Positions 1-64,000 of a stretch of 64,000 nucleotides of DNA are shown piece after piece; position 1 is the first letter of the stretch, and each line of letters starts with the position of its first letter. Source of the stretch: Methylobacterium aquaticum (GTDB lineage: Bacteria; Pseudomonadota; Alphaproteobacteria; Rhizobiales; Beijerinckiaceae); contig NZ_CP043627.1 of assembly GCF_016804325.1 (NCBI RefSeq), positions 1,687,001 to 1,751,000 on the forward strand. Direction: 5' to 3'. Below the pieces are notes generated by a model. The model searched no databases. It was not told where the DNA came from and saw only the letters and a program-made list of their open reading frames with translations. The position numbers and the translations under genes are program-made.

Positions 1-539
1 CCGAGAGATCCCTGCTCGCAGGTGACCTCGTGGCCGCTCTCGTCGGACTTCACGTCGTCGGCGCCGGCCTCGATGGCGGCTTCCAGCATCGTGTCGGCGT
101 CCGCCACCTTGGCATCGAAGGCGACGAGGCCGACATGGTCGAACATGAACGACACGGCGCCGGTCTCGGCGAGGCTGCCGCCGGACTTGGTGAAGGCCGA
201 GCGCACGTCGCTCGCCGTGCGGTTGCGGTTGTCGGTCTGCGCCTCGACGATGAGCGCGGCGCCGCCGGGGCCGTAGCCCTCGTAGCGGACCTCCTCGTAG
301 TTCTCCGCGTCGCCCCCGGCCGCCTTCTTGATGGCGCGCTCGATGTTGTCCTTGGGCATGTTCTCGGCGCGGGCCGCGAGGATCGCAGCGCGCAGGCGCG
401 GGTTCATCGACGGGTCGGGCGTGCCGAGCTTGGCCGCGACGGTGATCTCTCGGGCGAGCTTGGAGAACACCTTCGAGCGGACCGCGTCGACGCGGCCCTT
501 GCGGTGCATGATGTTCTTGAACTGTGAATGCCCGGCCAT
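1..539 (-). CDS. yebC: YebC/PmpR-family regulator, 5' part (gene runs off the left edge)
   Basis: About 179 N-terminal residues of a roughly 250-residue family are visible; the C-terminal third lies outside the window. The protein opens with [15 protein letters not shown], followed by [22 protein letters not shown] and [10 protein letters not shown], the standard YebC N-terminal signature. Family members are cytosolic; some bind DNA and others are reported to relieve ribosome stalling at proline-rich stretches, so the exact role here is open. The ATG at 537-539 has a GGGGAG ribosome site about six bases upstream. It lies downstream of the phn operon on the same strand, separated by a hairpin. 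Confidence 0.95.
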
Positions 540-671
540 GGTGCTCCCCGGCGGATGGATCGATCCTTGCGCCCGGAGAGCGCCCGGCGGGGCTCTCGAC
601 GCCGCAAGGCCTTTCGTGAGACAGCCGGCTTATAGGCGCGCGTCCCCGGGTAAGACAATCGCGCCGCGCGA

Positions 672-703
672 GGTTTTCGCAGCCCTTCGCGGGTGCGAAA
701 ACC
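672..703 (-). terminator. Hairpin downstream of the phn operon
   Basis: Thirteen-base arms (ggttttcgca-ccc / gggtgcgaaaacc) pair with a single bulged G and a five-base loop. It sits 32 bases past the last phnE stop and before yebC. There is no clear T run on the minus strand, so termination is inferred from position and stem strength. Confidence 0.6.
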
Positions 704-734
704 CGGTGGAATCAGGCCCCTACGCAGGTCGGGA

Positions 735-1604
735 TCAGTGCGCCGCACCCCCGATGATCGCCCGGCGCAGGCGGCCCGAGACGAGGTCGATCAGCGCCAC
801 GGTGACGAGGATCATCAGCACCAGGAAGGCGACCTGCTGCATCTCCAGCACCCGGATCAGCTCGGTGAGGTACTGGCCGATGCCGCCGGCCCCGACGATG
901 CCGATGATGGTGGCCGAGCGGGTGTTCGACTCGAAGAAGTACAGCACCTGGCTTGCGAGCACCGGCAGCACCGCCGGCACCAGGCCGAACCGCACCCGGT
1001 GCAGCCGGGAGCCGCCGGACGCGGTCACGCCCTCCTGCGCCTTGCGGTCGGCGGTCTCGACCGCCTCGGAGAAGAGTTTTCCGAGCGCGCCGAAATCCGA
1101 GCAGGCGATGGCGAGAGCACCGGCGAACGGCCCGAGGCCGACGACGTTGATCCAGATCAGCGCCCAGATCAGCACGTCGACGGAGCGGATCACGTCGAAG
1201 CCGCGGCGCACCCCGAAGCGCAGGAAGGGGTTTCTCACCACGTTGCGGGCGGCGAGGAACGCCACCGGGAAGGCGAGGCAGGCCGCCGTCAGCGTGCCGA
1301 GGAAGGCGATCGCCAGGGTCTCGCCCAACGCGGTCAGGAACAGGCCGAAGCGACCCTCCGCGGAGGGCGGCAGCATCATGCCGGCGAACTCGCCGAGACG
1401 GTGCAGGCCGTGGACGATGCGCAGCAGCGAGAAATCGAGCCGGACCATCGCGACGGCCGCGAGGCCGAGGATTGCGGCAAGGCTGCCGATCACGGCGGCG
1501 CGGCGGGACCACGAAGGCCGGAAGACCGCCGGGTGGCGGGCGCGCAACCCGTCGAGGTCGGCGAGCGCGGCCCGGCGCAGGGCGGAAGGTGGTCGGCGGC
1601 TCAC
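735..1604 (-). CDS. phnE: Phosphonate ABC transporter permease PhnE (second copy)
   Basis: A 289-residue inner-membrane permease of the PhnE family, expected to form the channel with the upstream PhnE and be powered by PhnC. Hydrophobic segments follow an N-terminal soluble stretch. The EAA-type loop is seen in FGALGKLFSEAVETAD and the C-terminal signature in IGIVGAGGIGQYL. The start is the GTG at 1602-1604, which overlaps the TGA of the upstream phnE in a GTGA arrangement and implies translational coupling. An apparent much longer open frame running to 3782 on this strand is out of phase with phnD and is not used. Last gene of the operon. Confidence 0.92.
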   Translation of the reverse strand: MSRRPPSALRRAALADLDGLRARHPAVFRPSWSRRAAVIGSLAAILGLAAVAMVRLDFSLLRIVHGLHRLGEFAGMMLPPSAEGRFGLFLTALGETLAIAFLGTLTAACLAFPVAFLAARNVVRNPFLRFGVRRGFDVIRSVDVLIWALIWINVVGLGPFAGALAIACSDFGALGKLFSEAVETADRKAQEGVTASGGSRLHRVRFGLVPAVLPVLASQVLYFFESNTRSATIIGIVGAGGIGQYLTELIRVLEMQQVAFLVLMILVTVALIDLVSGRLRRAIIGGAAH

Positions 1605-2485
1605 GGGTGGGCCTCCCGGCCGAGGAGGCGGTGGCGCAAGGCCTCGGTGGCCAGATCGATCGCCACCACGGTGAGGATGATGAGGACGAGGATCGCGCTC
1701 ACATCCGAGTAGTAGAAGTTGCGAATCGCCACTAGGAATTCCTGGCCGATGCCGCCGGCCCCGACGAAGCCCATCACGCCGGCCCCCCGCACGTTGATCT
1801 CGAAACGGAGCAGCGCGTAGGAGGCGAAGCTCGAGAGCACCTGCGGCACCACCGCGAAGCGCACGGTCTCGAGGAGGCCCGCGCCGGTGCCGGTCAGCCC
1901 CTCGACCGGCTTCATGTCGATGTTCTCGACCACCTCGGAGAAGAGCTTGCCGAGCGCTCCCGTGGTGTGGATGGCGAGCGCCAGCACGCCGACCATCGGC
2001 CCGAGCCCGAAGGCGATGACGAAGATCAGCGCGAACACCACCTCCGGCACCGTGCGGCAGACTTCCAGGAAGCGCCGGGCGCAGAAGCGGATGGCCGGGG
2101 AACGCACCAGGTTGGCCGAGGCGAGGAAGCACAGGCCGAACGCCGCGATGCCGCCGAACAGCGTGCCGAGATAGGCCATCAGGATGGTCTCGCCCAGCAG
2201 CGACAGCCATTTCGGCAGGCCCCAGTACCAGGCCGCGACATCCGCCGGCAGGTTGTCGAGGGTCAGGACCGGCAGGATCTGGCCGAGATAGGCGGTGAAG
2301 TTCTGGATGTTGTCGACGAAGGTGAGCGGCCGCACCTCGGCCATCCAGCCGGCGAGGAGGTAGAGCGCCACGATGACGACGACGACCGCCAGGTTGCGCC
2401 GGCGCGTCGAGGCGACGGCGCCGGAATAGGCGGCGAGCAGCGTCCTCTCGCGCTCGGGCGGCAAGGTCTCGATGCGGACGGTCAC
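1601..2485 (-). CDS. phnE: Phosphonate ABC transporter permease PhnE (first copy)
   Basis: Inner-membrane permease of the phosphonate uptake system, paralogous to the next gene. The EAA loop reads ALGKLFSEVVENID and the C-terminal signature MGFVGAGGIGQEFL. The GTG at 2483-2485, giving VTVRIETLPPERE, is preferred over the ATG at 2548, because the extra 21 residues would be low-complexity and would overlap the intergenic hairpin after phnD. Length 294 residues, usual for the family. Twin permease genes of this kind are common in alphaproteobacterial phn clusters and probably form a heterodimer. Confidence 0.9.
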   Translation of the reverse strand: MTVRIETLPPERERTLLAAYSGAVASTRRRNLAVVVVIVALYLLAGWMAEVRPLTFVDNIQNFTAYLGQILPVLTLDNLPADVAAWYWGLPKWLSLLGETILMAYLGTLFGGIAAFGLCFLASANLVRSPAIRFCARRFLEVCRTVPEVVFALIFVIAFGLGPMVGVLALAIHTTGALGKLFSEVVENIDMKPVEGLTGTGAGLLETVRFAVVPQVLSSFASYALLRFEINVRGAGVMGFVGAGGIGQEFLVAIRNFYYSDVSAILVLIILTVVAIDLATEALRHRLLGREAHP

Positions 2486-2564
2486 GGGGTTCTGGGTCTC
2501 CGGAGCCGGATCGGCGCCCGCACGTCGGGAGGGCATCCAGCGAGACAATCGAGCGCGGGCGTCC

Positions 2565-2588
2565 CCTCTCCCCGCCCGCGGGGAGAGG
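2565..2588 (-). promoter_or_regulatory. Intercistronic hairpin between phnD and phnE
   Basis: Perfect ten-base arms (cctctccccg / cggggagagg) around a four-base loop, 15 bases after the phnD stop. Stable stem-loops after the gene for a periplasmic binding protein often protect the upstream message or partly terminate transcription, so that binding protein is made in excess over permease. That role is inferred from position here. Confidence 0.6.
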
Positions 2589-2602
2589 AGAAGACCCGTG
2601 CG

Positions 2603-3526
2603 TTACGACCGCTTGCGCTGGTCGTCGTTGTGGCGGAGCATGTCGATGATCGGCTGGTAGTCCTTCAGCGTCACCGGAGTGAGACCGAGATCCTTGCCGT
2701 CCGAGAGCTTGTCGAAGGCGGCCTTGTCCTTGGTCGGGAAGTCGACGAAAGCCTGGCGGATCGTCTGCTTCAGGTCGTCCGGTAGGCTGGCGAGGACCGC
2801 GAACGGGCCCTCGGGCAGGAACTCGGACTTGAAGACGACGCGGAAATCCGACTGCTTCAGCGGCGAGCCGTCGGGGTTCTTCATGCCCTTGGCGGCCATG
2901 CGGGTGACGGTCGTGTCGGTCTCGGAGTTCCAGAGATTGGCGGCGGCATCGGCCGTGCCCTGGGCCAGCGCCAGCACGGCGTTCTCGTGGCTGCCGGCAT
3001 AGAAGGTCTTGCCGAAGAACTTGTCGACGTCGTGTCCGGCCTTGTGCAGGAAGAAGCGCGGGGCCTGGTTGCCGGAAGTGGAATTCGGATCGACGAAGGC
3101 GAGGTTCTTGCCCTTCAAATCCTCGATCGACTTGTACGGGCTGTCGGACCGGACGTAGATTACCGAGTAATAACCCGAGGCACCGGTCTCGTGCTTCTGG
3201 TTGACCAGCGGCTCGAGCTTCACGCCGGTCATCACCGCGCGGGCGAAGGAGGCCGGGCCGTAGAAGGCGATCTGGATGTTGCCGGCGCGCTGGCCCTCGA
3301 TCACCGCGGCGTAGTCGTTGGCGACCCGCAGCTTCACCGGAACGCCGAGTTCCTTGGTGAGATAGGCGGTGAGCGGGGTCCAGCGGTCGACGGTGCCCGA
3401 GGCGTTCTCGGCCGGGATCACGCCCAGCGTCAGCTCGGGGTACTTCGCCTTCCAGTCCTGCGCGAAAGCGGGGCCGGCGGCGAGCATCAGGGCGGCGGCG
3501 CCCACGAGGGTGCGACGGTTCAACAT
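2603..3526 (-). CDS. phnD: Phosphonate ABC transporter substrate-binding protein PhnD
   Basis: A 307-residue periplasmic binding protein. The N-terminus MLNRRTLVGAAALMLAAGPA ends in a signal-peptidase site before FAQDWK. The mature part contains LTLGVIPAENASGTVDRW, FYGPASFARAV and LAFVDPNSTSGNQAPRFFL, the standard PhnD/TauA-like fold elements that bind the phosphonate head group. The ATG at 3524-3526 is chosen because an upstream ATG at 3550 would put eight residues before the signal peptide. It starts 30 bases after phnC and is followed by an intercistronic hairpin. Confidence 0.94.
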   Translation of the reverse strand: MLNRRTLVGAAALMLAAGPAFAQDWKAKYPELTLGVIPAENASGTVDRWTPLTAYLTKELGVPVKLRVANDYAAVIEGQRAGNIQIAFYGPASFARAVMTGVKLEPLVNQKHETGASGYYSVIYVRSDSPYKSIEDLKGKNLAFVDPNSTSGNQAPRFFLHKAGHDVDKFFGKTFYAGSHENAVLALAQGTADAAANLWNSETDTTVTRMAAKGMKNPDGSPLKQSDFRVVFKSEFLPEGPFAVLASLPDDLKQTIRQAFVDFPTKDKAAFDKLSDGKDLGLTPVTLKDYQPIIDMLRHNDDQRKRS

Positions 3527-3556
3527 CGATCCAAGTCCTTCTCGGAACAAAAAGTC

Positions 3557-4378
3557 TCAGGCGCTCAGCGCCTCCGCGTGGCGGACGGGCGCGCGCACCG
3601 GCACCGGCGGCGCCTCGGGCTCGCCGCGGTCCATCACCTCGCCGGCCTCGAGCCCGTAGAGGGTGCGGGCGACATCCTCGGTGAGGTCGAAGCCGCGTCC
3701 GTCGAACACCACCCGGCCGGCGGAGAGGCCGATCAGCCGGTCGCAATAGGCGCGGGCGAGGTCGAGGGAGTGCAGGTTGCACAAGACGGTGATGCCGTAG
3801 CGCCTGTTGGCGTCGGCCAGCGCATCCATCACTAGGCGGGTGTTGCGCGGGTCGAGGGAGGCGACCGGCTCGTCGGCCAGGATGATCTCCGGCTCCTGCA
3901 CCAGGGCGCGGGCGATGGCGACGCGCTGCTGCTGGCCGCCCGAGAGCTGGTCGGCCCGGTTGGCGGCGAACGCCCCCATGTCGAAATTCTCAAGGGCGGC
4001 CAGCGCCAGCGCCCGGTCCTCCTCGCTCCACCATTTCAGGAGCGAGCGGTGGGGCGGGACCTGGTTGAGCCGGCCCATCAGCACGTTCGTCATCACGTCG
4101 AGGCGGCCGACGAGGTTGAATTGCTGGAAGATCATCGCGCAGCGGGCGCGCCAGGCGCGAAGGGCGCCGCCGCGCAAGGCCGTCACGTCGGTGCCGTCGT
4201 AGAGGATGCGCCCGGCCGTCGGGTCGGCGAGGCGGTTGAGCATGCGCAGCAGGGTCGACTTGCCGGCGCCCGAGCGCCCGATCACGCCGACGAAGCTGCC
4301 GCGCTCGATCGACAGGCTGACCCCGTCCACCGCTCGGCGGGCCCCGTATTGACGCGTGAGATTTTCGACAACCAGCAT
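3557..4378 (-). CDS. phnC: Phosphonate ABC transporter ATP-binding protein PhnC
   Basis: A 273-residue ABC ATPase that energises phosphonate import. Visible motifs are Walker [10 protein letters not shown] (about residues 34-42), the ABC signature [15 protein letters not shown], Walker [14 protein letters not shown] and an H-loop in CNLHSLDLA. The ATG at 4376-4378 gives [12 protein letters not shown], a normal start. The C-terminal 40 residues beyond the ATPase core are proline- and arginine-rich. It follows the acyltransferase gene by 74 bases and precedes phnD in the same direction. Confidence 0.94.
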
Positions 4379-4452
4379 CCGCTCGCCCGATTTCCCTGTT
4401 CGGCGAACGTAAACGCCCGTTCAACGACAATCGGATGACAGATCGTCAGTGC

Positions 4453-5070
4453 TTAGCCGGCGTACTTATCAAGGAAGGACTCGATCGGAAGCTGACGGAA
4501 GTCGGGAAGTGCGGCGCGCAACCTGTCATGGTCCCAATCCCACCAGGCCAGGCGCATCAGGCGCGCGGAGACCGCCTCGTCGAAGCGGCGGCGCACGGGC
4601 CGAGCCGGGTTGCCGACCACGATGGTGTAGGGCGCGACGTCCCGGGTGACGATGGCGCCCGCGCCGACCACCGCCCCGGTGCCGATGCTGCGCCCGGGCA
4701 GCACGACGACACCGTGGCCGATCCAGACGTCGTGCCCGATGGTGACGGGCAAGGCCCGGCGCCGGTCGAAGAAGGCCGGCTCGTTCGACTCCTCCGGCCA
4801 ATAGGACGCGGCGCGGTAGGTGAAGTGGCTCTGCGAGGCCCGCTCCATCGGGTGGTTGCCCGGATTGATCCGCACCATCGCGGCGATCGAGCAGAACTTG
4901 CCGATCGTCGTATAGATCACCTCGCCATCGTTGCCGATGTAGGAATAGTCGTCGAGGGTTGTCTCGGTGAGCCGGGTGCGGGGACCGACCTCGGTATAGC
5001 GGCCGAGGCGGCAATCCCGGACCGTGGCGGTCGGGTCGATGGCGGGGTCCAGCCCGAGTTGTTCGGCCAT
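4453..5070 (-). CDS. Hexapeptide-repeat acyltransferase of phosphonate clusters
   Basis: A 205-residue left-handed beta-helix acyltransferase (xenobiotic/chloramphenicol-acetyltransferase type). Repeats include IGHDVWIGHGVVVLPG, IGTGAVVGAGAIV and VVGNPARPVRRRF, and the presumed catalytic His lies in RINPGNHPMERAS. A transferase of this family recurs in alphaproteobacterial phn clusters and is thought to act on a phosphonate or a pathway intermediate. The substrate is not known from sequence. The ATG at 5068-5070 lies four bases after the DUF1045 stop, so the two genes are probably co-translated. Confidence 0.85.
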   Translation of the reverse strand: MAEQLGLDPAIDPTATVRDCRLGRYTEVGPRTRLTETTLDDYSYIGNDGEVIYTTIGKFCSIAAMVRINPGNHPMERASQSHFTYRAASYWPEESNEPAFFDRRRALPVTIGHDVWIGHGVVVLPGRSIGTGAVVGAGAIVTRDVAPYTIVVGNPARPVRRRFDEAVSARLMRLAWWDWDHDRLRAALPDFRQLPIESFLDKYAG

Positions 5071-5074
5071 GGCG

Positions 5075-5752
5075 TCATCCTCCGAAGGCGATACGCTGCA
5101 CGACCCGGAACGGCGCGGTGCCGTCCTGTCGCAGCACCGACAGGGCGTCGAGGGTAAGGGGTTCAGTCTCGCCATAGGCCGCTGCCAGGCGCTCGCGCCA
5201 GGGGGCGCGGGCCTCCTCCGGCAGGGCGTCGGTGAGCGTCATGTGGAAGCGGAACTCCTCGAAGACGTGCGGGTAGCCCCATCGCGCCAGCAGCGCCCGG
5301 CCGCGGGGGCTCAGGCGCTCGGGCCGGCGGCGCGCGGTCTCGGCCTCGGTCAGGGGTGCGCGGAACGGCTCGAAGGCAGCGACGCATTCGGCGGCGAACA
5401 GGCCGAGTTCCGGGGGGGCGGCTACCGGGACCAGGGCCGTGAAGGCGCCGAGGGTCGCGACCCGCAAGAGACCGACCGAGACCGGCGGATGATCCTTCGC
5501 CAGGGAAGCGGCGGCGTCCAGAAGATCGGCCTCGGTGACGCCGGCTCTCAAGCGCATCGGCGCCTTCAGGGTGGCGTGGAAGCCGTAGACGCTGGGGGAT
5601 TCCGTCACGCCTGCGAGGTCGGCGAGGCCCTCCGGCCGGGAGATCTCCGCGCCGGTGTGGTTGTCATAACCGAGGACGGCGTTGCCGAAGCGGGCGAGGG
5701 CCGAGCCGGGCTTCGGCGTGAAGTAGAGGGCGTAGCGGGGGGTGCCGGTCAC
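5075..5752 (-). CDS. DUF1045 phosphonate-cluster protein (2H phosphodiesterase-like)
   Basis: A 225-residue cytosolic protein starting at a GTG (5750-5752), VTGTPRYALYFTPKPGSALA. The paired signatures YGFHATLKAPMRL and FRFHMTLTDALP are H-x-T motifs spaced as in the 2H phosphoesterase superfamily, and the protein matches the DUF1045 family found in C-P lyase operons. It would be expected to act on phosphoribosyl intermediates, as PhnP-type enzymes do, but that is inference. First gene of the phn operon; a palindromic repeat lies upstream. Confidence 0.85.
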   Translation of the reverse strand: MTGTPRYALYFTPKPGSALARFGNAVLGYDNHTGAEISRPEGLADLAGVTESPSVYGFHATLKAPMRLRAGVTEADLLDAAASLAKDHPPVSVGLLRVATLGAFTALVPVAAPPELGLFAAECVAAFEPFRAPLTEAETARRRPERLSPRGRALLARWGYPHVFEEFRFHMTLTDALPEEARAPWRERLAAAYGETEPLTLDALSVLRQDGTAPFRVVQRIAFGG

Positions 5753-6061
5753 GCGGTTCTCCTTGGGCTGCTCGATTCAGCACGCGGGCGTGACCGGATG
5801 GTGACGGCGGAGGGAACATCATCCTCTACCGGCCTTGGAGTTTGTTCGAGTTGGCTAACCGAAGTGAAGCCCTCGATGTCATCCCGGGGCCGCGAAAGCG
5901 GAACCCGGGATCCATAACCGCTGACGATGCCGAATGGAGCGGAACGCTGATCGCAATATCCTGGCGCGTCGGCGGTTATGGATCCCGGGTTCTCGTCTTC
6001 GACGAGCCCCGGGATGACGAGGAGAGTTGTCGAAGTCGGTGCCAGATCACGGGATTGCGCC
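5753..6061. other. Intergenic region between the phn operon and oligopeptidase B
   Basis: No gene is seen in these 309 bases. They hold REP-like repeat copy A (5878-6018) and, upstream of the phn operon, a short AT-richer stretch that may contain its promoter; no convincing -35/-10 pair or Pho box could be picked by eye. Confidence 0.6.
5878..6018 (+). repeat. REP-like palindromic repeat, copy A
   Basis: A 141-base element with outer arms gtcatcccgggg... / ...ccccgggatgac and inner arms around cccgggatccataaccgc and its complement. Related copies are at 13533-13669 (reverse), 55133-55272 and 62778-62913. The left arm carries gccgcgaaagcgg and the right arm tcgtcttcgacga, so the element is directional. 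Homology with copy B extends about 45 bases further left (gttcgagttggc). Confidence 0.85.
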
Positions 6062-8211
6062 TCAAACAGCCTCCCGAACCACCACCTCCGCCCCCACCGC
6101 CGCCAGCGCGAAGGCATAGATCAGCGCCACCTCCTCCAGCCGGTCGAAGCGGCCGGCCGCGCCGCCGTGCCCCGCCTCCATGTTGGTGCGCAGCAGCACC
6201 GGCCCGCCCCGGTCATGGTGGCGCGCAGGCGCGCGACCCACTTCGCCGGCTCCCAATAGGTCACCCGCGGGTCGGTGAGGCCGCCGAGCGCCAGGATCGC
6301 CGGATAGGCCTTGGCCGCGACGTTGTCGTAGGGCGAATACGACAGGATGGTCTCGAAAGCCTGGAGGTCGGCGCCCGGATTGCCCCATTCGGGCCATTCC
6401 GGCGGGGTCAGCGGCAGTTCGCCGTCGAGCATGGTGTTGAGCACGTCGACGAAGGGCACGTCGGCGACGATGCCGGCAAACAGCTCGGGCGCGAGGTTCG
6501 CCACCGCCCCCATCAGCATGCCACCGGCGCTGCCGCCATGAGCGACGATGCGGCCGGCGCCCGTATAACGCGCCTCGATCAGCGCGCGGGCGCAGGCGAC
6601 GAAGTCCGAGAAGGTGTTGGGCTTCTTCTCGCGCTTGCCGTCGAGGTACCAGCGCCAGCCCTTCTCGGTGCCGCCGCGGACATGCGCGATGGCGTAGACG
6701 AAGCCGCGATCGACGAGCGAGAGCGGGTTGGTGCGGAAGGCCGCCGACATCAGCGAGCCGTAGGAGCCGTAGCCGTAGAGCAGCAGCGGCGCAGTGCCGT
6801 CGAGGGGCATGTCCCGGCGATGCAGCAGCGAGACCGGCACCTGCTCCCCGTCCGGCGCGGTCGCGAACAGGCGGCGGGTGACGTAGGCCGCCGGGTCGTG
6901 GCCGCTCGGCACGTCCTGGCGCTTGCGCAAGGTCCGGTCGCGGGTGGTGGCGTGGTAATCGTAGGTCTCCGCCGGCGTCGTCATCGACGAGTAGGTGAAG
7001 CGGATCAGATCGGTATCGAAGGCGTGGCCCGGCGAGAGACCGAGCGAATAGGCCTCCTCGGCGAAGGCCACGGTATGCTCGGCGCCGCTCTCCGCGTCGC
7101 GGACGATCAGCCGCGGCCGGGCATTCTCCAGTTCCAACCGCACGAGGTGGCGGGCCAGCACGTGCTGGAAGCGGATCATGACCCCGGCGCGATGCGGGAT
7201 CAGGTCGCGCCAGTTTGCCTTGGCCGGATCGTCGAGGGGCGCCACCGCGATCTTGAAGTCCTCGGCGCCGTCGGCATTGGTGAGCACGAACAACTCGTCG
7301 CCGCGATGCTCGACCGAGTAGATCAGCTTGGGCTCGCGCGTCGCCACGACCCGCAACGGCGCGAAGGGCGTAGCGCGCTCGGCGAGGTGGACCTCCGAGG
7401 TCTCGTGGTCGTTCGCCGTCACCACCAGGTAGGCGCCGGACTGGGTCTCGCCGATGCCGACGAAGAAGCCGGCATCGCTCTCCTCGTAGACCGTCTCGTC
7501 GTCGCTCTGCGGCGTGCCGAGACGGTGCAGCATCACGGTCGCGGGGCGGTGGTTCTCGTCGACCGCGACGTACCAGAAGGCGCGGCCGTCGCCGCTCCAC
7601 ACCACGTCGCCGGTGGTGGCGAGAACCTGGTCCTCCCGATCCTTGCCCGTGGCGAGGTCGCGGACCCGGATCGTATAGAGTTCGGAGCCCTTGGTGTCGG
7701 CGCTCCAGGCGACGAGCCGGTGGTCGTCGGAATGGGTGGCGTCCTCCAGGCTGAAGAAGGCGTGCCCCTCCCCTTCCTTGTCGCCGTCGATCAGGATTTC
7801 CTCGCCGTCTCCGGCGAGATCGCCGACGAGGCCGGGGGCGACCGTGGCCGCCGGGCGGCGGCAGACCAGCGGGTGCTGCCCGCCCTCGCGGTAGCGGGTG
7901 TAGTAGGCAAACGGCCCATCGAGGTCCGGCACGCTGCCGTCATCCTCGCGGATGCGCCCGCGCATCTCGGCGACCAGCGTCTCGCGCAGAGCCTTGGTGC
8001 CGGCGAGCGCGGCGTCCGCGTAGGTGTTCTCGGCCTCCAGGAGGGTGCGGATCTCCGCCGGCAGGGCGGCGGGGTCCTTCAGCACGTCCTTCCAGTTCTC
8101 CGCCTTGAGCCAGGCATAGGGGTCGGTCACCGCGCGGCCATGGACCGTGACGGTGACGGGCCGGACGGGCGCCGTCGGCGCGGCGGCGGGCGGGCTCAGG
8201 CGAAGGGTCAT
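6062..8211 (-). CDS. Oligopeptidase B (S9 family peptidase), frameshifted near its 3' end
   Basis: A serine peptidase with an N-terminal beta-propeller and a C-terminal alpha/beta-hydrolase domain. The nucleophile is in AHGGSAGGMLMGA, the acid in LGGLTDPRVTYWEP and the His in NMEAGHGGAAGRFDRL. The last motif and the C-terminus (to 6062) are in another frame from the rest. Adding one C to the ccc at 6203-6205 joins them into a protein of about 716 residues, the usual length for oligopeptidase B. The start MTLRLSPPAA at 8211 is preferred over the ATG at 8238. The gene is alone between sufE and the phn operon. Confidence 0.9.
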
Positions 8212-8284
8212 GCGGCTCCCCGGACAATGGCGGATCACAGGGATGTGCCGTCCCGGGGGCGCCGCCGCAAGGGCGCGACGACGC

Positions 8285-8713
8285 TTACGCCGCCGCCGCG
8301 ACTCCTTGGGCGTCGGCCCGGATGCGGTCCATCATCGCCCGGGCGCCGTTCGAGCGCTGCGCCGTCAGGTGCTCGGAGAGGCCGAGCGTCTGGAACAGGC
8401 CGAGGGCGTCGGCCCGGGCCGCGTCCGAGGCCGTGCGGCCGTCGAAGAACGCGATCAACACCGCCACCACGCCCTTGGTGATGTGGGCGTCGCTGTCGCC
8501 GCGGAAATGCAGCCGCGGCTCGGGGCCGGAGCGGTCGACCTGCGTCTCCAGCCAGACCTGGCTGACGCAGCCGCGCACCCGGTTCGCCTCGCTGTGGGCT
8601 TCCTCGGGCAGGGGCGGCAGCTTGCGGCCGAGCTCCATCAGGTAGTGATGGCGGTCGTCCCACTCGTCCAGGAACTCGAAGTTGGAGACGATCTCGTCGA
8701 TGGGCGGCAGCAT
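8285..8713 (-). CDS. sufE: SufE family Fe-S cluster assembly protein
   Basis: A 142-residue cytosolic protein with the SufE core: IVSNFEFLDEWDDRHHYLME, a sulfur-accepting Cys in RVRGCVSQVWLE (about residue 49) and HFRGDSDAHITKG. It should accept persulfide from SufS and pass it to the SufBCD scaffold. No suf genes are adjacent, which is common for stand-alone sufE in alphaproteobacteria. The extra C-terminal alanines fit the SufE2-like group. Independent gene between oligopeptidase B and the PAS kinase. Confidence 0.92.
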   Translation of the reverse strand: MLPPIDEIVSNFEFLDEWDDRHHYLMELGRKLPPLPEEAHSEANRVRGCVSQVWLETQVDRSGPEPRLHFRGDSDAHITKGVVAVLIAFFDGRTASDAARADALGLFQTLGLSEHLTAQRSNGARAMMDRIRADAQGVAAAA

Positions 8714-8811
8714 GGGACCCGAAGGGATGATGAGGGCTGAAGACCCGGCATATAGGCGGGCGGGCCGCCGCCCGCCACCGTCTCAGGCCAGGCGGGCGGG
8801 CCGCCACCGTG

Positions 8812-9816
8812 TCACGCCGGCAGCGTCAGTTCCAGCGGCGCCTCCGGGGTGCCTTTGCCCGAGACCGCGATCTCGGCCTGGGCCGCGTAAGCTGCGATCA
8901 GCCGGGGCCCGATCTGCGGCACGCCCTCCGGCGGCTTGCCGGCGACGCCGCCCGAGGTGATCCGCACCCGCACCGGATCGGACGGTTCTCCTGCCGGCAC
9001 CTCGACCCGGGTGACGCAGGCAGAGCCCTCGTCGGTGCCGTCGAGGCATTCGGCGACGATCTCGGCCAGGATCATGCCCAGCGCGTTGACCCGGCGCGGC
9101 TCCAGGAGCGCCGTGCGCCCGGCCCGGACCGTCACGGCAACCCGCCCGGCCCGGCGCAGCTGACCCAACCCTTCCGCGAGGCGGGTCAGGTACTCGGCGA
9201 GGTCGACGCTGGCGATCTGCGGCGCCTCGTGCAGGTGCTGCTGCACCAGGGCGATCGCCCGCACCCGCTGGCCAAGGGCATCGAAGGCCGGGCGGCAGGG
9301 GCCGGCGGCGGCGCGGCCGTAGAGGCCGATCAGGCTGACCGTGACCTGCAGGTTGTTGCGCACCCGGTGATAGATCTCGGCGAGCAGCGCGTCCTGCTCG
9401 GCCATCGCCCGGGCAGCGTGCTCCTCGGCTTCCTTGCGCTCGGTGATGTCGAAGCAGGAGCCGGCAAAGCCCGCGAAATCGTCACCCTCGTGCAGCGGGT
9501 AGGCGTGGCCGTGGACCCACCGGAAGGCGCCGTCGTGGCGGCGCAGGCGGTACTCGGCGCTGTGCGGCCGGCGCTTGGCATAGGCCGCGGCGAGCGCCGC
9601 CTCGTGCCCGGCCCTGTCCTCGGGGTGGAGACCGTCCTTCCAGCCGTGGCCCAGCTCGTCCTCGGCGCTCCTGCCGCGGAACTCGGTCCAGGCCGGGTTG
9701 ACGTAGATGAGCTGCGCTTGGCGGTCGGCGCGCCAGATCATGAGCCCGGCGCCTTCGGCGAAGCTGCGGAAGGCCGCGTCCGGCAGTGTCGTGTCCGCGG
9801 CCCTGTCCCTCGCCAT
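8812..9816 (-). CDS. PAS-domain HWE/HisKA_2-type sensor kinase with degenerate ATPase
   Basis: A 334-residue soluble protein. A PAS domain with PAC tail covers about residues 15-130 (LIYVNPAWTEFRG, EYRLRRHDGAFRWVHGHAYP, FDITERKEAEEHA). The HisKA_2 phosphoacceptor helix follows, AEIYHRVRNNLQVTVSLIGL. The C-terminal region aligns with an HATPase domain but lacks the usual N-box Asn (LGMILAEIVAECLDG instead of a HELATNA-type motif) and any clear DxGxG loop (ITSGGVAGKPP). It may be a catalytically weak or dead kinase. No response regulator is adjacent. Confidence 0.8.
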   Translation of the reverse strand: MARDRAADTTLPDAAFRSFAEGAGLMIWRADRQAQLIYVNPAWTEFRGRSAEDELGHGWKDGLHPEDRAGHEAALAAAYAKRRPHSAEYRLRRHDGAFRWVHGHAYPLHEGDDFAGFAGSCFDITERKEAEEHAARAMAEQDALLAEIYHRVRNNLQVTVSLIGLYGRAAAGPCRPAFDALGQRVRAIALVQQHLHEAPQIASVDLAEYLTRLAEGLGQLRRAGRVAVTVRAGRTALLEPRRVNALGMILAEIVAECLDGTDEGSACVTRVEVPAGEPSDPVRVRITSGGVAGKPPEGVPQIGPRLIAAYAAQAEIAVSGKGTPEAPLELTLPA

Positions 9817-9919
9817 GTCCCTCGCCCGCTCCAGCCGCCGATCGCGCCCCTTCAGGGCCGGTCAACGTGCCGGGGGCGGCGCCGTTCCGGCGCCGGCCTT
9901 CAGGCGAAAAGCCCCATGC

Positions 9920-10309
9920 TCAGCGACGGTTGAGGGCGAAGCGGCCCGGACCGGCGGCGGCGATCATCAGGAGGCCGCCGATGATCGAGAGGTTCTTCAT
10001 CGCCTGGATCTGGTTCATCCGGAACGCATCGCCCGACATCGACCAGAAATTATGGAAAAACACGATGGTCGTGAGGGTGAAGAGCGCGAGCAGCACCGCG
10101 GCCGTCCGGGCGTAGAAGCCCAGCGCGATCAGCAGCCCGAGGCCGAGTTCGGCCGCGATGGTGAGCCAGGCCAGCACCTGCGGATAGGGCAGCCCCTTGC
10201 CCGACACCGCCGCCACGACGCCGGCCGGGTTCATCAGCTTCTGGGCGCCGGAGACGCAGAACAGCACGACGACGAGGATGCGGGCGAGGCTGAAGACGGC
10301 TTGGTTCAT
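9920..10309 (-). CDS. DoxX family membrane protein
   Basis: A 129-residue inner-membrane protein with four hydrophobic segments. It starts MNQAVFSLARILVVVLFCVS, continues GAQKLMNPAGVVAAV (the family's G-x-x-K motif) and has WLTIAAELGLGLLIALGFY. DoxX proteins are linked to quinone or thiol oxidoreductase partners, but no specific activity can be assigned. The ATG overlaps the stop of the upstream secreted protease by four bases (ATGA), so the two are coupled. Confidence 0.88.
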   Translation of the reverse strand: MNQAVFSLARILVVVLFCVSGAQKLMNPAGVVAAVSGKGLPYPQVLAWLTIAAELGLGLLIALGFYARTAAVLLALFTLTTIVFFHNFWSMSGDAFRMNQIQAMKNLSIIGGLLMIAAAGPGRFALNRR

Positions 10310-11241
10310 CGAGAACTCCAGGACTTGATGGAGCTCGTTGGAAGACCTGGCCGCGCCACAGTCAAGCTGTCGTCACCGCCCCCGGTCCAGTCCGCCGGAT
10401 GGGGGCGGCTTCCTGCCGGCATCGCCTCGCCGGGCTCGAAGCGGGAGAGTTCGGCGGCCCGCGCGTTGATCCAGCCGGCATGCAGGCCGATCGGCGTGAC
10501 GGCGGTGAAGCCGCCGCAGGCGGTGCGGACCCGGCCCTGCTGGGCGGCGCCGCTCGACCAGCTCACCACCCCGACGAGCTGGTAGCCGCCGGGGCCGGCG
10601 CGCAGGATCGGCCCGCCGGAATCGCCGAGGCACGCGCCGGCGCCGGCGGTCTCGGCCAGGGTGTGGCGGTCGGCCACCACCGTGACGGTGTTGGCGACCT
10701 GAAGCTCGCCCAGGGAGACGAGGCGGGCCTGGCGCAGCACCCGGGCGGAGCCGCGGCGGTTCTCCGCCACCACGCCGTAGCCGGCGATCGCCACGGAATC
10801 GCCCTGCGGGATCTCGCCGCCGGCGCGGGTGTCGAGGGGGCGGAAATCGGGGCCGAGGCGCTGGTCGAGCTTCAGGATGGCGAGGTCGGTGCCGGGCTGG
10901 GTCTCGGGCGTGGTGCCGGGCACGAAATCCGGATGCATCGCCGCCGCGATCGCCCGCAGGCGGCGCTGGCGGAAGTTGCGGTCGACGGCCACGACCCAGT
11001 AGCCGGCCTTGCGCATCACGCAATGGGCGGCCGTCAGCACGAGGTCGGGCGCGATGAGCGAGCCCGAGCACATCTCGCCGGTGGTGCTCTCGATCCGCAC
11101 CACCGAGCCGCGCAGGCCGTCGGGGTCGCGGGTCACCTCGCCCCGGACCACGGCGCCGGCGGCGCCGCTCCACAGGCCGAGGGGCGCAGCCACCGCGAGG
11201 GCGGCCAGAGCGGTGCGGAGGCGAAAGGGAGAGACGCGCAT
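10306..11241 (-). CDS. Secreted trypsin-like serine protease
   Basis: A 311-residue S1 protease with an N-terminal signal peptide (MRVSPFRLRTALAALAVAAP). The catalytic triad is His in LVLTAAHCVM, Asp in TDLAILKLDQ and Ser in CLGDSGGPILRAG. Cysteines flank the active site as in trypsins. It should act in the periplasm or outside the cell; the mature start near VVRGEV differs from the canonical IVGG, so zymogen activation is uncertain. Its stop overlaps the doxX start, and a second protease of the same family lies just upstream. Confidence 0.92.
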   Translation of the reverse strand: MRVSPFRLRTALAALAVAAPLGLWSGAAGAVVRGEVTRDPDGLRGSVVRIESTTGEMCSGSLIAPDLVLTAAHCVMRKAGYWVVAVDRNFRQRRLRAIAAAMHPDFVPGTTPETQPGTDLAILKLDQRLGPDFRPLDTRAGGEIPQGDSVAIAGYGVVAENRRGSARVLRQARLVSLGELQVANTVTVVADRHTLAETAGAGACLGDSGGPILRAGPGGYQLVGVVSWSSGAAQQGRVRTACGGFTAVTPIGLHAGWINARAAELSRFEPGEAMPAGSRPHPADWTGGGDDSLTVARPGLPTSSIKSWSSR

Positions 11242-11295
11242 GGAACCACCCTAGAAGCGTGCGGCCACGCTCGACAAGTGAAGTCTGGCAAGAGG

Positions 11296-11311
11296 GGTGC
11301 GGTTCCGCACC
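11296..11311 (-). terminator. Short hairpin between the two protease genes
   Basis: Seven-base arms ggtgcgg / ccgcacc with a two-base loop, 54 bases after the stop of the upstream protease. The stop itself sits in a second, larger GC-rich inverted repeat (gtgagcc / ggctcac). Termination is plausible but unproven. Confidence 0.35.
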
Positions 11312-11364
11312 GACACCTGCCCGGGGCGGGAACGAAACCGTGAGCCCGGGGCCTCCCGGGCGGC

Positions 11365-12105
11365 TCACTCCCAGCGCGGCACGGCGCCCCAGCCCGCCAG
11401 CGTGCGGTCGATCCAGGCCCGCTGCGGCCCGACCAGCACGCCCTGCGAGACGCCGCCGCACGCGGCTTTACCCGAACCGCTGGCCCAGGTGGTCACCGCG
11501 AGCACGCCGCCGGCGCCGGCGATCGGCCCGCCCGAATCGCCCTCGCAGGCGCCGGAGGCGGTCGCGCCCTTCAGCCAGACCAGGATGCGGCTCGGGCCGT
11601 AGGGCTCGACCAGCGGCAGGGTCGCGGTGCGGAAGGTGCCGGTGCTGCGGTGGTCGCCGGGCCGCGCCACGCCGTAGCCCCCGAGCGTCAGCGGCGTGCC
11701 GGCGGCGACCGGCGCCCCGGCGAGGGCGGCCGGGACGAAGCGGGCCGGCAGGGGGGCGTCGGTGCGCAGGAGCGCAAGGTCGATCGAGCGCCGCCGCCCG
11801 GCGATGGCGCCGGCATCGTAGCCCGGATGCACCGCCCGGGCGGCGACGCCGAGGAGCACCGGCGAGCCGGCTTCGTCGCGAAAATGCACCCGGTGCTCGG
11901 CCCCGGGGGCGGCGCAATGGGCGGCGGTGAGCACCACGTCGCGGGCGAGCACGATGCCGGTACAGACCCCGCCGCGGGATGACAAAACCATCACGCTGGA
12001 GCGCGCGAGGGCGGCGTCGGGCGCCTCGCTCCCGCCGACGATCGCCTGGGCGGGGGTGGCGAGGGTGAGGAGGGCGGCGAGGAACGGGATGGGGAGGCGG
12101 ATCAC
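11365..12105 (-). CDS. Second secreted trypsin-like serine protease
   Basis: A 246-residue S1 protease starting at a GTG (12103-12105), VIRLPIPFLAALLTLATPAQ, a signal peptide cut just before IVGGSEAPDAA, the classical trypsin N-terminus. The triad is His in VVLTAAHCAAP, Asp in SIDLALLRTDAP and Ser in CEGDSGGPIAG. An open frame extends upstream to 12267, but those residues are low-complexity and would bury the signal peptide. It is transcribed towards the first protease, 123 bases away, with GC-rich hairpins between (e.g. 11296-11311). Confidence 0.9.
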   Translation of the reverse strand: MIRLPIPFLAALLTLATPAQAIVGGSEAPDAALARSSVMVLSSRGGVCTGIVLARDVVLTAAHCAAPGAEHRVHFRDEAGSPVLLGVAARAVHPGYDAGAIAGRRRSIDLALLRTDAPLPARFVPAALAGAPVAAGTPLTLGGYGVARPGDHRSTGTFRTATLPLVEPYGPSRILVWLKGATASGACEGDSGGPIAGAGGVLAVTTWASGSGKAACGGVSQGVLVGPQRAWIDRTLAGWGAVPRWE

Positions 12106-12328
12106 GTCGCTCTCGGGTCGGCGGGGGGATGGCTCTGCCCTGCCCGATCGGGCGCGGGAGGTCCAGGGTGGTGGGACCGGTGGGGCGACGACAGGATGGA
12201 GGCTCGACATTCTTGTCTGCATGAAAAATCTTGCAAGCGGGCTTTCACATGGCGAGATGACAGGCAAGGGTTATCTGGAAGCCTGTTCGATGGTCTTTCA
12301 CAGGTTTGACATCCTCGGCGTCATCAAC

Positions 12329-13309
12329 TCAGTTGGCTTCGGTTGCGAGCGCGATTTTTTGCTCCTCGGCGTAGGCATCGCGCAGGCGTGCGTTGGCGAT
12401 GACGAGGAGGCGTCGCATGATGGCGACGATCGCCACGATGGGCTTTTTGCCCGCTGCGATGAGGCGCTGGTAGGTGTCTTTGAGCACGGGGTTGAAGCGG
12501 GTAGCGGTCAGGGCGGGGAGGAACAGAGCCTGCTTGATCTCGGGCCGTCCGCCCTTTGTGCGTCGGTAGCGCTCGGTGGTCCCGCTCTGGTTGGGATGCG
12601 GGGCGAGTCCGGCCAGGGACGTCGCCTGGCGCCGGTCGATACGGCCGAGCTCGGGCATCAGGGCGAGCAGGATGATGGCAGAGGTGTCGCCGATGCCCTT
12701 GATCGAGGTCAGCGCCTTCTTGGCCCGGCTGAGCGCGGCGGCCTTGCGCAGGGTCTCGGCCATCGCCTCCTCGATCGCCTCGATCTGCTCGGACAGGGCG
12801 GTGATGAGGGTTTCCAGATAAGCCTGGACGGGTCCAGATCCCGGCGCGGCCAGACGATTGCGGTTGGCGGTGCGCTGAGCCACGAAGTCGGCGCGGGTGA
12901 GCACCAGGCTCTGGAGGTTTTCCTGATCGGGATCAGGGGCTTGCCAGCGGGCCAGGGAGGTGTGGCGCTCCCGGCCGTAAGCCGCCAGGGCCTTGGCGTC
13001 GAGGGCGTCGGTCTTGGCGAGGGTGCCGTAGGAGTGGATGAACGCCTTGACCTTGCGGGCGTCGGCGCGGTGGGCGGGGCATCCGACGGCGAGGAGAGCG
13101 GCCAGCAGAGCATCCTCGTAGCCGCCGGTGGCTTCGCAGATGACGAGGCAGGTCGCATCGAGGTCCGCTTTGGCGGCGAAGGCGGCGAGGTCCTTGGGCT
13201 TGTTGGGGATGGTGTGACGAGCGTTGCCGCGGCTGTCGTGGAGGACGATCTCGGCTTTGCCGACATCGGCTCCGATGAAGCGGGTGGGTGAGGTGGCGGG
13301 TTGGGTCAT
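12329..13309 (-). CDS. IS110-family transposase (DEDD recombinase)
   Basis: A 326-residue recombinase. The N-terminal RuvC-like DEDD domain shows FIGADVGKAEIVLHD, CLVICEATGGYEDAL and AKTDALDAKALAAYG. The C-terminal Tnp20 domain has LTSIKGIGDTSAIILL and the serine region HPNQSGTTERYRRTKGGRP. The reading frame is intact, so the element may be active. The protein acts with a bridge RNA encoded next to it in this family. Start MTQPATSPTRFIG at 13309. Confidence 0.95.
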   Translation of the reverse strand: MTQPATSPTRFIGADVGKAEIVLHDSRGNARHTIPNKPKDLAAFAAKADLDATCLVICEATGGYEDALLAALLAVGCPAHRADARKVKAFIHSYGTLAKTDALDAKALAAYGRERHTSLARWQAPDPDQENLQSLVLTRADFVAQRTANRNRLAAPGSGPVQAYLETLITALSEQIEAIEEAMAETLRKAAALSRAKKALTSIKGIGDTSAIILLALMPELGRIDRRQATSLAGLAPHPNQSGTTERYRRTKGGRPEIKQALFLPALTATRFNPVLKDTYQRLIAAGKKPIVAIVAIMRRLLVIANARLRDAYAEEQKIALATEAN

Positions 13310-13532
13310 CCGGGTCTATCCTGAGGCCGCTTGGGATTGTCTGCGGGCGTCGAGGAGAGGCCCAGGCAACTCATCAAGCGTGGCGAGGAATGCGGACCGG
13401 CGAGCCAGATGACGACGGGCGCGAGCCCCATCCCGGGACGCTCGACCGATCCGCGCCCGGTCCGGATGGCCATCCGGACCGGGCATCCCGCCGAGGCGGA
13501 ACGGGATCACTCTACAACCGAACCAACAGACA
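13310..13532 (-). ncRNA. Candidate bridge RNA region of the IS110 element
   Basis: The 223 bases between the transposase start and the element end hold no open frame of note. They contain a perfect 28-base palindrome at 13456-13483 (arms cccggtccggatg) and a second stem around atcccgcc...gggat (13485-13507). At 13429-13437 the sequence catcccggg is identical to the REP-like site next to the element. In the IS110 group the bridge RNA comes from exactly this position, and its guide loops match target and donor. The RNA assignment is inference. Confidence 0.5.
13456..13483. repeat. Perfect 28-base palindrome inside the IS110 non-coding region
   Basis: Arms cccggtccggatgg / ccatccggaccggg meet with no unpaired bases. 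As RNA it would form a stem of about twelve pairs with a tight loop; in the candidate bridge RNA it would be one of the main stem-loops. Confidence 0.8.
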
Positions 13533-13669
13533 ATCCCGGGGCTCGTCGAAGACGAGAACCCGGGATCCATAACCGCTGACAGTGAAGGAGAGGGCGGCCA
13601 GCATTCCGCTTCATCCTGCATCGTTGGCGGTTATGGATCCCGGGTTCCGCTGCGCGGCCCCAGGATGAC
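13533..13669 (-). repeat. REP-like palindromic repeat, copy B (abuts the IS110 element)
   Basis: Reverse-oriented relative to copy A. Its left side starts atcccggggctcgtcgaagac and lacks the terminal gtc present in copies A and C, where gacaatcccgggg replaces gtcatcccgggg. The right side ends caggatgac and similarity to copy A continues to about 13712 (ggccaactcgaac). The loss of only the outermost bases at the IS side is what an insertion into the element would leave. Confidence 0.8.
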
Positions 13670-13772
13670 ATCGAGTGTGTCAATGCGGTCGGCCAACTCG
13701 AACATATCTTGAATGAATGGAAAACTCCGGGATGATCCAGAACGTTGGAGCAACAGCGGCAAAAGGGCCACC

Positions 13773-14003
13773 ATGACCAGACGTCGGGCGAGCCTCCCTC
13801 CCCTCACCGACGCAGAAGAAGCGGAGATCCAGGCTGGCATTGCACAGGATTCCGACAATCCGGAGATCACGATGGAGCAATTTGCCCGGATGCGCCCCGC
13901 CGCCGAGGCGCTGCCGCCTACGCTCTACGCGGCCCTGACGCGCCGCCCTCCACATCCATTCCCCGCCCCGCGAGGTCCCGGCGCAAGGCGTCGACCGACG
14001 TGA
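13773..14003 (+). pseudogene. Truncated BrnA-like antitoxin remnant
   Basis: A 76-residue frame starting MTRRRASLPPLTDAEEAEIQ, then NPEITMEQFARMRPAAE and LPPTLYAALTRR. This resembles the N-terminal part of BrnA-type antitoxins. After about residue 57 the sequence turns into an unrelated Pro/Arg-rich tail, and the DNA-binding C-terminus is missing. No toxin gene is seen upstream; only about 100 bases separate it from repeat copy B. Its 3' end overlaps the convergent HAD hydrolase by 86 bases, as if a rearrangement had joined the two. Confidence 0.5.
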
Positions 14004-14565
14004 AATGGTGGGCGTGGAGCCCCGCTTCCCGCGCGCCCGCGACGTTCTCGGGCAGGTCGTCGGTGAACAGCACCGCCGACGGCCTCACCCCGAGACCTGC
14101 GAGGCAGCGCTGGTAGCAAACGACATCGGGCTTGGCCGTGCGGAACGAGGCGGAAGCGTAGATCCGATCCCCGAACAGGGGCCGCAGCTCCGGGCACAAC
14201 ACATCGATGTGCCCGGTCAGCAATTCCGAGTTGTTCGTCAGGATGGCGACCGCCGTCGTGGCCCGCAGCCGCTCTACCAGGGCGAGGACCTCCGTGTCGG
14301 GCGCCATCGCGGCGCGGCGCGCCGCCAGCCACTCCGTCAGGCTGACCGGATACCCGATCCGCTCGCCGAAGGCCTGGAGATAGGCCTGGGGCGAGAGAGC
14401 GCCGCTATCGCCCTGGAACTCCAGGCCGCTATCCCAGATCGCCGCATGGATGACGTCGGCCGGGATGCCGGTCATGCCCGACAGATAGTTGACGCGGCGG
14501 GCGCGGTCGTAGTGGTACAGGACGTTGTCGAGGTCGAACAACACGAGTTCGATGTCCGCGGCCAT
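13918..14565 (-). CDS. HAD-superfamily (HAD-IA) hydrolase
   Basis: A 215-residue cytosolic phosphatase-like protein. Motif I is ELVLFDLDNVLYHYD, motif II AVAILTNNSELL, motif III FRTAKPDVVCYQ and motif IV AVLFTDDLPENV. The mixed-helical cap lies between motifs I and II. This resembles the epoxide-hydrolase N-terminal/phosphoglycolate phosphatase branch; the substrate is unknown. Start MAADIELVLF at 14565, in preference to the ATG at 14622. The last residues are encoded opposite the truncated antitoxin frame. Confidence 0.88.
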   Translation of the reverse strand: MAADIELVLFDLDNVLYHYDRARRVNYLSGMTGIPADVIHAAIWDSGLEFQGDSGALSPQAYLQAFGERIGYPVSLTEWLAARRAAMAPDTEVLALVERLRATTAVAILTNNSELLTGHIDVLCPELRPLFGDRIYASASFRTAKPDVVCYQRCLAGLGVRPSAVLFTDDLPENVAGAREAGLHAHHFTSVDALRRDLAGRGMDVEGGASGPRRA

Positions 14566-14668
14566 GCTCGCCGATGTCCCTTGCTCCGAGCCGACCGGAT
14601 CGGAGCGGCTCCGACCGGTCATCGGCGACCATCGAGGGCGAAGTCGAACCGCCGGTCAACCTCGCCGA

Positions 14669-15082
14669 TCACGGCTCCGTCATGGCGACCGAAGCCGGAA
14701 CCAGCCGCGGCGGCGCAGGCACGGCATCCGGCGGCGCCAGCGCCACCGAGGGCGGCAGCGGCCCCAGGCAGCCGGTGCAGACCGAGGCGATCGCCCGGTT
14801 GGCCCGGGCGGTGATCCGCGCCTCGAACGCTTCCCGGGCCGCCGCGGCACGGGCGACGGCGGCTTGCCGCGCGGCCTCGGCCTCCCGGGCGGCCCCGGCC
14901 GCGTCGGCGCCCGTACCGTCCTCCGGCGCCTCGTCCCGCGGGCGGATGCGCAGCAGCAGGGGCGCGCTCCCCATCTCGGCGACGGCGGCCGCCGGCATCA
15001 CCCCGGGCGCCGCCTCCTGGGCGAAAGCCACGCCGCCGCAGCACCATGCGGCGACGAGGAACGGGACAGCGGCGGAGCGCAT
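14669..15082 (-). CDS. Secreted Ala-rich hypothetical protein
   Basis: A 137-residue protein with a signal peptide (MRSAAVPFLVAAWCCGGVAF, then AQEAA). The mature part has an Ala/Glu-rich helical segment (residues about 62-95, AAREAEAARQAAVARAAAA) that could form a short coiled coil, then a C-x-x-C pair in SVCTGCLGPLPPS and a Pro-rich tail. The C-x-x-C could bind metal or form a disulfide. No family recognised. It stands 103 bases upstream of hadA-like gene start and divergent from the next gene. Confidence 0.65.
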   Translation of the reverse strand: MRSAAVPFLVAAWCCGGVAFAQEAAPGVMPAAAVAEMGSAPLLLRIRPRDEAPEDGTGADAAGAAREAEAARQAAVARAAAAREAFEARITARANRAIASVCTGCLGPLPPSVALAPPDAVPAPPRLVPASVAMTEP

Positions 15083-15318
15083 GGCCTCTCCCTGGTTGGT
15101 GGCCGGCAGGGTCGGCCGGCGCGGTGAACACAGCCTTAACCATAACCGACACGCCGCCGGATCGGTTCATCCACGTCAGGAAAGCCACACGGCGAAGCCA
15201 CGGTAGGCCCGAAAGCCGGACCCGGCGGCACACGAGGATGTGACCGCCCCGGCGCCCCGGACGCCGGCACCTTTCGCATTCAGGGTGCATTCAGTGCCTG
15301 GCGACGATGGTCCCCGGC

Positions 15319-15696
15319 ATGCGCCAGCTCGTTCTTCTCCTGCTCCCCGCCGCCGTCGGCCTCGCCGGCGCTTCGGGCTGGCTCGCGGCCGCGGAGGAGC
15401 GGGACGAGACCGCCACCGGGGCGGTGCCGGCCCGGCCGGTCAAGGCCGCCGAGACCGCCCAGACCTGCCTCTCCTCCGGCGACCTGCGCGAGGCGGTGGC
15501 GGAGAAACGGGTGGTCGAGCCGGTGGCGGCGATCCGCGCCGCGCGGGCCGCCGTCCCGCGGGCCGACATCGTGCGGGCCAATCTCTGCCGCCGCGACGAG
15601 GCGCTGGTCTACATGCTGACGGCCTTGCGCAAGGACGGGCAGTTCGTACACGTGATGGTGGATGCCCGGTCCGGCAAGGTGGCCGGGCAATGGTGA
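15319..15696 (+). CDS. Secreted PepSY-like small protein
   Basis: A 125-residue protein with a hydrophobic export segment (MRQLVLLLLPAAVGLAGASG). The C-terminal half resembles a PepSY domain: LREAVAEKRVVEPVAAIRA, then a strand pair ending FVHVMVDARSGKVAGQW. Such proteins often sit next to PhoPQ-like two-component genes, as here (response regulator 36 bases downstream), and may modulate the sensor in the periplasm. An ATG at 15307 is also possible but adds residues before the signal segment. Confidence 0.7.
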   Translation: MRQLVLLLLPAAVGLAGASGWLAAAEERDETATGAVPARPVKAAETAQTCLSSGDLREAVAEKRVVEPVAAIRAARAAVPRADIVRANLCRRDEALVYMLTALRKDGQFVHVMVDARSGKVAGQW

Positions 15697-15732
15697 TCCA
15701 GGGTCTGTTCTGAGCGTGAGGGGGTTCGGGTC

Positions 15733-16410
15733 GTGCGTCTGCTCGTGGTCGAGGATGACCGGGATCTCAACCGCCAGGTCGTGAGCGCCCTGGAAGAGGC
15801 GGGCTACGCCGTCGACAAGGCGTTCGACGGCGAGGAGGGTGCCTTCCTCGGCGAGACCGAGCCCTACGACTGCATCATCCTCGACATGGGCCTGCCGAAG
15901 GCCGACGGCGTCTCGGTCCTGTCGGGCTGGCGCCGGGCGCAGGTGAAGACCCCGGTCATCATCCTCACCGCCCGCGACCGCTGGAGCGACAAGGTCAACG
16001 GCTTCGATGCCGGCGCCGACGACTACGTGACCAAGCCCTTCCACATGGAGGAGCTGCTGGCCCGGGTCCGCGCGCTGCTGCGCCGGACCGCCGGCCACGC
16101 CACGAGCCAGATCAGCGCCGGCCCCGTGGTGCTCGATACGCGCTCGGGCCGCGTCTTCGTCGACGGCAGCCCGGTCAAGCTCACCTCGCACGAGTACCGG
16201 CTGCTCTCCTACCTGATGCATCATACCGGCCGGGTCGTCTCCCGGGCCGAGCTGACCGAGCATCTCTACGACCAGGATTTCGACCGCGACTCGAACACCA
16301 TCGAGGTCTTCGTCGGTCGCCTGCGCAAGAAGCTCGCGGTCGACCTGATCCAGACCGTGCGCGGCCTCGGCTACCTGATCGACGCGGGCGCCGGCGGAAC
16401 GCAGCCGTGA
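15733..16410 (+). CDS. OmpR/PhoP-family response regulator
   Basis: A 225-residue DNA-binding regulator. The receiver domain shows LVVEDDRDLN, the phosphoacceptor Asp in CIILDMGLPKADG, the Thr in VIILTARDRWSDK and the Lys in DDYVTKPFHMEEL. The winged helix follows, with LTSHEYRLLSYLMHHTGRVV and FVGRLRKKL. A GTG start (15733). The stop overlaps the kinase start by four bases, so it is the cognate regulator of the next gene. It resembles PhoP/FeuP regulators, but the signal is unknown. Confidence 0.92.
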   Translation: MRLLVVEDDRDLNRQVVSALEEAGYAVDKAFDGEEGAFLGETEPYDCIILDMGLPKADGVSVLSGWRRAQVKTPVIILTARDRWSDKVNGFDAGADDYVTKPFHMEELLARVRALLRRTAGHATSQISAGPVVLDTRSGRVFVDGSPVKLTSHEYRLLSYLMHHTGRVVSRAELTEHLYDQDFDRDSNTIEVFVGRLRKKLAVDLIQTVRGLGYLIDAGAGGTQP

Positions 16411-17900
16411 CCGGCCCCGGCCGGGCCGCGGCCGAGGCAAAGCCGGAGACGGGGCTCGCCGGCGGCGTCGCGCCTGCCTCGCCGCGACGGTGGTTCGGCT
16501 GGCGGCCGTGGCGCAAGCGCTCGATCGCGGTGCGCCTGGCGGTGTCGTCGCTGATCTCGAGCGCGCTGATCCTGCTGATCGCCGGGCTGATCCTCTCGAC
16601 CCTCTACCGCGAGACCACCGAGCGGGCCTTCGACAGCCGGCTCCTCGTCTACGCCAACGATCTCGCCACCAACCTCGTCTCGCCCTCCGATTCCGAGGCA
16701 CGCAGCTTCGGGGCGCTGGGCGATCCGCGCTTCGACCTGCCCCTGTCGGGCTGGTACTGGCAGGTCGGCCGGCCCAATGCCCGGCCGCGCGACCTGCGCA
16801 CCTCGCGCTCGCTGGTCGGCGTGCCGCTCCAGCCCCCCGCCGACGCGGTCGGCGAGGCAGGCGCCGGGCAGCTGCGCAAGGGCTACGGCAAGGCCCAGGA
16901 CGACCGGCCCCTGCGCATCATCGAGCGCACCGTCGATCTCGGCGAGGAGGGCCGCTACCTCGTGCGGGTCGCCGGCCCCTCCGACGAGATCGCCACCGAC
17001 ATGCGGCGCTTCACGCTGGCGCTCACCACCACCTTCTCGCTGCTCGGGCTCTCGCTCGGCCTCACCACCCTGTTGCAGATCCGCTTCGGCCTCGCCCCCC
17101 TCATCAAGCTGCGGGCGGCCCTCGGCGCGATCCGCCGGGGCGAGGCCGACCGCATCTCGGGCGAGTACCCGCAGGACATCGCGCCGCTCGCCGGCGAGGT
17201 GAACCTGCTCCTCGAGACCAACCGCGAGATCCTCGAGCGGGCCCGCACCCAGGTCGGCAACCTGGCGCATGCGCTCAAGACCCCCTTGAGCATCATCGTC
17301 AACGAGGCCTCGGCGGGGGATGCCAACAGCGAGCTCGCCGTGAAGGTGCGCGAGCAGGCCGCGGTGATGCGCGACCAGGTGAACTACCACCTCGACCGGG
17401 CCCGGGCCGCGGCGCTGGCGGGTGCGCTGGGCACCTTCACCGACGTCGAGCCGGTGGTGGCGGCGCTGGTGCGCACCTTTGGCAAGATCTTCTACGACAA
17501 GGACCTGACCTTCGACACCAGCGTCACCCCGGGCCTGCGCTTCCGCGGCGAGCGCCAGGATTTCGAGGAGATGATCGGCAACCTCGTCGACAACGCCGCC
17601 AAGTGGGCGCATTCCCGCGTCTCGATCCGCGCCGAGGTGATCGGCCAGGGCGAGTACCCGCACCTCATCGTCACGGTGGAGGATGACGGGCCCGGCCTGC
17701 CGCCGGAGGCCCGCATCGCCGTGCTGGAGCGCGGCCGGCGCCTCGACGAGACCAAGCCCGGTTCGGGCCTCGGCCTCTCCATCGTCTCCGACCTCGCCGC
17801 GCTCTATCGCGGGCGCCTTCGCCTCGACGCGGCCACCCTCGGCGGCTTAAGGGCAGTGATCGAGGTGCCGGGGGATGCGAGCCCGGCGGCGCAGGCCTGA
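16407..17900 (+). CDS. Membrane sensor histidine kinase, PhoQ-like
   Basis: A 497-residue inner-membrane kinase. TM1 is LISSALILLIAGLILSTLY (about residues 51-69), a periplasmic domain follows and TM2 is near LALTTTFSLLGLSLGLTTLL. The HAMP-like linker and phosphoacceptor helix read NLAHALKTPLSIIVNEAS. The ATPase domain has the N-box MIGNLVDNAAKWAHS, G1 VEDDGPGLPPEA and G2 GSGLGLSIVSDLAAL. It starts inside the stop of the response regulator, forming one operon with it and probably with the PepSY-like gene. Confidence 0.92.
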   Translation: MTGPGRAAAEAKPETGLAGGVAPASPRRWFGWRPWRKRSIAVRLAVSSLISSALILLIAGLILSTLYRETTERAFDSRLLVYANDLATNLVSPSDSEARSFGALGDPRFDLPLSGWYWQVGRPNARPRDLRTSRSLVGVPLQPPADAVGEAGAGQLRKGYGKAQDDRPLRIIERTVDLGEEGRYLVRVAGPSDEIATDMRRFTLALTTTFSLLGLSLGLTTLLQIRFGLAPLIKLRAALGAIRRGEADRISGEYPQDIAPLAGEVNLLLETNREILERARTQVGNLAHALKTPLSIIVNEASAGDANSELAVKVREQAAVMRDQVNYHLDRARAAALAGALGTFTDVEPVVAALVRTFGKIFYDKDLTFDTSVTPGLRFRGERQDFEEMIGNLVDNAAKWAHSRVSIRAEVIGQGEYPHLIVTVEDDGPGLPPEARIAVLERGRRLDETKPGSGLGLSIVSDLAALYRGRLRLDAATLGGLRAVIEVPGDASPAAQA

Positions 17901-17936
17901 CGGGCCCGCGGGCATGACGGGACCTTTCTGAGCGGC

Positions 17937-19094
17937 ATGATCCTGCAGCGGAGCGAAGCGATCTACGGCCGGGCCGACCTGCGGCCGGGCCGGCCGGCCC
18001 TGCGCGTGGTCGAGGATGCCCACTACCTCGTGCGGGCGTCCCATCTCGACAGGATCCCGGTGATCTTCGACGCCGCGGGCCAGATGGTGCCAGAATCCCT
18101 CGACCACCACAGCGGCGAGCGCACGCCGACCTGGCAGACCACCGAATGGCCGGAGGGACAGGGCCCGGTGACCGACGCGGCGCCGGAGGGGCCGACCCTC
18201 TATCTCGGGGCGATCCACCCGCATTACGGCCATTTCATCATCAACACCCTGGCGCGGTTCTGGCCGCTCCTCGACCTCGACCAGGGGACCCTGCGCCCGA
18301 CCCTGCTCTGCCACGGGCCGGGGCTCGGCGCCGACTGGAGCGGGACCCCGTTCATCCCGGAGATCCTGGGGCGCTTAGGCCTCTCCGTGATGGACCTCGC
18401 CAGCTTCGACCGGCCGGTGCGGATCCCGACCCTCCTGGTGCCCCAGGCCGCGTTGCAGCAGGACGACTACGCCTTCCCGGTCATGGCCGATCTGTGCCGG
18501 GAGATCGGGCGCGGCTACTACGCGCCGGACGAGGTCGATGCCGATCCGCAGCCGGTCTACCTCTCGAAGACCCGCCTGCGGGCGGGCGTGCGGCGCTTTG
18601 CCAACGAGGAGGCGGTGACGCGGGTGCTGGAGCGCGAGGGGGTGCGGATCGTCCACCCGGAGCTCCTGAGCTTTCCCGAGCAGGTCCGCCTCTTCGCCCG
18701 CCACAGGGTGATCCTCGGGGCCAACGGCTCGGCCTTCCACAGCCTGCTCTTCGCGCCCCCGGGCCGGCGGGTGATCGTGCTCACCGACCGGCTCAAGCTC
18801 GGCGGGACCTACCGGCTGATCGACCTCATCACCGGCACGCAGGGCCATTACTACTATCCGACCGGCACCGGCAGCTATGCCGGGGACGGCTTCACGGTGA
18901 ATTTCGTGCTGCCGGATCCGGAAGCCGTGGCGGCGGAACTCCTCGGCAAGATCGCCCGGATCGACACATTGCGGGAGGACGACATGCGCAGGGATCCGGG
19001 CGCCTGGCATCTCTCGCCGACGATCCCGCCCCTGCCGCCCCGGCCCGGCGGGCTGCTGGGACGCCTGCGCGGCATGCTGCCCGGGCTAGACTGA
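17937..19094 (+). CDS. Glycosyltransferase family 61 protein
   Basis: A 385-residue cytosolic protein with the DUF563/GT61 signatures YLGAIHPHYGHFIINTLARF near residue 85 and VILGANGSAFHSLLFAPPG near residue 260. It also has QPVYLSKTRLRAG in the middle. GT61 enzymes act in capsule, LPS or glycoprotein synthesis; sugar donor and acceptor cannot be told. The start ATG at 17937 is 36 bases past the kinase stop. It stands alone; no polysaccharide cluster surrounds it. Confidence 0.85.
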   Translation: MILQRSEAIYGRADLRPGRPALRVVEDAHYLVRASHLDRIPVIFDAAGQMVPESLDHHSGERTPTWQTTEWPEGQGPVTDAAPEGPTLYLGAIHPHYGHFIINTLARFWPLLDLDQGTLRPTLLCHGPGLGADWSGTPFIPEILGRLGLSVMDLASFDRPVRIPTLLVPQAALQQDDYAFPVMADLCREIGRGYYAPDEVDADPQPVYLSKTRLRAGVRRFANEEAVTRVLEREGVRIVHPELLSFPEQVRLFARHRVILGANGSAFHSLLFAPPGRRVIVLTDRLKLGGTYRLIDLITGTQGHYYYPTGTGSYAGDGFTVNFVLPDPEAVAAELLGKIARIDTLREDDMRRDPGAWHLSPTIPPLPPRPGGLLGRLRGMLPGLD

Positions 19095-19161
19095 TCGCAG
19101 GGCGTTCCCCTCGGGCAGGGACTGGGCTAAGCCCGGCTCCTGCCCCGGAGCGACCTGACCG

Positions 19162-19953
19162 ATGCCCGACCTCGACGCGATCGCCGCCCGCCACGGCGTC
19201 GGCCTGGATGCCGTCCGCCACCTCCTCGACGCGCTGGCCCGCGGCCACGGCCGGATGGCGCAGTTCAACCATCCCGATCTCGGCGGCATGGGCCAGTGGT
19301 CCGCCGGCGGGATGACGATGATCGGCGACATGTTCAACTCGGGCCTCAAGGCCCGGGTCGTCGCGCTCTGCGACGAGCTGGCGCCGCTCGCCACGGGGGG
19401 AGCCCAAGGATCGGGCTGGGGATCGAGCCAGAGCCAGGGGTCCGGTTCGGGCGGGTCCTGGAACCAGTCCTGGGGCGGCTCCTGGTGGCCGGACGGCCTG
19501 GGCCAGCCGGCGACCTCCGGCTCGCAGAACGACACGCGCTACGCCTTCTTCCCCGAGTCCCGCCGCCTGGCGATCGAGACCGGCGGCCGGGTGACCCTCT
19601 ACGACACCGGCGACCACCAGATCGGCGGCGTCTCGCAGCAGCAGGGCTCTTCGTACTCCCTGAGCTTCACCAGCCAGTACGGCCCGGTGCGGCTGGAGGA
19701 GCTGCCGGTGGTGGGGGACCCTGCGCAGAACCAGGGCGAGCAGGAGCCGGCCCCCGCTCCCCAGGCCGCGTCCTACGCGCCTGCGCCGGAGGCTTATTCG
19801 CCGCCGGCCCCCTCACAAACGGTCGATGTCCCGGCCGCCCCGACCGGCGACGTGTTCGGGATGATCGAACGCCTGTCGGAGCTGCACCGCAAGGGTGTGC
19901 TGACCGAGGCCGAGTTCGCCGCGAAGAAGACGGAGCTGCTGGCGCGGTTGTGA
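19162..19953 (+). CDS. SHOCT-domain protein with Ser/Gly-rich linker
   Basis: A 263-residue protein. The N-terminal half (residues 1-75) has a helical segment with RHGVGLDAVRHLLDALARGH. A low-complexity Ser/Gly/Trp/Gln stretch follows (about 80-115), then a small beta-rich module (TRYAFFPESRRLAIETGG) and a Pro/Ala linker. It ends in a SHOCT motif, IERLSELHRKGVLTEAEFAA. SHOCT tails usually mediate oligomerisation or protein contacts. Function unknown; single-gene unit. Confidence 0.7.
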   Translation: MPDLDAIAARHGVGLDAVRHLLDALARGHGRMAQFNHPDLGGMGQWSAGGMTMIGDMFNSGLKARVVALCDELAPLATGGAQGSGWGSSQSQGSGSGGSWNQSWGGSWWPDGLGQPATSGSQNDTRYAFFPESRRLAIETGGRVTLYDTGDHQIGGVSQQQGSSYSLSFTSQYGPVRLEELPVVGDPAQNQGEQEPAPAPQAASYAPAPEAYSPPAPSQTVDVPAAPTGDVFGMIERLSELHRKGVLTEAEFAAKKTELLARL

Positions 19954-19982
19954 TGCGACCCCGTCGCTCTCTAGCGAAATGT

Positions 19983-19996
19983 TGTCGAATATGACA
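19983..19996. promoter_or_regulatory. Candidate operator of the toxin-antitoxin pair
   Basis: Imperfect palindrome tgtcgaatatgaca, 11 bases before the toxin ATG in an AT-richer patch. Toxin-antitoxin operons of this type are normally repressed by their HTH antitoxin at such a site. No other repeat of it is seen nearby. Confidence 0.4.
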
Positions 19997-20006
19997 CCAT
20001 AAGCAG

Positions 20007-20366
20007 ATGCTGGGTCGGTCAAGACCGATATCCTGGCTGAAATCAGCCAGGAAGGAATTCGAGGCGTTCCCGGCAGGCGCGCGTGAGCGCACGCTCCAGG
20101 CATTGGACATTGCTGCGGCGGGAAGCATGGCGGGGATCGCGAAGCCTTTGAAAGGGTTCGGCTCCGGGGTCTTCGAAGTTGCGCTCAAATTTCGGACGGA
20201 CGCGTTCCGCGTCGTCTATGCGGTACAGATCGGTGATGCAGTCTGGGTTGTCCACGCATTCCAGAAGAAATCGACATCAGGCATCAAGACCTCGCAGGCG
20301 GACCTCGATCTCATCCGTCAGCGAATCAAATTGCTCATGGAGCAGGTGAGCGATGGACAGCGATGA
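20007..20366 (+). CDS. HigB-like (phage Gp49-type) toxin
   Basis: A 119-residue RelE-superfamily toxin. Signatures are FEAFPAGARERTLQALDIAA, AKPLKGFGSGVFEVALKF, DAFRVVYAVQIGDAVWVVHA and FQKKSTSGIKTSQADLDLI, the usual Gp49/HigB order with the catalytic basic residues in the last two. It is expected to be a ribosome-dependent mRNA interferase. The gene overlaps the antitoxin by 14 bases and precedes it, the reverse of most TA pairs but normal for higBA. Confidence 0.9.
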   Translation: MLGRSRPISWLKSARKEFEAFPAGARERTLQALDIAAAGSMAGIAKPLKGFGSGVFEVALKFRTDAFRVVYAVQIGDAVWVVHAFQKKSTSGIKTSQADLDLIRQRIKLLMEQVSDGQR

Positions 20367-20682
20367 AGTCGTGCATGGCAGCGGCAACGTCTGGAAGGAT
20401 TTCGGCTACGCCGATGCGGACATGCGTCAGGCGAAAGGTCAACTGGCGGCGCGCATCATCGCCGCCCTCGATCAGCGCCGGCTCACGACCCGCAAGGCGC
20501 AGGCGTTGACCGGCTTCGCCGCGGCCGACTTCTCGCGGGTGCGCAACGCCGATTACGGGCGCTTCACGCTGGATCGGATGATCCGCATGCTCCACGCACT
20601 CGATGGGGAGGTGGAAGTCAGGATCACGTTCGAGCGGCGGGACGTTTCAACGCCGCCGAGCCGCCCTCTCGAACGCGCCTGA
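20353..20682 (+). CDS. XRE/HigA-like antitoxin
   Basis: A 109-residue HTH protein: DMRQAKGQLAARIIAALDQR, LTTRKAQALTGFAAADFSRV (recognition helix region) and FTLDRMIRMLHALDGEVEVR, as in HTH_37-type antitoxins paired with Gp49 toxins. It should neutralise the toxin and repress the operon. The start lies inside the toxin gene. The GC content and codon use are slightly lower than in the neighbours, in line with a mobile pair. Confidence 0.9.
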   Translation: MDSDEVVHGSGNVWKDFGYADADMRQAKGQLAARIIAALDQRRLTTRKAQALTGFAAADFSRVRNADYGRFTLDRMIRMLHALDGEVEVRITFERRDVSTPPSRPLERA

Positions 20683-20684
20683 CC

Positions 20685-20704
20685 ATCAATCAACGTTGAT
20701 TGAT
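20685..20704. promoter_or_regulatory. Perfect 20-base palindrome between convergent genes
   Basis: Arms atcaatcaac / gttgattgat with no loop, between the antitoxin stop (20682) and the thrB stop (20713). It could be a protein-binding site or the core of a bidirectional terminator. The lack of a loop argues somewhat for a binding site. Confidence 0.4.
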
Positions 20705-20712
20705 CACGCGGG

Positions 20713-21689
20713 TCACGCCGAGGGAACCGCGCTCCACCCATACTCCTCCGCCGCCGCGACCTTGCGGTGGAAGGCGAGCCTGCGGTCGTATTCGAGCGGG
20801 TCCTTCGGCTTCACCAGGGCGCCGGGGGGCACGTTGAGCCAGTCGACGAGGCGGGTCAGCATGAAGCGGAGCGCGGCGCCGCGGGCGAGCAGCGGCAGGG
20901 CCGCAACCTCGCGCGGGTCGAGCGGGCGCACGGCCTGGTAGGCGGCGATCATCGCCTGGCCTTTGGTGCGGTTGTACGAGTAGTCCGCCTCGAAGCACCA
21001 GGCGTTGAGGCAGATCGCCAGGTCGTAGGCGAAGGAATCGGTGCAGGCGAAGTAGAAGTCGATCAGGCCCGACACCTCGTCGCCGAGGAAGAACACGTTG
21101 TCGGTGAAGAGGTCCGCATGGATGACGCCGCCGGGCAGGTCCTGCGGCCAGGATTGCTCGAGGAGCGCGAGGTCCTCGCGGGTGCGGGCGGCCAGCCCCG
21201 GGGCGACGCTGTCGGCCTGCGGCTCGGCGGCCTCGAAGAGCGGGCGCCAGCCCGCGACCGAGAGGGCGTTCGGCCGCTGCATCGGGAAGTCAGCCCCGGC
21301 CGCGTGCAGGCCGGCGAGCGCGGCGCCGAGCGCCCGGCAATGCCTCACCCCGGCCGGCGCACCGAGACGCCCTCCAGGAACGACACGAGTACCGCGGGCC
21401 GGCCGCAGAGCCGCCCCAGGGTGGCGCCGTCGCGGGTGCGAATCGGCTGCGGGCAGGCGAGGCCGTTAGCGGCCAGGTGCTGCATCAGCCCGAGGAAGAA
21501 CGGCAGGTCCCCCTCCTTCACCCGCTTCTCGTAGAGAGTCAGGATGTAGGAGCCCGTGGTGGTGTGCAGGATGAAGTTGGTGTTCTCCACCCCCTCGGCG
21601 ATGCCCTTGTAGGACAGGAGATCGCCGATCTCGTAGGCGGCAAGGAAGGCGGCGAGCGCCTCGTCCGGAACCTCGGTGTAGACCGCCAC
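20713..21689 (-). CDS. thrB: Homoserine kinase ThrB, frameshifted
   Basis: The APH-fold homoserine kinase of threonine synthesis. The N-terminal part (GTG start at 21687-21689, [19 protein letters not shown]) has [20 protein letters not shown]. The C-terminal part has the catalytic [16 protein letters not shown] and [10 protein letters not shown]. The two lie in different frames: the first ends at a TGA near 21345 after EGVSVRRPG. One more C in the cccc at 21348-21351 makes a continuous protein of about 325 residues. It directly follows ispH, an order conserved in alphaproteobacteria, so the gene is probably intact in the organism. Confidence 0.92.
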
Positions 21690-21761
21690 GGCCGTTCTGC
21701 TTTGCTCTGGAAAAATGGATGAAGGAATCGAATGGTAGGCGCTCAAAAAATGGCGCGGGAT

Positions 21762-21909
21762 CCCCTCTCCCGTGTGGGAGAGGGGTAGGGGTGAGGGTGA
21801 CACGCTTCAGTTTGAAGCATTGACCATGGTGTTGGTAGCGGGACGGTCAGAGTCTCACTCAGGACCGTAGCACCCTCACCCCTAACCCCTCTCCCACACG
21901 GGAGAGGGG
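21762..21909. repeat. Long palindromic element between ispH and thrB
   Basis: Two near-perfect arms of about 37 bases, starting cccctctcccgtgtgggag and ending in its complement, flank about 75 bases of unrelated sequence. Within each arm there is a smaller hairpin (ctctcccgtgtgggagag). As RNA it would form a very stable cruciform-like fold. A shorter relative of the arm (cctctccccg...) is the hairpin after phnD. It resembles the REP/MITE-type repeats common in GC-rich genomes. Confidence 0.8.
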
Positions 21910-21957
21910 GACCGCGCTCTATCCTACAAACGCCAGACCAGCAGGCTGGATTTGACT

Positions 21958-22958
21958 TTACTCCGCCGCCTCGCTGCGCAGCTCGCGCGGCAACGGGAAG
22001 ACCATGTCCTCGGTCGTGGTCGAGACGGTATCGACCGTGACCTCGTAGCGGGTCGCGAAGGCGTCGATGATCTCCTCCACCAGCACCTCGGGGGCGAGGC
22101 GCCGGCGGTGAGGCCGAGGCGGCGGATGTTGGAGAAGGCGTCCCAGTCCAGATCCTCGGCGCGGTTGACGAGCCGGGTGATCGGGCAGCCGACCCGCTCG
22201 GCGACCTCGCGCAGGCGCTGCGAGTTCGAGGAGTTGGACGAGCCGACGACGATCAGCGCGTCGACGAGGGGGGCGACCTGCTTCACCGCCTCCTGGCGGT
22301 TGGTGGTGGCGTAGCAGATGTCGTCCTTGTGCGGGCCGACGATCTTGGGGAACTTCTGCTTGAGCGCCTCGACGATGTGGTGGGTATCGTCGACCGAGAG
22401 GGTGGTCTGGGTCACCCAGGCGAGGTTGTCGCGGCTCTCGGGCTCCAGCGCCTCGATCTGCTCGATATCCTCGACCAGGGTGATCGAGCCCTTGGGCAGC
22501 TGGCCCATGGTGCCGACGACCTCCGGGTGGCCGGAATGGCCGACCAGCAGCACGTGGCGGCCGCGCTTGTGGTGGATCTCGGCCTCGCGGTGGACCTTGG
22601 TCACCAGCGGGCAGGTCGCGTCGATGGTGGTCAGCCCGCGGGAATTCGCGTTCTGCGGCACGGTCTTGGCCACGCCGTGGGCGGAGAAGATCACCGGCGC
22701 CTTGCCGTCCGGCACCTCGTCGAGCTCGGCGACGAAGACCGCGCCTTTGCGCTTCAGGCTCTCGACCACGTACTTGTTGTGCACGATCTCGTGCCGCACG
22801 TAGACGGGCGGGCCGTAGAGGGCGAGCGCGCGCTCGACCACGTCGATGGCCCGCACCACGCCGGCGCAGAACCCGCGCGGCGCGCAGAGGAGGATCTCGA
22901 GGGGCGGCTTCGCGGGCGCGGCGGCACCGGCGTCGGTCTGGTTCACGGAGGCGCTCAT
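21958..22958 (-). CDS. ispH: 4-hydroxy-3-methylbut-2-enyl diphosphate reductase IspH, frameshifted
   Basis: The last enzyme of the MEP isoprenoid pathway, a [4Fe-4S] protein. The cluster cysteines are in [27 protein letters not shown] and [12 protein letters not shown]; other motifs are [25 protein letters not shown] and [13 protein letters not shown]. After LGLTAGAS the frame breaks; the true end, [20 protein letters not shown] to 21958, is in the next frame. One extra G/C in the cgggggc at 22090-22095 repairs it (about 333 residues). An essential enzyme is unlikely to be broken, so a sequence error is suspected. Confidence 0.94.
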
Positions 22959-23164
22959 GATCCGGGATGTGGCGAGGGGGGACGGTCCCTGTCAACCTCT
23001 TGTGCCATGCAATCGTGGCAATCCAAAGCACGCGCGGGCGACAGGTCCCCTGCGGCACGCGCGCGACGGCCCTCGCGAACCGGCGAAGACCGGGTTAGCC
23101 CGGCGGCCCGGTTCGGGGTAAGGGGAGGCTTGAGCCGACCTCGAACCCGGGAGAATCCCGCGCG

Positions 23165-25024
23165 ATGGCGACCGCCGCCGACCACGCCAGCTTCCTGCCG
23201 CCGGTCCTGACCTTCCTGTCCGCCGCGGTGATCGGGGTGCCGATCTTCCGCCTGCTCGGGCAGAGCGCGGTGCTGGGCTACCTCGTGGCCGGCGTCGTGA
23301 TCGGCCCCTCGGGCCTCTCGCTCATCACCGAGCCGGAGACCGCCCGCAGCGTCTCGGAACTCGGGGTGGTGCTGCTGCTGTTCATCGTCGGGCTGGAGCT
23401 GGAGATCTCGCGCCTGATCTCGCTCCGGCGCGACATCCTGGGGCTCGGCACGCTCCAGCTCGGGCTCTGCGCCCTGGCGCTCGGCGGCCTCGGCGTCCTC
23501 TCCGGCCTGTCGGGGGGCGCCGCGACGGTGATCGGCATCGCGCTCGCCCTCTCGGCGACCGCGGTCGCGCTCCAGCTCCTCGAGGAACGGCGCGACCTCG
23601 CCTCCCCTTACGGCCAGCGCGCCTTCGCGGTGCTGCTGTTCCAGGACCTGTCGATCGTCGGCATCCTGGCGCTGCTGCCGCTCGTCGCCCAGACCGGCAC
23701 CGGCCAGGGCGGCGAGGCCTGGCTCGGCACCGCCCTGCAATCGGCCGGGACCGCGGTCGCGGCGGTGATCGGGGTGGTGCTGGTCGGCCGCTACGGCCTC
23801 AACCCGTTCTTCCGGCTGCTCGCCGCCAGCGGCGCCCGCGAGGTGATGACCGCGGCCGCCCTCCTCGTCGTGCTCGGCACCGCGCTCATCATGGAGGAGG
23901 TCGGGCTGTCGATGGCGATGGGGGCGTTCCTCGCCGGGCTGCTGCTCGCCGAATCGAACTTCCGCCACCAGCTCGAGGCCGATATCGAGCCGTTCCGCGG
24001 CATGCTGCTCGGCCTGTTCTTCATGAGCGTCGGCATGTCGATCGACCTCGGCCTCGTCGGCCAGAACTGGCTCGGCCTCACCGTCGCCACCGTCGGGGCG
24101 ATCCTCATCAAGGTCGCGCTGGTGGCCGGGCTGTTCCGGCTGTTCGGCTCGTCCTGGCTCGACGGCCTGCGCGGCGCCGCCGTGCTGGCGCCGGCGGGCG
24201 AGTTCGCCTTCGTGCTCCTGCCGGTGGGCCAGGAACTCGGCCTCGTCGACGGCCCGTCCGGGCGGCTCGCCATCGCACTCGCCGCCATCACCATGCTGAT
24301 CGGGCCGATCGGCGCCAAGGTCCTCGACGGGGTGCTGGCGCGGCGCACCACCGCCCCGCTCGAACCCGAGCCCGAGGCGATCGAGGGCGCCGAGGCCCGC
24401 GTCCTGGTGATCGGCTTCGGCCGCTTCGGCCACATCCTCAACCAGGTGCTGCTGGCGCAGGGCCTCAGCGTCACGGTGATCGACAAGGACGTGGAGCAGA
24501 TCCGCAGCGCCGCCCGCTTCGGCTTCCGGGTCTATTACGGCGACGGCACCCGCCTCGACGTGCTGCGCTCGTCCGGCGCCGGCAAGGCCGAGGTGGTCTG
24601 CATCTGCATCGACGACCCGGAGGCGACCCTCAAGATCGTCGACCTCGTCCATGCCGAGTTCCCGGCCGCCCGCACCTATGTCCGGGTGTTCGACCGGGTC
24701 CAGGCGATCGAGGCGATGGGCCGCGACGTCGATTACCAGATCCGCGAGACCTTCGAATCGGCCCTCGCCTTCGGGCGGGCGACCCTGGAGGCCTTGGGCC
24801 TCTCGCCCGAGGAGGCGGCCCGCACGGTCGACGACGTGCGCAAGCGCGACCTCGCCCGGCTGGTGCTGCAGCAGGCCGGCGACCCCCTCGACCGGACCGA
24901 TCCCCTGCGCAGCCTGGTGCGGATCAAGCCCGAGCCCCTGACCGCGCCGCTCCACGCCTCGCACGGCCTCAACCCCGAGACCGAGGACATCATCGCCCGC
25001 GAGCGGGCCGGCGCCGATGGGTGA
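23165..25024 (+). CDS. CPA2-family monovalent cation:H+ antiporter (KefB-like)
   Basis: A 619-residue inner-membrane protein. About twelve hydrophobic segments cover residues 10-390 (VLGYLVAGVVIGPSGLSLI, GVVLLLFIVGLELE, LSATAVALQLLEER, MAMGAFLAGLLLAESNFRHQ). A TrkA-N/RCK domain follows, with the nucleotide-binding VLVIGFGRFGHILNQVLL and VTVIDKDVEQIRSA. This is the architecture of glutathione-gated K+ efflux proteins such as KefB/KefC, but no KefF/G partner is adjacent. The stop overlaps the start of the MATE gene by eight bases. Confidence 0.9.
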   Translation: MATAADHASFLPPVLTFLSAAVIGVPIFRLLGQSAVLGYLVAGVVIGPSGLSLITEPETARSVSELGVVLLLFIVGLELEISRLISLRRDILGLGTLQLGLCALALGGLGVLSGLSGGAATVIGIALALSATAVALQLLEERRDLASPYGQRAFAVLLFQDLSIVGILALLPLVAQTGTGQGGEAWLGTALQSAGTAVAAVIGVVLVGRYGLNPFFRLLAASGAREVMTAAALLVVLGTALIMEEVGLSMAMGAFLAGLLLAESNFRHQLEADIEPFRGMLLGLFFMSVGMSIDLGLVGQNWLGLTVATVGAILIKVALVAGLFRLFGSSWLDGLRGAAVLAPAGEFAFVLLPVGQELGLVDGPSGRLAIALAAITMLIGPIGAKVLDGVLARRTTAPLEPEPEAIEGAEARVLVIGFGRFGHILNQVLLAQGLSVTVIDKDVEQIRSAARFGFRVYYGDGTRLDVLRSSGAGKAEVVCICIDDPEATLKIVDLVHAEFPAARTYVRVFDRVQAIEAMGRDVDYQIRETFESALAFGRATLEALGLSPEEAARTVDDVRKRDLARLVLQQAGDPLDRTDPLRSLVRIKPEPLTAPLHASHGLNPETEDIIARERAGADG

Positions 25025-26671
25025 GGCCCGCCCGCCCGGACGGGACATCGCCGACGCCCCGGCCGCCCGCTTCGTCACCGGCTCGACGCTGCGCCACGTC
25101 GTGGTGATGGGGGCGACCGGCTCGGTCGGCCTGATGGCGATCTTCGTCGTCGACCTCCTGTCGCTGCTCTACATCGCGCGCCTCGGCGATCCCGTGCTCA
25201 CGGCGGCGGTGGGCTTCGCCACCATCGTCCAGATCTTCGCGGTCTCGATCAACATCGGGATGATGATCGCCGTCGGCGCCCTGGTCTCGCGGGCGCTGGG
25301 CGGCGGCGACGTCGCGCTGGCACGCCGCCTCGCCGCCTCGTCCCTGGTTCTGGCGGTCGTCGCCTCCGGCCTCGTGACGGCGCTGATGCTGCCGCTGCTG
25401 ACGCCGTTCCTGACGCTGATCGGCGCCGGTCCCGAAACCGTGCCGGCGGCCCGGACCTTCCTGTGGATCGCCCTGCCCTCGTCCCTCCTGATGGCGCTCG
25501 GCATGGGGTTCTCCGGCGTGCTGCGGGCGGTCGGCGACGCGCGGCGGGGCATGAACGTCACGCTCGCCGGGGCCGCGGTCACGGTCCTGCTCGACCCGCT
25601 GCTGATCTTCGGCCTGAATCTCGGGATCGAGGGGGCGGCGATCACCATCGTGATCGCCCGCCTCGCCTTCGCCTGGGTGGGCTATGCGGGCGCCGTGCGC
25701 GTCCACCGGATGGTGGCGCGGCCGACCCTCGCGGCGGTGCTCGCCGATGCCGGGCCGATCCTGCGCGTGGCCCTGCCCACCGTGCTCACCAACCTCGCCC
25801 CGCCGGTGGCGAGCGCCTTCCTCGCCCACGTCATGGCCGGGTTCGGCACCGCGACGGTCGCCGGCAATGCGGTGGTCGACCGGGTGGTCCCGGTGGCCTT
25901 CGGCGGCCTGTTCGCGCTGTCGGGCGCTGTCGGCCCGATCCTCGGCCAGAACTGGGGCGCCGGCCGCTTCGACCGGATGCGCGCGACCCTGCGCGATGCC
26001 GCCCTGGTCACCGGCCTCTACGTCGCGGCGGTCTGGCTCGCGCTCGTCTTCGCCCGCGGGCCGCTCACCGCCCTGTTCGGCCTTTCGGGCGCGGGCGCCG
26101 ACCTCCTGGCCTTCTTCTGCCTCGCCGGCGGGGCGATCTGGTTCTTCAACGGACTGCTCTTCCTCGGCAACGCCTCGTTCAACAATCTCGGCTTCCCGCT
26201 CGCCGCGAGCGCCCTCAACTGGGGCCGGGCGACCCTCGGCACGATGCCGACGGCCTGGCTCGGCGCGCATCTCGCCGGGCAGAGGGGGCGATGGCCGGGA
26301 TGGGGATCGGGTCGGCGTTGTTCGGGGTGGTGGGGCTGGCGCTGGCGTTCCGGACGGTGGGGGTGCTGGAGCGGCGGGAGGTCGCGAATCCCGGGCGGAG
26401 TGAGCGCGCCCGGGTCGTGGAACGGCTGCCGTCGCGTTTCGGGATCGGCCGGCTCGGAGAGGATCGCCCCCCTGAGAGCCTGTTTGAGCAGGATTTCTAC
26501 CCAATATTTGAGGCAGACGGGATCATCCTACCCGCTAACCTCATCCTGAGGTGCGAACGAAGTGAGCCTCGAAGGAGGGCTCCAGGGATCGCAGAGGCTT
26601 CTGGAGCCCTCCTTCGAGGTCAGTCGATCTGCGATCGGGTGCGATCTCTGATCGCCAACACCTCAGGATGA
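25017..26671 (+). CDS. MATE-family efflux transporter, frameshifted, with a read-through tail
   Basis: An inner-membrane multidrug/cation antiporter with twelve hydrophobic segments. Conserved parts include GSVGLMAIFVVDLLSLLYIA, GRALGGGDVALARR-like text at residues 90-105, GMGFSGVLRAVGDARRG and GGLFALSGAVGPILGQNWGA. After GAHLAG the frame breaks; one more G in the ggg at 26277-26279 restores AEGAMAGMGIGSALFGVVGL. The restored frame then has no stop until 26669-26671, inside a palindromic repeat, so about the last 65 residues are encoded by repeat DNA. The natural end may have been near residue 455. Confidence 0.87.
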
Positions 26672-26743
26672 GGTGGAATGGTAGGATATCTCCTGATTTT
26701 TCTCAGTTTTTGTCAAATCACGCTGCTCAAACAGGCTCTGAGG
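26471..26743 (+). repeat. MITE-like palindromic repeat, family 2, copy 1 (full length)
   Basis: About 273 bases. Terminal inverted repeats are cctgagagcctgtttgagca / tgctcaaacaggctctgagg. An inner palindrome at 26538-26674 has arms acctcatcctgaggtg and cacctcaggatgaggt and the internal pair cgaaggagggctccag / ctggagccctccttcg. Copy 3 (50741-51010) is nearly identical in reverse orientation; copies 2, 4 and 5 are shorter or diverged. It has no coding capacity of its own. Confidence 0.9.
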
Positions 26744-26790
26744 AAATCCTTGCCTCACGCCCCGCCCGGCGGTGCGCGAGGCCGGCCGTC

Positions 26791-28005
26791 TCATTTCAGC
26801 ATGGGACAGCCGCCCTCCGCCAGGGGCCGGAAGGCCTGGTCCGCCGGGACCGTGTCGACGAGCGTGTAGTAATCGTACGCCCCCTTCGAGTCGGACGGCT
26901 TCTTCACCTCGAAGAGATAGATCGGGTGGATCGCCCTGCCGTCCGGGCGCACGGTCAGGTCGCCGAACAGCCGGTCGCGCGGGCCCTTGCGCTTCATCTC
27001 CGCCACGGCGGTCCGGGCGTCGTCGCTGCCGGCGCGCGCGACCGCGTCGAGATAGGCGAGCGTCGCCGAGTAGACGCCGGCCTGGTTGCCGCTCGGCACC
27101 TTGCCGGCCTGGCCGGGCCGGGCGGCGAAGCGCCGGGCGAAGGCCCGGGTCTCGTCGCTCATGTCCCAGTAGAACGACTCGGTCAGCAGCAGGCCCTGCG
27201 CGTCCTTCAGGCCCATCGCGTGCACGTCGTTGATGAAGACCAGGAAGGCGACCAGCGACTGCCCTCCCTGCGTCAGCCCGAACTCGTTGGCCTGCTTCAC
27301 GATGTTGATCGCGTCGGCGCCCGCATTGGCGAGCCCGACCACCTTCGCGCCGGAGCCCTGCGCCTGGAGCAGCAGGGACGAGAAGTCGGCTGTGCCGAGC
27401 GGGTGGCGGCTCGCTCCCCTCACGGCGCCGCCGTGGCGGGTGACGTAGGCGCTCGCCTCGGCCTCGATCCCCTGGCCGAGCGCGTAGTTCACGGTCAGGA
27501 AGTACCAGGAGGTGCCGCCGCGCTTCATCATGGCGGCGGCGGTCGTGTTGCCGGTGGCCCAGGCGTCGTTGACCCACTGCACCGTGTTGGGCGAGCAGGC
27601 CTTGCCGGTGAGGTCCGAGGTGGCGGTGGCCGAGGCGAGCAGCGCCATCCGGGTGTCGCGCAGGAGCGCGTTGACGGCGAGGCCGACCGAGGAATTCGGC
27701 ACGTCCACCACTGCGTCGACCTTCTCCACGTCGAGCCACTTGCGGGCGATCGACGAGCCGACATCCGCCTTGTTCTGATGGTCGGCTGCGACGATCTCGA
27801 CCCGGATGTCCTTGCGGCCGGCGGCGAAATCCTCGGCCGCCATGCGGGCGGCCTCGACCGAGCCCTGGCCGTTGGTATCCTGGAACGGCCCGGACATGTC
27901 GGTCAGCACGCCGATCCGCACCACGCCGTCCGAGATCTCGGCCCTGGCCGCACCGGCTCCGAGCAGGGTCGTCGCCAGCAGCAGCGCCCGCATCACCGTC
28001 CGCAT
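26791..28005 (-). CDS. LivK-like ABC transporter substrate-binding protein (orphan, P450 locus 1)
   Basis: A 404-residue periplasmic binding protein with signal peptide (MRTVMRALLLATTLLGAGAA, cut near ARAEIS). The mature part opens VVRIGVLTDMSGPFQDTNGQ and has EIVAADHQNKADVGSSIARK and SRHPLGTADFSSLLLQAQGS, typical of the Leu/Ile/Val family. No permease or ATPase gene is nearby. It is the last gene of the ferredoxin-P450 run on the same strand, 41 bases after the ferredoxin. A close paralogue heads P450 locus 2 (48156). It may deliver or sense the P450 substrate (inference). Confidence 0.9.
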   Translation of the reverse strand: MRTVMRALLLATTLLGAGAARAEISDGVVRIGVLTDMSGPFQDTNGQGSVEAARMAAEDFAAGRKDIRVEIVAADHQNKADVGSSIARKWLDVEKVDAVVDVPNSSVGLAVNALLRDTRMALLASATATSDLTGKACSPNTVQWVNDAWATGNTTAAAMMKRGGTSWYFLTVNYALGQGIEAEASAYVTRHGGAVRGASRHPLGTADFSSLLLQAQGSGAKVVGLANAGADAINIVKQANEFGLTQGGQSLVAFLVFINDVHAMGLKDAQGLLLTESFYWDMSDETRAFARRFAARPGQAGKVPSGNQAGVYSATLAYLDAVARAGSDDARTAVAEMKRKGPRDRLFGDLTVRPDGRAIHPIYLFEVKKPSDSKGAYDYYTLVDTVPADQAFRPLAEGGCPMLK

Positions 28006-28046
28006 CGTCTTTCTCCCCTTGGCTTTGCTCTACGCGTGTCGATGGC

Positions 28047-28370
28047 TCAGACCTGACGGTCGGGCAGACGCACCACGAGCCCGTCGAGGTCGGCGGTGGC
28101 GACGACCTGGCAGGACAGCCGGCTCGTCGGCCGGCGCTCGGCGGCGGCGCCGTCGAGCAGGGCGTCCTCGTCCTCCGAGACCGGCGGCAGACGGCCGGCC
28201 CAGGCCTCGTCGACGTAGACGTGGCAGGTCGCGCACATCGCGCTGCCGCCGCACTCGGCCACGATCCCGTCGAGGCCGCGGGCGACGGCGCCCTGCATCA
28301 GGCTCGTGCCCTCGGCGACGTCGAGATCCCGCCGCGCGCCGTCCGGGCGGATGAAGGTGATGATCGGCAT
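28047..28370 (-). CDS. [2Fe-2S] ferredoxin (adrenodoxin/putidaredoxin type)
   Basis: A 107-residue ferredoxin. The cluster ligands are Cys40, Cys46, Cys49 and Cys87 in VAECGGSAMCATCHVYVDE and RLSCQVVATADL, the C-x5-C-x2-C...C pattern of vertebrate-type ferredoxins. It should carry electrons from the FAD reductase at 30355-31598 to the P450, whose gene ends 13 bases upstream. The start MPIITFIRPDGARRD at 28370 is the only sensible one. Cytosolic. Confidence 0.95.
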   Translation of the reverse strand: MPIITFIRPDGARRDLDVAEGTSLMQGAVARGLDGIVAECGGSAMCATCHVYVDEAWAGRLPPVSEDEDALLDGAAAERRPTSRLSCQVVATADLDGLVVRLPDRQV

Positions 28371-28383
28371 GGAGGGTCGTCCT

Positions 28384-29610
28384 TCAGGCGGCCGTCAGCG
28401 TGACGGGCAGGCGCTCGAGCCCGCGCAGGGTGTTGTTGTAGCGGCGGACGACCGGGCCGGTGATCGCGATCGCGCCGACCCTGGCGGCGAGCGCCGAGAG
28501 CATCACCTCGCCCTCGAGGCGGCCGAGGAGCTGGCCGACGCACATGTGGATGCCGGACCCGAAGCCGACATGGCCGACCGTCGCGCGGGTCGGGTCGTAA
28601 CGGTCGGGCTCCTCCCAGCGGCGCGGGTCGCGGTTGGCGGCGCCGAGGAACATCAGCACCTTGGAACCCTCGTCGAGGCGGGCCCCGCCGATCTCGACCG
28701 GCCGGGTCGTGGTGCGGAAGAAGGTCTGGACCGGGCTCTCGTACCGCACCGCCTCCTCGAACGCCGCGCGGGCGAGTCCCGGATCGGCGCGCAGGGACGC
28801 CCAGGCCGCGGGATAGCGGGCGAGGCAGTACAGGGCGGCCCCGATGCTGTTCACCGTCGTGTCGAGGCCCGCCGTCAGGAGCGAGCGCACGAGGAGGGGC
28901 GCCTCCTCGTGGGTGATGGCGCCGGCATCGGCCGCCGCGTGGATCGCCGCGCCGAAGCCGCCGGGCGCGAGGTTCTCGCGCCGGCACTGCTCCATGACCC
29001 AGGCGACATGGGGCGCCGCGGTCTCGAAGGCGTGCCGGCGCAGCGCGTTGGGCGGTCCGAAGGCGTTGAAGGCGAGGCCGGCATAGGGCAGCAGGTGCTC
29101 GCGCCCCTCTCGGGCCAGCCCGACCGCGTCCGGAAAGACCGAGAGCGGGAACGCCTCGGCGAGGTCGGCGACGGCGTCGATCTCGCGGCGGGCCAGGAGC
29201 TCGTCCACGAGGCGGTGCGCGGCGGCCTGGAACCGGTCGCGCAGGGTCTTCATCACGGCCGGCGACAGGACGCGGTTCAGGACCGCACGGGTGCGTCCAT
29301 GCGCCGGCGGATCGGCCTCCAGGATCAGGCTCTGGGGCCGCCAGGGCTTCTCCCTGGCGAAGTCGCTCAAGCCCACGCCGCGGCCGGAGCAGAAGGTCGC
29401 CGGATCGTGCAGCACGGTCCGCACCTCCTCGTAGCGGGCGACCGCGTGCACGTTCCAGCGCGGCAGCCACACCACCGGTCCGGCCTCCCGCAGGGCCTCG
29501 TGGATGCGGTGCGGATCCTCGAAGAACTCGGTCGAGAACGGATCGACGTCGACGGCCGGGGCGCCCGAGCCGTGAAGCGCGGGCGCGGATGCATGTGATG
29601 CGGCGATCAT
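28384..29610 (-). CDS. Cytochrome P450 (locus 1)
   Basis: A 408-residue soluble class I P450. The I-helix oxygen-binding motif is LLTAGLDTTVNSIGAA, the K-helix E-x-x-R is in AFEEAVRYESP and the heme-binding loop is VGFGSGIHMCVGQLLGRLEG. Substrate is unknown; MarR control and the neighbouring binding protein suggest a small aromatic or other carboxylic compound. Start MIAASHASAPALHG at 29610; an open frame to 29763 overlaps the divergent MarR gene and is rejected. It heads the P450-ferredoxin-binding protein transcript. Confidence 0.95.
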   Translation of the reverse strand: MIAASHASAPALHGSGAPAVDVDPFSTEFFEDPHRIHEALREAGPVVWLPRWNVHAVARYEEVRTVLHDPATFCSGRGVGLSDFAREKPWRPQSLILEADPPAHGRTRAVLNRVLSPAVMKTLRDRFQAAAHRLVDELLARREIDAVADLAEAFPLSVFPDAVGLAREGREHLLPYAGLAFNAFGPPNALRRHAFETAAPHVAWVMEQCRRENLAPGGFGAAIHAAADAGAITHEEAPLLVRSLLTAGLDTTVNSIGAALYCLARYPAAWASLRADPGLARAAFEEAVRYESPVQTFFRTTTRPVEIGGARLDEGSKVLMFLGAANRDPRRWEEPDRYDPTRATVGHVGFGSGIHMCVGQLLGRLEGEVMLSALAARVGAIAITGPVVRRYNNTLRGLERLPVTLTAA

Positions 29611-29750
29611 CCTGGTCCTCCCATGTCCTGTCGTGATGGCGCGATGTAACGGGCGCGGCCGACTCCCGGCTCTCCACACGGATCGGCCGGGCGAGCCTCG
29701 ACGGGCTGCCTCCGACGCGACATAAGGGCGGGCACGGACGGCGCGCCGGG

Positions 29751-30302
29751 GTGGAGATGGCAACGGGTCGAGCAGGACGCGCCGCGGGTCGGGCGGACGA
29801 CCGGGCGACGACGGCGGGCGCGACGCCCGGGCCGCGGCTCGACCTCGAGCGGTACGTGCCGGCGCTCCTGACCTTCGTCGCCAACAAGCTCTCGCACAGC
29901 GCGAGCGCCACCTATCAGCGGCGCTTCGGCGTGAACGTCACCGAGTGGCGGATCATGTCCCTGCTCGCCATCGAGCCCGGCATCCCGGCCACGCGCATCT
30001 GCCAGGTGATCGGCTTCGACAAGGGGCCGGTGAGCCGGACCCTGGCCGCGATGGAGAAGCGGGACCTCGTGGCGACGGACGAGGATCCGGACGACGCGCG
30101 CCGGCGCCTCACCCGCCTCACGGCGCGGGGCGAGGCGCTGCACGACGAGATCATCGTCGTGGCGCTGGATCGGGAGCGGCGCCTCACGGCCTGCCTGACG
30201 CCCGAGCAGCGCGACACCCTGATCGACCTTCTCAACCGCCTGCACGCGAACCTGCCTGCCGTCACGACGTCGGGGACCTCCGGGCGCAGGCGCCGGGAGT
30301 GA
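29751..30302 (+). CDS. MarR-family transcriptional regulator of P450 locus 1
   Basis: A 183-residue winged-helix repressor. The core runs from RLDLERYVPALLTFVANKLS through VNVTEWRIMSLLAIEPG and the recognition helix GFDKGPVSRTLAAMEKRDL to the wing DEDPDDARRRLTRLTARG. It is divergent from the P450 gene, 140 bases apart, and convergent with the FAD reductase, so it probably controls both units. MarR proteins are usually released by a phenolic ligand, here unknown. The ATG at 29757 is an equally good start. Confidence 0.9.
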   Translation: MEMATGRAGRAAGRADDRATTAGATPGPRLDLERYVPALLTFVANKLSHSASATYQRRFGVNVTEWRIMSLLAIEPGIPATRICQVIGFDKGPVSRTLAAMEKRDLVATDEDPDDARRRLTRLTARGEALHDEIIVVALDRERRLTACLTPEQRDTLIDLLNRLHANLPAVTTSGTSGRRRRE

Positions 30303-30335
30303 TCGCAGGGGAGCGATCGAGGGGGGAGCGATCAC
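30299..30335. terminator. Weak hairpin between convergent MarR and reductase genes
   Basis: Eight-base arms gtgatcgc / gcgatcac separated by 21 bases, starting at the MarR stop. It could end transcription from either side; there is no T run. Confidence 0.3.
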
Positions 30336-30354
30336 GGGGCGGACGAACCCCGCC

Positions 30355-31598
30355 TCACGCGGCCGCGGCGGTTCCGATCGCCGCCCGCAAGTCGAAGGAG
30401 GGGTCGCCCGCCTGGTCGGGCGCCAGCGCGGCGCGCGCGGCGAGCAGCCGCCGGGCGATCATGTGGTCGGCCGGCCGGTTAACCGATTCGACCCCGACGA
30501 GGTGCCCCTCCCGGTAGCAGAAGACCGAGAACGGCCCGTTCGCCGGGTCGCCGCGCGTCACGGTCCGGTCGTGCGGCCGGGCAAGGCCGGCGATCTGCAG
30601 CTTCCAGCGGCCCTGGTCGCTCCAGAACCAGGGCAGGGCGGCGTAGGGGGCCGCCCGGCCGGTGAGCCGGGCCGCGACGCAGCGGGCCTGGTCGACGGCG
30701 TTCTGCACCGACTCGATCCGCGTCGGTGCGTCCCCCGCGAAGGCGCTCGGGAACTCGGCGCAGTCGCCGATCGCCGAGATGGAGGGGTCGGACGTGAGGA
30801 GGGCGTGGTCGACGAGGATGCCGTCGGCGACCGACAGGCCCGCCGCGACCGCGAGGTCGACGTTCGGCACGACGCCGATGCCGACGAGGACCAGATCGGC
30901 CGGGACGACACGACCGTCCGCGGTCACGACCGCGGCGACACGACCGTCCGTCCCCGCGATGCGCCCGACGCCGGCGCCGAAGGCGAACCGGATCCCGGCG
31001 GCCTCGTGCGCGGCCCGGAAGAAGGCCGAAACCGGCTCGGAGACCGCCCGGGACATCACCCGCCCGGCGGCCTCGACGACCGTGACGGCGATCGCCCGCG
31101 CCGCGGCGACGGCCGCGAATTCGAGGCCGATGAAGCCCGCGCCCACGATGACGACGCGCTCGACGCCGGCAAGGCGGCGCCGGATGTCGTCGGCATCCGC
31201 CAGGGTGCGGAGCTGGAGGACACCGGCAAGATCGGCCCCCGGCACCGGCAGGGTGCGGTTGCGGGCCCCCGTCGCCAGAATGAGATGGTCGTAGGGCAGT
31301 CGCTCGCCCGATGCGAGCGCGACCTGCCTGACGGCCCGGTCCAGCGCGACGGCACGGGTGCCGAGACGGAGCGCGATGCGGTGGTCGGCGTAGTAGCCGG
31401 GGGGCGCAGCGCCAGGGTCTCGCCCGTCGCCTTGCCGGTCAGATAGGCCTTGGAGAGCGGCGGGCGCTGGTAGGGTGCGACGGCCTCGTCCCCGACGACC
31501 GTCAGCGTTCCGCCGAAGCCCGCCTCGCGCAACGAGGCGGCGGCCTGGAAGCCGGCCTGGCCGGCCCCGACGATGACGACGTCGTTCCCACCGCTCAT
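30355..31598 (-). CDS. FAD-dependent ferredoxin reductase (P450 redox partner), frameshifted
   Basis: A putidaredoxin/rubredoxin-reductase-type enzyme. FAD fold: DVVIVGAGQAGFQAAASLRE. NAD fold: VVIVGAGFIGLEFAAVAAA. Others: APYQRPPLSKAYLTG, LILATGARNRTLPVPGADL and SISAIGDCAEFP. The first 65 residues and the rest are in different frames. One more G in the six-G run at 31399-31404 joins LALRPP to GYYADHRIAL and gives about 414 residues, normal for the family. It completes a three-component P450 system with the ferredoxin and P450. A tandem palindrome lies 74 bases upstream of its start. Confidence 0.92.
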
Positions 31599-31898
31599 GG
31601 CCGAGCCTCGGGCATCGTTTCCTCCTCGGTGGGCGATCGTTCGCTCTCGAGTCGAAAGCTCGCACGTTCCTGTTGCCTTGGCAACTTATAAGTTGCCAAG
31701 GCAACCATATGCCTGCGTCGGACCCCTGCACCTCCCGCGGTCACCGCGGCAGCGGACATCAGGGTTGCGGAAGGGCAGGCGCCGTCCCCGGCCGAGAGAC
31801 CGGCAGATCCCGAACGGCCGCGATCCCCTCTTCCGTCAGGAAGGGGGATCGCCTGCTCTCACCGGCACAGGGCCTGGATCAGAGATCGCACGGAGCGA
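31599..31898. other. Intergenic region upstream of the ferredoxin reductase
   Basis: Contains the double palindrome at 31672-31705. The remainder to the DUF1127 stop (31899) shows no convincing gene; the short frames there lack family signatures and start context. Confidence 0.5.
31672..31705. promoter_or_regulatory. Tandem palindromic operator upstream of the ferredoxin reductase
   Basis: A perfect 34-base palindrome built from two 14-base palindromes, gttgccttggcaac (31672-31685) and gttgccaaggcaac (31692-31705), separated by ttataa. The centres are 20 bases apart, two helical turns, as expected for two dimers side by side. The AT core may overlap the -10 region. The MarR gene of the same locus is the likeliest binder. 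No copy is seen in the P450-MarR divergent region. Confidence 0.75.
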
Positions 31899-32225
31899 TC
31901 ACGGCCCCCGCCCCTCCACCGCCCGCCCGTCCCGGGCGGCCAGCCGCACGGTCACGGCCGGCGGCGGGGGCTGGCGTCGCGCGCGGCGTCGATGCACCAG
32001 GGGCAGGGTCGGGTCCTGCATGAACGGCAGGTCGAGGGCGCCCATCACGTCGTTGCGGGTCAGCCCGATGTCTTTCAGACCGCGGTCGTCGAGCTCGGCC
32101 AGGCGGTAGGCGGCGCGGCGGTTGATCCACAGGGTGACGATCCGGGCCACGATCTGCACGGCCTTGCGGCCGAAGCCGAGGGCGAACGTGAGGGCACCGT
32201 AGAGGGGGGCGTAGCTGATCGTCAT
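31899..32225 (-). CDS. DUF1127 domain protein
   Basis: A 108-residue protein. The short Arg-rich DUF1127 helix pair is RRAAYRLAELDDRGLKDIG followed by LTRNDVMGALDLPF. DUF1127 proteins in alphaproteobacteria are small and bind RNA or influence phosphate and carbon responses. This one is longer than usual, with an extra N-terminal hydrophobic stretch and a basic Pro-rich tail. Start MTISYAPLYG at 32225. It is divergent from the LysR gene. Confidence 0.82.
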   Translation of the reverse strand: MTISYAPLYGALTFALGFGRKAVQIVARIVTLWINRRAAYRLAELDDRGLKDIGLTRNDVMGALDLPFMQDPTLPLVHRRRARRQPPPPAVTVRLAARDGRAVEGRGP

Positions 32226-32386
32226 CGTGGTCTCCCGCGAAAAGAGCATGCGGCGAACCTCGTTTGCGCCGGCCTCGCTCGTTCCGCTGCGTCACTCATA
32301 GCCGCGCTTGGCCGATGCGTTGAGCGAATGATTGAGATGTGTCACATCACAGGAATTGATGTGGGTATCGACGACGGAGCGGCCCG

Positions 32387-33259
32387 GTGCATCCCCTCGA
32401 CATCGACCAGCTCCGGACCCTGGTGGCGATCGCCGAGAGCGGCTCGTTCACCCGGGCGGCGGACCACGTCCACAAGACCCAGTCCGCCGTCTCGATGCAG
32501 ATGAAGCGGCTCGAGGAGCGGATCGGGCGCGAGATCTTCGCCAAGGCCGGCCGCGGCGTGCGGCTGACCGACGACGGCGAGCGCCTGCTCGATTATGCCA
32601 GGCGCATCGTGCGGCTGCAGAGCGAGTGCCTGGCGACCTTCGACGAGGGCGACCTCGCCGGGCGGGTGCGGCTGGGCCTGCCGGACGACTACGTCGACCG
32701 CTACCTGCCGGAAATCCTCGGGCGCTTCGCCCGGACCCATCCCCGGGCCGAGGTCACGGTGATCTGCGAACCCACCGACATGCTGGCCGAGCGGATCGCC
32801 GACGGCGACATCGACCTCGCCATCGTCACCGAGGCGAGAGGACGGCGGACCGTCGAGACGATCCGCACCGAGGCCCTGCTCTGGGTCACGTCGAGCCGCC
32901 ACGCGGTCCATACAGAGCAGCCGGTGCCCCTCGCCCTGGGGCGGCCGGCCTGCAACTGGCGCCGGGTCGCCATCGAGGCGCTGGAGCGCGGCGGGCGCCA
33001 GAGCCGGATCCTGTTCGTCAGCTGGAATTCCACCGCGGTCGGCGCCGCGGTCCTGGCGGGGCTCGCCGTCTCGGTCCTGCCCGAGAGCGCGGTGCGCCCC
33101 GGGATGCGGGTGCTCGGGCCGCAGGACGGCTTTTCGGCCCTGCCGGCCTGCCGCATCGGGCTCCTGCGCCACCGCGCGGAGGAGCCCAACCCCCTGGCCG
33201 ACATCCTGGCCGGGCAGATCCGGCAATGCCTCGACAATCTCGGGCTTGCGGCGGAATGA
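32387..33259 (+). CDS. LysR-family transcriptional regulator
   Basis: A 290-residue regulator. The HTH is LDIDQLRTLVAIAESGSFTR through HKTQSAVSMQMKRLEERIG, followed by the linker helix. The C-terminal effector domain starts near GRVRLGLPDDYVDRYLPEIL. It resembles LrhA/HexA-type regulators of motility and surface traits; target and ligand unknown. A GTG start at 32387, divergent from DUF1127 by 161 bases, so that promoter region is a candidate target. Confidence 0.92.
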   Translation: MHPLDIDQLRTLVAIAESGSFTRAADHVHKTQSAVSMQMKRLEERIGREIFAKAGRGVRLTDDGERLLDYARRIVRLQSECLATFDEGDLAGRVRLGLPDDYVDRYLPEILGRFARTHPRAEVTVICEPTDMLAERIADGDIDLAIVTEARGRRTVETIRTEALLWVTSSRHAVHTEQPVPLALGRPACNWRRVAIEALERGGRQSRILFVSWNSTAVGAAVLAGLAVSVLPESAVRPGMRVLGPQDGFSALPACRIGLLRHRAEEPNPLADILAGQIRQCLDNLGLAAE

Positions 33260-33275
33260 CGATCCGGAACCGGCC

Positions 33276-33512
33276 TCAGCGCAGGGCCGCGACGAACCGG
33301 TTGCTGAGGTTGCCGAACAGGCCGCCGGCCGAATCGCCGTAGACCGCGAGCGCCGACGTCAGGGCGAGGAAGATCAGGCCCGCGATCAATGCGTACTCGA
33401 TCGCCGTCGCGCCGGATTGGTCACGCCGGAAGCACCGCGGCGCCCCCGTCCCCCGTGATCTGCCACGCACGTCGTCCACTCCCGGTCCGTCGCGCCCGAC
33501 ATTAGGGCGCAT
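33276..33512 (-). CDS. Flp-type (type IVb) pilin
   Basis: A 78-residue pilin precursor. The prepilin core is RRDQSGATAIEYALIAGL, with cleavage expected by TadV-type peptidase after the Gly and the conserved Glu5-Tyr6 of mature pilin, then a hydrophobic helix ending near LAVYGDSAGGLFGNL. The leader from the ATG at 33512 is long (about 35 residues), so a later start is possible. No tad/cpa genes are nearby. Convergent with the LysR gene. Confidence 0.85.
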   Translation of the reverse strand: MRPNVGRDGPGVDDVRGRSRGTGAPRCFRRDQSGATAIEYALIAGLIFLALTSALAVYGDSAGGLFGNLSNRFVAALR

Positions 33513-33643
33513 CCCCTCACCGAGGGTTAATCCGACGGGATAATCCGATCGGGGCGGTGCCCTGCCCTTGCGGCAGGCGCCGTTCCGCGTTCCGGCAGGG
33601 GGCGCGCGCCGAACCCTGTTCCAGGCGCGCGCCGAGGCCTCGT

Positions 33644-33904
33644 TCAGTCCTTGCCGGTCTCCTTGCGCAGGGCGTCGATGCGCTGCGAGGCCTCGGCCTT
33701 GTCGAGGTCGGGGTCGAAGGCGTCGTCGTCCTTCGCCTGCTCGGCCAGGGTCTTGAGGTAGGAGGCCTGCGCGCCGGTCATCGGCTCGGAGCCGGTGGTC
33801 CAGTCCTTCGGGTCCTTGATGCGGTTCGAGGTGTCCTTCGGGTCCTGCTTCGGATTCTCGGTCTCTCGGGCGTCGGCCTTCTTGGTGGCGGTCTTGGCGG
33901 TCAT
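33644..33904 (-). CDS. DUF3072 domain protein
   Basis: An 86-residue, highly charged protein: a Lys/Asp-rich N-terminal half (about residues 1-35), then PMTGAQASYLKTLAEQAKD and KAEASQRIDALRKETGK, which define DUF3072. Cytosolic, function unknown; the family is frequent in alphaproteobacteria with stress-inducible genes. Single gene between the pilin and the branched-chain aminotransferase. Confidence 0.85.
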   Translation of the reverse strand: MTAKTATKKADARETENPKQDPKDTSNRIKDPKDWTTGSEPMTGAQASYLKTLAEQAKDDDAFDPDLDKAEASQRIDALRKETGKD

Positions 33905-34020
33905 GAGAGCCTCATGTTCTCCGAATGTTCCGCCCAGATAACGGCGACGCCCCGGCCCGCGTTCCCGGTCCGACCACGGCCGCGGCGCCTTGTCCCCGGA
34001 AATTACGGACCCGGACGCGC

Positions 34021-34054
34021 GAAGGCCCCGGGCGGTCTCCCGCCCGGGGCCTTC
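34021..34054 (-). terminator. Strong hairpin downstream of the branched-chain aminotransferase
   Basis: Fourteen-base perfect arms (gaaggccccgggcg / cgcccggggccttc) around a six-base loop, 24 bases past the gene's stop. The stem is strong enough for intrinsic or attenuated termination, although a T run is missing. Confidence 0.7.
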
Positions 34055-34077
34055 GGTTCACGCGCTGGTCGCGAGGC

Positions 34078-34964
34078 TCAGGCCGCCTTGGCCCGCGGCT
34101 GCACCTCGGCGGTGTAGTCGTCCATCAGGGTCTGGGTCATCGCCGCCGGGGTGAAGCGGTACTGGGCGATCTCCGAGACCGGGTGACCTCGGCGGCCGAG
34201 CCGGTGATGAAGCACTCGGAGAAGCCCGCCATCTCCTCGGGGCGGATGCGCCGCTCGACCACTTCGTAGCCGCGGCGCTTCGCCAGATCGATCACGGTCT
34301 GGCGGGTGATGCCGTTGAGGAAGCGGTCGGCCATCGGCGTGTGGATCACCCCGTCCTGGATGAAGAACACGTTGGCGCCGGTGCACTCGGCGACGTTGTC
34401 CTCCCAGTCGAGCATCAGGGCGTCGGCATAGCCCTTGTTCTCGGCCCGGTGCTTGGAGATCGTGCAGATCATGTAGAGGCCGGCCGCCTTCGAGGCCGAC
34501 GGCGCGGTGCGCGGATCGGGCCGGCGGTAATCGGCGAGGTCGAGGCGGATGCCCTTCATCTTGGTCGCCGGGTCGAAGTAGCTCGGCCACTCCCACGCCG
34601 CGATGGCGAGATGGATGGTGTTGTGCTGCGCCGAGACGCCCATCATCTCCGAGCCGCGCCAGGCGACCGGGCGCAGGTAGGCGTCCTGGAGGCCGCTCTC
34701 CTTCAGCACCAGCTTCTTGGCGGCGTCGATCTCGGCCACCGTGTACGGGACCTCGAAGTCGAGGAGCTCGGCCGAGCGGCGCAGGCGCTGCGAATGCTCG
34801 GTGCACTTGAAGATCTGGCCGCCATAGGCGCGCTCGCCCTCGAACACGCTGGAGCCGTAGTGCAGGCCGTGGCTGAGTACGTGAATCTTCGCGTCCGCCC
34901 ACGGCACCATGCGGCCGTCGAACCAGATGTGGCCTTCACGCTGGTCGAAGGGAATGACGGACAT
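34078..34964 (-). CDS. ilvE: Branched-chain amino acid aminotransferase, frameshifted
   Basis: A fold-type IV PLP enzyme making Leu/Ile/Val. It starts MSVIPFDQREGHIWFDGRMV (34964). Motifs are HGLHYGSSVFEGERAYGGQI, the PLP Lys in TAPSASKAAGLYMIC and ECTGANVFFIQDGVIHTPM. After FITGSAAEVT the frame breaks; PVSEIAQYRFTPAAMTQTLM to 34078 is in the next frame. One more G in the ggg at 34181-34183 repairs it to about 295 residues. It is divergent from the MarR gene of the following operon. Confidence 0.93.
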
Positions 34965-35064
34965 GACGATGATCCTCGTATGCGTTCGTTTCCGCCAGGC
35001 TGGTTCTCGCGCAACGTTCGTGCTCGAGCGGGGCGCGGGGCGTACGTTCGTTTCGCCGGCGGGG

Positions 35065-35110
35065 TTGACGGGTATCAATGGGGCTGAGATATGTCAACAA
35101 GACTGACATA
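35065..35110 (+). promoter_or_regulatory. Promoter with overlapping palindrome upstream of the MarR gene
   Basis: A -35 box ttgacg (35065-35070) and a -10-like agatat (35087-35092) are 16 bases apart. The inverted repeat tatgtca-N7-tgacata at 35090-35110 covers the -10 and start region. The layout fits autorepression by the MarR protein encoded just downstream. Confidence 0.65.
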
Positions 35111-35174
35111 AATGACGAGGGCCCTTCGGAGGCCGCAAATTCCGTCGAAGTGTCCCGCAACAGAGGTGCGACCC

Positions 35175-35887
35175 GTGACCCAGGCCGCCCGGACCCGTCC
35201 GGCCCCCATCCCGGAGGTCGCCAACGAGGCCATCGCCCTCGAGGACCTGCCGGAGGCAGGCTACTCCCCCGCGCGAGAGGCGCAAGACTTCGGGGCACAA
35301 GACTCCGGGGCGCGAGGATCGGCTCCGCGAGACCCCGCCCCGCAAGAGCCCGCCTCCCAAGAGTCCGTCCCGTCCGACGACGGGCAGCCGCATTACGACC
35401 TGATCGAGCTCCTGTTCTTCGCCTATCGCGACTTCGTCGCCGATCCGGACCGCATCCTGGCCGAGTACGGCTTCGGCCGGGCCCACCACCGGGTGCTGCA
35501 CTTCGTCGACCGCCATCCCGGCCTCACCATCGCCGAACTCCTGGATATCCTGCGGATCACCAAGCAGAGCCTGAACCGGGTGCTGAAGGAATTGATCGAG
35601 CAGGGCTACATCGCGCAGCGGACGGGCACGAGCGACCGCCGCCACCGCCTCCTCACCTGCACGCCGGAAGGCCGGCGGCTCGCCCAGCGCCTCGCCGGGG
35701 TCCAGGGCCGGCGGGTCCGCCGGGCGCTCGCCGAGATGGGCCCCGCCTTGCGCGAGCCGGCGGGCCGGTTCCTGCTCGCCATGATCGAGCCGGAGGAGCG
35801 CGCGGCGGTAAGCCGGCTCATCGCCGGGGGCGACCCGCCGGCCGAGATTCCGGCCGGCACGTCCACCGGTACGGGGCGCGCCCGTGA
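35175..35887 (+). CDS. MarR-family regulator (PetP-like), probable frame error at its end
   Basis: A winged-helix protein with a long disordered N-terminus (about 70 residues, Gln/Ala/Pro-rich). The core is IELLFFAYRDFVADPDRILA, FGRAHHRVLHFVDRHPGLTI, LRITKQSLNRVLKELIEQGY and GTSDRRHRLLTCTPEG. As read, the frame runs on to 36092 across the response regulator. Adding one G to the gggg at 35873-35876 would end it at the TGA of 35885-35887, overlapping a GTG start by GTGA. The start GTG at 35175 is preferred; ATG 35112 lies on the operator. Confidence 0.85.
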
Positions 35888-35947
35888 GCGCCGGCCCCGT
35901 CCTCAGCCCCCGGGCGGAACTGCCCGACCACGCCCCCACACATCCTG

Positions 35948-36616
35948 GTGGTCGACGACGACCGCCGCCTGCGCGACCTGCTCGCCCGCTTCCTCGGCGA
36001 GAACGGCTACCGGGTCACGGCGGCGGCCAGCGCCGCCGAGGCGCGGGCGCGGGGCCGCAGCCTCGTCTTCGACGCGGTGGTGCTCGACGTGATGATGCCG
36101 GGCGAGACCGGGTTCGACTACGCCCGCCAGATCCGCCTGACCTCGAGCGTGCCGATCCTGATGCTCACCGCCCGCTCGAACCCGAACGACCGGGTCACCG
36201 GGCTCGAGATCGGCGCCGACGACTACCTCCCCAAGCCCTTCGAGCCGCGGGAGCTGATCCTGCGCCTCAACAACATCCTGCGCCGCAGCGCCCGCGGGCC
36301 CGCCGACGGCACGGCCGCCCCCCTCGACGCGGTGCGCTTCGGGCCGTTCCAGTTCCGCATCGAGCGCGGCGAGCTCACCCGCGACGACGAGGCGATCCGC
36401 CTGTCCGAGCGCGAGCGCGAGATCCTGACCATCCTGGCGCTGGCCCGTGGCGGCAACGTCGAGCGCGAGGCGCTGACCGGCACCAACGGCGCCGCCAACG
36501 AGCGCACCGTCGACGTGCAGATGAACCGCCTGCGCCGGCGCATCGAGGACGACCCGGCCAATCCGCGCTACGTGCAGACCGTGCGCGGCGTCGGCTACCG
36601 GCTGGTCCTGGACTAG
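35948..36616 (+). CDS. OmpR-family response regulator (PetR-like); 5' end uncertain
   Basis: Receiver: VVDDDRRLRDLLARFLG, phosphoacceptor Asp in AVVLDVMMPGETG, LMLTARSNPNDRV and DDYLPKPFEPREL; winged helix: LSEREREILTILALARG and VDVQMNRLRRRIEDDP. The open frame begins at a GTG that leaves out part of the first strand (HIL), and an in-frame TGA lies at 35885. A GTG at 35884 coupled to the MarR stop would be natural if two bases (one CA) were missing from cacaca at 35937-35942. It forms an operon with the MarR gene and the kinase. Confidence 0.88.
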   Translation: MVDDDRRLRDLLARFLGENGYRVTAAASAAEARARGRSLVFDAVVLDVMMPGETGFDYARQIRLTSSVPILMLTARSNPNDRVTGLEIGADDYLPKPFEPRELILRLNNILRRSARGPADGTAAPLDAVRFGPFQFRIERGELTRDDEAIRLSEREREILTILALARGGNVEREALTGTNGAANERTVDVQMNRLRRRIEDDPANPRYVQTVRGVGYRLVLD

Positions 36617-36620
36617 CGTC

Positions 36621-37990
36621 ATGGCGAGCCCCACCCTCGCCGGGACGATGCCGACGACCCGGCGGGCCTGGCGCCGGCTCGGCCGCGTGATCGGCGACCG
36701 GCTGCCGAAGGGGCTCTACGCCCGCTCGCTCATCATCATCATCGCCCCGATGGTGCTGCTGCAATCGGTGATCGCCTACACCTTCATGGAGCGGCACTGG
36801 CAGCTCGTGACCCGGCGCCTGTCGGCGGCCGTCACCGCCGACGTGGCGGCCTTGATCGACATCTACGAGAGCTATCCGCAGGACAAGGGCTCCGAGACCC
36901 TGGAGCGGATCGCCAGCGAGCGCCTGAACCTCGACGTCGACATCCTGGCGGGCGCCAAGCTCCCCGCCCCCGGGCCCCGGCCGTTCTTCTCGCTCCTCGA
37001 CGAGGCCCTGTCCGACGAGATCCACCGCCAGATTGCCCGGCCGTTCTGGATCGACACGGTCGGGCGCTCCAGCCTGATCGAGATCCGGGTCGAGATCCCC
37101 GGCGGGGTGATGCGGGTGATCGCGCGGCGCAGCCAGGCCTACGCCTCGAACTCGCACATCTTCCTGCTCTGGATGGGCGGCTCCTCGATGGTGCTGCTCG
37201 GCGTCGCGATCCTGTTCCTGCGCAACCAGATCCGGCCGATCCTGCGGCTCGCCGACGTGGCGGAGAGCTTCGGCAAGGGCCGCGAGCTGGATTTCCGCCC
37301 CCGCGGCGCCCGCGAGGTGCGCAAGGCCGGCCACGCCTTCATCGAGATGAAGCGGCGCATCGAGCGGGCGATGGAGCAGCGCACCACGATGCTCAACGGG
37401 GTGAGCCACGACCTGCGCACCATCATCACGCGGTTCCGGCTCTCCCTGGTGCTCCTGCCCCAGACCCCCGAGATCGACGACCTGCAACGCGACGTCGACG
37501 AGATGAGCCGGATGCTCGAGGCCTACCTCGCCTTTGCCAAGGGCGATTCCGGCGAGCCGGCCGCGGCCATCGACCTGCACGCCCTGCTCGAGGACGTGCG
37601 CACCGACGTGGAGCGGCTGGGCGGCCACGTCTCCGAGGTGACGCTGGAGGGCCGGCCGACCGTGACGGTCCGGCCCGACGCCTTCCGGCGCTGCCTGTTC
37701 AACCTCGCCTCGAACGCCGCCCGCTACGGCGACACGATCGCGATCACCGCCCGCCAGGAGGCGCGCTGGCTCGCCGTCTCGATCGACGACGACGGACCGG
37801 GCATCCCCCTGAGCAGCGCGAGGAGGTGTTCAAGCCCTTCGTGCGCCTCGACGACGCCCGCCAGGATGCCGGGGGATCGGGGCTGGGCCTCGCCATCGCC
37901 CTCGACATCGCCCGGGCGCATGGCGGCGACGTGGCCCTGCACGATTCGCCGCTCGGCGGCCTGCGGGCGACGGTAAGGGTGCCGGCGTGA
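36621..37990 (+). CDS. EnvZ-like sensor histidine kinase, frameshifted
   Basis: A two-TM kinase: TM1 LIIIIAPMVLLQSVIAYTFM (about residues 36-55), TM2 FLLWMGGSSMVLLGVAILFL, HAMP, then the phosphoacceptor MLNGVSHDLRTIITRFRL, the N-box CLFNLASNAARYG and G1 DDDGPGIP. After that the frame breaks. One more C in the ccccc at 37805-37809 restores EEVFKPFVRLDDARQDAG, GSGLGLAIALDIARAHGG and the end at 37990 (about 456 residues). It follows the response regulator by four bases and is its cognate sensor. Confidence 0.92.
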
Positions 37991-38097
37991 CGGGACGGTG
38001 CGGCGAAATCCGCCGTTAAGGCCGGCCTCCTTACCCTCGCGGCCGCGGGCCCGGGATGGGCTGCGGCCGGCCGGACCCCGACGAGAGAGATCACGCG

Positions 38098-39306
38098 ATG
38101 CCCCCGAGTCCCGGACCCCGGCGGCCGACCCCGCCGAGCACGTGGCTGATCCCCCTGGGGATCCTGATCACGCTGCCGGTCCTCGTGTTCTACTACCGGC
38201 CCGCCGGGGGCGGGCTCGACGTCACCGGACACCCGATCGGGCGCGACTTCATCAATGCCTGGGCCGGGCCGCGCCTCGCTTTCTCGGGGCAGCTCGACAC
38301 CCTGTTCGACCTCAAGGCCTATCACGCGGCGATCGGCACCCTGTTCGGCTCGCCCCTGCCGTTCCACAACTGGAGCTATCCGCCCTTCACGCTGCTGCTG
38401 CTCGGGCCCCTTGGGCAGCTGCCCTATTTCGTGGCGCTCGCGGTCTGGACGATCGGCCTGTTCGCCGCCTTCGCCGGCGTGACGCTGTCCTGCGTCCCGC
38501 GCGGGCAGCGCCGGCACGCCCTGCTGATGCTCGCGCTGGCACCGGCCTGCCTGATCAACGCCGTCGGCGGCCAGAACGGCTTTCTCACCGGCACCCTGCT
38601 GCTGGGCGGCCTCCTCGCCCTGGACCGCCGGCCGGTGCTCGCCGGAATCCTGTTCGGCCTTCTCACCTACAAGCCGCAGCTCGGCCTCGTGCTGCCGCCG
38701 GTCCTGATCGCGCTGGGCGCCTGGCGGACCATCGCGGCGGCCTGCACCACCACCCTGGCGCTGGTCGGCGCCTCGATCCTGGCCTTCGGGTCGGATCCCT
38801 GGCGGCACAATCTCGGCGAGACGAGCGCCTACCTGTACGGCCTCCTGGACGCCTTCGACGGATTCTACCAGTTCATGATGGCATCGGTCTTCGCGGGCGC
38901 GCGGACCTTCGGGCTGTCGATGGGCGCGGCCTGGGGCTTGCAGCTCCTCGTCGCTATCCCGGTCCTCGCGGCGACGGCCTGGGCCGTGCGCCGCACCCGC
39001 GACCGGGTGCAGCGCGCGGGCCTCGTCGCGACGGCCGTCCCGCTCCTGACCCCCTACGCCTTCAACTACGACCTGACCCTCGTGGCCGCCGTGCTGGTGT
39101 GGCGGATCTCGGCCGCCGAGCCCGGCTCCCGCCCGGACTGGGTCACGGTCCTGGCCTGGCTCAGCCCGACCCTGATGATACCGGTGCAGATGATGAATTT
39201 CGGCGGCATGCCGGTGGTGCTGGTCGCGCTGTTCGGGATCCTGGTGTGGGAGGTCGCGCAGCCGCGGCTCGAACCGGCCCGAGAGCCGGCTCCCGCCCTG
39301 CCGTGA
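38098..39306 (+). CDS. Polytopic GT87/DUF2029-type glycosyltransferase
   Basis: A 402-residue inner-membrane protein with about ten hydrophobic segments, starting TWLIPLGILITLPVLVFYY. The periplasmic acidic motif IGRDFINAWAGPRLAFSG and NWSYPPFTLLLLGPLGQLPY match the GT-C-type GT87 family, which uses polyprenyl-phosphate sugars. LINAVGGQNGFLTGTLLLGG and GLLTYKPQLGLVLPPVLI are further family markers. Acceptor unknown. The start ATG at 38098 has GAGAGA upstream. It is convergent with polA, with a hairpin between them. Confidence 0.85.
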   Translation: MPPSPGPRRPTPPSTWLIPLGILITLPVLVFYYRPAGGGLDVTGHPIGRDFINAWAGPRLAFSGQLDTLFDLKAYHAAIGTLFGSPLPFHNWSYPPFTLLLLGPLGQLPYFVALAVWTIGLFAAFAGVTLSCVPRGQRRHALLMLALAPACLINAVGGQNGFLTGTLLLGGLLALDRRPVLAGILFGLLTYKPQLGLVLPPVLIALGAWRTIAAACTTTLALVGASILAFGSDPWRHNLGETSAYLYGLLDAFDGFYQFMMASVFAGARTFGLSMGAAWGLQLLVAIPVLAATAWAVRRTRDRVQRAGLVATAVPLLTPYAFNYDLTLVAAVLVWRISAAEPGSRPDWVTVLAWLSPTLMIPVQMMNFGGMPVVLVALFGILVWEVAQPRLEPAREPAPALP

Positions 39307-39313
39307 GCGGCCA

Positions 39314-39339
39314 GGCGCCGCCCGAGGCAGGGCGGCGCC
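39314..39339. terminator. Bidirectional hairpin terminator between convergent GT87 gene and polA
   Basis: Perfect ten-base arms ggcgccgccc / gggcggcgcc with a six-base loop, followed on the plus strand by ttcctcc. It lies eight bases after the GT87 stop and 25 bases past the polA stop. Confidence 0.75.
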
Positions 39340-39363
39340 TTCCTCCGGGCGGAAGACTGCGCC

Positions 39364-42300
39364 TCAATGCGCCTCCTGCCAGTTCAGGGCCGCCTTGGCC
39401 TCGACGGCGAGCGGCACCCTCAGGGTGACCGCCGGATGGGGCGCCTCCTCCATCACCCGGGCGATGATCGGCAGCGCCCGCTCGACTTCCTCGTCGGGCG
39501 ACTCGAAGACCAGTTCGTCGTGGACCTGGAGCAGCATCCGGGTCGAGAGGCCGGCCTCGGACAAAGCCCCCTCCATCCGCGCCATCGCCCGACGGATGAT
39601 GTCGGCCGCCGTGCCCTGGATCGGCGCGTTGATCGCCTGGCGCTCGACCGAGGCGCGCTCCTGCGGGTTGTTGGAGCGGATCTGCGGATAGTGGCAGACC
39701 CGGCCGAACAACGTCGTCACGTAGCCCTTGTCGCGGCAGATCTTCTTGGTGTCGTCGATATAGGCCCGGATGCCGGGGAAGCGCTCGAAATACTGCTTGA
39801 TGAAGGCCGAGGCCTCGCCCTGCGGGATGCCGAGCCGGTCGGCGAGGCCGAAGGCCGAGATGCCGTAGATGATGCCGAAATTGATGGTCTTCGCCCGGCG
39901 GCGCAGGTCCGGGGTCATCTGGTCGAGGGGCACGCCGAACATCGCCGAGGCGGTCGCCGAGTGGATGTCGATCCCCTCCTCGAAGGCCTGGCGCAGCTGC
40001 GGGATGTCGGCGATGTGGGCGAGCAGCCGCAATTCGATCTGGCTGTAATCGGCCGAGATCAGCTTGTGCCCGGCATCGGCCACGAAGGCCTGGCGGATGC
40101 GCCGGCCCTCCTCCGTGCGGATCGGGATGTTCTGCAGGTTCGGGTCCGAGGAGGACAGCCGCCCGGTCGTGGTGGCGGCGAGCGCGAAGGAGGTGTGGAC
40201 CCGGTCGGTCGCCCGGTCGGCATGCTCCTGCAGGCTGTCGGTATAGGTCGATTTCAGCTTCGAGAGCTGGCGCCAGTCGAGGATTTTCCTGGGGAGTTCA
40301 TGGCCCTGGCCGGCCAGTTCCTCCAGGAGCGTCGCGGGCGTCGCCCACTGGCCGGACGGGGTCTTCTTGGCGCCGGGCAGGCCCATCTTGCCGAACAGGA
40401 TGTCGCCGATCTGCTTCGGGGAGGAGACGGAGAACTTTTCCCCCGCCATCTCCTGGATCTCGTCCTCGAGCCGCGCCAGCGACTGGGCGAAATCGCCCGA
40501 GAGCCGGCTCAGCATCTGGCGGTCGACCTTGATGCCCTGGCGCTCCATCCGCGCCAGCACCGGCACGAGCGGCCGCTCCAGGGTCTCGTAGACGGAGGCG
40601 CGGCGCTCGGCGGCGAGCCGCGGCTTCATCAGCCGCCACAGCCGCAACGTCACGTCGGCGTCCTCGGCCGCGTAGGCGGTGGCCTTGTCGAGGGCGACCT
40701 TGTCGAAGGTGATCTTCTGGCGCCCGGTCCCGGCGACGTCCGCGAAGGTGATCGGCTGGTGACCGAGATGGCGGCGCGCCAGCTCGTCCATGCCGTGCGA
40801 GCCCTTGCCGGCATCGAGCACGTAGGAGATCAGCATCGTGTCGTCGAAGGGCCGGACCTCGATGCCGTGGCGGGCGAGCACCAGCCAGTCGTACTTGACG
40901 TTCTGGCCGACCTTGAGCACCGCCGGATTCTCGAGCAGCCGCTTCAGGCGCGTCTGCACGGCCTCCCAGGGCAATTGCCCCGGCAGCAGGCCGCCGCCGA
41001 ACAGGTCCTCGCCGCCGCGATGGCTGAGCGGGATGTAGCAGGCCCGGCCCGGCGCGGTGGCGAGCGACACGCCGACGAGGTCGGCCTTGTTGGCGTCGAG
41101 CGCGGTCGTCTCGGTATCGACCGCGACGACGCCCGCCTCGACCGCGTCGGCGATCCAGGCCTCCAGGCTCTCGACCGTGGTGACGGTCTCGTAGGCACTC
41201 GTGTCGAAGGGCTTGACCGCTTCCGCGGCGCGGGCCGCCACGAGGGTCGTCGGCGTCGCCTCGGTCGGCGCCTTGGGCTTGGGCGGCCCATCCGGCAGGG
41301 CGAGATCGGCGAAGGGATCGACCTCCGCCTTCTCGGCGGGCGCGCCGTCGGGCGTATCGCCGAAGAACGGGGTGACGTCGCTGCCGCCCTTCTCGTTCGA
41401 GAAGCCGGACTCGGCGCCCTCCGGCAGCAGGGAGGGATCGGGCCGCACGGCCTCGGGGTCGACATGCAGCATCTGGGCGATGCGGCGCGTCAGGGTGTTG
41501 AACTCCATCGCCTTGAGGAAGCCGACGAGGCGCTCCGGGTCCGGCTTCGGCAGGGCGAGGGCGTCGAGGGGCACCGGCACCGGCACCTGCTCGTCGAGGG
41601 CGACGAGGCGGCGCGACAGACGCGCCTGGTCGATATGGGACAGCAGGGTCTCGCGGCGCTTGGGCTGCTTGATCGTGGCGGCCTTCTCCAGGAGCGCCTC
41701 CAGGCTGCCGAACTCCTTGATGAGCGCCGCGGCGGTCTTGAGGCCGATGCCCGGCACGCCCGGCACGTTGTCGGAAGTGTCGCCGATCAGCGCCAGGGCG
41801 TCGCCGATCTGCTCCGGATTCAGGCCCTCCCAGCGCTCGATGATCGCGGCGCGGTCGAGGTTGCGCTCGGGCCGGTAGCCCGGCTTGCCCTTCTGGCCCG
41901 ATTCGAAATCGTAGAACCGCACCAGCTCGCCGACGAGCTGCATCAGGTCCTTGTCGGACGAGACGATGATGACGCCGGCGCCCCGTGCCTCGGCCTGGCG
42001 GGAATAGGTCGCGATCAGGTCGTCGGCCTCGTAGCGCTGCAACTCGATCGGATGCAGGCCGAAGGCGCGGACCGCGTCGCGCATCAGCGGCATCTGGCGC
42101 TTGAGGTCGTCCGGCGCGTCGGGCCGGTGGCCCTTGTAGTCCGGGAAGATTTCTTTCCGGAACGAGCCCTCGGACTTGTCGAACACGATGGCGAGATGGG
42201 TCGGCATCACGCCGGCCGCGCCCTCCTGCACGAACTGGGCGAGCTTGGCGCAGAACAGCCGCACCGCCCCGGTCGGCAGGCCGTCGGAGGGCCGGAAATT

Positions 42301-42435
42301 GTAGCGCTCGGGCTGGTTGATCGACTGGAAATAGGCCCGGAAGATGAACGACGAGCCGTCGACCAGGAGCACCTGATCGCCGGGGCCGACGGGCTTCGTC
42401 TCGGGGGCGGTCTCGGTGCTCATGCGGGCTGACAT
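39364..42435 (-). CDS. polA: DNA polymerase I
   Basis: A 1,023-residue enzyme with all three activities. The 5'-3' exonuclease occupies about residues 20-310 (DQVLLVDGSSFIFRAYFQ, IIVSSDKDLMQLV, PGVPGIGLKTAAALIKEFG). The 3'-5' exonuclease is about 410-620 (GVVAVDTETTALDANKADL). The polymerase domain has motif A ISADYSQIELRLLAHIAD, motif B RRRAKTINFGIIYGIS and motif C MLLQVHDELVFE. A linker of low complexity separates the first two. The ATG at 42423 (MSTETAPETKP) is an alternative start. The long open frame on the other strand is its shadow. Confidence 0.97.
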   Translation of the reverse strand: MSARMSTETAPETKPVGPGDQVLLVDGSSFIFRAYFQSINQPERYNFRPSDGLPTGAVRLFCAKLAQFVQEGAAGVMPTHLAIVFDKSEGSFRKEIFPDYKGHRPDAPDDLKRQMPLMRDAVRAFGLHPIELQRYEADDLIATYSRQAEARGAGVIIVSSDKDLMQLVGELVRFYDFESGQKGKPGYRPERNLDRAAIIERWEGLNPEQIGDALALIGDTSDNVPGVPGIGLKTAAALIKEFGSLEALLEKAATIKQPKRRETLLSHIDQARLSRRLVALDEQVPVPVPLDALALPKPDPERLVGFLKAMEFNTLTRRIAQMLHVDPEAVRPDPSLLPEGAESGFSNEKGGSDVTPFFGDTPDGAPAEKAEVDPFADLALPDGPPKPKAPTEATPTTLVAARAAEAVKPFDTSAYETVTTVESLEAWIADAVEAGVVAVDTETTALDANKADLVGVSLATAPGRACYIPLSHRGGEDLFGGGLLPGQLPWEAVQTRLKRLLENPAVLKVGQNVKYDWLVLARHGIEVRPFDDTMLISYVLDAGKGSHGMDELARRHLGHQPITFADVAGTGRQKITFDKVALDKATAYAAEDADVTLRLWRLMKPRLAAERRASVYETLERPLVPVLARMERQGIKVDRQMLSRLSGDFAQSLARLEDEIQEMAGEKFSVSSPKQIGDILFGKMGLPGAKKTPSGQWATPATLLEELAGQGHELPRKILDWRQLSKLKSTYTDSLQEHADRATDRVHTSFALAATTTGRLSSSDPNLQNIPIRTEEGRRIRQAFVADAGHKLISADYSQIELRLLAHIADIPQLRQAFEEGIDIHSATASAMFGVPLDQMTPDLRRRAKTINFGIIYGISAFGLADRLGIPQGEASAFIKQYFERFPGIRAYIDDTKKICRDKGYVTTLFGRVCHYPQIRSNNPQERASVERQAINAPIQGTAADIIRRAMARMEGALSEAGLSTRMLLQVHDELVFESPDEEVERALPIIARVMEEAPHPAVTLRVPLAVEAKAALNWQEAH

Positions 42436-42718
42436 CTTTTCGGCGGGCTGACGAGACCCGTCTTAGTGCGTCGCGTAGGCGAGGCAAACCGCGGCCGAGG
42501 CGCGCTCCCCGGGAATGGCTGCGCCTCCGGCACGGATGCAGGGGCTTCGGGTGTGCCCCCGGCACACCAGGAACCCGCGAAAGCGCCGTCGACCTAGCCC
42601 GGAAGCTTGACTTGGCGCGGGCGGAAGCCTGGTGTCAGGGGAGAGAGCAACCGTCATTCGCCCGGGGATGGGGTGCCGCCTTCGCGGGCCGGCGCCGCCC
42701 GGGCCCAGGGACCGGCCC

Positions 42719-43204
42719 ATGCGCAAGACCCCCCTTCGCAAGACACCCCTCCTCGCCGCCCTCCTGCTGGGGCTCACCGCCGCCGGCCTGTCGCACGCGG
42801 AAGCCCGCTCGGCCCGCCAGGAGATCGCCCCGGCCGAGGAGCGCGAATTCCCGTTCGACGCCCAGATTCCCGGCTGCCAGGATGCCGGCGTGCTGGAGAA
42901 GATCACCTACCAGTTCGCCGAGAAGGAGGCGAAGTTCTGGAACTCGACGCTGACGATCGCGACCTATGACAGCATCGAGCGCACCGCCTGGCGGCCCTGG
43001 GGCCTCGACTTCATTCCCCGTCGTTTCTGCACCGCGGTGGCGACCACCTCGGACGGGATCCGCCGGCGGGTCGATTACTCGGTGCGCGAGAGCCTCGGCA
43101 TGATCGGCATGACCTACGGCGTCGAGTTCTGCGTCCACGGCCTCGACCGCAACCTCGCCTATGCCTACGCCTCGGCCTCGTCCTGCCGCGAGGCCCGTCC
43201 GTGA
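42719..43204 (+). CDS. Secreted four-Cys protein upstream of RNase T2
   Basis: A 161-residue exported protein (signal MRKTPLRKTPLLAALLLGLT, cut near SHAEA). The mature part has exactly four cysteines, in FDAQIPGCQDAG, PRRFCTAVATTS, GVEFCVHGLDRN and ASSCREARP, and is probably held by two disulfides. The text YDSIERTAWRPWGLDFIPRR hints at a conserved core in alphaproteobacteria. No function known. Its stop overlaps the RNase T2 start by four bases, so the two are co-translated and may work together in the periplasm. Confidence 0.8.
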   Translation: MRKTPLRKTPLLAALLLGLTAAGLSHAEARSARQEIAPAEEREFPFDAQIPGCQDAGVLEKITYQFAEKEAKFWNSTLTIATYDSIERTAWRPWGLDFIPRRFCTAVATTSDGIRRRVDYSVRESLGMIGMTYGVEFCVHGLDRNLAYAYASASSCREARP

Positions 43205-43866
43205 AGACCCGGCTCGCCTCCCTCCTCGCGCTCGCGACCGTCGCGGGGGCGTTTGCCGCCGGTCCCGCCGCCGCGCAGGGGCGCGGGGGCGAGCCGGGTT
43301 CGTTCGACTTCTACGTCCTGGCCCTGTCCTGGTCGCCGACCTATTGCGCGCTGACCGGCGAGCGCCGGAACGACCGGCAATGCGAGACGGGGCGCAACCC
43401 GGGCTTCGTGGTCCACGGCCTGTGGCCGCAATACGACCGCGGCTTCCCGAGCGAGTGCGGCGCCTTTCCCCGCAGCCCGAGCCGCCCGGCGATGCAGGAG
43501 GCCGAGGGCGTCTTCCCGAGCGAGGGGCTGGCCCGGCACGAATGGCGCCAGCACGGCACCTGCTCGGGGCTGGATCCCGCCGCCTATTTCCGTGCGACCG
43601 GCAAGGCCCGCGCGGCGGTGACGATTCCCGCCGCCCTGGCGAGCCCGAAGGACGACCTGCGCGCCGCCCCCATCGACATCGCCCGTCAGTTCGTCGCCGC
43701 CAATCCGGGCCTGCGCCCGGACATGATGTCGGTCACCTGCAGGGCGGGCCGGCTCGAGGAGGTGCGGATCTGCTTCACCAAGGACCTGCGCGGCTTCACC
43801 GCCTGCCCCGAGGTGGCGCGCCAGAACTGCCGCGCCGGGGAGATGATTGTGGGCGCGGGGCGGTAG
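43201..43866 (+). CDS. Secreted ribonuclease T2 family protein
   Basis: A 221-residue endoribonuclease with signal peptide (GTG start at 43201, then KTRLASLLALATVAGAFAAG). The catalytic segments are CAS1, NPGFVVHGLWPQYDRGFP, and CAS2, LARHEWRQHGTCSGLDP, with both His residues and the Glu/Lys-Arg positions present. Further cysteines fit the family's disulfides. It should degrade RNA in the periplasm or outside the cell. It follows and overlaps the four-Cys protein gene. Confidence 0.93.
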   Translation: MKTRLASLLALATVAGAFAAGPAAAQGRGGEPGSFDFYVLALSWSPTYCALTGERRNDRQCETGRNPGFVVHGLWPQYDRGFPSECGAFPRSPSRPAMQEAEGVFPSEGLARHEWRQHGTCSGLDPAAYFRATGKARAAVTIPAALASPKDDLRAAPIDIARQFVAANPGLRPDMMSVTCRAGRLEEVRICFTKDLRGFTACPEVARQNCRAGEMIVGAGR

Positions 43867-43884
43867 CGCGCGTCACCCTGTCGG

Positions 43885-44101
43885 GGCCTGTTTGACTGAT
43901 CGACAGGCTCCATCCCACCCGCGCCCTCATCCTGAGGTGCCGCGCAGCGGCCTCGAAGGAGGGCTCCAGAGAGCGCTGAGACTTCTGGAGCCCTCCTTCG
44001 AGGCTCAGCGATCTTCGATCGCCGGCACCTCAGGATGAGGGCGCGGGTGGGATGCAAAAGTCCCTTGCGATGCAGGCCTCGCAACTCAAACAGGGTCTCG
44101 G
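43885..44101 (+). repeat. MITE-like palindromic repeat, family 2, copy 2 (diverged ends)
   Basis: Inner palindrome 43925-44040: ccctcatcctgaggtgcc to its complement, with the cgaaggagggctccag / ctggagccctccttcg pair. The outer ends are degraded (ggcctgtttgact and aactcaaacagggtctc). It occupies the gap between RNase T2 and the DSD1-family gene and may act as their shared terminator. Confidence 0.85.
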
Positions 44102-44147
44102 CTCACTCCGGCATCCTCCATCGTCATTCGCGGGACGCCGGCCCGGA

Positions 44148-45341
44148 TCAAAACACCTTGCCGCGCGCCGTGACCGGCCAGAGGCATTCGACGCGGCCGT
44201 GACGGACCCCGACATACCAGTCGTGGAGGTTGCAGGTCGGGTCGCAATGCCCCGGGATCAGGTGGACCTGCGCGCCGAGGGTGAGTTGCGCCTCGGGATC
44301 GGCCAGGGTGCAATGCTCGTCGGAAAGGCCGGTCGCCGCGATGCCGGAGAGGCCGTGGACGAGGGGCAGGCCCGAATCCGCCGCCACCGCCTTGAGGCCG
44401 GCATCGCAGACGGCGCGGCCACGTCCCGGCACGCTGATGACCGTCGCCAGGACGAAGAGCGCGTGCTCGAAGGCGTCCGGCGTGGTCTCCCGCACCCGGG
44501 CGTAATCGGCGTCCATGAAGGCGTAGCTGCCGGCCTGGATCTCGGTATAGACCCCCGACGCCCCCTCGATCTCGAAGCTGCCGGTGCCCGCCCCGGTGAT
44601 CCGGTCGCACGGGAGGCCCGCGGCGCGGATCGCATCGCGGGTCGCCGCCGTCAGCGCGAGGGAGGTCGCCAGCGCGGCGCGCCGCTCGGCGGGATCGACG
44701 ATGTGCTGGGCACGTCCGTAATAGGATTGCAGCCCGGCGAAACGCAGGCCCGGGCTCGCATCGATCGCGCTGGCCAGGGCCACGCTCCCGGCGATCGATC
44801 CGGTCCCGCAGCGCCCCGATCCGCAATCCATCTCCACCAGCACGTCGAGGGTGAGACGGTCGGATCCCGTCTCGGCCCGGCGCGCCGTCACGGCGCGGGA
44901 GAAGGCGGCGACCTGGTCGGGATGATCGGCGCAGACGGCGACCGCGCCGCGCTCGGTCAGCCGCACCAGGCGCGCCACCCGGGCCTCGCCGACGACCTGG
45001 TTGGAGACCAGCACGTCGGCGAGGCCCGCCCGCATCAGCGCCTCGGCCTCCGAGACCTTCTGGCAGCAGATGCCGACGGCCCCGCCGCGCGCGATCTGGG
45101 CCTGCGCCACATCGGCGGATTTGTGCATCTTGGCATGCGCCCGCAGGGCGACCCCGAGCTCGGCCGCGCGGCGGCGCATCCGGTCGAGGTTGCGCTCGAA
45201 CGCGTCGAGATCGACGATCAGGGCGGGCGTCGCGACCGCCGCGACGGGATCGCCGACCCGGGCCGGGATGTCGTAGCCCGGCTCCCAGGCAGGGGGCGCC
45301 GCGACGCCGTCGCGATCCGGGCTCGGCTGTGCTGTGCTCAT
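44148..45341 (-). CDS. DSD1-family PLP enzyme (D-threonine aldolase / D-serine dehydratase-like)
   Basis: A 397-residue alanine-racemase-fold PLP enzyme. The Schiff-base Lys is in LRAHAKMHKSADVAQAQI. The C-terminal domain has the metal-binding HLIPGHCDPTCNLHDWYV, as in the Zn/Mn-dependent D-threonine aldolases and D-serine dehydratases. Likely substrate is a D-amino acid or 3-hydroxyaspartate; the family does not allow a choice. The ATG at 45341 is used; the long frame running to 47450 is the antisense context of the next gene and not real. Same strand as the GGDEF-EAL gene, 50 bases downstream of it. Confidence 0.88.
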   Translation of the reverse strand: MSTAQPSPDRDGVAAPPAWEPGYDIPARVGDPVAAVATPALIVDLDAFERNLDRMRRRAAELGVALRAHAKMHKSADVAQAQIARGGAVGICCQKVSEAEALMRAGLADVLVSNQVVGEARVARLVRLTERGAVAVCADHPDQVAAFSRAVTARRAETGSDRLTLDVLVEMDCGSGRCGTGSIAGSVALASAIDASPGLRFAGLQSYYGRAQHIVDPAERRAALATSLALTAATRDAIRAAGLPCDRITGAGTGSFEIEGASGVYTEIQAGSYAFMDADYARVRETTPDAFEHALFVLATVISVPGRGRAVCDAGLKAVAADSGLPLVHGLSGIAATGLSDEHCTLADPEAQLTLGAQVHLIPGHCDPTCNLHDWYVGVRHGRVECLWPVTARGKVF

Positions 45342-45391
45342 CGGGAGGCGGACCTGCAGAAAGGCGATGCGACCGCGAGACGGGGAACCGC

Positions 45392-47800
45392 TCACGCCGG
45401 CATGTGATGCCCCTCCGCCCGCGTCCCGTCCAGCGGCACCGGCCGCCCGAACAGGTAGCCCTGCACCTCCGTGCATCCCGCCTGCCGCACGGCTGCGAAC
45501 TGATCCTCTGTCTCGATGCCCTCGGCGGTGACGGTGGCGCCGAGCTGGGCCGCGATGCCGACCACGGCACGCACGATCGCGGCGGTGTCGGGGTCGGCGA
45601 TGTCGGCGATGAAGGACCGGTCGATCTTGATCGCGTCGAAGGGGAAGCGGCGCAGGTAGCTCAGGGACGAGTACCCGGTGCCGAAATCGTCGAGCGCGAT
45701 GCGCACCCCGAGGCGGCGGAGCGCCAGGAGCAGGTCGGCGGCGTCGCCCTCGATCAGCAGGCTCTCGGTGATCTCGATCTCGAGCCGGTCCGCCTCCAGG
45801 CCGGACTCGCGCAAGGCGGACTGGACGGCGGCGATCAGCGGTCCGTGCTTCACCTGCGCGGCCGAGACGTTGACGGCAACCCGGGTGCCGTCGGCCCAGG
45901 TCGCCGCGTCGCGGCAGGCCCGGTGCAGGATCCAGGTGCCGAGGCGGTCGATCAGGCCGGTCTCCTCGGCGAGCGGGATGAAGGCGGCCGGCGGCACCAG
46001 CCCGCGGGTCGGGTGGCGCCAGCGCACCAGGGCCTCGCGGCAGACGACGCGGCGCTCGGCCACCGTGACGATCGGCTGGTAGTGCAGCGCGAATTCGCCC
46101 CGCTCCAGGCCGAGGCGCAGATCGAGTTCGAGGCCGTGCTGCTCGGCGACGTCCGAATCCATGCCCGGGTCGTAGAGCCGGAACGTGCTGCGGCCGGCGG
46201 CCTTGGCGCTGTAGAGCGCCCGGTCGGCCCGGGCCATCAGGGTGTCGGCGTCGTGGCCGTGGCAGGGGGCGAGCACGACGCCGATGCTGACGCCGACATG
46301 CATCGGCCGGCCGGCGACGACGACCGGCGCCTGCATCGCCTCGATCAGGCGGCCCGCGGCCTGCGACGCCGCCAGCGGATCGTCGCCGCAGAGGAGCACC
46401 GCGAATTCGTCGCCGCCGAGCCGCGCGATGGTGTCGTCGGGCGCCAGGACCGCCTGCATCCGCCGGGCGACCTCGCACAGGAGCATGTCGCCGGCGGCAT
46501 GGCCGAGGGTGTCGTTGACCACCTTGAACCGGTCGAGGTCGAGCCACAGGATCGCGCCGGTCCCCTGCCGGAGCAGGGCGTCGAGGCGCTCGCGGAACAG
46601 GGTGCGGTTCGGCAGGTCGGTCAGCGCGTCGTGGCGCGCCATGTGGGCGATGCGCCGCTCGGCCTCGCGCCGGGCGGTGATGTCCTCGACCTGGAGCAGG
46701 GTCGAGACCGGGTGTTGCGGCAGGTGCAGGGCCACCGCCGAGACCCGCGCCCAGATCGGGCAGCCGTCCCGGCGGGAAAAGCGCATCTCGCGCACCGCCG
46801 GCCCGCGATCCTCGGGCGCCTTTGCGGAGACCGCCGCCAGCACGTCGGCCAGCACGCCGGCATCCTCCGGTTCGACGAGGGCGGCGAGCGGCCGGCCGAC
46901 CGGGTCGGCGCCCTCCCCCAGCGCGGAGCGGAAGGCGCGGTTCGCCTCGACCAGCCGGCCGGCGGCATCGACCACCAGCATCCCGGAGGGCGCGTGCTCG
47001 ATGATGCCGCGGAAATGGCTGGCGCTGCGCTGGGCCTCTTCCCCGGCGGCCCGGAGCGCCGTCTGCTCGCGCTTGAGCGCGCTGATGTCGAAGTGGAAGC
47101 CGGTGCGCGCCCCGCCCTCGCGCACCCGCTCGATCACCCGGATCCAGCGCTCGCCCGGCAGCGGCACCTCGAACGGCGCCCCGGCGAAATGCTGGGATTC
47201 GCGCAAGCGCGACAGGAGCTGGGCCGGCGCCGCCTCGCCGGATTCCTGCCAGGCCCGTGCCACCAGGGTCTCCAGGGTCAGGCCCGCGGCCTCGCCCGGG
47301 GACAGGCCGTAGAGCTGGCCGAACTGCCAGTTGGCCGAGACGATGCGCCCGTCGGCATTCACCGCCGCGATGCCGTCCGGCGCCCCGTTGCCGGCCTCGG
47401 CGGCGGGGGACCGGGGGGACGATCCGGCCTCCCGGGCGATCTGCCGCCACAGCCGCAGGCGGCCGAGGCCCGGGACGGTCTGGGCCGAGACCTGGAGCCA
47501 GGAGCCGCGATGCTCGAACTCGAACGGCCGGGTCTGGGCCTGGTGGCGGGCGATTCCGCTCGCGATGTACTCCTCGACGTAGCGGAATTCGTCGGAGGTC
47601 AGGCGGTTGCGGTAGAACCGCCGCAGGTTCTCGCGATAATGCTCGCCGACATGGACGAAGCCGTCATGTTCGGGGAAGAAATACAGGAAGGTCTGGTTCC
47701 AGGCGAGAGTCCGGTCTTCGGCATCGAACACGCACAGGCCGATATCGAGGCCGTCGAGCAGGTCGGCGAGGAGGCCGAGGCTCGGCTTGGGCTTCGGCAT
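45392..47800 (-). CDS. PAS-GGDEF-EAL c-di-GMP signalling protein
   Basis: An 802-residue cytosolic protein. Three PAS-like domains lie at about residues 1-120, 138-245 and 262-378 (IEHAPSGMLVVDAAGRLVEA is clearest). GGDEF follows at about 380-540, with HDALTDLPNRTLFRERLDAL and an intact active site RLGGDEFAVLL, then EAL at about 555-795 with CREALVRWRHP and ALDDFGTGYSSLSYLRRFP. Both catalytic motifs are intact, so both synthesis and hydrolysis of c-di-GMP are possible. Start MPKPKPSLGLLADLL at 47800. Divergent from the binding protein of P450 locus 2. Confidence 0.93.
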   Translation of the reverse strand: MPKPKPSLGLLADLLDGLDIGLCVFDAEDRTLAWNQTFLYFFPEHDGFVHVGEHYRENLRRFYRNRLTSDEFRYVEEYIASGIARHQAQTRPFEFEHRGSWLQVSAQTVPGLGRLRLWRQIAREAGSSPRSPAAEAGNGAPDGIAAVNADGRIVSANWQFGQLYGLSPGEAAGLTLETLVARAWQESGEAAPAQLLSRLRESQHFAGAPFEVPLPGERWIRVIERVREGGARTGFHFDISALKREQTALRAAGEEAQRSASHFRGIIEHAPSGMLVVDAAGRLVEANRAFRSALGEGADPVGRPLAALVEPEDAGVLADVLAAVSAKAPEDRGPAVREMRFSRRDGCPIWARVSAVALHLPQHPVSTLLQVEDITARREAERRIAHMARHDALTDLPNRTLFRERLDALLRQGTGAILWLDLDRFKVVNDTLGHAAGDMLLCEVARRMQAVLAPDDTIARLGGDEFAVLLCGDDPLAASQAAGRLIEAMQAPVVVAGRPMHVGVSIGVVLAPCHGHDADTLMARADRALYSAKAAGRSTFRLYDPGMDSDVAEQHGLELDLRLGLERGEFALHYQPIVTVAERRVVCREALVRWRHPTRGLVPPAAFIPLAEETGLIDRLGTWILHRACRDAATWADGTRVAVNVSAAQVKHGPLIAAVQSALRESGLEADRLEIEITESLLIEGDAADLLLALRRLGVRIALDDFGTGYSSLSYLRRFPFDAIKIDRSFIADIADPDTAAIVRAVVGIAAQLGATVTAEGIETEDQFAAVRQAGCTEVQGYLFGRPVPLDGTRAEGHHMPA

Positions 47801-48155
47801 ACAGGCGACCTCGATGGCTCTCGTCAGCGTCGACACCGGCCGACACGACCGGACGGATCGGACGCTGCGGCAAGGGACAACCGTAGCCTGCTTCCCGCCG
47901 CCGCCCAAGATGCCGCGACCTCGCTCCCACGAATAGATCGATCTCGTCCCGGAGCCTCGGCCGCCCGGCAGGTCGGCGCGGGACGTCCGGGCCCGGCGAT
48001 CCGTCCCGGGATCGGAATCGCCTCGGCCTCGGACCCGTGTCACGAGCCTCTCGCCGCGAGCCCCTTGCCAGGCCGGCGCGGATCGGCTGTGAAGGAGGAA
48101 GTGACGACAGGGCGACCACGCGCGGGAACGACGCGGGCGCCGGGAGGAACAGACG
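47801..48155. other. Divergent intergenic region, GGDEF-EAL gene / P450 locus 2
   Basis: 355 bases with no supportable gene. It must hold both promoters; no palindrome like that of locus 1 (31672-31705) and no clear -35/-10 pair could be picked. Confidence 0.5.
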
Positions 48156-49378
48156 ATGACCCGTTTCGCCACCCGCCTGTGCGGGGCCGTGCTGACGCTC
48201 GCGGCTTGCGTGGGCCCCTTTGCCGGCCCGGCCGCGGCGCAGATCTCCGACGACGTGGTGCGGATCGGCGTGCTCACCGACCTCTCTGGCCCCTATGCCG
48301 ATAGCGGCGGGCGCGGCTCGGTGGCGGCGGCCGAGATGGCGGCGAAGGATTTCGGCGGGACGGTGCGGGGCAAGCCGGTCGAGATCGTCTCGGCCGACCA
48401 CCAGAACAAGCCGGACGTGGCATCCGCAATCGCCCGGCGCTGGTACGACGTCGACAAGGTCGATGCCGTCGTCGACCTGCCGGTGACGGCGATCGCGCTC
48501 GCCGTCCAGGCGGTCGCCAAGGAGAAGAACCGCACGGTGATGATCACCGCGGCGGCGACCTCCGACCTCACCGCCAAGACCTGTTCCCCCGTCAGCTCGC
48601 ACTGGACCGACGACACCCACGCGCTCACCGCCGGGACGGCGCGCGCCGTGTTCGAGCGCGGCGGCAAATCCTGGTACTTCATCACCGTCGATCACGCCTT
48701 CGGCCACGCCCTGCAGAAGGAGGCCACCACCGTCGTCGAATCGCTCGGCGGCAAGGTGGTCGGCACCTCGCGCCACCCGATCAACACCGCCGACTATTCC
48801 TCCTTCCTGCTCCAGGCCCAGAGCTCGGGCGCGGACGTGGTGGCGTTTGCCAGCGTCGGCGACGACTTCACCAAGGCGATCAAGCAGGCCGACGAGTTCG
48901 GCCTGACCGGGGGCGCCAGACGCTGACGGGCTTCCTCGTCTACGTCACCGACATCAAGGGCCTCGGCCTGCCGGTGGCGCGGGGCCTGACCTTCTCCTCG
49001 GCCTTCTACTGGGACCAGAACGACGCCGCCCGCAGCTTCGCCAAGCGCTTCCAGGAGCGCACCGGCGCGATGCCGACGAAGAACCAGGCACTGATCTACA
49101 CGGCGGTCAGCCACTACCTGAAGGCGGTCGACAAGGCCGGCACCGACGAGGCGGTGGCGGCCAACGCCGCCATGCGGAGCCTGCCGGTGGCGTTCTTCGA
49201 CCACCCCGCATCCTTGCGGGCCGACGGGCGGCTGCTCTACGACCCCGTGCTCTACCGGGCGAAGGAGCCCGCCGCCTCCAAGGGCCCGTGGGACCTCTAC
49301 GAGGTGCTGCGCACCATCCCGAAGGAGGAGGCGTTCCTGCCGATGAACCAGGCCTGCGCGCCCAACGGGCGCGGGTAG
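48156..49378 (+). CDS. LivK-like ABC transporter substrate-binding protein (orphan, P450 locus 2), frameshifted
   Basis: A paralogue of the protein at 26791. Signal peptide MTRFATRLCGAVLTLAACVG, then VVRIGVLTDLSGPYADSGGR, VEIVSADHQNKPDVASAIAR and SRHPINTADYSSFLLQAQSS. After DEFGLTGG the frame stops at 48926. The rest, LTGFLVYVTDIKGLGLPVAR to 49378, is in another frame. One extra G within 48909-48917 joins them as GGGQTLTGF, giving about 407 residues. No permease or ATPase gene is near; the P450 begins six bases after the stop. Confidence 0.9.
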
Positions 49379-49384
49379 ACGAGG

Positions 49385-50614
49385 ATGGGTGACGCAGCCC
49401 TCGCCGCGGGCTTCGACCTGCGGCGCCTGCCGGAGGGGTTCATCGCGAACCCCTACCCGGTCTACGCGGCGCTCCGCGCGCACGCCCCGGTCCACGCCTT
49501 CGGCAACGGGCAGATCCTGCTCACGCGCTACGCCGACCTGGAGCGCGTCTACAAGGACGCCGCGACCTTCAGCTCGGACAAGACCGTCGAGTTCGGGGCG
49601 AAGTTCCGTGGGTCGGAGGCGGGGGCCTCCCCGCTCTACCGCCACCACACGACGAGCCTCGTCTTCAACGATCCGCCGCGCCACACCCGGGTCCGGCGCA
49701 TCATCGCGGGCGCGCTGACGCCCCGGGCGGTCACCGCGATGGAGGCGGGCATCGTCGCCCTGGTGGACGGCCTCCTCGACCGGGCGCAGGCGCGGGGCAG
49801 CATCGACCTGATCGAGGATTTCGCCGCCGCGATCCCCGTCGAGGTGATCGGCAACCTGCTCGGCGTGCCGCGGGAGGAGCGCGGGCCGCTCCGCGACTGG
49901 TCGCTGGCGATCCTCGGCGCCCTCGAACCCGTCCTGTCGCCGGAGGTCGAGGAGGCCGGCAACCGCGCGGTGACGGCGTTCCTCGCCTATCTCGACGACC
50001 TCGTGGCGGAGCGCCGCCGGCATCCGGGCGACCCGGACAAGGACATCCTCACCCGGCTGATCCAGGGCGAGGTCGGCGGCGAGCGGCTCACGCCCGAGGA
50101 ATTGCTGCAGAACTGCATCTTCATCCTCAATGCCGGGCACGAGACCACCACCAACCTGATCGGCAACGGGCTGCACCTGCTCGACGAGCGGCGGGACGCG
50201 CGGGCGCGGCTCCTCGCCGAGCCGGACCTGATGCGAAAGGCCGTGGAGGAGGTGCTGCGGTTCGAGAGCTCGAACCAGCTCGGCAACCGGGTCGCCGCCA
50301 CGCCCTTCGCGATCGACGGCCGGGAATTTCCCGCCGGCACCCAGATCACGCTCTGCATCGGCGCCGCCAACCGCGATCCGGCGCAATTCCCCGATCCCGA
50401 CACCTTCGACGTCGCCCGCGACCCCAACCGCCACCTCGCCTTCGCGAGCGGCATCCACCACTGCGTCGGCATGGCGGTGGCCCGGCTGGAGGGCCGGATC
50501 GCCCTGTCGCGCTTCCTCGCCCGCTTCCCGGATTACCGGCTCGACGGGGTGCCGGAGCGCTCGCAACGGGTGCGCTTCCGGGGATTTTTGCGGCTGCCGG
50601 CACGGCTGGGGTGA
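49385..50614 (+). CDS. Cytochrome P450 (locus 2)
   Basis: A 409-residue soluble P450 of the CYP107/CYP199-like bacterial class. I-helix: CIFILNAGHETTTNLIGNG; K-helix E-x-x-R in AVEEVLRFESSNQ; heme loop: LAFASGIHHCVGMAVARLEG. Unlike locus 1 there is no ferredoxin or reductase gene here, so it may borrow those of locus 1. The ATG at 49385 is six bases after the binding-protein stop. Substrate unknown. Confidence 0.94.
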   Translation: MGDAALAAGFDLRRLPEGFIANPYPVYAALRAHAPVHAFGNGQILLTRYADLERVYKDAATFSSDKTVEFGAKFRGSEAGASPLYRHHTTSLVFNDPPRHTRVRRIIAGALTPRAVTAMEAGIVALVDGLLDRAQARGSIDLIEDFAAAIPVEVIGNLLGVPREERGPLRDWSLAILGALEPVLSPEVEEAGNRAVTAFLAYLDDLVAERRRHPGDPDKDILTRLIQGEVGGERLTPEELLQNCIFILNAGHETTTNLIGNGLHLLDERRDARARLLAEPDLMRKAVEEVLRFESSNQLGNRVAATPFAIDGREFPAGTQITLCIGAANRDPAQFPDPDTFDVARDPNRHLAFASGIHHCVGMAVARLEGRIALSRFLARFPDYRLDGVPERSQRVRFRGFLRLPARLG

Positions 50615-50740
50615 GGATCGCTCCGATGTGCCGGCAGCTTCCCTCCCACCCGAGACCTCATACTGGGAGCCTGGCGAAGCGGATTCATCTAATAAAAATC
50701 GAGAGCAACTGGGGGATATGTTACTCATTCACCTCATCCC

Positions 50741-51010
50741 GAGAGCCTGTTTGAGCATCTTGATTTGACAAGAACTGAGAAAAATCAGGAGATATCCTAC
50801 TCTCTAACCTCATCCTGAGGTGTTGGCGATCAGAGATCGCACCCGATCGCAGATCGGCTGACCTCGAAGGAGGGCTCCAGAAGCCTCGGCGATCCCTGGA
50901 GCCCTCCTTCGAGGCTCACTTCGTTCGCACCTCAGGATGAGGTTAGAGGGTAGGATGATCCCGCCCGCCTCAAGTCTTGGGTAGAAGTCCTGCTCAAACA
51001 GGCTCTGAGG
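50741..51010 (-). repeat. MITE-like palindromic repeat, family 2, copy 3 (full length)
   Basis: Reverse complement of copy 1, nearly identical over its 270 bases, with ends gagagcctgtttgagca and tgctcaaacaggctctgagg. It includes the ctcctgatttttctcag segment and the cgaacgaagtgagcctcg segment of copy 1. The high identity suggests recent movement or gene conversion. Confidence 0.9.
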
Positions 51011-51052
51011 TGTCAGTCGATCGGAGATCGACTGACACCTCAGGATGAGGTC
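51007..51052 (+). repeat. Partial family-2 repeat fused to copy 3
   Basis: A short hairpin tgtcagtcgatc-ggagat-cgactgacacctcaggatga attached to the end of copy 3. It corresponds to the right inner arm of copies 4 and 5, a sign that these repeats recombine or insert into each other. Confidence 0.7.
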
Positions 51053-51220
51053 GCGATCGGGAGAACAAGGAGCGTCGCGGCATCCTCGCGGATCGCGCCT
51101 GCGCCGAGAGGCATTCCCCGCCGCTTTCCCTCAAGCGCTTGTGTGCAGCGTCGGCGTGGGCAGGCCACCCGCCGCGCCCTACTCTCCCGCCGGCGATCGA
51201 CGAGCCGAAGGGACTTTCGC

Positions 51221-52141
51221 ATGAAGCTCCACCGCCGCGCCGTGCTGGCCGGCTCCGCCGCGGGCACCCTGGCGGCCGGCCTCTTCCCCGGCCGGCTCCT
51301 GGCGCAAGAATCCGGCTTGATCCGCCGACCGATCCCGTCCAGCGGCGAGACGGTGCCGGCGATCGGCATCGGCACCTCGCGGCGCTACGACGTGGCGCCG
51401 GATTCGGACGCGATCGTGCCGCTGCGCGAGACGGTGGCGCGGTTCGTGGCGCTCGGCGGCACGGTGATCGACACCGCGCCGGATTACGGCCGGGCCGAGG
51501 AGGTGCTGGGCCGGATCCTCAGGGAGACGGATCTTCGCGAAAAGGTCTTCCTGTGCAGCAAGGTGGCGGCACGGGGGCGCGAGGCGGGTCAGGCGCAGAT
51601 CGAGCAGTCGTTCCGGCGGCTGGGCACCGACCGGATCGACCTGATCGCGGTCCACAACCTGATCGACCCGCAGGCGCAGCTGCCGCTCCTGCGCGAACTC
51701 AAGGACAGGAAGCGCATCCGCTATCTCGGCGCCACCACCTGGGCCGAGACCCAGTACGGCGACCTCGAAACCCTGATGAAGGCCGAGACGCTCGACGTGG
51801 TCCAGGTCAACTACGCGGTCGATGCCAGAAAAGCCGCCGAGCGCATCCTGCCGCTCGCGCGCGAGCGCGGCACCGCCGTGATGGTCAACGTGCCGTTCGG
51901 GCGCGAGCGGCTGTTCAACCTGGTGCGGGGCCGAGAATTGCCTGCTTTCGCTGCCGAGTTCGACTGCAAGAGCTGGCCGCAATTCTTTCTCAAATACGTC
52001 CTGTCGCACGAGGCGGTGACCTGCCCGGTGCCCGGCACGGCGCAGGTGCGCTACGTCGAGGACAATCTCGGCGCCGCCCGCGGCCGCCTGCCGGACGCCG
52101 CCCAACGCCGCAAGATGGAGGAGTTCATCGATGGCCTGTGA
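51221..52141 (+). CDS. Tat-exported aldo/keto reductase
   Basis: A 306-residue TIM-barrel oxidoreductase. The N-terminus MKLHRRAVLAGSAAGTLAAG has an RR-x-hydrophobic Tat-like motif. Catalytic elements are IDTAPDYGRAEEVLGRIL (Asp, Tyr) and VFLCSKVAARG (Lys), then DRIDLIAVHNLID with the His. The C-terminal cofactor region is VPGTAQVRYVEDNLGAARG. An exported NAD(P)H enzyme is odd unless it folds with bound cofactor, which Tat export allows. Start ATG at 51221. Its stop overlaps the next gene by 11 bases. Confidence 0.85.
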   Translation: MKLHRRAVLAGSAAGTLAAGLFPGRLLAQESGLIRRPIPSSGETVPAIGIGTSRRYDVAPDSDAIVPLRETVARFVALGGTVIDTAPDYGRAEEVLGRILRETDLREKVFLCSKVAARGREAGQAQIEQSFRRLGTDRIDLIAVHNLIDPQAQLPLLRELKDRKRIRYLGATTWAETQYGDLETLMKAETLDVVQVNYAVDARKAAERILPLARERGTAVMVNVPFGRERLFNLVRGRELPAFAAEFDCKSWPQFFLKYVLSHEAVTCPVPGTAQVRYVEDNLGAARGRLPDAAQRRKMEEFIDGL

Positions 52142-52847
52142 TCGCCGCACGATTCTGCTCGCCGGGGCGCTCGCCCTGGCCTCGCCGGTCACGCCTGCCT
52201 TGGCGCAGGATTCGAAAAAGATCCCGGTCGCGGTGATCGGCGGCGGCAATATCGGCGGGACGATCGGGGGCCTGTGGGTCAAGGCCGGCCACCCCGTGAT
52301 GTTCGCCTCGCGCCATCCGGAAGACCTGAAGCCGCTGGTCGAGAAGCTCGGGCCGCTGGCCAAGGCCGGCACGGTCGAGCAGGCCCTCGCCTTCGGCGAT
52401 GCGGTGCTGATCGCGGTGCCGTACAAGGCCTATCCGGAGCTCGGCAAGACCTACGGCGCGGCCCTGAAGGGCAAGGTCGTGCTGGATGCCGGCAACGCCA
52501 CCAAGGCCCGCGACGGCGACCTCGCGGCCGAGGCCGAGAGCGCCGGCATCGGCGCCACCTCGGCGAAGTATCTGCCCGGCGCGCGGCTGGTGCGGGCCTT
52601 CAACGCCGCGAATTACCGGCTCTTCGCCCAGAACGCCCATCGCAGCGGGCCCGCGATGGCGGTGCCGATCGCGGGCGACGACAAGCAGGCCTTGGAGGTC
52701 GCCGCGGCCCTGGTGCGCGATGCCGGCTTCGAGCCGGTGGAGGTCGGCGGCCTCGACGCGGCCAAGAAATTCCAGATGGGCAGCGCCGGCTTCGGCCACG
52801 ATGCGACGGCGCAGGAGGCCCGCAAGGCCTTCGGGATCGCCGAATGA
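52131..52847 (+). CDS. Exported F420-dependent-reductase-like dinucleotide-binding protein
   Basis: A 238-residue protein with an apparent signal peptide, MACDRRTILLAGALALASPV, then AQDSKKIPVAVIGGGNIGG, a Rossmann GxGxxG motif. It continues MFASRHPEDLKPLVEKLGPL and VVLDAGNATKARDGDL, the NADPH:F420 reductase/NADP-binding 2-type pattern, and KKFQMGSAGFGHDATAQ. Like its neighbour it seems to be exported with its cofactor. Coupled by overlap to the genes on both sides. Confidence 0.82.
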   Translation: MACDRRTILLAGALALASPVTPALAQDSKKIPVAVIGGGNIGGTIGGLWVKAGHPVMFASRHPEDLKPLVEKLGPLAKAGTVEQALAFGDAVLIAVPYKAYPELGKTYGAALKGKVVLDAGNATKARDGDLAAEAESAGIGATSAKYLPGARLVRAFNAANYRLFAQNAHRSGPAMAVPIAGDDKQALEVAAALVRDAGFEPVEVGGLDAAKKFQMGSAGFGHDATAQEARKAFGIAE

Positions 52848-54181
52848 CCCCTGATACCGCGCAGGCGGCCCGGGCCGGCCTGACGGTGCCGGCCTGGCTC
52901 CGGCGCCTCACCGACGTACGGCCGGAGGAGGTGCCGGCTCTCGGCTGGGCCTGGCTCTACATCTTCGCCCTGCTCTCGTCCTACTACGTGATGCGGCCGA
53001 TCCGCGACCAGATGGGGCTGGCCGGCGGGCTCGAGAACCTGCCCTGGCTGTTCACCGCGACGCTGGTGGGCATGCTGGTCCTCAACGTGCCGTTCGGCTG
53101 GCTGGTGCGCAAGCTGCCGCGCTCCCGCTTCATCCCGATCACCTACCGGTTCTTTGCCGCCAACATCCTGGTCTTCGCGGTGGTGCTCTATCGCAGCGGG
53201 CCGGCGGAATCGGTGTGGATCGGCCGGGTGTTCTTTGTCTGGCTGTCGATCTTCAACCTGTTCGTGGTCTCGATCTTCTGGGCGACGATCGTCGACGTGT
53301 TCGACACCGAGCAGGGCAAAAGGCTGTTCGGCTTCATCGCGGCCGGCGCGACGCTCGGGGCCATCACCGGCTCGGCCGTCACCGCGGTGCTGGCGCGGGA
53401 CATGCCCATCCCCTTCCTGCTGCTCGCGGCGGCCGCCCTCCTCGAAGTCGCGGTCATCAGCATGCGGGGCCTGTCGCGGATCTCCGACGCGCTCTCGCGC
53501 GAGCCGGGAGAGGCGACGCAGGCCATCGGCGGCAGCCCGTTCGCCGGCATCAGCCGGGTGCTCGCCTCGCCCTACCTGCTCGGCATCTGCCTGTTCCTGC
53601 TGCTGTTCTCGATCACCTCGACCTTCCTCTATTTCGAGCAGGCCGGCATCGCGAAGCGAAGCTTCCCGGATCGCGGATCGCAGACGGCGTTCTTCGCCTC
53701 GGTCGATCTCGCGGTGAACGTGCTGACGCTCGGCATCCAGCTCTTCCTCACCGGGCGGATCGTCAAGCGGCTCGGCGTCGGGCTCACCCTGGCGATCCTG
53801 CCGCTCGTCAGCGCGCTCGGCTTCGGGCTGCTCGCGGTGGCGCCCACCATCGCCAGCGTGGTGGTGTTCGGGGTCCTGCGCCGGGCCGGCAACTTCGCCA
53901 TCGCCCGGCCGGTGCGCGAGGTGCTGTTCACCGTGCTGCCGCGGGAGGACCGCTACAAGGCTAAGGCCTTCATCGACACGGTGGTCTATCGGCTCGGCGA
54001 CCAGGTCGGCGCCTGGTCCTACGGCCTCGTCGGGTGGCTCGGCATGAGCGCCGCCGCCCTGTCGGTCCTGGCCGTGCCCTTGTCGGTCGCCTGGCTCTTC
54101 AACGGCCTCTGGCTCGGGCGCCGGCAGGAGGTTATGGCTCGCGAGAGGGCAGAAGCACCGGCGGAGGCGAGGAATGGCTGA
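52844..54181 (+). CDS. Npt1/Npt2-like nucleotide transporter family protein
   Basis: A 445-residue inner-membrane protein with about twelve hydrophobic segments. It starts with the family signature YIFALLSSYYVMRPIRDQMG, followed by VMRPIRDQ-type Arg residues and FWATIVDVFDTEQGKRLFGF and FIAAGATLGAITGSAVTAVL. The best-known members (ATP/ADP translocases of intracellular bacteria) exchange nucleotides; free-living homologues are of unknown substrate. Start ATG overlaps the previous stop by ATGA and its stop overlaps the next start by eight bases. Confidence 0.8.
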   Translation: MTPDTAQAARAGLTVPAWLRRLTDVRPEEVPALGWAWLYIFALLSSYYVMRPIRDQMGLAGGLENLPWLFTATLVGMLVLNVPFGWLVRKLPRSRFIPITYRFFAANILVFAVVLYRSGPAESVWIGRVFFVWLSIFNLFVVSIFWATIVDVFDTEQGKRLFGFIAAGATLGAITGSAVTAVLARDMPIPFLLLAAAALLEVAVISMRGLSRISDALSREPGEATQAIGGSPFAGISRVLASPYLLGICLFLLLFSITSTFLYFEQAGIAKRSFPDRGSQTAFFASVDLAVNVLTLGIQLFLTGRIVKRLGVGLTLAILPLVSALGFGLLAVAPTIASVVVFGVLRRAGNFAIARPVREVLFTVLPREDRYKAKAFIDTVVYRLGDQVGAWSYGLVGWLGMSAAALSVLAVPLSVAWLFNGLWLGRRQEVMARERAEAPAEARNG

Positions 54182-54826
54182 GACCGAAGCGAGCTTGCGC
54201 GCGGGCATCGTCGCGACCTGCCGCAGCATGGCCGACCAGGGCCTGAACCAGGGCACCGCCGGCAACGTCTCGGCGCGGTTCGGCGACGGCCTGCTCATCA
54301 CCCCCTCGGGCCTGCCCTACGAGGAGATGACGCCCGACGACATCGTGCCGATGACGATGGACGGCCGGGCCGACCATGCCCTCGCGCCCTCCTCCGAGTG
54401 GCGCTTCCACCGCGACATCCTGCGGGCCCGCCCCGACGTCTCGGCCATCGTCCACGCCCACCCGACCTACTGCACCGCCTTCGCGATGTGCCGCAAGGAC
54501 ATCCCGGCGGCCCATTACATGATCGCCGCCGCCGGGGGCCCACCGTGCGCTGCGGCGGCTACGCCCTGTTCGGCACCGAGGAACTGTCGCAGCGGGCCCT
54601 GGAGGCGCTTCAGGACCGGACCTGCTGCCTCCTCGCCAATCACGGCATGATCGCCACCGGGCCCAATCTCGCCAAGGCCCTGTGGCTCGCCGTCGAATTG
54701 GAAACCCTGTGCCGGCAATACGCCGTGGCGCTCCAGGTCGGCCGGCCGCACATCCTGAGCGAGGCCGAGGTGGCGGAGGCGATGGAGCGGTTCAAGTCGT
54801 ATGGGCCGCGGCCGAAGGCGGGGTGA
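54174..54826 (+). CDS. Class II aldolase/adducin family protein, frameshifted
   Basis: A zinc-dependent aldolase-like protein. N-terminal half: NQGTAGNVSARFGDGLLITP, ending in the metal His pair of AIVHAHPTYCTAFAM. C-terminal half: CCLLANHGMIATGPNLAKAL. The two are in different frames. One more C in the ccc at 54539-54541 joins AAAGGPT to VRCGGYALFG, giving about 217 residues as expected for fuculose-phosphate aldolase-type enzymes. Substrate unknown. Last gene of the four-gene overlapping operon. Confidence 0.9.
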
Positions 54827-54866
54827 GGCATTGCCGGGCCTCCATGCTCGGCATATCCTGGTAGAC

Positions 54867-55109
54867 ATGAGCCACATGTCCACGACCTTCGTGCTGACGC
54901 CCGATATCCCCTCGGCGATCCGGGAACTGGACACGGCACGACTGCTCGTGCCGGTCACGGCGGATGACGGCCGCGAAGTCCCGGCCGGTTCGGTCGGTAC
55001 GGTGGTCGGGGTGTGGAACCAGGGCGAGGCCTACGAGGTGGAGTTCGTGACACCTTTCGAGGCCTTGGCCACGGTCGCGGCCGGGCAACTCGTCGGCGGG
55101 ATCATCTAA
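54867..55109 (+). CDS. DUF4926 domain protein
   Basis: An 80-residue protein: IRELDTARLLVPVTADDG, VPAGSVGTVVGVWNQGEAYE and VEFVTPFEALATVAAGQLV, the SH3-like DUF4926 pattern. Function unknown; such proteins often travel with DUF6883 or toxin-like genes, but none is seen here. Start ATG at 54867 has a weak upstream AG-rich stretch. It lies 41 bases past the aldolase stop and just before a REP-like repeat. Confidence 0.75.
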   Translation: MSHMSTTFVLTPDIPSAIRELDTARLLVPVTADDGREVPAGSVGTVVGVWNQGEAYEVEFVTPFEALATVAAGQLVGGII

Positions 55110-55132
55110 CGACTCTCTCAAGATTCTCCATC

Positions 55133-55272
55133 GTCATCCCGGGGCCGCGTAGCGGAGCCCGGGATCCATAACCGACGAGGGTCATCAAGAAACAGGATCG
55201 CGTTCCGCTTCGTCCTGCAGCGTCAGCGGTTATGGATCCCGGGTTCTCGTCTTCGACGAGCCCCGGGATGAC
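55133..55272 (+). repeat. REP-like palindromic repeat, copy C
   Basis: Same orientation as copy A, with gtcatcccggggccgcg on the left and gacgagccccgggatgac on the right. Inner arms are cccgggatccataaccg and its complement. It lies between the convergent DUF4926 and MBL-fold genes, a typical REP position. Confidence 0.85.
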
Positions 55273-55311
55273 ACAGTGCGGCGGAAAGGTCGAAGATAGG
55301 CGATCTCTGCC

Positions 55312-56295
55312 CTACAGCTCCATCTTCATCGCCTGCGGATAGTACCGGAACCCGCCCTGCCCGTTCTCCGCGACGTGGCCGATGCCCGGCCAGGCGAAGT
55401 GGTAGGCGAGCACCGGGATGCGGTTCTTGGCCAGCATCGTCAGCATCTTGAGCCGGGTCTGGGCCGATTGCTTCGGGTCGGTGTCGTAGGCGAACTCAGT
55501 CAGCGGCTTTTCCATCAGCAGCACCGGGTGGTGCGTCAGGTCGCCGAGGTAGCAGAGGTTCTGCTTGCCCGAGGTGATCATGAACATCGTGTGGCCGATG
55601 CTGTGGCCGGGAGCTGCGATCGCCTGGATGCCGGGCAGGAATTCCTGGCCGTCCTTGACGAAGACGAGGCGGTCGCGGATCGGCAGCAGGTTCTTGCGCG
55701 CCGTGTCGAGGAAGGCGCTGAACGAGGCCGGCACCTTGGCGGGATCGGTCCAGTAGTCGAAATCGGCCTGCGAGATGTAGTACTGGGCGTTGGGGAAGTG
55801 CGGCGTGCCGTCGTCGGCGACGCAGCCGCCGCAATGGTCGACATGGGCGTGGCTCATCACCACGGCGTCGATGTCCTTCGGGTCGATGCCGGCCTGGCGC
55901 ATCGTGGCGAGCAGCTTGCCGGTGGTCGGCCCGAACAGCTTGAGCGAGCCCATCCCGGTATCGAACAGCACCAGCTTGCTGCCGGTGTTGAGGATCAGGA
56001 TGTTCTGCTCCAGCACCGCGTTCGTCAGCGGCAGGAAGTTGTTGTTGAGCTGCGCGTCCATCTCGGCCGGGGTGAGGCCGAGGAAGTTGGCATGGGGGTC
56101 GCCGAGCGGCAGGGTGCCGTCCGACACCATGGTGGCCTCGGCGTCGCCGAGGGTGAAGCGGTAGAAGTAGGGGCTCTGGCTGCGCAGCGGCGGCGCCTTG
56201 GCGCTCGCCGCACCCGGCAGACCGGCCGTCACGGCGGCGGCCGCCGCGCCGAGCATCAGGCCGCGCCGGCTCGGATGATCCAACCGAATCGTCAT
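55312..56295 (-). CDS. Tat-exported MBL-fold metallo-hydrolase
   Basis: A 327-residue exported metallo-beta-lactamase-fold hydrolase. N-terminus SRRGLMLGAAAAAVTAGLPG (twin Arg). Metal ligands: AVVMSHAHVDHCGGC, AAPGHSIGHTMFM and CYLGDLTHHPVLL, then LAYHFAWPGIGHV. This resembles the lactonase/AttM-related and hydrolase groups common in alphaproteobacteria; the substrate is open. Start ATG at 56295. Divergent from the hydantoinase. Confidence 0.87.
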   Translation of the reverse strand: MTIRLDHPSRRGLMLGAAAAAVTAGLPGAASAKAPPLRSQSPYFYRFTLGDAEATMVSDGTLPLGDPHANFLGLTPAEMDAQLNNNFLPLTNAVLEQNILILNTGSKLVLFDTGMGSLKLFGPTTGKLLATMRQAGIDPKDIDAVVMSHAHVDHCGGCVADDGTPHFPNAQYYISQADFDYWTDPAKVPASFSAFLDTARKNLLPIRDRLVFVKDGQEFLPGIQAIAAPGHSIGHTMFMITSGKQNLCYLGDLTHHPVLLMEKPLTEFAYDTDPKQSAQTRLKMLTMLAKNRIPVLAYHFAWPGIGHVAENGQGGFRYYPQAMKMEL

Positions 56296-56690
56296 TGGGG
56301 CTCCTCCACATGTGCCGCGGGCGCCCTTATGCGCACTCGAACGGCGGGGCGTCCCCGGGGCGAGCGCGGCCGGAACCTCTGCGGCATCGTCTTTGTCCGT
56401 CGGCCCGAAAACGTTGTCAAACCGGCCCTTGGGGCAGGCGCCGCCCGCTTGGGCACGATCCGGAGCGCCCTGCCCGAATTGCGGGCCGCCTGCCCAAACC
56501 CCCGGCACCCGCGCCGATCGCGGCCGGCCCCGAATTGACAGCGTTTCGAGGCGCTTCCTACACCGCCAGAGCACCTCACGGTCGCGCTGCGATCGTGAGG
56601 TGCTCTAGGTCTTTGATTTTGCCGCATTTTCTGCGACGAACCGGTGTCCACTTCGTCGGAAAATGCGCTGGCACCGGGGGAGGGCCTGCC
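56296..56690. other. Divergent intergenic region upstream of the hydantoinase gene
   Basis: 395 bases; an open frame in phase with the hydantoinase runs through but has no family match and no start context. It contains two inverted repeats (56568-56606 and 56634-56666) near the hydantoinase. Confidence 0.6.
56568..56606. repeat. Thirteen-base-arm inverted repeat upstream of the hydantoinase
   Basis: Arms agagcacctcacg / cgtgaggtgctct around a thirteen-base loop, 85 bases before the ATG, followed by a second, interrupted inverted repeat at 56634-56666 (gcattttc..cgacgaa / ttcgtcg..gaaaatgc). They may be a repeat family or a transcription control site. Confidence 0.55.
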
Positions 56691-58187
56691 ATGACGAGCC
56701 ACGATTTCGACTACGACCTGGTAGTGCGCGGCGGCACGCTCGCCGGCCCGGCAGAGGTGTTCGAGGCCGATCTCGGCATCCGCGACGGGGTGATCGCTGC
56801 CGTGGGCCGAGGCTTGCGGCGCGGGCGCGAGGAGATCGACGCCAAGGGGATGATCGTCACGCCCGGCGGCCTCGATCCGCATTGCCACATCGAGGAGCCG
56901 TCCGAGGGCGGCGGCGTGCAGGAGGAGAGCTTTTCGAGCGGCTCGGCCGCGGCGCTCGCCGGCGGCACCACCTCGTTCATCTGCTTCGTGCCGCAATGGA
57001 AAGGGCACCCGATCGCCGCGACCGCGGAGGGCTATGAGGCCAGCGCCCGGGCCTCGCGGGCCGATTACAGCTTCCACCAGATCATCACCGACCCGACGCC
57101 CGACGTGCTGGAGCGGGAGGTGCCGGCGCTGGTCGCCCGCGGCATCCGCAGCCTCAAGGTCTTCCTGACCTACGATCCCTTACGGCTCACCGACGGGCAG
57201 TTCCTCGAGGTGCTGGCGACCGCCCGGCGCCTCGGCGCCTTCGTGACCGTGCATTGCGAGAATTACGACGCCATCGGCTGGCGCATCCGCGCGCTGCTCG
57301 AGGCCGGCCTCACCGATCCGCTCCAGCACGCCTGGGCCCGCCCGCCGGTGGTCGAGCGCGAGGCGACGCACCGGGCCATCGCGCTCGCCGAACTCGTCGA
57401 CCAGCCGATCCAGGTCTTCCACGTCTCCTGCGACGAGGCGGCGGAAGAGATCGCCCGGGCGCGGGCGCGGGGCATCAAGGTCTGGGGCGAGACCTGCCCG
57501 CAATACCTGACCCTTTCGACCGACGATCTGGCGAAGCCGAATTTCGAGGGCGCCAAGGTGGTGTGCTCGCCCGCCCTCCGGGCGCCCGGCGAATCCGAGC
57601 GGATCTGGGCCCGCATCCGCGAAGGCACGCTCGACGTGGTCTCCTCCGACCATTGCGGCTTCTCCTTTTCCACCGCCAAGCGCGACCCGGGCAGCAGCGG
57701 CTACGGCCAGGGCGGGGCCAAGGCGCGGCCCGACGGGATGCCGGCCTTCAACGCGATCCCGAACGGCGTGCCGGGCATCGAGACCCGGCTGCCGGTGCTG
57801 TTCTCCGAGGGCGTCTCGGCCGGGCGCATCGACCTGCCGACCTTCGTGCGCCTCACCTCGACCAACGCCGCCCGGCTGTTCGGCCTCGCCGGGCGGAAAG
57901 GCACCCTGGCGCCCGGGGCAGACGCCGACCTGGTGCTGTGGAACCCCGAGGCCGAGCGGGTCCTGACGAACGCGGACCTGCACCACGCCATCGACTACAC
58001 GCCGTGGGAGGGGATGCGGCTCAAGGGCCTGCCGGTGACGACGATCCGGCGCGGCGAGGTCGCGGTGCGGGACGGCCAGGTTCTGGCCGAGCCGGGCTCC
58101 GGCCGCTTCCTCGCCCGCGGGCCCTACGCCCTCGCCACCCCGTCGGGCCGGGTGCCGGACGGGTTCGACGCCGCTTCCCGGCGCTGA
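56691..58187 (+). CDS. Dihydropyrimidinase / D-hydantoinase family amidohydrolase
   Basis: A 498-residue cytosolic cyclic amidohydrolase. Metal ligands: VTPGGLDPHCHIEEPSE, the carboxylated Lys in GIRSLKVFLTYD, VTVHCENYDAIGW, VFHVSCDEAAEE and the Asp in VVSSDHCGFSF. The order and length are those of dihydropyrimidinases, which open the ring of dihydrouracil or hydantoins. The residue after HCH (Ile) differs from the usual Thr/Leu, so a variant substrate is possible. Start ATG at 56691 with GGGGGAGG upstream. The AhpD-like gene follows after 58 bases. Confidence 0.9.
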   Translation: MTSHDFDYDLVVRGGTLAGPAEVFEADLGIRDGVIAAVGRGLRRGREEIDAKGMIVTPGGLDPHCHIEEPSEGGGVQEESFSSGSAAALAGGTTSFICFVPQWKGHPIAATAEGYEASARASRADYSFHQIITDPTPDVLEREVPALVARGIRSLKVFLTYDPLRLTDGQFLEVLATARRLGAFVTVHCENYDAIGWRIRALLEAGLTDPLQHAWARPPVVEREATHRAIALAELVDQPIQVFHVSCDEAAEEIARARARGIKVWGETCPQYLTLSTDDLAKPNFEGAKVVCSPALRAPGESERIWARIREGTLDVVSSDHCGFSFSTAKRDPGSSGYGQGGAKARPDGMPAFNAIPNGVPGIETRLPVLFSEGVSAGRIDLPTFVRLTSTNAARLFGLAGRKGTLAPGADADLVLWNPEAERVLTNADLHHAIDYTPWEGMRLKGLPVTTIRRGEVAVRDGQVLAEPGSGRFLARGPYALATPSGRVPDGFDAASRR

Positions 58188-58245
58188 CCCCCTCGACGGA
58201 GGGCACGCCCTGGCCGACCATGCCGGTTTCCTCGGGAGAACCGGC

Positions 58246-58650
58246 ATGGCGACCGTGAGAGTGTGGAACGACGCGGAGGCGGATGCCGATCCCCGCGTCA
58301 AGGCGGTGTTCGACGACATCCGGGCGGTCCGCCGCTCGGACTTCATCAACAATTTCTGGCGCGCGCTCGCCAACCAGCCGGCTTTGCTGGAACGGACCTG
58401 GGCCGACCTGAAGCAGGTGATGGCCGCCGACGGCGCCCTCGACCCGCTGACCAAGGAACTCATCTACATCGCGGTCTCGACCGCCAACGGCTGCAGCTAC
58501 TGCATCCACTCCCACACCGCCGCGGCGCGGGCCAAGGGCATGACCGAGGCGCAGTACGGGGAGTTGCTGGCGGTGATCGGCATGGCGAACACCACCAACG
58601 CGCTGGTCACCGGGATGCAGGTGCCGGTGGACCGAGAGTTCGAGATTTAA
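58246..58650 (+). CDS. Carboxymuconolactone decarboxylase / AhpD-like protein
   Basis: A 134-residue all-helical protein with the redox motif NGCSYCIHSHTAAARAK, the C-x-x-C-x3-H of AhpD-type alkylhydroperoxidases. Upstream, FINNFWRALANQPALLERTW fits the family's first helices. It is expected to reduce peroxides or act as thiol oxidoreductase. Single ATG at 58246; possibly co-transcribed with the hydantoinase. A strong hairpin follows. Confidence 0.9.
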   Translation: MATVRVWNDAEADADPRVKAVFDDIRAVRRSDFINNFWRALANQPALLERTWADLKQVMAADGALDPLTKELIYIAVSTANGCSYCIHSHTAAARAKGMTEAQYGELLAVIGMANTTNALVTGMQVPVDREFEI

Positions 58651-58669
58651 GGCGACCGCCTTAAGCACG

Positions 58670-58700
58670 TTTCGCAAAATCGAAAGTCGGTTTTGCGAAA
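58670..58700 (+). terminator. Terminator-like hairpin after the AhpD-like gene
   Basis: Ten-base perfect arms tttcgcaaaa / ttttgcgaaa with an eleven-base loop, 20 bases after the stop. The stem is AT-rich by local standards. It may also be a protein-binding palindrome. Confidence 0.55.
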
Positions 58701-58794
58701 AATCTGCGTTGAAACACTAAGACTATCAGATTTGCGATACCCCACCCACGGCACACGACAGAACGGCTCACGTGCAGGACCGTTCCCACTCGCA

Positions 58795-58915
58795 ACCTCA
58801 TCCTGAGGTGCGACCAACGGGAGCCTCGAAGGAGGGCTCCAGTAATCGCAGAGACTTCCGGATCCCTCCTTCGAGGTCAGCCGATCTTCGATCGACTGAC
58901 ACCTCAGGATGAGGT
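58795..58915 (+). repeat. MITE-like palindromic repeat, family 2, copy 4 (core only)
   Basis: Only the inner palindrome, acctcatcctgaggtgcg to its complement cacctcaggatgaggt, with the cgaaggagggctccag segment but a mutated partner arm (ccggatccctccttcg). The terminal ends of the full element are missing. Confidence 0.85.
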
Positions 58916-58992
58916 CGAGAGTGGGAGAGCCCGATGGGCGGCGAGCTTCAGACTGCTGCCGTGTACCGTGTGGCTTGCTAACGCGAGTCTGC

Positions 58993-60315
58993 TTACGCGG
59001 CGAGCGCCATCGCCTTCGTCTCCGGCGTGGCGAGCATCGCGGCGACGCCCACCACGCTCGTCGCGATGACGTACCAGGCCGGCGCGAGGGGATCACCGGT
59101 GACGCCGATGAGCCAGGTCACCACCAGCTGCGTCGTGCCGCCGAACACCGTGACGACGAAGGCGTAGGCCACCGAGAGGCCGGCGCTGCGCACGCTGCGC
59201 GGCAGCAGTTCCGGGATCACCACCAGGCTCGCGGCGGCGCTCATGGCGCTGAAGGTCGCCAGGAGCGCCGACATGCCGAGCAGCGTCGCCGGGCCGGGTG
59301 CCTGCGTCATCAGCAGGAAGGCCGGATAGGCGGACAGCAGCAGCAGCACCCGCGGCACGATCATCACCAGGCGCCGGCCGTACCGGTCGGCGAGCCGGCC
59401 GGCCAGCACCGAGAACACCAGGATGCAGGCGCCGACCACCGCCGTCGCGGCGATCGAGAGGCCCGCCGGCAGCTTCAGGGTCGTGATCGCGTAGGTGGTC
59501 ATGTAGTTGCCGACATAGGTCGAGACCGTGCCGCAGAGCAGGATCGGCACGACCAGCGCCAGGGTGCGGCCGTGGTCCCGCAGCAGCCGGGCGAGCACGG
59601 CGCCGGTGGAGGCCTCGGCGTGGCCGGTGCTCTCGCCGGCGGTCTCGGGCATCACGCGGCGGATATAGATCCCGACCGGGATGATGAGCAGGCCGAGCAG
59701 GAACGGGATGCGCCAGCCCCAGGCCTGCATCTGGTCGGGCGACAGCCCCAGCGCCAGGACCACGCCGATCGTGCCGGCGCAGAGCGTCGCGAGGCCCTGG
59801 CTGGCGATCTGCCAGCTGGCATAGAGGCCGCGCTTGCCCGGCGGCGCGCTCTCGATGAGGTAGGCGGTGGACGGACCGACCTCGCCGCCGAGCGCGAAGC
59901 CCTGGATCAGGCGCCCGATCACCACCAGGATCGGCGCGGCCATGCCGATCGTGGCGTAGCCGGGGGTGAGCGCCAGCATCAGCATGCCGACGGCCATCAG
60001 GGCGATGGTCAGCATCATCGCCGGCTTGCGCCCGGCCCGGTCGGCATAGGCGCCGATGACCACGCCGCCGATCGGCCGCGTGACGAAGCCGATGCCGAAG
60101 GTGGCGACCGAGGCGAGCAGGCTGACCCACGGGTCTCCGGCCGGGAAGAAGGTCCGGCCGATCGTGACGGCGAAGAAGGCGTAGGTGGTGAAGTCGTAGA
60201 ATTCGAGGGTGTTGCCGATCACCGCGGCGACGACGCCGCGCCGGCGCGCCGCCTCGTCCGCGGCAGCGACGGGTGCTTCGGCTCGGGCCTCGCCGAGATA
60301 AGTGATGGCGGTCAT
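58993..60315 (-). CDS. MFS transporter, metabolite:H+ symporter (MHS) family
   Basis: A 440-residue inner-membrane transporter with twelve hydrophobic segments. The MHS signature is AAVIGNTLEFYDFTTYAFFA, followed by GIGFVTRPIGGVVIGAYADR with the loop 2-3 motif, and GFALGGEVGPSTAYLIESAP. Related proteins carry citrate, ketoglutarate, proline/betaine or shikimate, so a carboxylate is likely. Start ATG at 60315. Single gene, flanked by two family-2 repeats. Confidence 0.9.
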   Translation of the reverse strand: MTAITYLGEARAEAPVAAADEAARRRGVVAAVIGNTLEFYDFTTYAFFAVTIGRTFFPAGDPWVSLLASVATFGIGFVTRPIGGVVIGAYADRAGRKPAMMLTIALMAVGMLMLALTPGYATIGMAAPILVVIGRLIQGFALGGEVGPSTAYLIESAPPGKRGLYASWQIASQGLATLCAGTIGVVLALGLSPDQMQAWGWRIPFLLGLLIIPVGIYIRRVMPETAGESTGHAEASTGAVLARLLRDHGRTLALVVPILLCGTVSTYVGNYMTTYAITTLKLPAGLSIAATAVVGACILVFSVLAGRLADRYGRRLVMIVPRVLLLLSAYPAFLLMTQAPGPATLLGMSALLATFSAMSAAASLVVIPELLPRSVRSAGLSVAYAFVVTVFGGTTQLVVTWLIGVTGDPLAPAWYVIATSVVGVAAMLATPETKAMALAA

Positions 60316-60774
60316 GGTCGCTCCTCCGGGCGCTCCGCAGGCCTCACGCGGGGGCGGGGCGCCCCCGGTGCGCGTCGGGCCAGGACCTAAGCCCCGGCCG
60401 TCCTCCGGCCTGTCGTCGTTTCGCCGACCCTGGAGGCGGGACGGGCCCGTGTCCAAGACCGTTCGGGAACGGAACCATTCCGGGGAGGAATGACGCGAGA
60501 GAGCGTCACGATCGCATCGCACACGGTACGCGACAGACACTGCTCGGAGAGTCGCCGACCCTTCCCGCCCGCGACCTCATCCTGAGGTGTCAGCCGATTG
60601 AAAATCGGCTGACCTCGAAGGAGGGCTCCAGAAGCCTCGGCGATCCCTGGAGCCCTCCTTCGAGGCTCGCTTCGTTCGCACCTCAGGATGAGGTTAGAGG
60701 GTAGGATGATCCCGCCCGCCTCAAGTCTTGGGTCGAAGTCCTGCTCAAACAGGCTCTCAGAGAATGCTCCGGGA
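60316..60774. other. Intergenic region between the MHS transporter and SAF-domain genes
   Basis: 459 bases without a gene. Copy 5 of the family-2 repeat fills 60573-60762; the part upstream of the transporter has a small hairpin tgacgc-gagaga-gcgtca (60491-60508). Confidence 0.6.
60573..60762 (-). repeat. MITE-like palindromic repeat, family 2, copy 5 (one end missing)
   Basis: Similar to copy 3 from the inner palindrome to the right end (ccgcccgcctcaagtcttgg, tgctcaaacaggctctcaga) but lacking the left outer end; the left arm is acctcatcctgaggtgtcag. It begins directly in the transporter's upstream region and ends 12 bases before the SAF-domain stop. Confidence 0.85.
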
Positions 60775-62130
60775 TCAGGCCCCGCCCGCCTCCCCGCGAA
60801 ACACGTCTTCCATCTCGCGCCGGAACCGGATCGCCGGATCGTCGGCCGCGAACGCCACGTCGTCCCAGCTCACCGGCTTGCCGGCGGCGACGGGCCGGGT
60901 GAGGGTGAGGCCGTGAGCCAGCCCGATCGGCAGGCCGCCGGCCTTGAGCGAGTCCCGCGCCGGCATCAGGCGGCCGTAGACCGTGTAGCCGCCCTCCCCG
61001 TCCAGGCGCTCGCCGGCCTTCAGATCGCGCTTGGCGGTCGCCACCACGTCGCCGGAGAAGCCCCGCGTGGTCCCGGTGGGTTCGCCCCGCACCGCGATGC
61101 TGGCGACGGACAGGCCGAGCTCCAACCCGATCAGGTGATAGGGCTTGTACATCGCGCTGTAGGTGCCGCTCGGATCGGTCTTCAGACCGTACTCCGCGAA
61201 GCACTTGCGGACGTAGTCGGACGGTGCCTCGAAGGTGACGTAGACGCCCCAGCGCAGGTCGCGAAACACCGGGCGGCCGTCGCGCTCGAGGGACGACACC
61301 ACCTCGACCGTGCCGTCCACCGGCAGGATGCCGCCGGCCGATTGCGGACGCAGCAGGGTCGGCAGGTCGTCGACGCCGCAAGCCGGGAAGGCGAGGCCGG
61401 CGGGCGGGGGCGTCAGGTCGCAGGCATTGGCGACGGCGGCCATCTCCAGCGCCGACTTGGTGCCGTCGAGGAAGGAGTTGAACATCTGCCGGTTGAAGTC
61501 GCCGCCGGCGACCTGTTCCTCGGTGAAGCCGTAATGGCCCCAGACCGTGTCGGGGGTCGAGGCGTGGTAGACCGGCAGGTACTTGGTGCCCTTGCCGGCA
61601 CAGACCACGCGGAACCCCGCGGTGCGGGCCCAGTCGACGAGTTCGGCGATCAGCGCCGGCTGGTCGCCATAGGCGAAGGAATAGACGATGCCGGCCTCCG
61701 CCGCCCGGCGGGCGATCAGGGGCCCGGCCAGCGCGTCGGCCTCGACATTGACCATCACGATGTGACGCTTGTGACGGCAGCAGGCCAGCGCATGGCGGAT
61801 GCCGGCGCCCGGATGGCCCGTCGCCTCGACGATCACCTCGATCCCGTCCGCACCGATCAGCCCGTCCGCGTCGTCGGTGAGGAAGGTCGTGCCGTTGCGC
61901 ATCGCCTCGGCGGCGCTCTTGGCCTCATACTGCTCCGCCGGCCAGCCGACCCGGGCGAGCGCCGCGCGGGCCCGCTGCGGATCGAGATCGGCGATGCCGA
62001 CGACGTGCAGGCCCGGCGTGCGCGGCGCCTGCGACAGGAACATCGAGCCGAACTTGCCGGCCCCGATCACCCCGATCCGCACCGGATGGCCGGCCGCCGC
62101 CCGCGCGGCGAGCGTGTGGTACAGGCTCAT
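60775..62130 (-). CDS. SAF-domain NAD(P)-dependent dehydrogenase-like protein
   Basis: A 451-residue cytosolic protein. The Rossmann domain (residues about 15-150) starts VRIGVIGAGKFGSMFLSQAP and has VEATGHPGAGIRHALACC. A central homoserine-dehydrogenase-like part follows (TKYLPVYHASTPDTVWGHYG), and a SAF domain ends the protein (TAKRDLKAGERLDGEGGY). Substrate unknown; related proteins are seen in sugar-acid and phosphonate catabolism. Start ATG at 62130. Divergent from the VOC gene. Confidence 0.85.
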   Translation of the reverse strand: MSLYHTLAARAAAGHPVRIGVIGAGKFGSMFLSQAPRTPGLHVVGIADLDPQRARAALARVGWPAEQYEAKSAAEAMRNGTTFLTDDADGLIGADGIEVIVEATGHPGAGIRHALACCRHKRHIVMVNVEADALAGPLIARRAAEAGIVYSFAYGDQPALIAELVDWARTAGFRVVCAGKGTKYLPVYHASTPDTVWGHYGFTEEQVAGGDFNRQMFNSFLDGTKSALEMAAVANACDLTPPPAGLAFPACGVDDLPTLLRPQSAGGILPVDGTVEVVSSLERDGRPVFRDLRWGVYVTFEAPSDYVRKCFAEYGLKTDPSGTYSAMYKPYHLIGLELGLSVASIAVRGEPTGTTRGFSGDVVATAKRDLKAGERLDGEGGYTVYGRLMPARDSLKAGGLPIGLAHGLTLTRPVAAGKPVSWDDVAFAADDPAIRFRREMEDVFRGEAGGA

Positions 62131-62262
62131 GTCCCCTCCCCCGGGCAGCCGCCCTTCGTGTTTCCTGTCGGCGCGCGTGGCGGGCGCCGTTGCGGCAAGC
62201 GTCACGGATCGGCAGCATGCGGTCAACCGGCGCGGATCGCCGGGCGGGGATGGGATACGGAC

Positions 62263-62697
62263 ATGGCCTTCACCTTCGCGCGGCTGACCCCGGAACTCCT
62301 GATCACCGACCTGACCCGAAGCCTGTATTTCTGGGTCGACATGATCGGATTCCGGGTCGCCTACGACCGGCCGGAGGAGGGCTTCGCCTATCTCGACCTC
62401 GACGGGGCGCAGGTGATGCTGGAGACGCGCCACCCCGCCTCGCGGCAATGGCTGACCGGCCCGCTGGAGGCGCCGCTGGGACGCGGCATCAATTTCGAGA
62501 TCGCCGTCTCGGCCGTGGAGCCGATCCTGGCCCGGCTGGAGGCGGCCGGGTGGCCGCTCTTCATGGCGGTCGAGGACAAGTGGTACCGGGCCGGCGAGGT
62601 CGAGATGGGCCAGCGGCAGTTCCTGGTCCAGGACCCGGATGGGTACCTGCTGCGTCCGGCCGCGAGCCTGGGGTCGCGGCCGGTGGGCGCGAGATAG
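62263..62697 (+). CDS. VOC-family (glyoxalase/bleomycin-resistance) protein
   Basis: A 144-residue protein with two beta-alpha-beta-beta-beta units: LLITDLTRSLYFWVDMIGFR, GINFEIAVSAVEPILARLEA and RQFLVQDPDGYLLRPAASL. Metal ligands are not clear from sequence (the last unit has Asp-Pro-Asp-Gly-Tyr in place of the usual Glu-x-Tyr). It may bind a hydrophobic drug or act as a lyase or dioxygenase. Start ATG at 62263. Confidence 0.85.
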   Translation: MAFTFARLTPELLITDLTRSLYFWVDMIGFRVAYDRPEEGFAYLDLDGAQVMLETRHPASRQWLTGPLEAPLGRGINFEIAVSAVEPILARLEAAGWPLFMAVEDKWYRAGEVEMGQRQFLVQDPDGYLLRPAASLGSRPVGAR

Positions 62698-62777
62698 ATG
62701 AACCACGCTCCGTTCGAAGAATCGAGCTAAAACCCTCGGACTTGTTTGACCTGATCCACAGTCCTGGTGCCCTCCTC

Positions 62778-62913
62778 GTCATTCCGGGGCCGCGAAGCGG
62801 AGCCCGGAATCCAGACGCTCAGATGGTAGAGAATGAAGCGGAACGAGGGCCGCTCTGTTCTGAACCATCCGCGGTTCTGGATTCCGGGCTCCGCTTCGCG
62901 GCCCCGGAATGAC
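62778..62913. repeat. REP-like palindromic repeat, copy D (diverged)
   Basis: Outer arms gtcattccggggccgcgaagc and its complement. It differs from copies A-C in the second position of the core (attccgggg versus atcccgggg) and has different inner arms (ccggaatccagacgc / gcggttctggattccgg). Both ends carry the gccgcgaagcgg arm, so it is symmetric, unlike A-C. Confidence 0.8.
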
Positions 62914-62964
62914 GGAGAGGATGGCAAAACTGCCGCGAGAGACGAGCCGGTCCCCGAAAAATCC

Positions 62965-64000
62965 TCAAATCTCGATCTCCGTCCCCACCTCCACCACCTG
63001 CCGGGTCGGCACGCAGAAGAAGGCGCCGGTGCGCTCGCCGTTGCGCATCATGAAGGCGAACAGCGTCTCGCGCCACGCCGCCATGCCGCGGTGGTTGCGC
63101 TTGGGGATGATCGTCTCGTGGCCGATGAAGACCGTGACGTCCTCGACGAAATCGGCCGGCAGCCCGCGATGCGCCACCGCGCAGGCGAGCCCGTCCGGGA
63201 TCGAGGCTTCCTCCATGTAGCCGTAGCGGAGCGTCACCCGGTAGAGGTCGGGGGCGATCCGGGTCACCTCGGCGCGCTCGGTCGCCGGCACCACCGGCTT
63301 CTCCTCGTAGAGCGCGGTGACGATGGTGCAGCGGGACGGCAGGGCACGGCTGCGCTCGAGGAGCCGGCTCATGTGGAGCGGGATGCCCCTGGTGGCCGAG
63401 GACAGGAAGGCGCCGGCCCCCGGCAGGCGGATCGGCGGATCGGCGTGCAGACGCGCCAGGAAGGCGTCCTCGTCCTGGCGGGCGCCGACCCGGGTGGCCT
63501 CGGTGAGCCGCGTGCCTTTGAGCCAGGTCAGCATCGTCACGGCGACGATCGCCGTGAGCACGAGGGGATACCAGCCGCCCTCGAACACCTTTACGCTGTT
63601 GGCGCCCAGGAACACGAGGTCGATCGTCAGGAAAGCGCCGTTGACCAGGAGGACGAGGAGCAGGCTGTAGCCCCAGCGCCGGGCGATGAGGCCCGCGAGC
63701 AGCGTCGTGATCGCCATCAGGAGCGAGACCGCGATGCCGTAGGCGCCGGCCAGCGCATCCGAGGTCTCGAAGATCAGCACGGCGCTTAAAGTGGCGATGG
63801 CCAGAAGCCAGTTCACCGCCGGCACGTAAATCTGGCCTTGCGCGTCCCGCGCCGTGTGGACGATGCGCACGAAGGGCAGGAAGCCGAGTTGCATCGCCTG
63901 CTGGGTCAGCGAGAACACGCCCGAGATGATCGCCTGCGAGGCGATGACGGTGGCGAGCGTGGCGAGCCCGATCAGCGGGTAATGCGCCCAGTCGGGGCTC
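62965..64000 (-). CDS. kup: KUP-family potassium transporter, 3' part (gene runs off the right edge)
   Basis: About 345 C-terminal residues of a protein usually of 620-640 are visible. Hydrophobic segments are LLAIATLSAVLIFETSDALA, GIAVSLLMAITTLLAGLI, YSLLLVLLVNGAFLTIDLVF and GGWYPLVLTAIVAVTMLTWL. The family signature near the visible start is IISGVFSLTQQAMQLGFLPF, followed by YVPAVNWLLAIATL. The cytosolic C-terminal domain ends GAFFCVPTRQVVEVGTEIEI. It imports K+ with protons. Confidence 0.94.
   Translation of the reverse strand, partial: SPDWAHYPLIGLATLATVIASQAIISGVFSLTQQAMQLGFLPFVRIVHTARDAQGQIYVPAVNWLLAIATLSAVLIFETSDALAGAYGIAVSLLMAITTLLAGLIARRWGYSLLLVLLVNGAFLTIDLVFLGANSVKVFEGGWYPLVLTAIVAVTMLTWLKGTRLTEATRVGARQDEDAFLARLHADPPIRLPGAGAFLSSATRGIPLHMSRLLERSRALPSRCTIVTALYEEKPVVPATERAEVTRIAPDLYRVTLRYGYMEEASIPDGLACAVAHRGLPADFVEDVTVFIGHETIIPKRNHRGMAAWRETLFAFMMRNGERTGAFFCVPTRQVVEVGTEIEI

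Follow-up and report, generated by a model that had tools for sequence, protein, structure and literature searches.

A Methylobacterium IS110-group element with a candidate bridge RNA matching a REP edge, and guide-target covariation among its relatives

INTRODUCTION

Recombination guided by a bridge RNA is already known in the IS110 family, as is the targeting of REP sequences by one of its members, IS621 of Escherichia coli. IS621 has a DEDD/serine recombinase with catalytic residues D11, E60, D102, D105, and S241 (PMC11208158) and, at its upstream end, a bridge RNA comprising a 5' stem-loop, a target loop, and a donor loop. Covariation of guide and target has been described over thousands of IS110 elements (PMC11208160), and natural redirection of guides has been described for ISEc11 and ISXne4 (PMC11187229). 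REP targeting by ISPa11, ISPpu9, ISPpu10, and ISRm19 was reported from a genome survey in 2006 (PMC1525189).

Several of these elements come close to the one described here. ISRm19 of Sinorhizobium meliloti is likewise an alphaproteobacterial member of the IS110 family, and all four of its copies lie in REPs; the likeness is one of description, and the survey's passages on ISRm19 describe it without a guide RNA (PMC1525189). ISPpu9 and ISPpu10 of Pseudomonas also target REPs and are likened here by description as well (PMC1525189). ISPa11 of Pseudomonas is both RNA guided (by a seekRNA) and REP specific; unlike the present element, it is treated as a member of the IS1111 group, with a downstream non-coding region and guide halves in the other order (PMC11187229).

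The element studied here lies in a 64,000-nt stretch of the Methylobacterium aquaticum genome (contig NZ_CP043627.1, positions 1,687,001 to 1,751,000), referred to below as the window. It resembles IS621 in having a DEDD/serine recombinase of nearly the same size, a candidate bridge RNA at the upstream end with a predicted 5' stem-loop, target loop, and donor loop, the same order and strands of the guides, a two-base core inside the target pairings, and a REP target. It differs in its core, which is AT rather than CT, in the REP edge that it uses (CCCGGG-AT-GAC), and in its alphaproteobacterial host; the two proteins are only distantly alike. A sequence-only reading of the locus had taken it for what looks like an independent case. 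That description holds for its different REP, its different guide, and a host distant from that of IS621, and not for REP targeting as such, since targeting by the IS110 family, including the alphaproteobacterial ISRm19, has been reported since 2006 (PMC1525189). As far as our literature searches show, the new features are the element, its REP and guide, its AT core, and a clade-wide, one-sided rewriting of the target half; neither element nor clade appeared in the titles and abstract openings, among the matches listed, for Methylobacterium IS110/REP and for bridge RNA/IS110/REP/seekRNA.

RESULTS AND DISCUSSION

The element and its recombinase

The element is 1,210 bp long, with the AT core counted once, and lies on the minus strand at 12323-13532. 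It consists of a recombinase open reading frame and an upstream non-coding region of 223 nt. Its left end, TGTCTG..., lies at 13532, and its right end, ...GAGTTGAT, lies at 12323. The right end is minimal, with only 6 bases beyond the stop codon, and the stop codon itself, TGA, is the start of the donor sequence TGAGTTGAT. The interval 12329-13669, to which the sequence-only reading had assigned the locus, does contain the reading frame and a REP-like pair. It mixes element with target, because the REP-like pair extending to 13669 is flank.

The recombinase frame (12329-13309, minus strand) is uninterrupted and encodes 326 amino acids, intact as had been claimed. The protein matched PF01548 (75.6 bits) and PF02371 (65.5 bits), the DEDD RuvC-like and Transposase_20 domains, and both scores exceeded the cut-off. 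Residues D15, E59, D101, and D104 were invariant across 15 aligned recombinases; S242-G243 is present in the window protein, and an S-G motif was found by pattern in 14 of the 15, the exception being L114. D15, E59, D101, D104, and S242 are presumed to correspond to the catalytic residues of IS621. Among solved structures, the closest sequence was the ISCro4 transposase (PDB 9t56; E = 1.5e-26, 97 bits), a likeness at the protein level, and IS621 (8wt6) matched at E = 1.4e-24 (90 bits). The nearest relative, L067 from Methylobacterium platani, is 87% identical, as is a match in another genome of the same genus (G035).

With its long upstream non-coding region and short right end, the element has the layout of the IS110 group, to which, within the IS110 family, its sequence assigns it. 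The IS1111 group was recognized by a downstream non-coding region and subterminal inverted repeats of 7-17 bp. Here the non-coding region is upstream, and only CCAAC/GTTGG (5 bp, read by eye) flanks the joined ends.

The host genome (7.28 Mb, 5 contigs) contains five copies, all full length. They differ at a single position, with the variant base common to copies 4 and 5, and their junctions are identical throughout, with CCCGGGAT to the left of each copy and GAC to its right. A recombinase match at E ≤ 1e-60 was found in at least 4 of 111 genomes of the genus, own genome counted, among the best candidates of each genome (at most 19). Plasmid records gave no match to the element and none to the recombinase protein at 1e-40. 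The genus-wide count might suggest a bridge-RNA element that is no longer active and whose copies are relics. Against this, the five full-length copies differ at one position, and the reading frame, catalytic residues, and ends are intact. Such near-identical, intact copies point to recent spread, and we regard the loss of activity as improbable.

Guide matches in the non-coding region

The string CATCCCGGG, which the sequence-only reading had placed at 13429-13437, is present in the non-coding region at those positions. We identified four candidate guides there, all on the minus strand. The left target guide (LTG), CCCGGGAT, at 13430-13437, equals the left flank plus the AT core, that is, the left target half at 13533-13540 (minus strand; AT core at 13533-13534), which forms the outer edge of REP-like copy B. 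The right target guide (RTG), GTCGTCATC, at 13408-13416, is complementary to the target sequence GATGAC(G); the right target half, ATGAC, lies at 12320-12324 (minus strand; AT core at 12323-12324). The left donor guide (LDG), TGAGTTG, at 13367-13373, equals the element's right end. The right donor guide (RDG), AGACAATC, at 13336-13343, is complementary to GATTGTCT, found where the two ends are joined. In IS621, LTG, RTG, LDG, and RDG follow one another in the same order and on the same strands (PMC11208160). The window LDG stops short of the core, TGAGTTG being followed by CC where the element end has AT, and at the ninth left-guide position a U stands opposite a G that pairs with C, which may allow a G-U pair (by eye).

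The numbers of exact occurrences expected by chance in 223 nt were 0.009, 0.03, 0.005, and 0.0006 for LTG, RTG, LDG, and RDG, respectively; the first is the expectation for the 8-mer CCCGGGAT at the base composition of the window. None of 20,000 base shuffles contained all four strings, which had been picked after the matches were seen. A search of Rfam with positions 11500-14500 returned no match up to E = 1.

Predicted RNA structure

The non-coding region (13310-13532) folded at -110.5 kcal/mol, compared with a mean of -99.2 kcal/mol for shuffled sequences (z = -2.3), and none of 200 shuffles did as well. The sequence-only reading had anticipated two guide loops in the minus-strand fold of this region, and both were predicted: the first matches the empty REP edge and the second matches the joined element ends, each on both strands. 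The putative bridge RNA region, delimited by the fold and a 21-sequence alignment, runs on the minus strand from the left-end non-coding sequence to the closing stem of the donor loop (13329-13532). It includes a perfect palindrome at 13455-13484, the probable 5' stem-loop, which had been described as 28 bases long and in fact measures 30 bp, with two 15-nt arms and no spacer. The fold predicts, on the same strand, a target-binding stem-loop in which the two target guides face each other (13392-13454; helices 2 and 3) and a donor-binding stem-loop with the closing stem GCTTG/CAAGC (13329-13379; helices 4 and 5, with little covariation). The guides are partly paired with each other in the predicted folds. 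In the minimum-energy fold, the target guides occupy opposite sides of one stem-loop, with 4 of the 8 left-guide bases pairing with the start of the right-guide stretch.

The tested structure was written from the window sequence and scored on the 21-row alignment. It was paired in 88.8% of 812 cells, and 26 of its 40 pairs showed two-sided changes. Two-sided pairs made up 12 of 13 in the 5' hairpin (helix 1), 11 of 14 in the target stem, and 1 of 9 in the donor helices. None of 500 shuffles attained any of five measures, and the best slid version was 46.8% paired; because the structure derives from the window sequence and the alignment rows are related, these shuffle counts, like the permutation counts given below, do not represent independent events. 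The target stem-loop folds of the 21 relatives shared a closing stem, a two-sided loop, and an apical hairpin (by eye), with cross-loop pairing in several. In 20 of the 21 (all but L087), at least 3 of the 5 pairs of the stem closing the donor loop were predicted, and the donor guides again partly paired together. RNAalifold, run on the same alignment, returned the 5' hairpin, the inner stems of the target loop, and the apical stem of the donor loop and also paired columns 1-5 with columns 213-217, a pairing that we read as the invariant complementarity between the left end and the RDG and not as a stem. These predictions fit the loop architecture of a bridge RNA, with two loops, target then donor, each addressing both strands.

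REP-like repeats and target sites in the host genome

The element lies at the outer edge of REP-like inverted pair copy B, at about 13533-13669. Other REP-like copies were found at about 5878-6018 and 55133-55272, and their outer edges are GTCATCCCGGG/CCCGGGATGAC at 5878, 6008, 55133, and 55262. In copy B, which the sequence-only reading had matched to these copies up to its outermost bases, one edge is broken by the element, and the far edge, CCCAGGATGAC, is one base off. We counted 131 occurrences of the 11-base site CCCGGGATGAC in the host genome and 1 of the reversed control pattern. When the first 30 sites in genome order were inspected, ATCCCGG or TCCCGGG lay within 45 bases upstream in 28 (a loose rule, applied without a shuffled control); at least one of the 30, L040, resembles chance. 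The 131 edge sites thus have the character of REP/BIME repeats, which are many dispersed hairpin units, often in inverted pairs. REPs would be the usual target because the genome offers these 131 intact sites, nearly all of those examined being in REP-like hairpins. The inner side of the REP arm in the window copies, CCCGGGATCC, fits the left guide and misfits the right guide, and none of the five element copies is inserted there.

It had been asked whether all copies abut this REP. All five have the same 11-base target, and copies 1 to 4 have a REP hairpin arm upstream on the left (an 8-nt inverted arm, equalled or bettered by no more than 5 of 300 shuffles). To the left of copy 5 (L005) there is no REP hairpin, the best inverted arm being 4 nt. 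This copy does not refute the guide reading, because the guide calls for precisely the sequence at which it is inserted.

Empty sites and an inferred inversion

The joined flanks of the copies were searched in the 111 genus genomes, taking the few best candidates per genome. Base-by-base reading covered the copy 5/copy 2 site in four relatives and the copy 4 site in two. In all four, the sequence to the left of copy 5 runs directly into that to the right of copy 2, the two overlapping by the target. This empty site, which is not a REP, reads CCCGGGATGAC in three relatives and CCCGGGACGAC, a variant of the target core, in the fourth (L156/L174, G023). By coordinates, the same flanks are neighbours in at least seven more genomes (G008, G018, G073, G079, G081, G084, and G088). 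The copy 4 site, GCCCCGGGATGAC, is unbroken and contains CCCGGGATGAC in both relatives read. For copy 1, no match covering the right flank was found outside its own genome among the best 4 candidates per genome; a 60-base match in G001 touches it. The empty sites read CCCGGGAT-GAC without interruption (with the core variant in 1 of 6). The target therefore includes GAC, the element inserts precisely, and its core is AT. Comparison of empty with filled sites gives a short core without a longer target duplication. One original site, then, lacks the REP and has the same 11 bases, and what is recognized is therefore the short sequence and not the hairpin.

Copies 2 (L002) and 5 are in opposite orientation about 737 kb apart, and their flanks are exchanged relative to the relatives, which suggests an inversion of 0.74 Mb between them. 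Of seven relatives searched, one (G071) has the complementary flanks (copy 2 left and copy 5 right) together, and no intact copy of this REP edge lies between them there. G063 and G105 have these flanks far apart, and the other four have them on separate contigs. Because the complementary flanks are mostly apart and the edge is not intact in G071, the inversion is inferred only.

Covariation of guide and flank among relatives

The alignment used above (A1; 21 rows) comprised the window element (L001), L149, and 19 of 80 relative loci, in which the left-end signature precedes the gene. The relatives are 42-87% identical in the best segment (L149, 68%); more distant loci (about 29-40% identical) were left out. 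The signature pattern also matched L104, L130, L136, and L144, which were judged by eye to be chance and excluded, as were L082 and L127 (left ends lost or rearranged), L123 (cut), and L086 (a different left end). L148 was presumed to be the same element as L069 and treated as such. A class-wide search of 385 genomes, limited to the best 5 candidates or fewer in each, added L150 and L151 from one genome; they were left out because that genome presumably resembles the one carrying L078 and L081.

For each element, the left guide column of A1 was set against the bases that precede the left end. Over the 21 elements, 118 of 122 non-core positions agreed, whereas permuted pairings averaged 72.2 and never exceeded 97 (0 of 20,000 as good). 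With the 9 distinct complete guide-flank pairs, 68 of 72 positions agreed, compared with 46.9 when permuted (maximum, 64; 0 of 20,000). By site type, the left guides were CCCGGG, CTCGCA, CTCGCG, CTCAGG, CACGGG, and ACAGGA. L083 was a misfit (2 of 6 left positions); L085 and L149 each had a single left mismatch, and L073 and L077 each had one within the core part of the guide.

The right guide is nearly fixed on a shared GTCAT edge and contains CGTCATC in all elements except L077 and L085, the latter on a contig without the right end. In L077, the right guide is CCTCATC and the right flank is GATGAGG, a parallel change that is the sole case of right-guide covariation. The right-end motif was found in 16 elements, and the right flank fit the right guide in 13 of them, including L068, whose motif lies 238 nt past the stop codon and is doubtful as the true end. 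The misfits were L067 (ACCGGG), L069 (TTGTGA), and L078 (one mismatch). By these comparisons, guide and target covary among the relatives on the left, and the right guide appears nearly invariant.

The arms of a 13-bp inverted repeat (GAAGGGCCCCCGG/CCGGGGGCCCTTC, read by eye) enclose L067, which has AC in place of the AT core and is likely an off-target insertion, made via the left half, into a hairpin such as a terminator. L084, L085, and L087 form a subgroup with RDG AGACAATG and LDG GACTTGA, from which different right ends are predicted; these ends were not found in their contigs. Among 15 relatives, the inverted-arm test of the left flanks gave a clear result, with no more than 5 of 300 shuffles doing as well, in four (L071, L080, L084, and L087). 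It was not clear in the other 11, in which the arms may be imperfect or the test too crude.

The covariation bears on the possibility that the recombinase itself recognizes the hairpin or sequence of the REP, the non-coding matches being incidental. Four of the five copies do lie at a REP hairpin, and insertion at REPs is also reported for other families, namely, IS3, IS4, IS5, and IS256 (PMC1525189). However, the original site of L005, empty in relatives, has the same 11 bases and no hairpin, and related recombinases (42-87% identical) use different left targets that their own RNA fits with at most one mismatch in all but L083 of the 21. Given the non-REP original site and the guide covariation, we reject the idea that targeting works through recognition of the hairpin by the protein, and we give this explanation very little credence.

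A chance match of CATCCCGGG is ruled out by the covariation together with its low expected occurrence. That the guide-like strings are captured fragments of flanking REPs, or chance in GC-rich DNA, is scarcely credible: the window is about 71% GC, CCCGGG is common, and ATCCCGGG occurs 17 times in the 64 kb against 6.6 expected, yet the same alignment columns hold different matching strings in relatives, within a conserved two-sided loop, and the donor strings correspond to the ends of the element itself.

Matching sites in the host genomes of relatives

We counted three reconstituted targets in 20 host genomes, in which reversed controls gave at most 3 occurrences per genome. In the 8 hosts of elements with CTCGCAAT guides, CTCGCAATGAC occurred 9, 161, 11, 532, 1, 59, 19, and 34 times; in the 12 other hosts, it occurred 0 to 15 times in ten, 135 times in G039, and 41 times in G507. 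The site ACAGGAATGAC occurred 36, 2, and 33 times in the three hosts with its guide and 0 to 3 times in all others. CCCGGGATGAC occurred 131 and 62 times in the two hosts with its guide and 0 to 11 times in the others, except for G495 (29) and G505 (99). By these counts, the matching site is present in at least 9 copies in 11 of 13 hosts of these guides. G500 (1) and G509 (2) contradict a strict guide-host rule, and some hosts are rich in a site class that their element does not use.

Proposed mechanism and significance

We conclude that the window element, an insertion sequence of the IS110 group with ends GAGTTG-AT and TGTCTG, very probably inserts at CCCGGG-AT-GAC through recombination guided by a bridge RNA. 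Targeting of the REP edge by a bridge RNA, as the sequence-only reading proposed, is supported by four guide matches, two predicted stem-loops, and the covariation of left guide and flank. By this account, an excised circle would join ...GAGTTGAT to TGTCTG..., and the joined ends would create TTGATT, a -35-like box, 17 bases from TAGAGT. A transcript from this putative promoter at the circle junction would contain the bridge RNA. On the model of IS621, the recombinase would hold the REP edge by the first loop and its own joined ends by the second and would then exchange strands at the AT core. When the 21 elements were scored for their best -10-like hexamer at a spacing of 15-19, the mean was 3.86 of 6, compared with 2.82 for shuffled sequences, with most rows individually unremarkable; L068 and L080 have TATAAT, and the window matches at 4 of 6 positions. 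These scores hint, weakly, at a promoter that would form only in the circle.

A wider proposal is that a clade of IS110 elements has specialized on REP edges across alphaproteobacteria, keeping the RTG/GTCAT half, the core, and largely the donor ends and repeatedly rewriting the LTG to the REP class of the host. The bridge RNA would then record moves between REP families, and REPs would be shared, renewable landing sites. We find this proposal about evenly balanced between acceptance and doubt. The data further suggest that the hairpin itself is not what is recognized and that REPs may collect such elements by offering many copies of one short sequence. Close and distant bridge recombinases with different target guides and a nearly fixed donor form a natural series in which one-sided reprogramming and its limits are testable, and they offer new recombinase/RNA pairs with an AT core.

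Other mobile and repeated sequences in the host genome

REP/BIME repeats are associated with RAYTs, Y1 transposases that the REP flanks. The sole Y1-type transposase found in the host genome, L152 (C1:1462155-1462511; PF01797), has an open frame of 153 amino acids. In its 3.4-kb locus, on the strand given, no CCCGGGAT, ATCCCGGG, or GTCATCC was found. The right flank of copy 5 carries a repeat of about 107 bp, of which the host genome has at least four further copies and which (query positions 236-345) also matches many genomes of the genus.
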